Shown in pieces: positions 1 to 34,916 of a DNA stretch of 34,916 nucleotides. Source of the stretch: Thermosinus carboxydivorans Nor1 (GTDB lineage Bacteria > Bacillota > Negativicutes > Sporomusales > Thermosinaceae); NCBI RefSeq assembly GCF_000169155.1, contig NZ_AAWL01000023.1, positions 1-34,916 of the forward strand. Reading direction: 5' to 3'. Position numbers and translations under genes: made by a program. Under the pieces are notes generated by a model. It was not told the DNA's origin, did no database searches, and saw only the letters and a list, made by a program, of their open reading frames with translations. How positions within the stretch are numbered: position 1 is the first letter of the stretch; each line of letters starts with the position of its first letter.

Positions 1-145
1 TGCGGTCCTGGAATTCTAAGATGCCAGGACGGTTGTTGGCAACGGAAAAACGACACAAAGGCCGTTTTTCTTCCTGAAGTGTTAAGCAACAAACAACATT
101 GTCCTGACTGCTTACATCAATTCCGACAAACAAGGGAGATGGCAT
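1..145 (-). CDS. IS110-family transposase, N-terminal part (runs off the left edge)
   Basis: Reading leftward from an ATG at 145, 48 codons stay open to the window edge. The protein begins MPSPLFVGIDVSSQDNVVCC, the start of a RuvC-like DEDD domain of IS110-family recombinases; Asp10 would be the first catalytic acid. The downstream VANNRPGILEF segment also fits the family, whose members often carry an N-x-x-G stretch here. A strong GGAGGTG ribosome binding site lies at 151-157, seven bases before the start. The gene points away from pyrB. IS110 enzymes act through a serine/DEDD mechanism guided by a bridge RNA; the serine-bearing C-terminal part is outside the window, so activity cannot be judged. 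Confidence 0.88.
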   Translation of the reverse strand, partial: MPSPLFVGIDVSSQDNVVCCLTLQEEKRPLCRFSVANNRPGILEFQDR

Positions 146-460
146 AGGAAACACCTCCTTTCAAACAGGATGAGGATGTCTACGGTCCTGGGATGTCCCT
201 GGGAAACCCATGAACGACAGCCTTGCGTGCTATTGGAATACACCGGAGGCCACCGGTGCACAAGCCTTCCTCTGCTGGCGGAAGGGGCGGCCGAACGGGA
301 AACATTCAGCGTGTAGGTCTATACCATGGGGCCAGGGGAACACTCTTACTGTGGAAGAACCCTTCAAGAGGGGCAACAGGGGGAAACGGAACATTCCCTT
401 GGTAGACATCCACCTATGGCTATTTTCCCAAAGACATCCCAGGACCGTAAAGAGATTTTG
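146..460 (-). mobile_element. Non-coding left end of the IS110-family element, candidate bridge-RNA region
   Basis: About 300 bases upstream of the transposase start hold no convincing gene. Open frames here are short, lack ribosome binding sites and match nothing I recognise. In the IS110 group the non-coding end upstream of the transposase encodes the bridge RNA that pairs with target and donor DNA. Position, length and orientation fit that. The outer boundary is not visible to me; it should lie between about 449 and 540, where the pyrB ribosome binding site begins. Confidence 0.55.
181..449. repeat. 16-bp perfect inverted repeat bounding a 269-base unit in the IS left end
   Basis: ACGGTCCTGGGATGTC at 182-197 is the exact reverse complement of 433-448. 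The outer pair T181/A449 extends it by one. After two mismatches inward (198-199 against 431-432), TGGGAAA at 200-206 pairs with 424-430, giving a 26-bp arm with two mismatches. In a minus-strand transcript the arms would close a roughly 217-base internal region into one long stem. A 9-base direct repeat TGAGGATGT lies just outside, at 171-179 and 459-467, but the spacing to the two arms differs (1 and 9 bases), so it is not a clean target duplication. Confidence 0.8.
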
Positions 461-499
461 AGGATGTTTCATTTTCAAAAATAAAGAAGAGCAGCTTTG

Positions 500-518
500 G
501 TTGATTATGTTAATCAAC
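500..518. promoter_or_regulatory. 19-base palindrome upstream of pyrB (possible operator or insertion target)
   Basis: GTTGATTA (500-507), TGT, TAATCAAC (511-518) is a perfect 8-bp inverted repeat with a three-base centre. A weak promoter TTAATC (510-515), 16 bases, TAATAT (532-537) overlaps its right half. This could be an operator for the pyr operon or the palindromic site beside which the IS inserted. I see no PyrR-type attenuator between the IS and pyrB. Confidence 0.35.
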
Positions 519-553
519 TGGTCGCTACTCTTAATATACAAGGAGGATTTATC

Positions 554-1510
554 GTGAAAAAAAGCCAGGTTTCGCTTAGGGATAAGGATATTCTCGATCT
601 GGAGAGCATGACGATCCAAGAGATGGAACTTGTTCTGGAAACAGCCAAAGAGATGAAAAACATCATCGACCGGGATATTAAGAAATTGCCTACGCTGCGC
701 GGCAAGTCGATTATCAACCTTTTCTTTGAACCTAGCACCAGGACCAGGACCTCTTTTGAATTGGCCGGAAAATATCTTGGCGCCGACGTTGTGAATATAA
801 CGGCTAGCGCCAGCAGCGTCGTAAAAGGAGAAAGCCTGCGGGATACCCTGCTTACCGTGGAAGCTATGGGGGTGGATGTAATCGTCATGCGCCACGAAGC
901 GGAAGGGTCGGCACACTTCGCAGCCAAAGTCGTAAAACCGGTAATAATCAACGCCGGGGACGGGGCTCATGCGCATCCTACTCAGGGACTGCTGGATATT
1001 TTCACAATCAGGGAAAAGAAGGGAAGAATAAAAGACTTAAAAGTTGCAATAATTGGGGACATCCTGCACAGTCGCGTAGCTCGCTCAAACATTGCCGGTC
1101 TTCTAAAGCTGGGGGCGGAGGTACATGTTGCCGGACCCGCGACACTGATGCCACGCGAAATCGCAAAATTGGGCGTAACTGTTCACACCAGGGTTGAAGA
1201 TGCTTTGGAAAATGCGGACGTAGTTAACGTCCTGCGTATTCAGCGCGAACGCCAGCAAAAAGGACTCTTTCCCACCGCTCGGGAATATGCCCGTATATTC
1301 GGTATTAATGCCAGCCGATTGGCCCTGGCGAAGCCTGACGCGCTCTTGATGCACCCTGGTCCTATGAACAGGGGGCTTGAGATTGCACCGGATGTGGCGT
1401 ATGGTGATCAGTCAGTTATTCAGCAGCAGGTAAAAAACGGCTTAGCGATACGGATGGCACTGCTCTTTTTAGTGCTGACAGGAGGGAAGAACATTGAAAC
1501 TTCTGCTTAA
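554..1510 (+). CDS. pyrB: Aspartate carbamoyltransferase catalytic subunit
   Basis: Joins carbamoyl phosphate to aspartate, the committed step of UMP synthesis, in the cytoplasm. The 318-residue product has the carbamoyl-phosphate loop [12 protein letters not shown] near residue 55, the HPTQGLLD segment and HPGPMNRG near the end, all diagnostic for ATCase. I start at GTG 554, preceded by AGGAGG at 541-546; the frame is open back to 497 but has no ribosome binding site there. Length matches the usual 305-320. It heads the pyrB-pyrC-carA-carB operon, and pyrC starts 17 bases before its stop. No regulatory pyrI chain is seen. The promoter region abuts an IS110 element. Confidence 0.96.
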
Positions 1511-2783
1511 AAACGGTCGGGTGATTAATCCGGCAGATGGTACCGATACTATCAAAGACATATTAATTGCAGAGGGCAAAATCGCTGCGATTGGCGAGGA
1601 ACTTTCCGCTGACGGCGCGGAGTGTTTTAACGCCGCCGGATTGGTTGTTGCGCCCGGCTTTGTCGACATGCACACTCACTTGCGCGAACCAGGTCTTGAG
1701 GCGAAGGAAGATGTTGTTTCCGGTACAAATGCGGCGGCGGCCGGGGGTTTTACCACCATAGCCTGCATGCCGAATACCAAGCCGGTTGTTGATAATGCTA
1801 TTTTGGTCGCCGGACTGATTCAGCGGGCGCAAGTCGAAGGGATTGTGAACCTAAAAGTTATCGGGGCCTTGAGTAAGGGCCAGGAAGGAAAGGAACTCGC
1901 AGAAATCGGCGATATGATTTTGGCTGGCGCCGTCGCCATTTCCGATGACGGCCATTATGTGGACAGCGCCAGGCTACTTAAAACAGCCCTTGAGTACACC
2001 GGAATGTTTGACAAACCAATTATATCCCATGCCGAAGATGAAAGCCTGGTCTCCGACGGATACATGCACGAAGGCGCCGTTTCCGCCATGCTGGGAATGA
2101 AGGGACGTCCCGCCGTTGCCGAAGATATAGCTGTCGCGCGGGATATCATGCTCGCCGAATATGTGGGCGCTCCCATTCACATCGCTCATGTGAGCACGAA
2201 AGGGGCGGTTGAACTTATCCGCCAGGCGAAAAATCGCGGAGTTAAGGTTACAGCGGAGGTAACGCCCCACCACCTGAGCCTTACGGATGAGGCAGTTAAG
2301 GGATTTGATACCGCTACAAAAGTTAATCCTCCGTTAAGGTCCCAAGAACACGTCGCCGCCTTAATCGAGGGCGTTAAAGACGGCACGATCGACGCAATTG
2401 CTACCGACCATGCCCCTCATGCCTATGAAGAAAAAGACATGGAGTACCGCTACGCCCCCAGTGGTTTTGCCGGGCTGGAAACGGCCCTGGGGGTAGTTTT
2501 GACAGCGCTGTATCATACAGGGCAGCTAAGCCTTATGGAGATTATCAGATTAATGGCTTATAATCCGGCGCGTATTCTGGGACTTGATGCCGGCGTCATC
2601 CGGGTTGGGGGCGCTGCTGATCTGACGATCTTTGATCCCGACCTGGATTGGATAGTAGACAGCAAAAAATTTTACACCAAAGGCAAACACACGCCGTTTG
2701 AGGGCAAGAAGCTTAAGGGCAAGGCAGTCGCAACTATCGTGGGAGGTAAAATAGTTATGAAGAACGGTAGGGTGATAAGGTGA
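1494..2783 (+). CDS. pyrC: Dihydroorotase
   Basis: Zinc amidohydrolase that closes carbamoyl-aspartate to dihydroorotate, third step of pyrimidine synthesis. The 429-residue length is that of the class I bacterial enzyme. Visible metal and substrate motifs in order: [10 protein letters not shown] (residues 58-67), the region of the carboxylated-lysine metal ligand, [25 protein letters not shown], and IATDHAPHA with the catalytic Asp. The start is TTG 1494, with AGGAGGG at 1481-1487, inside the end of pyrB, which suggests translational coupling. Its stop overlaps the carA start by four bases. Confidence 0.96.
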
Positions 2784-3844
2784 AAGGCAAACTCATTTTA
2801 GAAGACGGTAGTGTTTTTTACGGGCAGTTGCTGAGTCCCTGTCAGGCCGTTGGTGAAGTCGTTTTTAACACTGGAATGACTGGATACCAGGAAATTCTCA
2901 CAGACCCGTCGTACTGCGGACAAATCGTAACTCTGACATATCCATTAATTGGCAACTATGGAGTCGCCGCTATTTTCGATCAGTCCAGAAAGTCGTACGT
3001 CCGCGGGCTTATCGTTAGCGAGCTTTGCTTCCACCCGAGCAACTGGCGGGCTGAAGGCAGCCTAATTGATTATCTTCGTTCACGCAACATACCATGCCTT
3101 TACAATGTTGACACCAGGGCCGTAACAAGGAGAATCCGCGCGCAGGGCGCCATGAAAGGGATAATTGTTCCGGCGGATGCGCCTGAAGATGCAATTAAAC
3201 GCCTTTTGGAAGCTCCGGCCGAAACCGATGTGGTAAGCGAAGTGACCACTGAGCGGATATACCGGATGCCAAACAGCGGTCCGCGTGTGGTCGTAGTCGA
3301 TTACGGGGTAAAGCAAAATATTCTTAATTCCTTGTCCAGGATTGGCTGCGACCTTACGATTGTTCCTGCGACTACCAGCGCCGAAGATATCCTTATTCTT
3401 GACCCTGATGGCGTTTTTCTCTCAAATGGTCCGGGAGACCCCAAAGCAGTTCCTTATGCTATCAAAACAGTAAGAAAATTGATAGGCAGAAAACCAATTT
3501 TTGGCATTTGTCTTGGCCACCAATTGCTCGCGCTAGCCATGGGTGGCAATACCTATAAGCTGAAGTTCGGTCACCGTGGTTCTAACCATCCTGTCAAGGA
3601 CATGTTTACAGGAAGAGTAACAATTACATCGCAGAACCACGGCTATGCAGTAGATGAACAGTCGTTGGCCGATCTGGATGTTATCGTTACCCACCGGGCA
3701 GTAAATGACGGAACGGTAGAAGGATTGAGACATAAAACGCTGCCGATTTTTTCGGTACAGTATCATCCCGAAGCGGCACCAGGTCCAGATGACAACACTT
3801 ATCTGTTCAAAGAGTTTCTGGCTCTCTTAAGAGGAGGGAAATAG
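2780..3844 (+). CDS. carA: Carbamoyl-phosphate synthase small (glutaminase) subunit
   Basis: Hydrolyses glutamine and passes ammonia to CarB to make carbamoyl phosphate for PyrB. The 354-residue protein has the small-chain N-terminal domain followed by a class I amidotransferase domain from about residue 168. The catalytic triad is visible: Cys244 in FGICLGHQ, His329 and Glu331 in [10 protein letters not shown]. The start is GTG 2780 in the GTGA overlap with the pyrC stop. Position in the pyr operon suggests this copy (also named pyrAA) serves pyrimidines; an arginine-specific copy could exist elsewhere. Confidence 0.96.
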
Positions 3845-3845
3845 C

Positions 3846-6800
3846 ATGCCGAAAAAGGCTTATCTAAAAAAAGTCATGGTAATAGGGTCTGGGCCAATTG
3901 TTATCGGACAGGCGGCGGAATTTGATTATGCGGGCACGCAAGCTTGTCAGGCCATAAGGGAAGAGGGTATTGGGGTTATCCTGGTAAACAGCAATCCGGC
4001 CACCATAATGACTGATGCCAATATTGCCGACCGTGTATATATCGAACCATTGACGCCTGACTTTCTGGAAGAAATAATCGCTAAGGAACGCCCTGACGGC
4101 CTTCTGGCGACGTTGGGCGGCCAGGTCGGGCTCAATCTTGCCGTCGAACTTGCTAAACAAGGTGTCTTGGCGAAATACGGCGTTGAATTGTTGGGCACTC
4201 CGCTCACGGCGATTAAGAAAGCGGAAGACCGGGAACTTTTTAAATTGACGATGGAGGAAATTGGTCAGCCTGTCCCGGAAAGCACTATTGTTTCCGACGT
4301 GGCGAGCGCCCGAAGTTTTGCTGAAACTATCGGGTATCCGCTTATTGTTCGACCGGCCTACACTCTCGGCGGAACAGGCGGGGGCATTGTCTACAATGAA
4401 GCTGAGCTCGTTGATGTAGTTACGCGGGGATTAAAATACAGCCTGATCGGTCAGGTGCTACTAGAGCGCAGTGTCGCCGGCTGGAAAGAGATCGAGTACG
4501 AAGTTATGCGCGACGCCGCCGACAACTGCATAACGGTCTGTAATATGGAGAATTTCGATCCGGTCGGCATCCACACAGGAGACAGTATTGTTGTTGCGCC
4601 GTCCCAAACGTTGAATGACTATGAATACCAAATGCTGCGCAGTGCAGCGCTGAAAATTATCCGTTCCCTGGGAATTGAGGGCGGGTGTAACGTCCAGTTC
4701 GCCCTTGACCCCAACAGCAGCAAGTATTATGTAATCGAAGTAAATCCTCGGGTAAGCCGTTCCAGCGCTCTTGCGTCAAAGGCAACGGGTTATCCGATTG
4801 CCAAGGTGGCAAGCAAAATTGCCATTGGCTACCACCTAGACGAGATCACCAATGCTGTGACCAAGAAAACAAAGGCCTGCTTTGAACCTGCCTTAGATTA
4901 CGTAGTGGTAAAATTTCCCCGTTGGCCTTTCGATAAATTCAACTTTGCCGATCGTATTCTCGGAACGCAAATGAAAGCCACCGGCGAAGTCATGGCTATA
5001 GACAGGAGTTTTGAAGGCGCCCTGCTGAAGGCCGTGCGCTCTTTGGAAATCGGCCTGCATGGGTTGCATGTGCCGGAAATCGCTGCATTGACCACGGAAG
5101 ATCTTCGCGCCAAGCTGAAACTGGCCAATGACGAGCGGTTGTTCGTCATCGCCGAAGGCTTGCGCCGCGGCATTACAGTGGATGAAATTCACCAAATTAC
5201 CGGGATTGACCGCTTCTTCCTGGAGAAAATTCTCAACATTATTACCCTTGAAAAACGTATTCAGCGCGAGGGCTTGTCGCCTCAGCTGCTGGCGGCGGCC
5301 AAAAAGATGGCGCTTTCCGACAGGACTCTGGGGCACCTGACGGGAAAACTGCCTGAAGAGATCCGCGAGATGCGGCTGCGTCTTCAGATTCAGCCGTGTT
5401 ACAAAATGGTCGATACCTGCGCCGCCGAATTTGAAGCCGTGACGCCGTATTATTATTCTACCTACGCCCAGGAAGACGAAGTGGAGACAACGGCAAAACG
5501 TAAAGTGCTAGTTCTCGGATCCGGTCCGATCAGAATCGGACAGGGAATTGAGTTTGACTACTGTTCTGTGCATTCTGTTTGGGCTCTGCGTGAAATGGGA
5601 ATTGAATCGGTTATTATCAACAATAACCCGGAAACAGTCAGTACCGACTTTGATACATCCGACCGCCTTTACTTCGAACCGCTTACTGTCGAAGATGTTT
5701 TAAACGTACTTGACAAGGAAAAGTGTGAGGGAGTAATTGTCCAATTTGGCGGACAAACGGCGATAAACTTGGCAGGGCCGCTTGCCAAAGCAGGAGTGAA
5801 AATCCTTGGTACGAGCGTCGAGGATATCGATCGGGCGGAAGACCGGGAAAAGTTTGACCAGCTTTTAGAGAAGCTAAACATTCCGCGGCCGCGTGGCGCC
5901 AGTGTAACAAGTGTTGATCAAGCTATAACCAAAGCCCGGGAGATAGGATATCCCGTCGTTGTTCGTCCATCATACGTGCTTGGCGGACGGGCTATGGAAA
6001 TTGTCGACAACGAAACCGAGCTTATCGAATATATGAATCATGCCGTTAAGGCGTCGGCTGCACACCCAGTTCTTATAGATCGGTATATGCAGGGCATTGA
6101 GATTGAGGTTGACGCTATTGCTGACGGTCAGGATGTTTTCATTCCGGGAATAATGGAACATATTGAACGGGCTGGCGTTCATTCCGGCGACAGCATCGCC
6201 GTCTATCCTCCCAAATCTCTCAGCAATGAAATGATTGATACAGTGGTTGATTATACTAGGCGTTTGGCTCTCGGGCTAAACGTGCGTGGTCTTATAAATA
6301 TTCAGTATGTTATCTCCGGCGGTATGCTCTATGTCCTTGAGGTAAATCCCCGATCAAGCCGTACGGTCCCTTTCTTAAGCAAAGTTACCAATGTGCCCAT
6401 GGTAAACATGGCGACAAAGGTGGCAATGGGTCAATCCCTTAAATCGCTGGGTTACCAAACAGGGCTGTTACCGCCGAAAGGTTATACAGCCGTAAAAGTC
6501 CCTGTTTTCTCCTTTGCCAAAATGCAGCAAGTCGATATTTCCCTAGGGCCGGAAATGAAATCCACCGGTGAGGTTATGGGTATTGATTATCACTATCCTC
6601 GCGCGCTTTATAAAGCTATTACCGCCGCGGGACTGCACATACCCAGGGAAGGTACTGTTTTGTTTACCGTGGCTGACAAAGACAAGGAAGAAGTAGGCGA
6701 AATTGCCAAGGTTTTTGCCGGAATGGGATACAAACTCGTGGCCACCGCCGGTACGGCGAAATATCTGCGAGCATTAGGCCTCGATGTTGAAACCGCCCAT

Positions 6801-7067
6801 AAAGTGCGCGAACACCATCCCAATATTATTGACATGATCAAACAGGGTCAAATTAACATGGTTATCAATACGTTAACTCGTGGAAAAGAGCCGGAGCGGG
6901 ACGGCTTTAAAATACGCCGGGCTACTGTGGAATATGCTATACCCTGTCTTACCTCTATTGATACCGCCCGTGAGGTTATGAACGCCCTGGCGGTCATGTC
7001 AGAACGCCGCATGGTGTATGTCCTGGCAATGCAAGATTACGTAGGCGATGGAGATGCTCTTGTCTAA
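3846..7067 (+). CDS. carB: Carbamoyl-phosphate synthase large subunit
   Basis: The 1073-residue ammonia-dependent synthetase partner of CarA, at the usual family length. Two homologous halves are visible: each starts with a [20 protein letters not shown] nucleotide loop (residues about 8 and 555) and carries an ATP-grasp domain ([11 protein letters not shown] and [11 protein letters not shown]). A C-terminal MGS-like allosteric domain follows from about residue 935 ([14 protein letters not shown]). The first half makes carboxyphosphate, the second phosphorylates carbamate. It starts one base after the carA stop, with GAGGAGGG just upstream. It closes the pyr operon; pyrK, pyrD, pyrF and pyrE do not follow here. 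Confidence 0.97.
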
Positions 7068-7086
7068 AATTTCTGTTTTCCGCTAT

Positions 7087-7160
7087 AGGAGCATAACTCA
7101 ATAGTGGAGCAGCGGTCTCCGAACCATTGGTTGTGGGTTCGAGTCCTACTGCCCCTGTCG
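7087..7160 (+). pseudogene. Decayed tRNA-Trp
   Basis: The sequence lines up along its length with bacterial tRNA-Trp(CCA): acceptor arms AGGAGCA/TGCCCCT, an intact T arm (GTGGG-TTCGAGT-CCTAC) and a recognisable D arm. It is broken in several places. There is an A-C mismatch in the acceptor stem and another in the D stem (ACTC/GAGC). The D loop AATAGTG lacks the GG pair. The anticodon region reads CTCCGAACCA where an intact gene has CTCCAAAACCG, so one base is lost and the loop is shortened. The 3' end is TCG, not CCA. The six intact tRNAs in this window all encode CCA. It lies 20 bases after carB. A minus-strand reading frame over it is only a shadow. Confidence 0.75.
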
Positions 7161-7171
7161 AAACAACATTA

Positions 7172-7200
7172 CCCACGGAAAATGCTCTCCGTGGGTTTTT
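7172..7200 (+). terminator. Terminator of the pyr operon
   Basis: CCCACGGA (7172-7179) pairs with TCCGTGGG (7188-7195) around an 8-base loop and runs into five Ts. It separates the pyr operon from the converging ABC importer genes. Confidence 0.85.
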
Positions 7201-7210
7201 ATATACAAAA

Positions 7211-8008
7211 TTACTCATTTAGCTCTTGGGCTTTTACTTTCATCACTTCGTCCCGTAGGTTGTACCAAATCGTCTGATAGAGTTCGTTATAACGTGTACT
7301 GGTGCGGATAGTGGCAATATCGCGGGGACGTGGCAGATCAACATCGATAATTGTCTTGATTGCTCCCGGGTGAGCGGTCATTACCATGACGCGGTCGCCC
7401 AGACAAAGGGCTTCGTCAATACTATGGGTAATAAAAACCGTCGTTTTCCGGGTAAGTTCCCAAATTCTCAGCAGTTCCTGCTGCAAAATAATACGATTCT
7501 GTTCGTCGAGGGCGCCAAATGGTTCATCCATCAGTAATATTTCCGGGTCGTTGGCAAAAGCCCGGGCGACACTTACGCGTTGTTTCATGCCGCCTGACAG
7601 TTGGCAGGGATAGGAATGGGCAAATTTGGAAAGACCGATCATCCGGATATATCGCTCGGCAATTTCTTCACGGAGCTTCTTGCGGATACCCCGTATCCGC
7701 AAGCCGTAACTGACGTTTTCCATCACCGTCATCCATGGGAAAACTGATTGTTCTTGGAAGACCATCGAGTTGACGGGCCGGTTGGCATCGGTGGTTTTAA
7801 CAATGACGTCGCCTTCACTGGCCGTTTCCAGTCCGGCTAAAATCCTGAGCAGTGTCGTCTTACCGCAGCCGCTTGGACCAACAATGCAAAAAAACTCGCC
7901 TTGGCCAATGGTCAGATTAATATTGTGGAGCGCCGTTATTTTGCCGGTTCGGGTATGAAATTCCTTGCTGACATTGCGAATTATGATACTATCGCTTCCA
8001 TAAGGCAT
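7211..8008 (-). CDS. ABC importer ATPase, nitrate/sulfonate/taurine type
   Basis: Cytoplasmic ATPase that powers the permease encoded just upstream. The 265-residue protein shows Walker A GPSGCGKTT (44-52), Q-loop near 85, signature LSGGMKQR (137-144), Walker B ILLMDEP (157-163) and switch His195 in ITHSIDEA. This set and order are typical of SsuB/TauB/NrtD ATPases. I start at ATG 8008, just after an AGGGG stretch and 16 bases downstream of the permease stop; the frame continues upstream into the permease gene without a better signal. The substrate cannot be read from the sequence. It is the last gene of a three-gene operon. Confidence 0.9.
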   Translation of the reverse strand: MPYGSDSIIIRNVSKEFHTRTGKITALHNINLTIGQGEFFCIVGPSGCGKTTLLRILAGLETASEGDVIVKTTDANRPVNSMVFQEQSVFPWMTVMENVSYGLRIRGIRKKLREEIAERYIRMIGLSKFAHSYPCQLSGGMKQRVSVARAFANDPEILLMDEPFGALDEQNRIILQQELLRIWELTRKTTVFITHSIDEALCLGDRVMVMTAHPGAIKTIIDVDLPRPRDIATIRTSTRYNELYQTIWYNLRDEVMKVKAQELNE

Positions 8009-8024
8009 TTCCCCTGACCCCCTG

Positions 8025-8798
8025 TCAGCATTGTTGTTTCCACGGCAGGACCAAACGCTCAATGAAGTCAAGCAACAGTGAGAATAAATAACCGAGGACA
8101 GACAACATTATTAAGGCGACAAACATTTGCTCAATATCAAACATGTCGTAAGCCCGCCATATCATCCAGCCTACGCCGGCCTTGGCCGCCGACAGTTCGG
8201 CGGCGACAATAAGGATAAGGGCCATGCCCATGCCAAGTTTAAGCCCAGCGAATATCATCGGCAGCGCTCCGGGAAAAGCAACGGTGAGATAAAAATCTTT
8301 GCGGCTGGCGCCAAAGTTTTTAGCAACATCAATATAAATTTTGTCGATATTGAGTACGCCAGCCATGGTGTTAATGACAACAAGGTAAAAGACGCCAATT
8401 GCGATGGTAAATATTTTGGAGGCCTCACCTAAACCGAAAATCAGTAGAATAAGCGGCATAATCGCCAATTTCGGTATGGGATAGGTAGCAGCAATCATTG
8501 GTTCAATAGCCGAACGCAATATTGGCGACAGGCCCATGCTCATTCCCAGGACAATGCCGGGAATAGCCCCAGCCAGAAATCCCCAAAGGACGCGTTGAAT
8601 ACTTATAAGGGTGTTATATAACAGGTCGCCCGATAGCAGCAAGGGAAAAAAGGTTTGTAATATTTGGCTGGGGCTCGAAAACAACCGGGTATCAATTGCT
8701 TTAATCCGGGCCAGGAATTCCCACAGCAAGATGATGGTCAATGGCGATAGAACAGATAAGATGCGTATTATTAGGTTGCTGTGCGGCAGCTTTGCCAT
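8025..8798 (-). CDS. ABC importer permease, SsuC/TauC type
   Basis: Membrane channel subunit of 257 residues with about six hydrophobic segments. A BPD_transp_1 EAA loop is visible as DVAKNFGASRKDFYLTVAFPG around residues 155-175, the contact site for the ATPase. I start at ATG 8798 because GGAGGTG at 8805-8811 lies six bases before it; a GTG at 8807 in the same frame overlaps that ribosome binding site. It lies 43 bases after the solute-binding lipoprotein and 16 before the ATPase, so the three form one transport operon. Confidence 0.9.
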   Translation of the reverse strand: MAKLPHSNLIIRILSVLSPLTIILLWEFLARIKAIDTRLFSSPSQILQTFFPLLLSGDLLYNTLISIQRVLWGFLAGAIPGIVLGMSMGLSPILRSAIEPMIAATYPIPKLAIMPLILLIFGLGEASKIFTIAIGVFYLVVINTMAGVLNIDKIYIDVAKNFGASRKDFYLTVAFPGALPMIFAGLKLGMGMALILIVAAELSAAKAGVGWMIWRAYDMFDIEQMFVALIMLSVLGYLFSLLLDFIERLVLPWKQQC

Positions 8799-8841
8799 GC
8801 ACCTCACCTCCCGGAAAATGTAAGTATCCTATAAAAGTTGA

Positions 8842-9918
8842 TTATTTATATTTACCTAAAACGTTGACGGCAAAGTCAACAAAGCTGTTATCTACCGCGT
8901 CTTCCAGCTTAATATCCGATTTCAGCAGGTTGTTGGCCTTATACCATTCTAAATCCATAGCGATGCCTTTCATGCGGACATAGCCATCGGGGTTGAGTCC
9001 TGTCGGGAACATCTTATCGTAAAGGGCTGGATCCTTTACTACCGAATATTTGCATAGAATATCAACGATTTCGGCTTTATTTTTGTTTTTGCAGAAAGCG
9101 TCATTATAATCACGCAGCGCTTTGACATAGGCTGTCATAAATCGGTTAGCCACTTCGGGACGTTTCGTCATGCTGGTGCCAAATACGAGCAGGGCCGTTT
9201 GCGCATCAGGATCATAGTCTGAGGGATCTTTCCATGGGTCAAGAATTCCTTTAACCATTCCCTGGGTAACGAAGGGTTCAATCACCATGGCGGCATCAAT
9301 ACTCTTGTTGCCGAGGGATACCAGCATGTCGGGGAAGGCGCGGATTACTTGAAGATCAATATCTTTGGTGGTTAGGCCGCCTTTTTGCAGGACCCGTACG
9401 AGAGCAATTTCATCAAGGGATGCGGTGCCAACGATAGCAATTTTACGTCCGCGCAAGTCTTTATAATCCTTTATGGTATCAACAAGGTCCTTGCGGATGA
9501 CAAGGCGGTAATAACCTTTCCCGGGAACGTTAATACCCTTGTCGGCTACAATTTTGACAGGGATGTCACGCGACATGGCATTGAATAGGCCTGATGCGGT
9601 GACGGTCGCACCGACGTCAAGTTGACCGGCGGCTAACTGGTTGATCATTTCTTGGCCGGAATTAAACTGAACAGGTTCGATTTTAATACCTAGGTCTTGG
9701 TAGTAACCTTTTGCCATGCCAATTAATATGCCGGCATCCGAAATTACCTGTTTCATGCCGACTTTGACGACTATCTCCTGGGGCAGGGGAGCGAGACTCG
9801 GCGCCCATGCCGGCCCTTTTTGCGGCGTCACCTGAGCGGCTGGATTTTGGCCGCAAGCCGTAATAAGCAGGGCCGCTACAATTAGGGCCACCAATGCTAC
9901 CAGTAGACGTTTCTTCAT
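8842..9918 (-). CDS. ABC importer substrate-binding lipoprotein, NMT1/SsuA-like
   Basis: Exported ligand-binding protein of 358 residues. The N-terminus is a lipoprotein signal: MKKR, a hydrophobic stretch, then LLITAC with lipidation expected at Cys22. The mature part carries the SsuA/NMT1-type fold signals: a VKVGMKQVISDAGILIGMAKG segment near 52-72, NSGQEMINQLAAGQLDVGATV, and the ITTKDIDLQVI-like strand. The family binds sulfonates, taurine, nitrate or pyrimidine precursors; the sequence does not tell which. Start ATG 9918 follows AGGAGGG. First gene of the operon, divergent from the gene at 10046. Confidence 0.88.
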   Translation of the reverse strand: MKKRLLVALVALIVAALLITACGQNPAAQVTPQKGPAWAPSLAPLPQEIVVKVGMKQVISDAGILIGMAKGYYQDLGIKIEPVQFNSGQEMINQLAAGQLDVGATVTASGLFNAMSRDIPVKIVADKGINVPGKGYYRLVIRKDLVDTIKDYKDLRGRKIAIVGTASLDEIALVRVLQKGGLTTKDIDLQVIRAFPDMLVSLGNKSIDAAMVIEPFVTQGMVKGILDPWKDPSDYDPDAQTALLVFGTSMTKRPEVANRFMTAYVKALRDYNDAFCKNKNKAEIVDILCKYSVVKDPALYDKMFPTGLNPDGYVRMKGIAMDLEWYKANNLLKSDIKLEDAVDNSFVDFAVNVLGKYK

Positions 9919-10045
9919 TTAAATCCCTCCTAGCCTCTTAAAAACTACTTCATACTATTCAGGATGGCGACCAGAGGTTACCATGAAGCAGGTTTTTTTC
10001 AGTAGACACCGAAATAATTATTGTAAACAGGTGAGAGGGTAAAAT

Positions 10046-10711
10046 ATGGAGAAAACAATTCAACAGATAAATGAATGGCCTTTTTTACGGCAGTTGCCCG
10101 AAACGATGATGGATTTTCGGCTTGTCGTAGAACTCAAGCAGTGCGGAACTCAATACCGCATATTTACATACAGTAATTTAGATCGGCACCGGAAATTTTC
10201 GGCTCTTTATGACCAAACTACTAAAGAATTTTTTGTGCGTCTTGTCATTGGTTTAACGGAATTTTATGATATCCGTTTTATCGCTGGTGATCTCAATACG
10301 TTCGAAACCCTTTTAGCGGCCAACATGGAGCAGTCGCTGCGTAGTCTCGCCGGTTTTGACCAGACTTCGCTATGTAGTGTATTTCGGGCCAAGAAAATCA
10401 TCGAGTGGCCTTTTGGCGGTCGACTCCCGGAGAAAGTAGCCGGATTTGATTTATTTATCCGTCCTACTGAGCCGGTTAGGGGGATTAACGGGTCATATAT
10501 TATAATTGATTATAGCGATTTTGCCGCTGAAAGCAGTCTGCTTATCTTTTATAACATTTATCGCGATGAGTTTTTTGGCGAGCTGCGCGTGCGGCGAACG
10601 CCGCAGGTCGTAAGCGCTTTTGATGCCAAGACGCTTGCCGAACTAGAAGAAAACATTAAGGCTAATCTAGAGGGTACGCTGCAAAATTTAAGGAAACAGA
10701 TTGAAGGTTAA
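10046..10711 (+). CDS. Unrecognised protein of two tandem 110-residue repeats
   Basis: I do not recognise this 221-residue protein. It is an internal duplication with an offset of exactly 110 residues: NEWPFLRQLPE with Trp11 and IEWPFGGRLPE with Trp121 begin the two units, and both end in a similar helix (LLAANMEQSLRSL, then IKANLEGTLQNL). No signal peptide, membrane segment or Cys cluster is visible, so it is probably cytoplasmic. GAGAGGG lies upstream of ATG 10046. It is divergent from the ABC importer and is followed 80 bases later by a CheY-like receiver, possibly in the same transcript. Confidence 0.75.
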   Translation: MEKTIQQINEWPFLRQLPETMMDFRLVVELKQCGTQYRIFTYSNLDRHRKFSALYDQTTKEFFVRLVIGLTEFYDIRFIAGDLNTFETLLAANMEQSLRSLAGFDQTSLCSVFRAKKIIEWPFGGRLPEKVAGFDLFIRPTEPVRGINGSYIIIDYSDFAAESSLLIFYNIYRDEFFGELRVRRTPQVVSAFDAKTLAELEENIKANLEGTLQNLRKQIEG

Positions 10712-10791
10712 TTTAAATAAAAAATAGATATCTGATATCTGACCTATGTAGTTTTGGATTGGTGGTGCTATTAGACGAGGAGGCTGAAACA

Positions 10792-11196
10792 TTGGCCAAA
10801 ATACTTATTTGTGACGATTCTGCCTTTATGCGGATGATGTTGAAGAAAGTGCTCGTAGACCATGGCCATGAAGTGATAGGGGAAGCTAGCGACGGTAGAC
10901 AGGCCGTTCAAATGTACCGGCAGTACCGGCCCGATCTTACGACAATGGATATAACAATGCCAAAAATGGATGGCATTGAAGCTGTCAGGCTTATTCATGA
11001 AGAAGATCCGCTCGCACGGATTATAATGGTAACGGCGGTTGGCCAGCGAAGTATTATCACGGATGCGTTAAAAGCCGGTGCATCAGATTTTATCGTAAAG
11101 CCTTTTGTTCCTAGTCAGGTTGTGGAGGCTATTAATAAAGTGTTGGCATCACGGTTTTTCACAGAATCACTTGACAATAACAGCAAAAAGGGATAA
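10792..11196 (+). CDS. CheY-like single-domain response regulator
   Basis: A 134-residue receiver domain with no output domain. All active-site residues are present: acidic pair Asp8-Asp9, phosphoacceptor Asp53 in TTMDITMPKMDG, Thr79 and Lys101 in VKPF. The start is TTG 10792, eight bases after GAGGAGG at 10777-10783; the longer open frame from 10759 lacks such a site. Best matches by eye are CheY and receivers of Bacillota motility or signalling clusters, but no kinase or flagellar gene is nearby, so the partner is unknown. Confidence 0.9.
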   Translation: MAKILICDDSAFMRMMLKKVLVDHGHEVIGEASDGRQAVQMYRQYRPDLTTMDITMPKMDGIEAVRLIHEEDPLARIIMVTAVGQRSIITDALKAGASDFIVKPFVPSQVVEAINKVLASRFFTESLDNNSKKG

Positions 11197-11200
11197 TATA

Positions 11201-11225
11201 TTATCCGCAGTAAGGTTGCGGATAA
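11201..11225 (+). terminator. Hairpin after the receiver gene, weak terminator
   Basis: TTATCCGCA (11201-11209) pairs with TGCGGATAA (11217-11225), a perfect 9-bp stem with a 7-base loop starting four bases after the stop codon. No T-run follows, so termination would be weak or factor-dependent. Confidence 0.4.
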
Positions 11226-11245
11226 GCAGAACATAAAAATAGGTA

Positions 11246-11275
11246 TTGACAGTAACTTTTCTGATGTTATATAAT
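11246..11275 (+). promoter_or_regulatory. Consensus sigma-A promoter of the tRNA cluster
   Basis: TTGACA (11246-11251) and TATAAT (11270-11275), both perfect, are 18 bases apart. Transcription would start about ten bases before tRNA-Asp. Confidence 0.85.
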
Positions 11276-11295
11276 AAATAGTGCGATTGTATTGT

Positions 11296-11371
11296 GGCCC
11301 CGTGGTGTAGTGGTTAACATGCCGCCCTGTCACGGCGGAGATCGTGGGTTCAAGTCCCATCGGGGTCGCCA
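11296..11371 (+). tRNA. tRNA-Asp (GTC)
   Basis: Full cloverleaf with acceptor GGCCCCG/CGGGGTC, anticodon loop CTGTCAC (GTC), T loop TTCAAGT and encoded CCA. First gene of a four-tRNA operon. Confidence 0.95.
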
Positions 11372-11378
11372 TCTTAAT

Positions 11379-11454
<76 letters not shown>

Positions 11455-11458
11455 TCGG

Positions 11459-11533
11459 GCGGAAGTAGCTCAGTGGTAGAGCATCGCCTTGCCAAGGCGA
11501 GGGTCGCGGGTTCGAATCCCGTTTTCCGCTCCA
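11459..11533 (+). tRNA. tRNA-Gly (GCC)
   Basis: Acceptor GCGGAAG/TTTCCGC, anticodon loop TTGCCAA (GCC), T loop TTCGAAT, encoded CCA. Four bases after tRNA-Phe. Confidence 0.95.
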
Positions 11534-11539
11534 TACTAT

Positions 11540-11614
<75 letters not shown>

Positions 11615-11625
11615 AACAGCAAAAA

Positions 11626-11655
11626 ACTCCAGTCCGTTACGGACTGGAGTTTTTT
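11626..11655 (+). terminator. Terminator of the tRNA cluster
   Basis: ACTCCAGTCC (11626-11635), loop GTTAC, GGACTGGAGT (11641-11650), then a run of Ts. The A-run on the left could let it work in both directions. Confidence 0.92.
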
Positions 11656-11689
11656 GTTTATATCAGTAAATGTAAAATATAGATTGTGA

Positions 11690-11716
11690 GGGCTACCTGA
11701 CTGGTAGCCCTTTTTT
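11690..11716 (+). terminator. Second, back-up terminator
   Basis: GGGCTACC (11690-11697), loop TGACT, GGTAGCCC (11703-11710), six Ts. It follows the first terminator by 34 bases with no gene between. Confidence 0.88.
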
Positions 11717-11764
11717 GTAAACTGTTGTCCTATTCTAGAATGTTATAGTGATTTATCATTAAGT

Positions 11765-11794
11765 TTTACATTTTGTATGTATTTTGTGTACACT
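11765..11794 (+). promoter_or_regulatory. Candidate promoter of ilvD
   Basis: TTTACA (11765-11770), 18 bases, TACACT (11789-11794). The remaining leader to ilvD is about 90 bases and shows no T-box or attenuator that I can find. Confidence 0.4.
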
Positions 11795-11888
11795 GTTGTT
11801 TTTTGTAGCAGGATTAATGAATTTTATGCCGAATGCAATTACAGAAACATAAGTATATATTCCCCAAAAAGGCAATGAGGTGATTTAA

Positions 11889-13550
11889 TTGATTAGCGAC
11901 GAAGTCAAAAAGGGCTCTACCCGGGCCGCACACCGCTCCTTATTTTATGCTATGGGCTATACGCCGGAAGATCTGGCTAAGCCGCTGATCGGCATCGTGA
12001 ACGCCCAAAACGAAATTATTCCCGGGCATATTCATCTTGATACCATTGCCGAGGCCGTAAAGCATGGCGTAATTGCTGCCGGTGGTACGCCTGTAGAATT
12101 TCCCGCCATTGGTATTTGCGACGGAATCGCCATGGGCCATGAAGGAATGAAGTATCCTCTGGCCAGTCGTGAATTGATTGCCGACAGCATCGAAGCTATG
12201 ACTATTGCTCACAAATTTGACGGGTTAGTACTAATTCCGAACTGCGATAAGATTGTTCCCGGCATGCTTATGGCTGCGGCGCGCCTCAACATTCCGGCTA
12301 TTGTTGTCAGCGGCGGTCCAATGCTGGCCGGACGCTACAACGGGCGTGACATTAGCGTAAGTAATATGTTTGAAGCAGCCGGTCTGTATGAGTCGCAGCA
12401 GATTACCGCCCAGGAGCTTCATGAGATGGAGATGGCCGCCTGTCCAGGGTGTGGTTCCTGCGCCGGCATGTTCACTGCCAACACTATGAACTGTATGACG
12501 GAAGTATTGGGAATGGGGCTGCCTGGCAACGGGACAATTCCCGCCGCTAATTTCGGCGCGAGACGGATGCTTGCGAAAGAAGCGGGTAAACGGATAATGG
12601 AACTTGTCCGTCAGAATATCCGGCCGCGCGACATAATGACGTTGGAAGCTTTCAAAAACGCAATTACTGTGGATATGGGCATCGGTGGCTCTACTAACAC
12701 GGTCTTGCACCTGCCGGCGATTGCTTATGAAGCTGGCATTACTTTAGAGCTGGAACTATTTGATGAAATTAGCAGTAGGACGCCTTACATCACGAAACTT
12801 AGCCCGGCTGGAACGCACCACATCCAGGATCTACATGAAGCGGGCGGTATTCCTGCTGTCATGAAAGAACTTAGTAAACTGGGTCTTATTAATACACAAA
12901 TCCTGACGGTTAATGGTCGGACCGTAGGCGAAAATATTGCCAATGCGGCAGTTAAACGGCCAGATGTCATTCGCAGTGTAGAAAACCCCTACCGTAAGAC
13001 AGGCGGTATTGCTATTCTCCGCGGAAATATTGCGCCAGACGGGGCGGTTGTTAAAGAAAGTGCCGTAGCTGAGGATATGCTGCGCCACAGTGGTCCGGCA
13101 CGAGTTTTTAACTCGGAAGAGGAAGCGATTGCCGCCTTAATTGACAAACGGATTAATAAAGGCGATGTGGTTATTATCCGGTATGAAGGCCCCAAAGGTG
13201 GCCCTGGCATGCGGGAAATGCTTAATCCGACAGCCGTAATTGCTGGTATGGGTCTTGATAAAGATGTAGCATTGCTCACTGATGGCCGGTTTTCCGGTGC
13301 ATCGCGCGGTGCCGCTATCGGACATATTTCGCCTGAGGCCGCCGAAGGCGGTAATCTGGCCCTGATTGAAGAAGGGGACATTATTGAGATCGACATTCCG
13401 GCGCGCAAACTGAACGTGCGGCTTAGCGACGAGGAATTGGCCCGTAGGCGCGCTGCCTGGGTCAGACCCGAACCTAAAGTGACAACTGGCTATCTGGCCC
13501 GGTATGCCAAACTGGTAACATCGGCCAGTACGGGTGCTGTTCTTAAATAG
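11889..13550 (+). CDS. ilvD: Dihydroxy-acid dehydratase
   Basis: Iron-sulfur dehydratase that turns 2,3-dihydroxy-isovalerate and -methylvalerate into the 2-oxo acids of valine and isoleucine synthesis. The 553 residues match the family length. Iron-sulfur Cys candidates are Cys119 in [11 protein letters not shown] and the CPGCGSC group (185, 188, 191). [10 protein letters not shown] and [10 protein letters not shown] are further family marks. The N-terminal segment reads IIPGH where many [2Fe-2S] enzymes have a Cys, which suggests the oxygen-sensitive [4Fe-4S] type. The start is TTG 11889 after GAGGTGA. The transporter at 13567 follows 16 bases later, likely co-transcribed; no other ilv gene is here. 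Confidence 0.95.
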
Positions 13551-13566
13551 ATAAGGGTGGTGGAGA

Positions 13567-14535
13567 ATGAATACCTTAGAACGGGTTGTAAAATTCCTGA
13601 GTGATTATTTTGCTCTTTTGGTAATTGCAGCTGCCGCTCTTGCTTTTAGTAATCCGGCGCCATTTAAAAGAATTGCCCCTCACATTCCGCTGCTCCTGGG
13701 CTTAGTAATGTTAGGCATGGGCCTAACACTGACCAAAAATGACTTTGTGGCTGTGTTTGAACGCCCGCGCGACGTTGTTATCGGTATATTGTTACAATTC
13801 ATTATTATGCCCCTGCTAGGGGTGCTGATTGCCTCTGTTATCGGTATGAACCCTGACTTAGCGGCCGGCTTTATTCTTGTTGGCTGCGTTCCGAGCGGGA
13901 CGGCTTCCAATGTTATGACTTACCTGGCTAAAGGCGATGTTGCTCTATCGGTCACGGTAAGCTCCATTACCACACTTATTGCGCCGTTTGTGACGCCTTA
14001 TCTCTTTCTCTGGTTAGGTGGTAAATATATTCCGGTTAATGCCACCGCTTTATTGATTGATATCATGAAAATCGTGCTGCTACCTATCGTCACAGGGGTA
14101 GTCATCCGGCAACTTTTGGGGTCGGCTGTCCAAAAGTTTATTAAAGTCGTACCCCTGATTTCCGTACTTGCTATCATTGCGATTGTAGCCGCCGTTGTCG
14201 CTGCCAGCGCGCAGCGTCTTGCCTCAGTAGCAGGATTGGTCATCGTTGGTGTTATGCTACATAACTTGTGCGGCTATCTGTTAGCCTATATGGTAGCGCG
14301 CAAAGTTTGCGGCATGAGCGAGTATAAGGCTAAGGCGATATCTTTTGAAGTTGGCATGCAAAACTCCGGTCTGGGCGCGGCTTTGGCCATGGTACACTTG
14401 TCACCTGTTGCCGCGCTACCCAGCGCAATCTTCAGTGTGTGGCACAACATTTCCGGACCGGCCTTAGCTTCTTGGTGGGCAAGACGGGCCGGCAAGCAGC
14501 CGGGGGAAACGCCGGATGCCAAGGCAGGGGTGTGA
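13567..14535 (+). CDS. Bile acid:sodium symporter (BASS/SBF) family transporter
   Basis: Integral membrane protein of 322 residues with about nine to ten hydrophobic segments. The GCVPSGTASNVMTYLAKGD stretch (about residues 114-132) and the EVGMQNSGLGAAL motif near 260 are the two crossover regions that bind sodium and substrate in this family. Bacterial members carry various organic acids: some move 2-oxo acids or ketopantoate, others bile acids. Placement 16 bases after ilvD makes a 2-oxo-acid role possible, but that is inference from context only. ATG 13567 follows GGTGGTGGAG. Confidence 0.9.
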   Translation: MNTLERVVKFLSDYFALLVIAAAALAFSNPAPFKRIAPHIPLLLGLVMLGMGLTLTKNDFVAVFERPRDVVIGILLQFIIMPLLGVLIASVIGMNPDLAAGFILVGCVPSGTASNVMTYLAKGDVALSVTVSSITTLIAPFVTPYLFLWLGGKYIPVNATALLIDIMKIVLLPIVTGVVIRQLLGSAVQKFIKVVPLISVLAIIAIVAAVVAASAQRLASVAGLVIVGVMLHNLCGYLLAYMVARKVCGMSEYKAKAISFEVGMQNSGLGAALAMVHLSPVAALPSAIFSVWHNISGPALASWWARRAGKQPGETPDAKAGV

Positions 14536-14578
14536 TTGACCTTCTTTTATCGGCCGGCATTTTATCGCTGCTAGTAGC

Positions 14579-14607
14579 TTGATAAATGTTGTTATTTAAG
14601 CTATAAT
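14579..14607 (+). promoter_or_regulatory. Promoter of tRNA-Leu
   Basis: TTGATA (14579-14584), 17 bases, TATAAT (14602-14607), about 20 bases before the tRNA. Confidence 0.8.
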
Positions 14608-14626
14608 AATCATTGTTATAATAAGT

Positions 14627-14715
14627 GCCGGGGTGGCGGAACTGGCAGACGCAAGGGACTTAAAATCCCTCGGGTGGTAACACCCGTACCGGTTCGATTC
14701 CGGTCCTCGGCACCA
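14627..14715 (+). tRNA. tRNA-Leu (TAA)
   Basis: Class II tRNA of 89 bases. Acceptor GCCGGGG/CCTCGGC, anticodon loop CTTAAAA (TAA), variable arm around CGGGTGGTAACACCCG, T loop TTCGATT, encoded CCA. Confidence 0.95.
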
Positions 14716-14746
14716 CCGATTTTTTGGTAAAAAATTTACTTCCCTC

Positions 14747-14774
14747 TAGACAAAAAGAAAAACTTTGTTATAAT
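14747..14774 (+). promoter_or_regulatory. Candidate promoter of the glutamine-synthetase leader
   Basis: TAGACA (14747-14752), 16 bases, perfect TATAAT (14769-14774). Transcription would begin near 14781, just ahead of the attenuator-like hairpins. Confidence 0.6.
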
Positions 14775-14793
14775 AAAATTATAAGAATAACTC

Positions 14794-14841
14794 GAGTCAA
14801 TGGAGACTCCCCTGTACGTAGTTGCAGGGGAGTTTTGTCTT
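14794..14841 (+). promoter_or_regulatory. Attenuator-like leader: hexaloop hairpin overlapping a terminator
   Basis: ACTCCCCTG (14806-14814) pairs with CAGGGGAGT (14825-14833) and runs into TTTTGTCTT, a good intrinsic terminator about 50 bases ahead of a coding start. A second hairpin, GAGTC (14794-14798) with GACTC (14805-14809) around the six-base loop AATGGA, uses part of the terminator's left arm, so both cannot form fully together. A hexaloop with A at position 1 and G at position 4 is the mark of ANTAR-protein antitermination sites, which often control nitrogen genes. Only one such hairpin is seen where two are usual, so the ANTAR reading is tentative. Confidence 0.6.
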
Positions 14842-14892
14842 ATTTTGTATTGACACGAGTGGTATGTATCAAACTAAAGGTAGAGGTGAAGC

Positions 14893-16809
14893 ATGATGGT
14901 TAAAAAAGATTTACTGTATGTGGTTCCGGCGGGAAAACTTAGCAAAGAAGAAATTCTAGCTCTCCTTCGGGAGCATCCGGAAATTAAATTTGCTTCTCTG
15001 GTAGGCATTGACCTGGCAGGCAATGATACGGATGAAAAAATTCCCATTAAGTTTTTATTAGAAAATATGGACGACTTTTTCAATGGGACGGCTGTGCAAA
15101 CAGATGGCTCTTCCGTAGTGTTAACCGGTATTGCCACTCTCAATAACGCAAAAGTTGATATGGTAGCCGACCCCAATGCCAATTGGTTTGTTGACTACAA
15201 CTTTCAACATATTGACGAAGAAACTGGCAAGCCGATCGGAACTTTGCGCATCCCGTCCTTCCTTGTTCATAATGGCGTGCGGGTTGACTCGCGCTCAATT
15301 TTGGCCACTGGTTTGGAATATGTGAAAACCGAGCTCATGAAACTATTTGGTAAGTATAAGCATATTCCCGGCTTAGAACATATCAATGTCGACGAAATCG
15401 ATGACATTATCTTTACGGCAGCCACTGAACTTGAGTTTTGGGTTAAGACACCGGCCAATAAAGCACAGGTTGAGGAGCTGCGCGCATCGCAGGTCATGCA
15501 GGAGCAATACTGGCAACGCACGCGCGGTGAAGTCCGTACTGCTTTGGAACAGGCATTACTGTTACTTGCCAACTATGGCCTTGAGCCGGAAATGGGGCAT
15601 AAGGAAGTCGGTGGCGTCAAGGCTAAAATCGATGAAACAGGGCACCTCAGCCATGTTATGGAGCAGTTAGAGATTGACTGGCGCTATTCTACAGCTATGC
15701 AAACTGCAGATAATGAACTGCAAGCCCGTATTGTGATCCGGGAAGTTTTCCGAGCCAATGGTTTAGATGTTACGTTTAAGGCTAAGCCAATTATTGGTGT
15801 TGCGGGTAATGGCGAACACACCCATATTGGTATGGCCGCTAGGCTAAAATCGGGTAAGATTGTCAACCTTTTTGCTCCGTCTGACATGAAGAAAGACTTT
15901 TTAAGCGCTATTGGCTATGGCGCCATCATGGGGCTGCTGAAGAACTACGAGGTAGTTAATCCTTTCGTTTCGGCGACCAATGACTCTTTAAACCGGCTTA
16001 AGCCTGGTTTTGAGGCACCTGTATGCATTGTTACTTCGCTTGGTCATTCGCCGGAAGTTCCGTCGCGTAACCGGACCATTCTTGCCGGTCTCGTTCGCGA
16101 TGTTACTAATCCGCTGGCTACGCGTTTTGAAGTACGGTCACCCAACCCTTACACTAATACTTATATTGCCATTGCTGCTTTTTACATCACCATGCTGGAT
16201 GGGATCAAGGCTGCTCTAGAATCGGGTAGATCACTGAAAGAACTGGAAGCCGAACTTTCAAAAGATGCAGGTGTACCTGGCTTTTATCTTGAAACTGACC
16301 GGGCGTATCGCAGTGAGCATGATGTCTTTGACGATTATTCACCGGAAGAGCGCGACCGTCTCTTTGGTAAACCGCCGGCCACTGTTTGGGAAAATATGCA
16401 AAACCTGACCAAGTATCCGGAAAAATTAGCCGTTCTCAAGGCAAGCAACGCTTTTCGTCAGGAAATTATCGACGCTTTCAAGGCAGCAGCATTGCTGCGG
16501 TGGCGGACCGAGCTTATCAATCGCATAATCCCGGATAATCTCGAAATTGTTAAAGAATGCAAGTGTCTCCATGATGCCACCAATGCCAGTGATTATGATA
16601 TGTATATGTGGGAAAAAATCAATAGCCTACGGCTATATCTGGCCAAAGATTCCATAGCCCACAAGTCGCTGTTTAGTCGCATAAAAGAAGCTATCCAAGC
16701 TGGCGATTATGATACTGCCTCTGATCTTCAGATCGAAATGTCCGAGCGGATGACTGAGTTGCAAAACCTCTACTCCCAATACAAAAAAAATATGATTCAT
16801 GACTGCTAA
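14893..16809 (+). CDS. Glutamine synthetase family protein, long form
   Basis: The family ligates ammonia to glutamate using ATP. This 638-residue protein has the beta-grasp N-domain (FNGTAVQTDGSSVV near 64-77), metal-binding TELEFW (178-183), GHKEVGG (235-241), NGEHTHIG (306-313) and RFEVRSPNPYTNTY (411-424). It is well over 100 residues longer than type I GlnA (about 450-470), with the extra length in the spacer near 105-175 and a helical C-terminal part after about 480. I do not see the adenylylation-site motif. It may be a true glutamine synthetase of a clostridial long subclass or a related ligase. ATG 14893 follows AGAGGTGA; the leader suggests attenuation control. Confidence 0.85.
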   Translation: MMVKKDLLYVVPAGKLSKEEILALLREHPEIKFASLVGIDLAGNDTDEKIPIKFLLENMDDFFNGTAVQTDGSSVVLTGIATLNNAKVDMVADPNANWFVDYNFQHIDEETGKPIGTLRIPSFLVHNGVRVDSRSILATGLEYVKTELMKLFGKYKHIPGLEHINVDEIDDIIFTAATELEFWVKTPANKAQVEELRASQVMQEQYWQRTRGEVRTALEQALLLLANYGLEPEMGHKEVGGVKAKIDETGHLSHVMEQLEIDWRYSTAMQTADNELQARIVIREVFRANGLDVTFKAKPIIGVAGNGEHTHIGMAARLKSGKIVNLFAPSDMKKDFLSAIGYGAIMGLLKNYEVVNPFVSATNDSLNRLKPGFEAPVCIVTSLGHSPEVPSRNRTILAGLVRDVTNPLATRFEVRSPNPYTNTYIAIAAFYITMLDGIKAALESGRSLKELEAELSKDAGVPGFYLETDRAYRSEHDVFDDYSPEERDRLFGKPPATVWENMQNLTKYPEKLAVLKASNAFRQEIIDAFKAAALLRWRTELINRIIPDNLEIVKECKCLHDATNASDYDMYMWEKINSLRLYLAKDSIAHKSLFSRIKEAIQAGDYDTASDLQIEMSERMTELQNLYSQYKKNMIHDC

Positions 16810-16827
16810 TAAAATTTAGCATCCAGT

Positions 16828-16874
16828 AGACAATAAAAACTGACCGCTTGTTTGGCGGTCAGTTTTTATTGTCT
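16828..16874. terminator. Bidirectional terminator after the glutamine synthetase gene
   Basis: A perfect 20-bp stem: 16828-16847 pairs with 16855-16874 around TTGTTTG. The A-run and T-run flanking the GACCGC core let it work on both strands. Confidence 0.93.
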
Positions 16875-16931
16875 GCGAAAGGGATTATTAGTCAATAAGG
16901 TTAATTGTATAAAAGCAAGAGGTGATGTCTG

Positions 16932-18659
16932 CTGCAGCATTTACTTTTTTTGTATCCTTTTCTTCGCAAGATATGGCAGCGCTATTGTTTGGGCCTTATC
17001 TTTTTGGTGATTGCCGATCTCCTGCAACTATATATTCCCCGCCTGATTGGCAACGCTATCGATCATCTTGCTACCACAGACAACGCTTTAAACCGTGACC
17101 TTATACTGCTGGGAGTCGTTACGGCCGCTATTGCCTTGTTTCGGTATTTGTACCGGGAAGGGATTATGGGGAGCGCCCGGCTTTTAGAATTTTACCTGCG
17201 CGAACAGTTGTATCGGCATGCCTTGCGTTTACCGATGGATTATTATGATCGGCATGGTCCGGCGCAGGTTATGGCGTTGACTACCAACGATATTTCCGCA
17301 GTGCGGGTTGCCGTTGGGCTTGGCAGCATGTTGCTCGTTGATGCCGTTATTATGGGCGTAGTGGCATTCATGGTGATGGGCAGTCATATTCATTGGGGGT
17401 TAACTGTATTGGCCGTTCTTCCGTTACCAGTTATTTTAATGATTGCAACCTGGATGGGGGATACGGTACACCGGCGGTTTCGGGCTGTTCAGGAACAGTT
17501 TGCCGCCTTGACGGAGTTTTCCCAGGAAATATTGTCCGGATTGCAGGTTATTAAAGGTTTTGCTGCGGAGCAAAGAGCGGCGGCAAAATTTAAAACCGAG
17601 AGTGAGAAAGTGTTGGCTATTAATCTGGCGATGGCCAAGTTGCAGGCGGCGTATATACCGCTTACGCATCTGGCGCCGCTTGCGAGTTATGCCGTAGCCC
17701 TATATGTTGGCGGCTTATTGCTTATCGAAGGCACCATTACTGTTGGCGAGTTTACCGCTTTTATTGGTTATTTAGGACTTATTATCTGGCCAGTCATGGG
17801 GCTTGGCTATTTAATCAACATTATCCAGCGTGGCACGGCGTCGTTAATCCGGCTGGTCAATATTCTGACAGAACGAACCGACGAATGTTACGCCGAAGCA
17901 GCAGTACCTGATTTGCGTAACAGTGCCATTGAAATCGTAAATTTATCATTCCGGTATAGATTATCGGAAAAACCGGCTTTGCAAAATTTTTCGCTAATAG
18001 TGCCGCCCGGCAAGATGGTTGGTATTGTCGGACCTACCGGCGCCGGTAAATCTACACTGCTCAAATTGCTCCTTCGCCTATACGAACCGCCGGTTGGTAC
18101 CATATATATCGGCGGCCGGGAAATACATGAGCTGAACTGTTCGGGTTTGCGGCAGGCTTTCGGCTATGTTCCGCAGGAAAACATCCTATTCGCTCGGTCG
18201 GTAGGGGACAATATCGGCTTTGATAAGGCTTATCCGCGAACAGAGATTGAGGATGCGGCCAGGAAAGCTGTTGTAAAAGAAGCTATTGACAAAAAAATCT
18301 TCGGGTTCGAAACACTGTTAGCAGAAAGGGGCAGAGTTCTTTCCGGCGGGCAGCAACAGCGTATCAGTATTGCCCGAGCCCTTATTAAAAAGCCGCCGGT
18401 ATTGCTGCTTGACGATATTTTTTCCGCCCTTGATTACCAGACCCAGGCCGAACTGCTCGCTAATTTACGAGAAATAATTCAAGGTTGCACCACTATCCTG
18501 GTTTCTCAGCGGGTTAAGGTGGTAAAAGATGCCGATTTAATTGTCGTCATTGACAAAGGTTGCATAGTGGAACAAGGTACCCATCAAGAGTTGGTTGCCA
18601 GGAATGGGCTATACCGTCGGCTTTATGAACAACAAACGGATTTTGGTGATATAGAATGA
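16932..18659 (+). CDS. ABC exporter half-transporter with degenerate ATP site
   Basis: About 575 residues: six membrane segments (to about 310), then a nucleotide-binding domain. Walker A GPTGAGKST and signature LSGGQQQR are intact, but the Walker B end reads LLLDD, with Asp where the catalytic Glu belongs, and the switch His is Gln (LVSQRV). These changes are typical of the degenerate subunit in heterodimeric exporters such as TM287 or BmrC. AGAGGTGA at 16918-16925 points to a CTG start at 16932 (next in-frame LQHLLFLYPFL); the first ordinary start, TTG 16950, has no ribosome binding site. It overlaps its partner gene by four bases. Substrate unknown: drug or lipid are possible. Confidence 0.88.
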   Translation: MQHLLFLYPFLRKIWQRYCLGLIFLVIADLLQLYIPRLIGNAIDHLATTDNALNRDLILLGVVTAAIALFRYLYREGIMGSARLLEFYLREQLYRHALRLPMDYYDRHGPAQVMALTTNDISAVRVAVGLGSMLLVDAVIMGVVAFMVMGSHIHWGLTVLAVLPLPVILMIATWMGDTVHRRFRAVQEQFAALTEFSQEILSGLQVIKGFAAEQRAAAKFKTESEKVLAINLAMAKLQAAYIPLTHLAPLASYAVALYVGGLLLIEGTITVGEFTAFIGYLGLIIWPVMGLGYLINIIQRGTASLIRLVNILTERTDECYAEAAVPDLRNSAIEIVNLSFRYRLSEKPALQNFSLIVPPGKMVGIVGPTGAGKSTLLKLLLRLYEPPVGTIYIGGREIHELNCSGLRQAFGYVPQENILFARSVGDNIGFDKAYPRTEIEDAARKAVVKEAIDKKIFGFETLLAERGRVLSGGQQQRISIARALIKKPPVLLLDDIFSALDYQTQAELLANLREIIQGCTTILVSQRVKVVKDADLIVVIDKGCIVEQGTHQELVARNGLYRRLYEQQTDFGDIE

Positions 18660-20431
18660 GCATGTACTTTCGCGGAAAAGACTATGATACCACTGGCAGC
18701 GCCCGGCGAATCGACGAAAGAATGCTCCGACTACTATGGCTTTATGCCCGGCCGTTCAAAGGATTATTCGCGGCGGCGCTGCTGGTAATGCTATTAGGAA
18801 CGGCTGCTGACCTTGTCCGCCCATACCTATTAAAAATAGCCATTGATGAACAGGTTGCTGTTAAGGATGCGACAGGTCTTATGCGTACTGCTGGTATTTA
18901 TTTGGCTACCATTATTGCCGGCGCTTTGTTAGCATATGGACAGGCTTATCTTCTTCAGTATATCGGACAACAGATTATCTTTGATATCAGGCAAAAAGTT
19001 TTTCGCCGGTTAATTGATCAGCCGTACCAGGAAGCGGCGGAACAGTCGGTAGGTCGGATGGTGACAAGGGTTACTAATGACATAGAAGCCCTCCGGGATC
19101 TATATACTGATGTGTTAGTGGCTTTTGCCAGCGACAGTATCGTTCTGGTCGGCATCATTATCGCCATGTTGGTCATGGACTGGCAACTGGCTTTGGTATC
19201 TTTTACGGTTATTCCATTGATGTTTGTTTTGGCGACAACTTATCAAAAGTTTGCCCGCCAGGCCTATCGGCTGGTCCGCGAGCGGACGGCAGCCATTAAT
19301 ACCTTTATTCAGGAAACATTAAACGGTATTCTCGTCGTCAAAGCCTTCGCCCGTTTTTCTCGGACAGAGCAGGAATATGACGTCCTAAACCGGGATTATC
19401 TGGGGGCAGGGCTAAAAGAAATGCGAAGCTTTGCAATATTTCGGCCATTAGTAGAAGTTATTTATACTATTGCAATCATTTTGGTGCTGTGGTCGAGCGG
19501 TTGGCAAAAGGCAGGAAGTGTTGATGTTGGGGTAGTCATCGCTTTTTTGCGGTATGTGGAAAAATTTTTCGGGCCAATCAAAGATTTGTCGGAAAAGTAT
19601 AATCTGCTGCAGTCTGCGGTCGCTGCTGCCGAACGGGTGTATGACCTGTTGACTGACAAAGCATCGGTAAAGGATCAAGGTAAGTATAAATACGAAAGCG
19701 AAGTGGCTATTTCCGGGCGCATTACTTTTGAAAACGTCTGGTTTGCCTATCAGGAGCCGGAGTGGGTGCTGCGCGGCCTGTCTTTTGAAATTGCACCGGG
19801 CGAATTTGTTGGCATTGCCGGTCTGTCTGGATCAGGGAAAACAACCATCCTGCGGTTACTGCTACGGTTTTATGAACCGCAACGCGGACGGATTACCATT
19901 GATGGTATTGATATTAAAGATATCCATCCCATTCTGCTGCGTAAGAAAATTGGAGCGGTATTTCAGGAGGTGCATGTTTTTAAGGGGACAGTGGCCGACA
20001 ACATCAGTCTATATGATACGGCCATGGCAACGGAGCAGATTATTTGGGCGGCGAGGATGGCCAACCTGGACCGTTTTGTGGAGGAGCTGCCGCACAAATA
20101 TGATACTGAAGTAGGGTACCAAGGTGCATTGCTATCAGCAGGACAGCGGCAGTTGTTATCTTTGGCCAGAGCATTGGCCGTCCGGCCTGATATTTTGGTT
20201 TTAGATGAAGCGACATCAAGTGTTGACAGCCAAACCGAGGCTTTGATTCAAAACGCTCTTGAAAAGATTGGGCAAAAACGCAGTATGCTGGTTATTGCCC
20301 ATCGTCTTTCGACAATCCGGCGGGCCGATAAAATTCTCATTTTACACAAAGGCCGGGTTGCAGAAGAAGGCACTCACGAAACTTTGATGGCCAGGCGTGG
20401 TTTTTATTATCGGCTTTATTGCAGTCAATAG
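18656..20431 (+). CDS. ABC exporter half-transporter with catalytic ATP site
   Basis: Partner of the upstream gene, started at ATG 18656 in an ATGA overlap, so translation is probably coupled. The 591 residues give six membrane segments (about 30-320) and an ATPase domain with Walker A GLSGSGKTT, Walker B ILVLDEATSSVD with catalytic Glu, and switch His in IAHRLSTI. The signature is LSAGQRQ, not LSGGQ; in the heterodimer this altered signature faces the partner's degenerate site. Together the pair matches the TM287/288 and BmrCD design with one working and one degenerate site. A short extension of about 25 residues precedes the first membrane segment. Confidence 0.92.
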   Translation: MSMYFRGKDYDTTGSARRIDERMLRLLWLYARPFKGLFAAALLVMLLGTAADLVRPYLLKIAIDEQVAVKDATGLMRTAGIYLATIIAGALLAYGQAYLLQYIGQQIIFDIRQKVFRRLIDQPYQEAAEQSVGRMVTRVTNDIEALRDLYTDVLVAFASDSIVLVGIIIAMLVMDWQLALVSFTVIPLMFVLATTYQKFARQAYRLVRERTAAINTFIQETLNGILVVKAFARFSRTEQEYDVLNRDYLGAGLKEMRSFAIFRPLVEVIYTIAIILVLWSSGWQKAGSVDVGVVIAFLRYVEKFFGPIKDLSEKYNLLQSAVAAAERVYDLLTDKASVKDQGKYKYESEVAISGRITFENVWFAYQEPEWVLRGLSFEIAPGEFVGIAGLSGSGKTTILRLLLRFYEPQRGRITIDGIDIKDIHPILLRKKIGAVFQEVHVFKGTVADNISLYDTAMATEQIIWAARMANLDRFVEELPHKYDTEVGYQGALLSAGQRQLLSLARALAVRPDILVLDEATSSVDSQTEALIQNALEKIGQKRSMLVIAHRLSTIRRADKILILHKGRVAEEGTHETLMARRGFYYRLYCSQ

Positions 20432-20438
20432 TTTTTTT
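20417..20438 (+). terminator. Short terminator overlapping the end of the ABC gene
   Basis: TATTG (20417-20421), loop CAGT, CAATA (20426-20430), G, seven Ts. The stem is only 5 bp and includes the stop codon, so it may be leaky. Confidence 0.4.
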
Positions 20439-20506
20439 GGAGAGTCTAGGTTTACTGTTTTCCGTTTGGTTAGCACGATTTTAGATACAAGTTGTGGCCC
20501 AATCTC

Positions 20507-20534
20507 TTGCCAAATTAAAGAAGTTTCGTACAAT
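20507..20534 (+). promoter_or_regulatory. Candidate promoter of the 43-residue gene
   Basis: TTGCCA (20507-20512), 16 bases, TACAAT (20529-20534), about 39 bases before the GTG start. Confidence 0.45.
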
Positions 20535-20572
20535 TATAGGTAGATTATTCTTGCTATCCAGGGGGATACGCT

Positions 20573-20704
20573 GTGGTAAAGAGTTCGAAAAAACGGGCCT
20601 ATCACAAAAATGATATCGATAATCTCAACCGTACCGCCCTAATTATCGGCGGGGTAATGGCTGCTGCCATTTTGCTTACCATGGTTGTTTCCTTCGTCAT
20701 GTAG
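20573..20704 (+). CDS. 43-residue single-span membrane protein, unrecognised
   Basis: A short gene from GTG 20573 to TAG 20702-20704, with AGGGGG about nine bases before the start. The product opens with a basic, polar stretch (MVKSSKKRAYHKNDIDNLN) and ends in one membrane span (TALIIGGVMAAAILLTMVV), so the N-terminus probably stays in the cytoplasm. It has its own candidate promoter and is followed by a clear terminator, so it is a complete transcription unit. I do not recognise a family. Such peptides often act as accessory subunits or regulators in the membrane. Confidence 0.7.
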   Translation: MVKSSKKRAYHKNDIDNLNRTALIIGGVMAAAILLTMVVSFVM

Positions 20705-20723
20705 AATATCTGCTTTTCTCATT

Positions 20724-20749
20724 ACACCGGCAACGGTGTTATTTTTTTT
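20724..20749 (+). terminator. Terminator after the 43-residue gene
   Basis: ACACCG (20724-20729), loop GCAA, CGGTGT (20734-20739), then TA and a run of eight Ts. Confidence 0.85.
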
Positions 20750-20813
20750 GCAGGATTTAGACAGGCAATAGCAAATAATTATTTGTGCCAAATTAATGTT
20801 TAGGAGGATTATA

Positions 20814-21485
20814 ATGGAAGTAAAGACGGATATGCTGGATAAAGGCGCAATTTTGCAAAGAGATAACGAGACTTATGCTATTGCTCCCCACATACCGGGC
20901 GGCATTATTTTGGACCCTAATCTTTTGCGCAAGTTAGCCGACGTAGCGGAAAAATACGGTGCAAAAGCCCTTAAGGTAACGTCGGCGCAGCGTATTGCCA
21001 TCGTAGGGATTGAGCCGGATAAAATTGATGCCGCCTGGGCAGAACTCGGCATGAGCAAAGGGCATGCGGTAGGGCTGTGCGTGCGGAGCGTGAAAATCTG
21101 TCCGGCTACCCATTTCTGCAAGCGGGCGCAGCAGGACGCGGTAACACTTGGGCTTGCCTTGGACGAGCGTTACCACGGTATGAATCTTCCTTCAAAGTTT
21201 AAAATCGGTGTTAGCGGCTGTATGAATTCCTGTGCCGAACCGGCGATCAAAGACCTGGGGATTATCGGGACGCCTAAGGGCTACCATATCCTAATTGGCG
21301 GCAACGCGGGCATTAAACCCCGGCTGGCTAACCTGCTGGCCGAGCATGTAGCGCCGGATGCTGTTTTGCCATTAGTTGATAAAATTATTACATATTATAA
21401 AGAAAATGCTCGTAACTATGAACGGATGGGCATGATGATTGATCGTCTCGGCTTTGAGAAGGTTAAGCAAGATATTTTGGGCTAG
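20814..21485 (+). CDS. Small siroheme/[4Fe-4S] sulfite reductase-like protein
   Basis: A 223-residue protein with the nitrite/sulfite reductase ferredoxin-like domain (about 15-80) followed by the siroheme-iron-sulfur domain. Four Cys form the cluster motif: Cys96-x5-Cys102 (CPATHFC) and Cys136-x3-Cys140 (SGCMNSC), Cys140 being the expected bridge to siroheme. Length and layout resemble the low-molecular-weight assimilatory-type sulfite reductases known from Desulfovibrio and methanogens, about 23 kDa. The start is ATG 20814, after AGGAGG at 20802-20807. The natural electron donor is not encoded nearby. Reduction of sulfite is likely; nitrite cannot be excluded. Confidence 0.85.
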   Translation: MEVKTDMLDKGAILQRDNETYAIAPHIPGGIILDPNLLRKLADVAEKYGAKALKVTSAQRIAIVGIEPDKIDAAWAELGMSKGHAVGLCVRSVKICPATHFCKRAQQDAVTLGLALDERYHGMNLPSKFKIGVSGCMNSCAEPAIKDLGIIGTPKGYHILIGGNAGIKPRLANLLAEHVAPDAVLPLVDKIITYYKENARNYERMGMMIDRLGFEKVKQDILG

Positions 21486-21545
21486 TGGATTAGATACCAA
21501 TTTGTGGGTATACTCACGGTAGGTAAAGCGAAGGGGGCGAGAAGA

Positions 21546-22763
21546 ATGGACTGGGTCAATGAAACAATTGAGCGTATTGCGCAGTGGGGTAAGGGCGAAC
21601 AGGGTGTTACGCGCCTGGCTTATACTACCGTTGATCTTCAGGCAAGGGAATACATAATGGGGTTGATGCGTGAGGCAGGGCTGACTGTACGGGTGGACCA
21701 GATCGGTAACATTATTGGCCGTATGGATGGAACTGACCCCAATGCCCCTGCTGTTGTTACCGGTTCCCACCTTGATACCGTCCCAGAAGGTGGCAAATAC
21801 GATGGGGTTGTCGGCGTTGTGGGGGGGCTTGCCGCTATTAAGGAACTAAAAGCACGCGGTTCTCTCACTCATCCCGTGGAGCTGATCATATTTGCCGCCG
21901 AGGAATCGAGCCGGTTCGGGTTCGCCACCATGGGCAGCAAGGCAATGGCTGGCTCCGCTAATCTATTGGCTTGGGGCAAAGCGCGGGATCAGGAGGGGAA
22001 TAGTTTTCCCGATGTGCTGAAACGCTGCGGGCTGGATTTTCAAGCGCTGACTAACGCTAGCCGGTCGCCAGGCGAGATTAAAGCTTTTGTGGAACTGCAT
22101 ATCGAACAGGGGCCTATTCTTGAGAAAGAGGGCGTCCAAATTGGCGTTGTCGGGGCCATTGCCGCACCGACCAGGCTAAAAATAACTATTGAAGGGATGG
22201 CCGCCCATTCCGGTACTACGCCAATGGATCAGCGCCAAGACGCACTGGTTAGTGCTGCCATGGTGATACTAGCCGTCCAGGAGGTTGCGTCAGAACAATC
22301 CCATAAGGGCACAGTTGGTACTGTCGGTGCTATCAAGGTTTATCCGAATGTCATGAACGTTATTCCCGGGCGGGTCGAGATGTGGGTAGATATCCGCGGT
22401 GTTGATCATGAAAGCATCATCGAAACTTTACAAGACATTAAGGATGCGGTTAGCACCATTGCCGAGGCGCAGGAAACCCCTGTGGCTATCGAAGTTTTAT
22501 CTTCTGATAAACCAGTTCAGCTTCATTCCGATGTTATTGAAGTCATCGAGACTGCCTGCCGCAAGTTAGGCGTTTCTTACCGGCATATCAATAGTGGCGC
22601 GGGGCATGATGCCATGAATATGGCCCAAATCGCTCCGTCCGGCATGATTTTTATTCCCTGCGCTAACGGCATTAGCCATAATCCGGATGAGTACGCTTCA
22701 CCCAAGGATATTGAGGCAGGTATCTGTGTATTGACGGAAGTCCTCTATGAATTGGCAAAGTAG
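21546..22763 (+). CDS. M20-family amidohydrolase (N-carbamoyl-amino-acid hydrolase/allantoate type)
   Basis: Cytoplasmic two-metal hydrolase of 405 residues that removes carbamoyl groups from amino acids or related ureido compounds. Metal ligands are visible: His75 in TGSHLDTVPEGG, Asp86 in KYDGVVG, Glu119-Glu120 in AAEESSRFG, His184 in ELHIEQGP and the late His in GISHNPDEY. The GMAAHSGTTPMDQRQD segment (about 220-235) belongs to the dimerisation domain. This set fits the hydantoinase/carbamoylase branch (AmaB, AllC, UAZ-like) more than peptidases. ATG 21546 follows AGGGGG; an open upstream extension to 21504 has no such site. Substrate not decidable here. Confidence 0.9.
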   Translation: MDWVNETIERIAQWGKGEQGVTRLAYTTVDLQAREYIMGLMREAGLTVRVDQIGNIIGRMDGTDPNAPAVVTGSHLDTVPEGGKYDGVVGVVGGLAAIKELKARGSLTHPVELIIFAAEESSRFGFATMGSKAMAGSANLLAWGKARDQEGNSFPDVLKRCGLDFQALTNASRSPGEIKAFVELHIEQGPILEKEGVQIGVVGAIAAPTRLKITIEGMAAHSGTTPMDQRQDALVSAAMVILAVQEVASEQSHKGTVGTVGAIKVYPNVMNVIPGRVEMWVDIRGVDHESIIETLQDIKDAVSTIAEAQETPVAIEVLSSDKPVQLHSDVIEVIETACRKLGVSYRHINSGAGHDAMNMAQIAPSGMIFIPCANGISHNPDEYASPKDIEAGICVLTEVLYELAK

Positions 22764-22771
22764 GTGTTTTA

Positions 22772-23473
22772 TTGCAAATCGATGTATGTTTTACGCCAGA
22801 TGATTATCTAGCGTCTTCCGCTAGCGTTGTCGTTGTTATTGATGTTTTACGTGCCACAACATCTATTGCCACGGCTTTTGCCAACGGTTGCCGGAAGCTA
22901 ATCCCTACGGCGACGGTCGAAGAGGCCGTTGTTTTAAAGCAGGATCATTTTCCCGACGCATTACTGGCGGGTGAAAGGAAAGGGCTTATAATACCTGGCT
23001 TTCAGCTCGGCAACTCCCCGTTTGAGTATGTACGTAATATAGTGGATAGTAAAACGATTATCATGACGACGACAAACGGAACTAGGGCGTTGGGATTGGC
23101 GCGCAATGCCGCCAATGTTTTCACGGCCGCATTTGTCAATGCGGCTGCGGTGTGTGAGCGTTTGTCCGACATGGGTCGGGATGTTGTGTTTCTCTGTGCC
23201 GGTACGGAAGGAAATTTTTCAATAGAGGACGTCCTCTGTGCCGGTCTACTTGTCAGCCGTTTTGGTTTATCGGCCACTCTTAGTGACAAAGCTCTTGCCG
23301 CCCGCGCCATGTACGAGGGGGCTCACTCCGATTTGCTTAAAACGGTGATGACTTCGTCGCACGGGCGCTATTTGCGTGATATCGGTTTTGCCGATGATGT
23401 GGTCTTTTGTCTCCAGCACGATATTTTTTCAGTGGTTCCCCAATATTGTGATGGCATTATTACAATAACCTAA
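22772..23473 (+). CDS. comB: 2-phosphosulfolactate phosphatase family protein (ComB)
   Basis: A 233-residue protein with the ComB features VVVVIDVLRATTSIATAF near the N-terminus, TTTNGTRAL around residue 99-107 and FLCAGTEGNFSIEDVLCAG near 145-163. ComB dephosphorylates 2-phosphosulfolactate in coenzyme M synthesis of methanogens; many Bacillota carry it with no proven role. The start is TTG 22772, with TAGGTG of the preceding stop codon serving as ribosome binding site, so it is translationally linked to the M20 hydrolase gene. ComA and ComC are not in the window. A role in sulfolactate handling is possible, especially with a sulfite reductase two genes upstream. Confidence 0.88.
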   Translation: MQIDVCFTPDDYLASSASVVVVIDVLRATTSIATAFANGCRKLIPTATVEEAVVLKQDHFPDALLAGERKGLIIPGFQLGNSPFEYVRNIVDSKTIIMTTTNGTRALGLARNAANVFTAAFVNAAAVCERLSDMGRDVVFLCAGTEGNFSIEDVLCAGLLVSRFGLSATLSDKALAARAMYEGAHSDLLKTVMTSSHGRYLRDIGFADDVVFCLQHDIFSVVPQYCDGIITIT

Positions 23474-23478
23474 ATAAG

Positions 23479-23504
23479 CCGGCCAATTATCTGGCCGGTT
23501 TTTT
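23479..23504 (+). terminator. Terminator after comB
   Basis: CCGGCCA (23479-23485), loop ATTATC, TGGCCGG (23492-23498), six Ts. Confidence 0.92.
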
Positions 23505-23581
23505 GTTAAAATTACCGTCTGTTAATTATGTAAACAATATGATACAATGGGGGGTGAACAAGAGGGGAAAGGAGATGAATT

Positions 23582-24322
23582 GTGAAGAAAGCAGTTGTTA
23601 TCACTTTGATGGCGTTGACCATCAATATGTTTTCTCCTGTATTGCCACAGGCTCATGCTGCTTTTCTTGAGGACAAGCTCGCAGAAGTTGTCACTGCCGG
23701 TCCCAATATGGTACGGGTGCAAGAACTGCTGAGAGTAAAGAAGGATTTAGAACAAGGTAAAAAAGAAGCGTTGTGGGACTTACTCGCCAAAACAGCCTTG
23801 GAAAAAGCAAGTAAGTCAACAGCTGGCGCTGATGTCGTTTCTGTCGCGAACGGGGATTTGAATAAGAATGTAGAAACCGTCCTTCGTCAAGAAGTCGAGC
23901 AAACTTTAAGCGAGCGATTGGCTTCTTATGATAAGGAATTGGCCGTTATCTCTATGCTATTTAATTTCAATAATGTTCTGGCGCCGCAAAGCGTGCGCAA
24001 TAATAATTCTCTAATGGGAGCGCCACAAAACTATAAGCGTGTCCTGGAAATGACAGCTACCGCTTATGCTCCCGGTCCGCTGGATAACGGCAAATGGGGA
24101 GATAAGACTTATATGGGCGGCAAAGTGCGCAAAGGCGTTGCCGCGGTTGACCCTAATGTAATCCCCATGGGGACCAGGCTTTGGGTGGAAGGCTATGGTG
24201 AAGCAATTGCCGAGGACCAAGGCAGCGCCATTAAAGGCAACCGTATCGACCTGGCTTTCAATACACGGAGCGAAGCCCTTGACTATGGCATTCAAAAAGT
24301 GAAAGTGTATGTACTTGAATAA
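23582..24322 (+). CDS. Secreted 3D-domain protein
   Basis: A 246-residue exported protein. The signal peptide runs to about residue 26 (PQAHA, then AFLED). A helical middle part (30-130) follows, then a C-terminal 3D domain from about 150, named for three conserved Asp: VAAVDPNVIPMGTRLWV, IAEDQGSAIKG and NRIDLAF. The fold is shared with MltA lytic transglycosylases and YuiC/Rpf-type wall enzymes, so peptidoglycan cleavage is likely. The start is GTG 23582 after AAAGGAG; an overlapping ATG is in another frame. The 3D domain is paralogous to that of the gene at 24644, but this copy has no riboswitch. Confidence 0.88.
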   Translation: MKKAVVITLMALTINMFSPVLPQAHAAFLEDKLAEVVTAGPNMVRVQELLRVKKDLEQGKKEALWDLLAKTALEKASKSTAGADVVSVANGDLNKNVETVLRQEVEQTLSERLASYDKELAVISMLFNFNNVLAPQSVRNNNSLMGAPQNYKRVLEMTATAYAPGPLDNGKWGDKTYMGGKVRKGVAAVDPNVIPMGTRLWVEGYGEAIAEDQGSAIKGNRIDLAFNTRSEALDYGIQKVKVYVLE

Positions 24323-24324
24323 GG

Positions 24325-24349
24325 GGATCGGGTTATCCGATCCTTTTTT
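24325..24349 (+). terminator. Terminator after the first 3D-domain gene
   Basis: GGATCGG (24325-24331), loop GTTAT, CCGATCC (24337-24343), six Ts. The next 110 bases hold nothing I can identify. Confidence 0.9.
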
Positions 24350-24461
24350 CATTGGCGCTTACCAGGGCGCTATTTTCACACATATATTTCCATAGCTATC
24401 GTTCATATGGCGACTAGCTCACAGTTAGGAATAAATTGCCATTTTTTAGTTGTAGTTACCT

Positions 24462-24490
24462 TTGACTATGGAGTCAATTTATAGTAAAAT
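24462..24490 (+). promoter_or_regulatory. Promoter of the riboswitch transcript
   Basis: TTGACT (24462-24467), 17 bases, TAAAAT (24485-24490), immediately ahead of the riboswitch. Confidence 0.7.
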
Positions 24491-24497
24491 TACAATA

Positions 24498-24622
24498 ACG
24501 CCGAATCCGTTTGGTACGGGGGACCCACTAAAGATACAGGGGTGAATCCGCCAGAATGGTGGAAGGGTTCTTTCTCTAGTCCTTCTCTTTGACCCTAACC
24601 CGACAGCTAACCTCGGAGGCGT
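24498..24622 (+). promoter_or_regulatory. Cyclic di-AMP riboswitch (ydaO/yuaA class)
   Basis: The conserved blocks of this class appear in order: CCGAATCCGT, GGTACGGGGGACCCA, GGGGTGAATCC, an AGGGTTC...GACCCTAACCC arm, GACAGCTAACCTCGGAGGCGT. The closing stem is ACGCC (24498-24502) with GGCGT (24618-24622). The class senses c-di-AMP and usually turns off wall-hydrolase and potassium-transport genes at high ligand. No terminator follows: the gene's ribosome binding site begins nine bases on. TCTCTTT (24584-24590) could pair with AAAGAGA (24627-24633), so control of translation through ribosome-binding-site masking is possible; that part is inference. Confidence 0.92.
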
Positions 24623-24643
24623 AGAAAAAGAGAGGTGAGACAA

Positions 24644-25225
24644 TTGAAAAAAATTGCCCTTGCAGCGGTACTTACTCTGCTCATGCTGCTATTTGCCGCA
24701 ACTTCCTTGGCTGCGCCGGGGGACAACCTTCTTCGCCAAGGCGACCGGGGAGAAGATGTACGGTATCTGCAAAAAATGTTAGCCGATAAAGGCTACTACG
24801 CCGGGGCAATTGACGGCATTTTTGGCGGCGCCACTATGCGTGCGGTGTTGGAGTTTCAGCGTGATAACGGACTAGTGGCCGATGGCATTGTCGGAAAAGA
24901 CACTCTCCGCTATTTAGAACGGGCCGCGGTTGAACCTAGCCGGTACAGCAGGGTTTTAACCATGGTAGCTACTGCTTATACTCGTTTTGATGACGGCAAT
25001 GGCAGCTATACTTATCGTGGCAATTTACTTCGCAAAGGATTGGCTGCCGTGGACCCGGCGGTCATTCCGCTTGGTACGCGCCTATATATTCCAGGATACG
25101 GCTATGCTATCGCTGATGACATTGGCGGGGCGATAAAAGGCAACAAAATTGACCTTGCCTTTGAAAGCCGGGAAGAAGCACTACAGTTTGGAAGACAACA
25201 CGTAACTGTTTATGTACTTGATTGA
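24644..25225 (+). CDS. Secreted peptidoglycan-binding and 3D-domain protein
   Basis: A 193-residue exported protein: signal peptide to about residue 23 (ATSLA), a PG_binding_1 domain at 30-90 (LRQGDRGEDVRYLQKML, GYYAGAIDGIFG), and a 3D domain from about 105 with its Asp residues in LAAVDPAVIPLGTRLYI, IADDIGG and KIDLAF. This is a cell-wall hydrolase of the type often found under c-di-AMP riboswitches. The start is TTG 24644, six bases after AGAGGTG; a GTG at 24635 lies inside that ribosome binding site. The 3D domain closely resembles that of the gene at 23582, which suggests duplication. Confidence 0.92.
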   Translation: MKKIALAAVLTLLMLLFAATSLAAPGDNLLRQGDRGEDVRYLQKMLADKGYYAGAIDGIFGGATMRAVLEFQRDNGLVADGIVGKDTLRYLERAAVEPSRYSRVLTMVATAYTRFDDGNGSYTYRGNLLRKGLAAVDPAVIPLGTRLYIPGYGYAIADDIGGAIKGNKIDLAFESREEALQFGRQHVTVYVLD

Positions 25226-25250
25226 CAGGCTGCCAGCCTGTCTTTCTTTT
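25224..25250 (+). terminator. Terminator after the wall-hydrolase gene
   Basis: GACAGGC (25224-25230), loop TGCCA, GCCTGTC (25236-25242), then a T-rich tail. The stem begins in the stop codon. Confidence 0.8.
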
Positions 25251-25340
25251 GCCTTTTTTAAAGGAAAAATTAGCTAGGCGCCGTACTAGTTATATTTATG
25301 GGAAAGATATGCAAAGGTATAATGTGAGGAGGCACTAGTC

Positions 25341-25784
25341 TTGGTCAATAACATAGAGTGGCTTAAAGAGCATTTAAAGAATATTTATGATCGCAATCCC
25401 TATGTACGGTTACTGCAAATGTCAATAGCGAAAATTGAGGAAGGACGGGCCGAGTTGACCATGCCAGTCATTTATGGGAAGCATACAAATCTTTATGGTG
25501 TTGCTCATGGAGGGGCATTAGCTTCCTTAGCCGACACGGCAATGGGAGTGGCATGTGCTACGCTGGGCAACCGAGTGGTAACGATAGATATGAATATCAA
25601 TTACATCCGCGGAGCGCAGCAGCAGTCTGTTGTCAAAGCTGTCGGAACTGTTGTTCATAAAGGGAAAAGCACTATGGTTGTAGAAGCGGACGTGCGTGAT
25701 TGCGCTGAAGACATTTTATTGGCCAAAGCACGGGGGACTTTTTTCGTTATTGGCGCCTTTGAAAAAGGTGAGCACCATGATTGA
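25341..25784 (+). CDS. Hotdog-fold thioesterase (PaaI type)
   Basis: A 147-residue single hotdog domain. The signature LYGVAHGGALASLADTAMG (about 51-69), with HGG and a conserved Asp, is the active-site helix of PaaI-like acyl-CoA thioesterases. Such enzymes hydrolyse aryl- or acyl-CoA esters as tetramers in the cytoplasm. The start is TTG 25341, eight bases after GAGGAGG. The alpha/beta hydrolase gene starts eight bases before its stop, so the two are translationally coupled. Acyl substrate unknown. Confidence 0.88.
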   Translation: MVNNIEWLKEHLKNIYDRNPYVRLLQMSIAKIEEGRAELTMPVIYGKHTNLYGVAHGGALASLADTAMGVACATLGNRVVTIDMNINYIRGAQQQSVVKAVGTVVHKGKSTMVVEADVRDCAEDILLAKARGTFFVIGAFEKGEHHD

Positions 25785-26514
25785 AGTCCGGATTCCAACG
25801 GAACACGGTTATCTGTCAGGTGTCTTACACCGTCCTGATGGCGGCGGCAATTGCGCCTTGGTTATCTGCCACGGTTTCCGTGGCTCCAAAGACGGGGGCG
25901 GCAAGGCCGTACAACTGGCTAACGAGGCTGCGAAGTTAGGTATTTTTGTGTTGCGCTTTGATTTTACCCCCTTGCAATCATTATCAAATCAGATTTCCGA
26001 GGTAGGTTATGCTGTCGACTATTGCCGGCGATTTGTCAGTCCTCGTGTCTTACTATTAGGCCGCAGTATGGGGGGGAGTGCTTCGCTTGTTTTTGCGGCG
26101 AAGGATAAAAATATCGCCGGCCTGTGTCTATGGGCTACTCCCTGTAATTTGCACGCAACCTTTCGCTTAGCCCTTGGCGAAGGGTATGAAAAGCTTGTTA
26201 GGGGGGAACGGTTGTATATTTGTGATAATTACGGGAAGCTGGAACTAGGTCCGGAGTTTCTCCATGATTTAAGCCGTCATAATTTGTTTGCCGCTTTGCA
26301 GTCCTTACCGCCTATACCAATCTTGATTGTCCACGGGAACCAGGACGAGATTGTACCGCTTAGTCAGGCCCACGCTCTTTATGAGCAGGCAGCGCCGACG
26401 AAAGAGCTGATTGTTATCGATGGAGCTGACCACCATTTTACCGGTCATTCCGAACAAGCCATTGCCGCAACACTCCGGTGGCTAAAAATGTGGTTTTGTT
26501 CAGGTAGTATATAA
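25777..26514 (+). CDS. Alpha/beta hydrolase
   Basis: A 245-residue single-domain serine hydrolase. The nucleophile elbow is GRSMGGSAS (Ser near 90), the acid is Asp in HGNQDEIVPL near 190, and the His lies in GADHHFTGHS near the end. An HGFRGSKDGGG oxyanion segment sits near residue 36. No signal peptide. It resembles small esterase/acylpeptidase-like proteins of Bacillota. I start at ATG 25777, inside the end of the thioesterase gene; the frame is open upstream but shadows that gene. Shared operon with a thioesterase suggests ester or acyl turnover, without a defined substrate. Confidence 0.88.
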   Translation: MIEVRIPTEHGYLSGVLHRPDGGGNCALVICHGFRGSKDGGGKAVQLANEAAKLGIFVLRFDFTPLQSLSNQISEVGYAVDYCRRFVSPRVLLLGRSMGGSASLVFAAKDKNIAGLCLWATPCNLHATFRLALGEGYEKLVRGERLYICDNYGKLELGPEFLHDLSRHNLFAALQSLPPIPILIVHGNQDEIVPLSQAHALYEQAAPTKELIVIDGADHHFTGHSEQAIAATLRWLKMWFCSGSI

Positions 26515-26580
26515 TTTTTTGCCGGGTACAAACTATCTGATGCGTGGATCGCAACTTTTGGCAAAAGGAGCGTGTATGCA

Positions 26581-27030
26581 TTGGATCTTTCCGGCAACAT
26601 GCTGGCGCTGTTGTTAGCCTTAATCTCCGGAGTGCTGATGGCCATACAGGGTTCATTAAATGCTGCCTTAAGCAAAGTAATCGGGCTTTTGGAAGCAACT
26701 TTTATAGTTCACGTCACCGGTACAATTATTTTGCTGGCGTTATTATTTTTGTTTCGTCTTGGGAAGGGAAATCTCGCCGCTTTGCCGGAGGCACCGTGGT
26801 ATGCCTATTTGGGGGGGCTTGTCGGCGTTTTCATCATCTATCTTGTAGCAGCCAGTATACCTAGTGTCGGCGTATGCAATGCCACTACGGCCATTATTGT
26901 TGGGCAGGTGTTGACGGCGGTAGTTATTGATTATTTTGGGGGGTTTGGCCTTAACCGCACTCCTTGCAGTTGGCTACAATTAGTAGGGGTTGTTTTTTTG
27001 GCCTTGGGCGCCAAACTGTTGATAAGGTAA
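26581..27030 (+). CDS. YdcZ-type (DUF606) small membrane transporter
   Basis: A 149-residue membrane protein with about five hydrophobic segments. The start (LALISGVLMAIQGSLNAALSKVIG) and the inner ASIPSVGVCNATTAIIVGQ segment are typical of the YdcZ/DUF606 group of the drug/metabolite transporter superfamily, whose members act as half-size pairs or dimers. AAAGGAG at 26564-26570 favours TTG 26581; GTG 26572 is too close to it and ATG 26599 is possible. It lies 66 bases after the hydrolase gene and may belong to the same transcript. Substrate unknown. Confidence 0.8.
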   Translation: MDLSGNMLALLLALISGVLMAIQGSLNAALSKVIGLLEATFIVHVTGTIILLALLFLFRLGKGNLAALPEAPWYAYLGGLVGVFIIYLVAASIPSVGVCNATTAIIVGQVLTAVVIDYFGGFGLNRTPCSWLQLVGVVFLALGAKLLIR

Positions 27031-27063
27031 CGAAGCCAAATTCAGCTTCGTTATTTATTTTTT
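27028..27063 (+). terminator. Terminator after the YdcZ-type gene
   Basis: TAACGAAGC (27028-27036, includes the stop codon), 8-base loop, GCTTCGTTA (27045-27053), then TTTATTTTTT. Confidence 0.87.
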
Positions 27064-27088
27064 AATTTGAATTTTTTCCGTAAGGGTG

Positions 27089-27117
27089 TTAACAAAAAAA
27101 ATAATCTACGGTATACT
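27089..27117 (+). promoter_or_regulatory. Promoter of the acyl-CoA dehydrogenase gene
   Basis: TTAACA (27089-27094), 17 bases, TATACT (27112-27117). The gene starts about 48 bases on. Confidence 0.65.
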
Positions 27118-27164
27118 ATGTTTAGAAATTTTTGGCATTACTCCGCCAAACAAGGAGGAGAGGT

Positions 27165-28298
27165 ATGGATTTTCACTTTACTCCCGACCAATTAGCTTTA
27201 AAAAAAATGGTCCAAGAACTTGTTGCCAAAGAAATTACGCCCTATGCCTTGGAAATGGATAAGACTGGGGAAATCAGGCCGGAACTGCTGAAAAAGCTGG
27301 ATGAGGCGGGGATGCTGAATCTTACGGTGCCTGAAGAGTATGATGGTCCCGGTTTAGATGCCGTATCAATTGCTCTCATCTACGAAGAACTAGGCAAAGG
27401 ATGTGCCGGAGTAGCAACAACGGTCGCTGCCAATGCGCTGGCTTCTTATCCAGTTTTGACTTCAGGTACTGACGAACAAAAACAAAAGTTTTTTTCCGTT
27501 ATTAACAGCGGTAAAATGGCGGCCTTTGCCCTGACTGAGCCGGGCGCCGGTTCGGATGCGGGGGCGGTCGCTACCTCGGCTGTTAAGGATGGAGACTATT
27601 ATGTGCTGAATGGGACAAAATGCTTTATCACCAATGGTGGTATTGCTGATATATACGTAGTCTTTGCCAATGCCCGCAAGTCAGCTGGTATTCGTGGTTT
27701 GACCGCTTTTATTGTAGAACGGGACACACCGGGTTTTTCCGTGGGCAAAGATGAGGACAAAATGGGGATCCGGGCGTCTAACACCTGTGAACTGATTCTC
27801 GATAATGTGCGTATTCCCGCGGCCAACCGTATCGGCCGCGAAGGTGAAGGGTTCAAGATTGCGATGAAGACGCTTGATGCTGCTCGGCCTTTTGTCGGCG
27901 CAGTTTCGGTAGGGCTTGCCCAAGCCGCTTTTGAGCTCGCAGTTAAGTATTCCCGCGAGCGGGAACAATTTGGCAAACCTATTGCTTCTTTCCAGTTAGT
28001 CCAGGCAATGATTGCCGATATGGCGATGCAAATTGAAGCTGCCCGTTTGCTCGTCTACAAAGCCTGTTGGATGAAAGACCAAGGTCTTCCTTATGCCAAA
28101 GAAGCGGCCATGGCAAAATGCTTCGCCGCCGATACGGCCATGAAGGTAACAACCGATGTCGTTCAGGTACTGGGTGGCTACGGCTATACGAAAGATTATC
28201 CTGCTGAGAAATATATGCGTGACGCCAAGATTATGCAAATTTATGAAGGGACTAACCAAATTCAGCGGCTGGTTATAGCTAATAACATTTTATATTAA
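27165..28298 (+). CDS. Acyl-CoA dehydrogenase (short-chain, butyryl-CoA type)
   Basis: FAD enzyme of 377 residues, the family's normal length, that introduces the alpha-beta double bond in acyl-CoA. Seen are FALTEPGAGSDAGAV (about 122-136, FAD/substrate loop), CFITNGG, the REREQFGKPIASFQ helix, and IYEGTNQIQR near 357-366, whose Glu is the expected catalytic base of short-chain members. ATG 27165 follows AAGGAGGAG; an upstream in-frame TTG lacks a site. The usual partners (etfAB, thiolase, crotonase) are not adjacent, so whether it acts in fermentation or oxidation is open. Confidence 0.93.
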   Translation: MDFHFTPDQLALKKMVQELVAKEITPYALEMDKTGEIRPELLKKLDEAGMLNLTVPEEYDGPGLDAVSIALIYEELGKGCAGVATTVAANALASYPVLTSGTDEQKQKFFSVINSGKMAAFALTEPGAGSDAGAVATSAVKDGDYYVLNGTKCFITNGGIADIYVVFANARKSAGIRGLTAFIVERDTPGFSVGKDEDKMGIRASNTCELILDNVRIPAANRIGREGEGFKIAMKTLDAARPFVGAVSVGLAQAAFELAVKYSREREQFGKPIASFQLVQAMIADMAMQIEAARLLVYKACWMKDQGLPYAKEAAMAKCFAADTAMKVTTDVVQVLGGYGYTKDYPAEKYMRDAKIMQIYEGTNQIQRLVIANNILY

Positions 28299-28304
28299 AA
28301 GGTG

Positions 28305-28333
28305 TTGACATTCAGGGTTTACCGTAATATAAT
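28305..28333 (+). promoter_or_regulatory. Consensus promoter of tRNA-Val
   Basis: Perfect TTGACA (28305-28310) and TATAAT (28328-28333) with 17 bases between. Confidence 0.88.
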
Positions 28334-28346
28334 TAATTGTGCGTAA

Positions 28347-28423
28347 GGGGTTATAGCTCAGTTGGTTAGAGCGCTTCGTTGACATCGAAGAGGCCAGCGG
28401 TTCGAGTCCGTTTAACCCCACCA
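28347..28423 (+). tRNA. tRNA-Val (GAC)
   Basis: Acceptor GGGGTTA/TAACCCC, anticodon loop TTGACAT (GAC) on stem CTTCG/CGAAG, T loop TTCGAGT, encoded CCA. A stand-alone gene with its own promoter and terminator. Confidence 0.95.
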
Positions 28424-28433
28424 GTGAGATGAG

Positions 28434-28465
28434 GCCTACGAGGTTCTTGCTTCGTAGGCTTTTTT
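28434..28465 (+). terminator. Terminator of tRNA-Val
   Basis: GCCTACGA (28434-28441), 10-base loop, TCGTAGGC (28452-28459), six Ts. Confidence 0.9.
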
Positions 28466-28709
28466 ATTTTTGTTGTTTATTATTTACCCAATTGATATGC
28501 TGGCTGAATAGACGGGTAATGGGCATTTGTCATGATGTTTATGGCGGATAAAATAGTATATGCTAGTTTCGAGTGACTTTCATATTTCAATATTTTTCAA
28601 AAAAAGCAGGAATTTTTTAATTATTATCGCATAATTTATAATAGGATATACTAAAACAATAATAATGCTATGCTTATTTTGTTTGCTTTGAATTTATGAT
28701 ATAACTTAT
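28466..28709. other. AT-rich gap without a recognisable gene
   Basis: About 240 bases, markedly richer in A and T than the surroundings, with no open frame of note on either strand and no stable hairpin. Several TATAAT-like words occur (for example in 28635-28660) without a good partner -35, so promoters for the next gene are likely but cannot be fixed. Confidence 0.5.
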
Positions 28710-28723
28710 TGGAGGTAGGGGGT

Positions 28724-28948
28724 ATGTGTCGGTTTGTTCACCAATGTTTAGTGCCCGATTGTGGAGACTGCAGGCATAATCAGGCAACAGACCGGGCAGT
28801 TAGTCAGAATGTTGCAGACGAAGGCCTCATGCGTGAGCATCTGTTCTGGCCAATAGATCAGCGAAGACGGGTTATTCAAGTCATCTATGATGAGAAGCAG
28901 GGATTGAATGCCTTTTTATTCGTGACGACAACTGGCGATAGTCTATAA
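28724..28948 (+). CDS. Small Cys-rich N-terminus protein, unrecognised
   Basis: A 74-residue protein starting at ATG 28724, nine bases after GGAGG. Four Cys and a His cluster at the start, MCRFVHQCLVPDCGDCRH (Cys2, Cys8, Cys13, Cys16, His18), spaced as a possible metal site. The rest is soluble and ends in a strand-like VIQVIYDEKQGLNAFLFVTT. No signal peptide or membrane span. I do not recognise the family; a small zinc- or iron-binding protein is a guess from the Cys spacing only. Confidence 0.6.
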   Translation: MCRFVHQCLVPDCGDCRHNQATDRAVSQNVADEGLMREHLFWPIDQRRRVIQVIYDEKQGLNAFLFVTTTGDSL

Positions 28949-29091
28949 AAGGGCCGTTGCTAATGCGGCTTTCCAGACTGCTTTGTGTTGAAACCTAGCT
29001 TTGTTTCGGTATTGCTGAACAAAAGTAGAGGAAAACTGATGTTTTACGACGAATTTATACTGCCAAACAAAGCAGCTGGAGGACAGTTATA

Positions 29092-29415
29092 ATGTACAGT
29101 TTTCCTTTAGAAGAAAACGAAAGAATTCTTAAGAAAGACTTGGCGAATATGTCCTATGACGGCAACAATCTGCACGGGGCTCTCTATCTCACTACCGACC
29201 GTATCGTCTTTGTCGGGTATTTGCTGAATATTACCCAGAAATATTTTGAGGAAATTCCTCTTGCTCACATCGAGACGATTAAGCCCGAAAAGACCTTCTT
29301 TTTTATCCCCAATGCTTTTGCTATTACAACTATTAAAGACCGCCGTTTGAAGTTCATTGTCAATAAGCGGGATGAATGGATTGATGCAATCCAAAAGAGG
29401 ATAAATAGCCTGTAA
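29092..29415 (+). CDS. GRAM/PH-like domain small protein
   Basis: A 107-residue protein with one PH-like domain. The pattern GALYLTTDRIVFVGYL, then EEIPLAHIETIKPEKTFFF and RRLKFIVNKRDEWIDAIQ, is the GRAM layout: strand, turn, I-x-x-I, and a C-terminal helix after an F-x-x-x-x-R-D-E-W segment. Bacterial members are small cytoplasmic proteins of unknown use, possibly membrane-associated. ATG 29092 follows GGAGGA. A good terminator ends the gene just after its stop. Confidence 0.75.
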   Translation: MYSFPLEENERILKKDLANMSYDGNNLHGALYLTTDRIVFVGYLLNITQKYFEEIPLAHIETIKPEKTFFFIPNAFAITTIKDRRLKFIVNKRDEWIDAIQKRINSL

Positions 29416-29419
29416 ATAG

Positions 29420-29440
29420 CACCCGGCAGGGTGTTTTTTT
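29420..29440 (+). terminator. Terminator after the GRAM-domain gene
   Basis: CACCC (29420-29424), loop GGCA, GGGTG (29429-29433), seven Ts. Confidence 0.85.
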
Positions 29441-29552
29441 ATGGTTGAATACGCGATACATCTTCCTTCCTTTCCTTTCTATGGATTTTTGCGACTTTTC
29501 GTATGGTCTTGAAAGGGCGCACATATACTATAGTGTGGAAGGAAGTGGGGAT

Positions 29553-30431
29553 GTGAAGCTACTGTCTGTTGGCTTGACGGGTACTATCGAAGAAATCCGG
29601 GCAAGACTGCAACAAGACTGCGGCAGTTTGGTCCAGGAGGGGGTTCGTATCGCTATTGATGAATTAAGCAAGGGGCGATATACCTTTCTTGGCTGTAATA
29701 TTATTGAAGGCGAATTATCCTTTCGCAATTATGAACGTATAAAAAATTTGCTAAAACATTTCGTGGCCAAACTTTTAACCGATCAGATTTTGCAGCGCGA
29801 GGAAATAAATATTATTCGTAAAATTATCGACCGCAATTATTCGTATCTTAGTGTAGAAGAACGTAACATTGTTTTGGAAAACTCTTTAAACATCCTGAAT
29901 AATGGTGGGGCCCTGCTTGAAGATTTTAGCCTTCCTGCGCGGCGTTCCAAAATATTAAACCGAATTTTAGAGTATTTAGATGACCACCATGAACTGGTTT
30001 TGGATGGCTTTATCACCTTCCGGCTTAAGGATTACCGTGACCAGTTAGCTCAGATCGTCGATAAAGCTGTTGACGAATACACGATGGACGTCGAATATAA
30101 AGAATTTATCCGTATACTGCGTTACTTTGTCGATGTGCAACGGCCGCAGATTGAAGAGGTCCATGTGGTTATCAAAGCCAATGACACGTTTAAACTTCTC
30201 GATACTCAGGGACAACCAATCCACAGCCAGTATCTGGAGAACTTTATTGCCCGGAATTCGGAAGAAATCAATTACGAGGACCTCTTGATTACGGCTCTGA
30301 TTACCATTGCTCCGTTCAACATCATGCTCCATAATTTGGATGCCGCCAAGTCGCCTGACTTGGTGGATACAATTAAAAATATATTTTTAGGCCGGGTTGC
30401 TATCTGCCCCGGTTGCAACTTATGTCTATAG
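29553..30431 (+). CDS. ytxC: YtxC-family sporulation-associated protein
   Basis: A 292-residue protein close to the roughly 280 residues of Bacillus YtxC, a family kept almost only in spore formers. Features are a long helical body, a middle FITFRLKDYRDQLAQIVDKAVDEY segment, and the Cys-bearing end AICPGCNLCL. The gene lies directly upstream of thrS, as in Bacillus. I start at GTG 29553 because AAGGAAG sits seven bases before it and the length then fits; the frame is open back to 29445, but that stretch follows a terminator at once and has no ribosome binding site. Its biochemical role is not known to me. Confidence 0.8.
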   Translation: MKLLSVGLTGTIEEIRARLQQDCGSLVQEGVRIAIDELSKGRYTFLGCNIIEGELSFRNYERIKNLLKHFVAKLLTDQILQREEINIIRKIIDRNYSYLSVEERNIVLENSLNILNNGGALLEDFSLPARRSKILNRILEYLDDHHELVLDGFITFRLKDYRDQLAQIVDKAVDEYTMDVEYKEFIRILRYFVDVQRPQIEEVHVVIKANDTFKLLDTQGQPIHSQYLENFIARNSEEINYEDLLITALITIAPFNIMLHNLDAAKSPDLVDTIKNIFLGRVAICPGCNLCL

Positions 30432-30435
30432 ACCG

Positions 30436-30464
30436 TTGACTTGCCTGCTGAAACTATGTATAAT
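30436..30464 (+). promoter_or_regulatory. Promoter of the thrS T-box transcript
   Basis: TTGACT (30436-30441), 17 bases, perfect TATAAT (30459-30464), just after the ytxC stop. Confidence 0.8.
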
Positions 30465-30479
30465 GTTTCTAAAATAAAA

Positions 30480-30720
30480 TAGTGCCAATAGTAATGCGGA
30501 GGATATGGCAGTAATATTTCACCCGTTTCAGAGAAAAGGCGTCGTAGGCTGTGAGCGCCTTTACGGGCCGTTGCTGTTACCCCCTCCAAACTGCTTGGCT
30601 GAACATATAGTAAGCCAAGCCGGGCGCGTCCCGTTATTTTAACGAAGTGGGCTTAAACAGGCCAATCAGGGTGGAACCGCGGGCTAGCTCTCGTCCCTTG
30701 GAGTGGACGGGAGTTTTATT
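30480..30720 (+). promoter_or_regulatory. T-box riboswitch controlling thrS
   Basis: The T-box sequence AGGGTGGAACCGCGGG is at 30668-30683, its TGGAA facing the uncharged tRNA end. It is followed by the terminator CTCTCGTCC (30688-30696)/GGACGGGAG (30705-30713) and TTTTATT. Stem I appears to close with GGAGG (30498-30502) and CCTCC (30583-30587). ACC at 30579-30581, a threonine codon just inside that stem, is my candidate specifier; I cannot confirm its place in the loop. Uncharged tRNA-Thr would favour the antiterminator and thrS expression. Confidence 0.9.
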
Positions 30721-30779
30721 ATTTTTGACGCTAAATAGCAATGGATAGTTTTATTAAAAATGCTGTGAGGAGGATACAT

Positions 30780-32697
30780 GTGAGTAAGCTTCAAATTATT
30801 CTGAAAGACGGGGCAATTAGGGAAGTCGAACCAGGCACGACCTTAATGCAACTGGCTGAGAGTATTAGTCGCGGTTTGGCTAAAAGTGCGCTTGTTGCCA
30901 AACTTGACGGTCAGGTCGTCGACTTGGCCTACCGCCTGAATAAAGGAGGTAAGGTAGAGTTTTTAACCTTTGAGGATGAAGAAGGCAAGGGCGCCTTGCG
31001 GCATAGTGCTTCGCATATTCTTGCTCAAGCTGTTAAACGCCTTTACGGGGATGTAAAGCTCGGCATTGGTCCGGCAATTGCCACCGGTTTTTACTATGAT
31101 TTTGATACAACTCATACCTTCACACCGGATGACTTGGAAAAAATTCAGGATGTAAATGGAAAAGATTGTGAAGGAAGATATGCCTGTTGAGAGAATGGAA
31201 GTTAGCCGTGAGGAAGCGCTTCGGCTTTTTACGGAACAAGGTGAAGTTTATAAGGTGGAACTCATTCGTGACCTGCCGGAGGATGTCACGATTAGCCTCT
31301 ACCGACAGGGTGAGTTTATTGATCTTTGTGCAGGGCCGCATGTGCCGTCAACGGGGCGGGTAAAGGCGATAAAGCTGCAGAGTCTTGCCGGCGCCTACTG
31401 GCGGGGAGATGAAAAGAGGAAAATGCTCCAGCGTATCTACGGTACGGCTTTTGAGAAAAAGGCTGACCTAGATGCTTACCTCCGTATGCTGGAAGAAGCC
31501 GCTAAACGGGATCATCGTAAATTGGGTCGCGAGCTGGACTTGTTCAGTATCCAAGATGAAGGACCTGGTTTTCCTTTTTTCCATCCCAAAGGGATGGTTA
31601 TTCGCAATGAGCTCGAAAATTTTTGGCGGAAACTACATGTAAAGTATGGTTATCAGGAAATTAAGACGCCAATTATTCTCCACCAGCGTTTATGGCAGCA
31701 ATCGGGCCATTGGGACCATTATCGGGAAAATATGTATTTCACTACTATTGATGGCGAAGGTTATGCGGTCAAACCGATGAACTGCCCTGGCGGTATTCTC
31801 GTCTACCGTACTCAACACCATAGCTATCGTGACCTTCCGCTGCGCACCTGCGAACTTGGTCTGGTTCATCGTCATGAGCTGTCCGGCGCTTTGCACGGTT
31901 TGATGCGTGTACGCAGTTTTACCCAGGACGATGCCCATATTTTCATGCTGCCATCGCAGATCAAAGACGAAATTCAGGGCGTTATTGACTTGTTTAACGA
32001 AGTCTACAGCACTTTTGGCTTAACTTATCATGCTGAACTCAGCACCAAACCGGAAAAAGCCATGGGCTCGGACGAAATTTGGGAAGTTGCCACCAACGCT
32101 CTCCGGGAGGCCTTGGAAGAACGTGGCATGCCATACAAAATTAACGAAGGGGATGGCGCATTTTACGGTCCCAAAATTGACTTTCACCTCCGCGACTCCA
32201 TCGGCCGGACCTGGCAGTGCGGCACCATTCAGTTAGACATGCTTATGCCGGAAAAGTTTGATCTAACTTATGTCGGTGAAGATGGTCAGAAACACCGTCC
32301 TGTTATGATCCACCGCGTTGCTTATGGTAGTTTGGAGCGGTTCATTGGTATTCTCATCGAGCATTATGCCGGCGCTTTTCCGACATGGCTTGCGCCTGTT
32401 CAAGTTAAAATCCTGCCGATAACCGACCGGCATGTCGCTTATGCTCAGGAAGTTGCAACTCTTATGCGTAGCAAAGATATCCGGGTAGAAGTAGACAGCC
32501 GCAACGAAAAAATTGGTTATAAAATCCGTGAAGGCCAACTGGAGAAAGTGCCCTATATGTTGATCGTAGGCGATAAAGAGACCGAAACCCGGACGGTTGC
32601 GGTAAGAAAGCGCGGCCAAGGCGACATTGGCGCGCAAGCCGTAGACGATTTTGTTGCCGCTATTTTGGCGGAAATACAAGGTAAAATAAATAATTGA
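30780..32697 (+). CDS. thrS: Threonyl-tRNA synthetase, interrupted by a one-base frameshift
   Basis: Charges tRNA-Thr. The first frame (from GTG 30780, six bases after GAGGAGG) gives the TGS domain (1-62) and the start of the second domain with HSASH. The second frame, from 31156, continues with FIDLCAGPH, the catalytic core (MNCPGG, the RHELSGALHGLMRVR motif 2) and the anticodon domain to 32697. The break is at 31154-31156 in GATGTAAATGG: dropping one A restores D-V-M-E-K-I-V-K and yields 638 residues, the normal length. All other motifs look intact. Either a sequencing error or a recent mutation; a second synthetase would be needed if real. Confidence 0.9.
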
Positions 32698-32705
32698 TTG
32701 TTGTC

Positions 32706-32734
32706 TTGACTTTTATGGCAATGGATGCTAACAT
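32706..32734 (+). promoter_or_regulatory. Promoter of the infC operon
   Basis: TTGACT (32706-32711), 17 bases, TAACAT (32729-32734), beginning nine bases after the thrS stop. Confidence 0.6.
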
Positions 32735-32754
32735 ATCAGAGTAAAGTTGAATAA

Positions 32755-32867
32755 GCTTGACAAGTAGAAGCCATCCGCTTCTCACCTTACAACGCATTAG
32801 CAGTTCGTAAGGTTCTGTAAACCCTTGTTTACGCTTTATTGCGGGTGGTTTATGCCATCCGTTTTTT
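32755..32867 (+). promoter_or_regulatory. L20-type leader with competing terminator, infC operon
   Basis: Several stems are visible: ACCTTAC (32784-32790)/GTAAGGT (32807-32813), GTAAAC (32817-32822)/GTTTAC (32827-32832), and the terminator CGGGTGG (32842-32848)/CCATCCG (32855-32861) with six Ts. CCATCCGC at 32771-32778 repeats the terminator's right arm and can pair with GCGGGTGG, so it can act as antiterminator. Ribosomal protein L20, the product of the third gene, represses such leaders in Bacillota; assignment here rests on place and structure. Confidence 0.8.
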
Positions 32868-32897
32868 GTTTGGCAGTATCGTAGGAGGTGAGTGGCA

Positions 32898-33419
32898 ATT
32901 AGCAAAGATACCACCATGAGGATTAACGAAGAAATCCGGGCGCGTGAAGTCCGGGTTATTAGCAGCACCGGAGAACAATTGGGAATCATGCCGCTAAGGG
33001 ATGCGCTACGACTGGCAGGTGAGCAGCAGCTTGACTTGGTGGAAGTGGCGCCCCAGGCTAAACCGCCGGTTTGCCGTATTATGGACTTTGGCAAGTTCAA
33101 GTATGAGCAGCAAAAGCGGGACAAAGAAGCCAAGAAGAAACAGAAAATCATAACCGTAAAAGAAGTAAAAATTCGGCCTAACATTGAGGAACATGACTTC
33201 AATGTTAAAATAAAACATGCGCAGCGTTTCCTGGAAGACGGTGATAAGGTAAAAGTTACGATCATGTTCCGGGGACGCGAACTATCTCATCCTGAACTGG
33301 GCAAGCAAGTTCTGACGAAGATGGCTAATGAACTGAAAAACATTGCTGCCGTGGAACGCGAGCCTAAGCTGGAAGGGAAAAATATGATTATGATTCTTGC
33401 ACCCAAGACACATAATTAA
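32898..33419 (+). CDS. infC: Translation initiation factor IF-3
   Basis: Binds the 30S subunit and checks start-codon pairing. The 173-residue protein has both domains: the N-terminal half with [21 protein letters not shown] and the C-terminal half with [32 protein letters not shown] at 32883-32890 lies seven bases before ATT 32898, the rare start codon infC uses for self-control in many bacteria; GTG 32892 is in frame but only about two bases from the site. I prefer ATT. First gene of infC-rpmI-rplT. Confidence 0.93.
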
Positions 33420-33433
33420 AGGGAGGACCAATC

Positions 33434-33631
33434 ATGCCGAAAATTAAAACTCGCAAAAGTGCTGCAAAACGTTTTAAAGTTACTGGCTCTGGTGAATTTA
33501 AACGCGCGAAAGCTTTCAAGAGCCATATTCTTGAGAAAAAATCTCCGGCGCGTAAACGTAATCTACGCAAGGCCGCCCTGGTAAGCAAAGCGGACTATGA
33601 ACGTGTAGCGCGCATGCTGCCTTATGCGTAA
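33434..33631 (+). CDS. rpmI: Ribosomal protein L35
   Basis: A 65-residue basic protein of the large ribosomal subunit, starting [20 protein letters not shown] and ending near [11 protein letters not shown], as in the family. ATG 33434 follows GGGAGGA. It lies 14 bases after infC and 41 before rplT, the conserved operon order. Confidence 0.97.
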
Positions 33632-33672
33632 TGAATATAGACTACAACGATAATTGCTAGGAGGTTATACAC

Positions 33673-34026
33673 ATGCCAAGAGTAAAAAAAGGAGTAACTG
33701 CACATAGACGTCACAAAAAAATCTTAAAACTGGCAAAAGGTTATCGTGGCGCCAGAAGCAAACAGTTTAAGAAAGCTAACGAGCTAGTAATGAAAGCTCT
33801 GTACTATGCGCGTCGTGACCGTCGGGCCAAGAAAGGCGAATTCCGTAAACTCTGGATTACTCGAATTAACGCGGCGGCTCGTATCAATGGCTTATCTTAC
33901 AGCCAGCTTATTAACGGCTTGAAAAAAGCAGGCGTGGAAGTTAATCGTAAAATGCTTGCCGATTTGGCAGTAAATGATATGGCTGCTTTCAGTAAACTTG
34001 TTGAAACAGCAAAGGCCCAACTTTAA
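33673..34026 (+). CDS. rplT: Ribosomal protein L20
   Basis: A 117-residue RNA-binding protein needed for early 50S assembly. [20 protein letters not shown] at the start and [20 protein letters not shown] near the end are family hallmarks. It should bind the leader upstream of infC and repress its own operon. ATG 33673 follows AGGAGG. A strong terminator lies just after. Confidence 0.97.
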
Positions 34027-34033
34027 TAAATAG

Positions 34034-34068
34034 ACGACTCTTGAATTTTGTTTTCAAGAGTCGTTTTT
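34034..34068 (+). terminator. Terminator of the infC-rpmI-rplT operon
   Basis: A 12-bp stem: ACGACTCTTGAA (34034-34045) with TTCAAGAGTCGT (34053-34064), then Ts. The 178 bases up to the next gene show no clear feature besides TATAAT-like words near 34145. Confidence 0.92.
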
Positions 34069-34246
34069 ATTTGCATAATCGCGGAAAAACTGGAAACAAT
34101 TTTGTCTAAGTTAATGAACGGCTCGTTTTGAATTGCGGTTAAATTATAATTTTTAAGATAATTCGGCAGGTTTTTTGTGGTGGCTCGCGAATAAAATATA
34201 TTAGCTGGAGTACCACTAAAATAATCCAATAAGGAGGAGTTCAACC

Positions 34247-34916
34247 TTGGCCTTAGTAACGATGCGTGAACTACTTCAAGATGCACAGAAGCGTAAGTAC
34301 GCAGTGGGCGGGTTCAATGTCTTCAACTTTGAAACGTTGGGCGCAGTAGTCGAAGTTGCGGAAGAACTAAAAACACCATTGGTGCTCGGTATTCCGGAGC
34401 GGCTGTTTAAATTCGTTGACGTCGACACTCTTGGCGCCGCAATGGTGCGTGCTGCCCAGAAAGCCACTGTCCCGGTTGCATTACATCTTGATCATGGGCA
34501 TACTTATGAAGGTATTATGAAGGCCATTCGTTGGGGATTTACCTCGGTAATGTTTGACGGCTCATCTTTGTCTTTTAGTGAAAACTTAAAACGGACGAAA
34601 GAAATCAGTCGCATAGCCCATTCCCTTGGTATTTCTGTCGAGGGTGAATTGGGCTATGTTGGCTATTATGATAGTTTGCATGATATCAATGAAGATAATT
34701 TGGTGAAACCGGAAATGGCGGCTGACTTTGTTGACAAAACAGGAGTTGATGCGCTGGCTGTTGCGGTAGGCAACAACCATGGGGCATACCGCGGCGCGCC
34801 GAAGTTGAACTTTTCCCGTTTAAGCGAACTCAGCGCCGCCGTTCAGGTACCGCTTGTCATGCATGGAGGAGCGCGCCTTACCAGAGATGAATACCGTAAC
34901 TCTATTCAGTCGGGCA
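34247..34916 (+). CDS. Class II fructose-bisphosphate aldolase family protein, N-terminal part
   Basis: Open to the right edge (223 residues seen). Family marks are YAVGGFNVFNFET near 18-30, the LHLDHGH metal and catalytic segment (Asp82, His83), VEGELGYVG (131-139), VAVGNNHGAYRG with His178 and VMHGGA with His206, the zinc ligands. Class II enzymes cleave fructose or tagatose bisphosphate, or similar ketose phosphates. Two spots differ from the common form: GNNHG where GTSHG or GTAHG is usual, and HGGARL where HGGSG or HGASG is usual. A related ketose-bisphosphate aldolase with another substrate is therefore possible. TTG 34247 follows AAGGAGG. Confidence 0.88.
   Translation, partial: MALVTMRELLQDAQKRKYAVGGFNVFNFETLGAVVEVAEELKTPLVLGIPERLFKFVDVDTLGAAMVRAAQKATVPVALHLDHGHTYEGIMKAIRWGFTSVMFDGSSLSFSENLKRTKEISRIAHSLGISVEGELGYVGYYDSLHDINEDNLVKPEMAADFVDKTGVDALAVAVGNNHGAYRGAPKLNFSRLSELSAAVQVPLVMHGGARLTRDEYRNSIQSG

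Follow-up and report, generated by a model that had tools for sequence, protein, structure and literature searches.

A single-hexaloop leader before glutamine synthetase genes of Negativicutes as a probable ANTAR antitermination target

Can an ANTAR regulator act on a terminator through one hexaloop hairpin instead of two? The question is raised by a locus of Thermosinus carboxydivorans Nor1, analysed here within a stretch of 34,916 nucleotides (the window). The proposed controlled gene encodes a 638-aa glutamine synthetase (GS) homologue (14893-16809, forward strand, as are the leader elements described below). The homologue scored over the cut-off with PF00120, but the NCBIfam models for GS types I and III matched it only below their cut-offs.

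Hairpin and terminator in the leader

The sequence-only reading had described a loop AATGGA on a GAGTC/GACTC stem, with A at position 1 and G at position 4 (A1/G4) and with its right arm inside a terminator stem, and the sequence confirms this. The hexaloop hairpin, the proposed ANTAR site and antiterminator, spans 14794-14809 (left arm GAGTC, 14794-14798; loop, 14799-14804; right arm GACTC, 14805-14809). An intrinsic terminator hairpin (14803-14836) pairs ACTCCCCTG (14806-14814) with CAGGGGAGT (14825-14833) and runs into a U-rich tract (14833-14846); its base pairs next to this tract use the right arm of the hexaloop hairpin. The predicted sigma-70 promoter (TAGACA-16-TATAAT, 14747-14774, 11 of 12 consensus positions) ends 19 nt 5' of the hairpin, and transcription would start at about 14781. 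A ribosome-binding site, GAGGTGA, lies at 14883-14889, and 83 nt separate the hairpin from the GS start codon. The pattern GAGTCANNGNNGACTC occurred once in the window and in none of 100 shuffles. A mechanical signature, defined as an A1/G4 hexaloop hairpin whose 3' arm doubles as the 5' arm of a terminator, was found at 14794-14809 and nowhere else when both strands of the window (34.9 kb) were scanned.

RNA folding gave -5.2 kcal/mol for the hairpin alone and -22.5 kcal/mol for the terminator. The energy of the hairpin stem is ordinary (-5.2 kcal/mol, with shuffles averaging -1.35; z of -0.96 for the 40-nt leader), and the non-randomness comes from the loop, the terminator overlap and the conservation, not from hairpin energy. 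As the RNA was lengthened in simulations, the hexaloop hairpin stayed the most stable fold between 14809 and about 14830; at 14833 the terminator won. Forcing the hexaloop in RNA lacking the 5' leader cost about 6 kcal/mol (-16.8 vs. -23.0) and reduced the terminator to a 7-bp upper stem that no longer adjoins the U tract. Against antitermination, a 5' ACTC found in the genus of the window can form a three-way junction (-22.6 kcal/mol) that restores terminator pairing despite a formed hexaloop. Pairing of the 5' leader with sequence behind the U tract gave an alternative fold, seen in a few species only.

Between the terminator and the ribosome-binding site, a near-palindrome (TTGACA...TATCAA, 14850-14872), largely kept in the related leader L003 (L and G numbers are our locus and genome labels), may act as a second promoter, or else as an operator, giving basal GS expression. 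Rfam returned no family above its gathering score at the hairpin, in 20 leaders or in eight of the regulon loci described below; PyrG_leader and PyrR matches were rejected, as they were below the gathering scores and look terminator-like. Elsewhere in the window, a T-box leader (30485-30701), a c-di-AMP riboswitch (24489-24636) and an L20 leader (32756-32876) exceeded the Rfam thresholds.

Conservation and ANTAR genes across Negativicutes

GS homologues are present in 358 of 380 genomes of the class, and 80 further GS loci (Sporomusa, Selenomonas, Anaerovibrio, Mitsuokella and others) were drawn from genome contigs. The hexaloop proved to be conserved in related leaders: of 180 leaders, a set that takes in duplicates and ANTAR-less genomes, 85 combined an A1/G4 hexaloop with a terminator overlapping it, compared to 1/900 dinucleotide-shuffled leaders. 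Loop identity was not assumed in a second, unbiased scan that admitted any loop of 4-8 nt in 163 non-redundant leaders. Loops of 6 nt accounted for 52 sites (10, 1, 3 and 1 sites for loops of 4, 5, 7 and 8 nt respectively); position 4 was G in 52/52 of these six-nt loops, position 1 was A in 46 and in the remaining 6 it was G, and position 2 was A in 51. Among 41 distinct hairpins, the loop-closing pair was C-G in all 41, and the stem covaried (GAGTC/GACTC, GGTC/GACC, TGGC/GCCA), with 48 cells altered on both sides versus 22.3 in shuffles; as the hairpins were pre-selected for pairing, these counts are supporting evidence and not an independent test. Four GS leaders (L087, L088, L185 and L204) have terminator loops of 55-84 nt, which would give a regulator more time before terminator closure.

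An ANTAR domain was detected above the cut-off in 272/380 genomes. Two covariance models, R1 built from 17 leaders and R2 from 20, gave matches at E<=1e-3 in 198 of the 272 ANTAR-positive genomes vs. 6 of the 108 others (Fisher p = 4e-36, a value that overstates independence because the genomes are related). Among the matches in genomes with no ANTAR domain over the cut-off, that of ANTAR-less G004 (L273) was discarded as a bare terminator without the hexaloop. G227, G237 and G238 are drafts whose genera have ANTAR-positive members, and G295 and G315 are drafts that are 88% and 87% complete respectively. The 74 ANTAR-positive genomes with no model match at E<=1e-3 count against ANTAR control, but are partly explained by low sensitivity of the models: by eye, some of them do have the leader, with a stem mismatch or the loop GACGAA (L158 in G374 and L160 in G348).

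The mechanical signature was also present in 3 of 23 leaders from genomes with no or weak ANTAR domains, two of them from genus g76 and one from a g74 draft; a fourth such leader (L145, g74) is interrupted by a contig end. Genus g76 (G240 and G241; L142, L143 and L319) is the clearest result against ANTAR control: its genomes are complete and ANTAR-less, with no ANTAR gene found by tblastn either, yet they keep a hexaloop-terminator leader with the loop AGCGTT, a candidate relic or target of another regulator. This genus would suit a conserved attenuator bound by some other factor, an RNA-binding protein or an sRNA, and proteins of other kinds could also fit the consensus CAANGRNG. However, the loop and its closing pair obey the ANTAR rule, the leader is associated with ANTAR genes and stands before ANTAR operons, and the other ANTAR-less genera are without it, so that we consider control by another factor improbable.

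One hairpin instead of two

The hairpins of dual-hexaloop ANTAR targets, P1 and P2, are joined by a linker of 2-25 nt (PMC8164766), 5-12 nt in the eut targets of Enterococcus faecalis (PMC3369931). The sequence-only reading had noted that the usual first hairpin is not seen in the short leader, and rightly: the 350 nt that precede the GS gene in the window hold no other A1/G4 hexaloop hairpin, and TATAAT is only 19 nt away. Its suggestion that the mechanism could be reduced or different agrees with what is seen across the class, where the single-hexaloop design is general and not a quirk of one leader. A second A1/G4 hexaloop within 60 nt upstream was found in 3/59 non-redundant leaders (1.9 expected from shuffles) and in 3/41 model-match sites (1.2 expected). 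A recognisable promoter was present in 56 of 85 leaders; in these, the end of the -10 box and the hairpin are a median of 22.5 nt apart, which leaves about 15 nt of transcript before the hairpin. In several leaders (L174, L176 and L178) the hairpin begins 6-9 nt past the -10 box and therefore starts near +1.

These distances bear on whether the element is a canonical dual-hexaloop one with a first hairpin that is degenerate or far upstream, and hence missed. The ANTAR antiterminators characterised in the cited literature are all dual, and a further hexaloop does exist in L267 and in L075/L208. Ahead of amtB-glnB in G098 (L267), two A1/G4 hexaloop hairpins stand in tandem (AGGC-AATGAC-GCCT and AGGAC-AATGAC-GTCCT), each followed by its own stem-loop. 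In L208/L075, the GS hexaloop is preceded at a distance of about 30 nt by a perfect 10-bp inverted repeat around AACGGC, a candidate second hexaloop or DNA operator that overlaps a predicted promoter. But second hexaloops occur near the shuffled rate, the predicted start sites leave about 15 nt of transcript before the hairpin (which in several leaders begins 6-9 nt past the -10 box), and each hexaloop of the tandem overlaps its own stem-loop. A missed first hairpin is thus quite unlikely. Least credible of all is a plain terminator with an incidental hexaloop, be it that of the tRNA-Leu gene just upstream (14627-14712) or a promoter-proximal stop: the hairpin energy is indeed ordinary, but a separate promoter sits between the tRNA gene and the hairpin, and the loop and left arm, unused by the terminator, are conserved though the flanking sequence differs.

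The leader therefore has an A1/G4 hexaloop on a stem of at least 3 bp, a conserved C-G closing pair, a terminator mutually exclusive with the hairpin and, with g76 as the exception, an ANTAR protein in the same genome, while two hairpins joined by a short linker are lacking. It would work like an ANTAR antiterminator yet falls outside the two-hairpin definition of the described family. With the dual-hexaloop targets of EutV, NasR and AmiR, as described in PMC3369931, PMC8934654 and PMC7496416, the Negativicutes leaders share the hexaloop, the closing pair (C-G is also conserved in eutP targets), the short stem, the 3' arm overlapping a terminator, the link to nitrogen genes and a REC-ANTAR regulator with loop-contact residues. 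Unlike these targets, they have one hairpin, no P1 and no P1-P2 linker; the hairpin lies near the predicted transcript start, and A2 is near-invariant (51/52).

Published work points both ways on a single hexaloop. In E. faecalis, induction was abolished by deletion of P1 and strongly reduced with a linker of 3 or 14 nt (PMC3369931), and NasR bound a single hairpin with an affinity of about 12 µM vs. about 1 µM for two (PMC7496416); the Enterococcus P1 requirement and the weak NasR binding would count against a single-hexaloop reading. According to the EutV crystal structure, the dimer uses one hexaloop at a time, and EutV has similar affinity for P1 alone or P2 alone (PMC8934654). That report redefined the minimal motif as one hexaloop, with P1 still needed for recruitment, and its structure left open why P1 is needed (PMC8934654). 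Single-hexaloop sites were expected there where no polymerase time limit applies; the Negativicutes hexaloops overlap terminators, which is the case disfavoured in that model (PMC8934654).

Regulator, proposed mechanism and regulon

The search for an ANTAR-domain regulator in the genome of the window found one ANTAR gene, encoding a 194-aa REC-ANTAR protein next to a 474-aa kinase with GAF_PdtaS, PAS, HisKA_2 and HATPase domains. By our reading, a groES-like ORF lies downstream of the two genes. The best solved relatives of the regulator are PdtaR Rv1626 (3.9e-58; structure 1s8n) and EutV (9.3e-46; structure 6wsh). In the alignment, of the EutV residues described as loop contacts in PMC8934654, R142, K143, Y164 and M172 are kept and K147 is R. 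Across the class loci, RK and M were present in 26/26 matched loci and position 164 was Y or F (4/30 loci were unmatched), although the regular expression used itself demanded R, then K/R, and M/A at some positions. A REC-ANTAR regulator adjoining a GAF_PdtaS-HisKA_2 kinase is the arrangement of PdtaS-PdtaR (Rv1626) and EutW-EutV; unlike in those systems, the Negativicutes targets are single-hexaloop leaders, many of them of nitrogen genes. In the genome of the window the GS leader was the only strong model match (3.3e-10); the next (0.011) was without the hexaloop part, and no such leader was visible at the kinase-ANTAR operon.

We consider it likely that the leader is a GS attenuator run by the REC-ANTAR regulator of the genome, through antitermination on a single hexaloop. 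The hexaloop hairpin would be the first structure formed after the polymerase leaves the promoter. Without activated regulator, the terminator, whose base requires the GACTC arm, would invade the hairpin and transcription would stop. The PdtaS-like kinase would phosphorylate the regulator, presumably as a response to a nitrogen signal, and the regulator, presumed to be a dimer, could then hold the hexaloop. This would cost the terminator four to five base pairs beside the U tract and allow read-through into GS. No upstream P1 recruitment hairpin would be involved.

Other genes behind the hairpin were inspected at 40 loci picked from the model matches, mostly away from GS, with Pfam run on 20 proteins (one of them the GS of the window); the loci were hand-chosen and are thus not a random sample. 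By Pfam, the hairpin precedes ammonium transporters (L304, L313 and L267, the last also with PII), family-3 amino-acid binding proteins (L299, with an ABC ATPase, L303, L308 and L309), SDF symporters (L264 and L314), an amino-acid permease with EutA in an ethanolamine locus (L300), LamB/YcsF (L315), and a kinase-ANTAR operon (L301) or the regulator only (L311). Sites also lie ahead of ANTAR genes found by domain search (L296 and L297) and before GS followed by an ANTAR gene (L298). Pfam matched nothing in the first ORF of L306, and several other loci (L262, L263, L265, L268, L272, L275 and L305 among them) have no annotation or no obvious nitrogen link.

In L256-L260 GS itself is without the hairpin, which is found about 2.3-2.8 kb further upstream, ahead of a GSIII-like gene (identified by Pfam for L256) that is followed by GS. 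In the five cases inspected, the lack of a hexaloop at the GS gene of Pelosinus/Sporomusa-like genomes is consequently only apparent. Two GS leaders (L020 in G093 and L022 in G095) retain the terminator and have lost the hexaloop; G095 has the full element before its upstream GSIII-like gene (L259).

A class-wide nitrogen regulon (GS, GSIII, ammonium and amino-acid uptake, ethanolamine and the kinase-regulator operon) controlled by single-hexaloop ANTAR antitermination seems probable to us, with less confidence than the control of GS in the window. Selenomonadales/Veillonellales have another nitrogen-gene leader, the gltD motif (SRC-18-1). By its published description it differs from our leader, being a candidate riboswitch in which a hairpin masks the ribosome-binding site in front of gltD (PMC8632094). 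In the open-access literature we found neither a report of a single-hexaloop element in Negativicutes nor a paper on the mechanism of nitrogen control in this class, for which the leader offers one. A survey of actinobacterial ANTAR targets likewise searched for dual stem-loops (PMC8164766); our results suggest that single-hexaloop sites, which lie outside the design of such searches, may be common. The ANTAR field holds both hairpins to be essential, and a natural, class-wide system without P1 bears on why EutV needs two and makes the P1 question directly testable. If the proposed mechanism is true, ANTAR antitermination as such could do without P1, and the rule of two hairpins would be a trait of lineages and not a mechanistic need.
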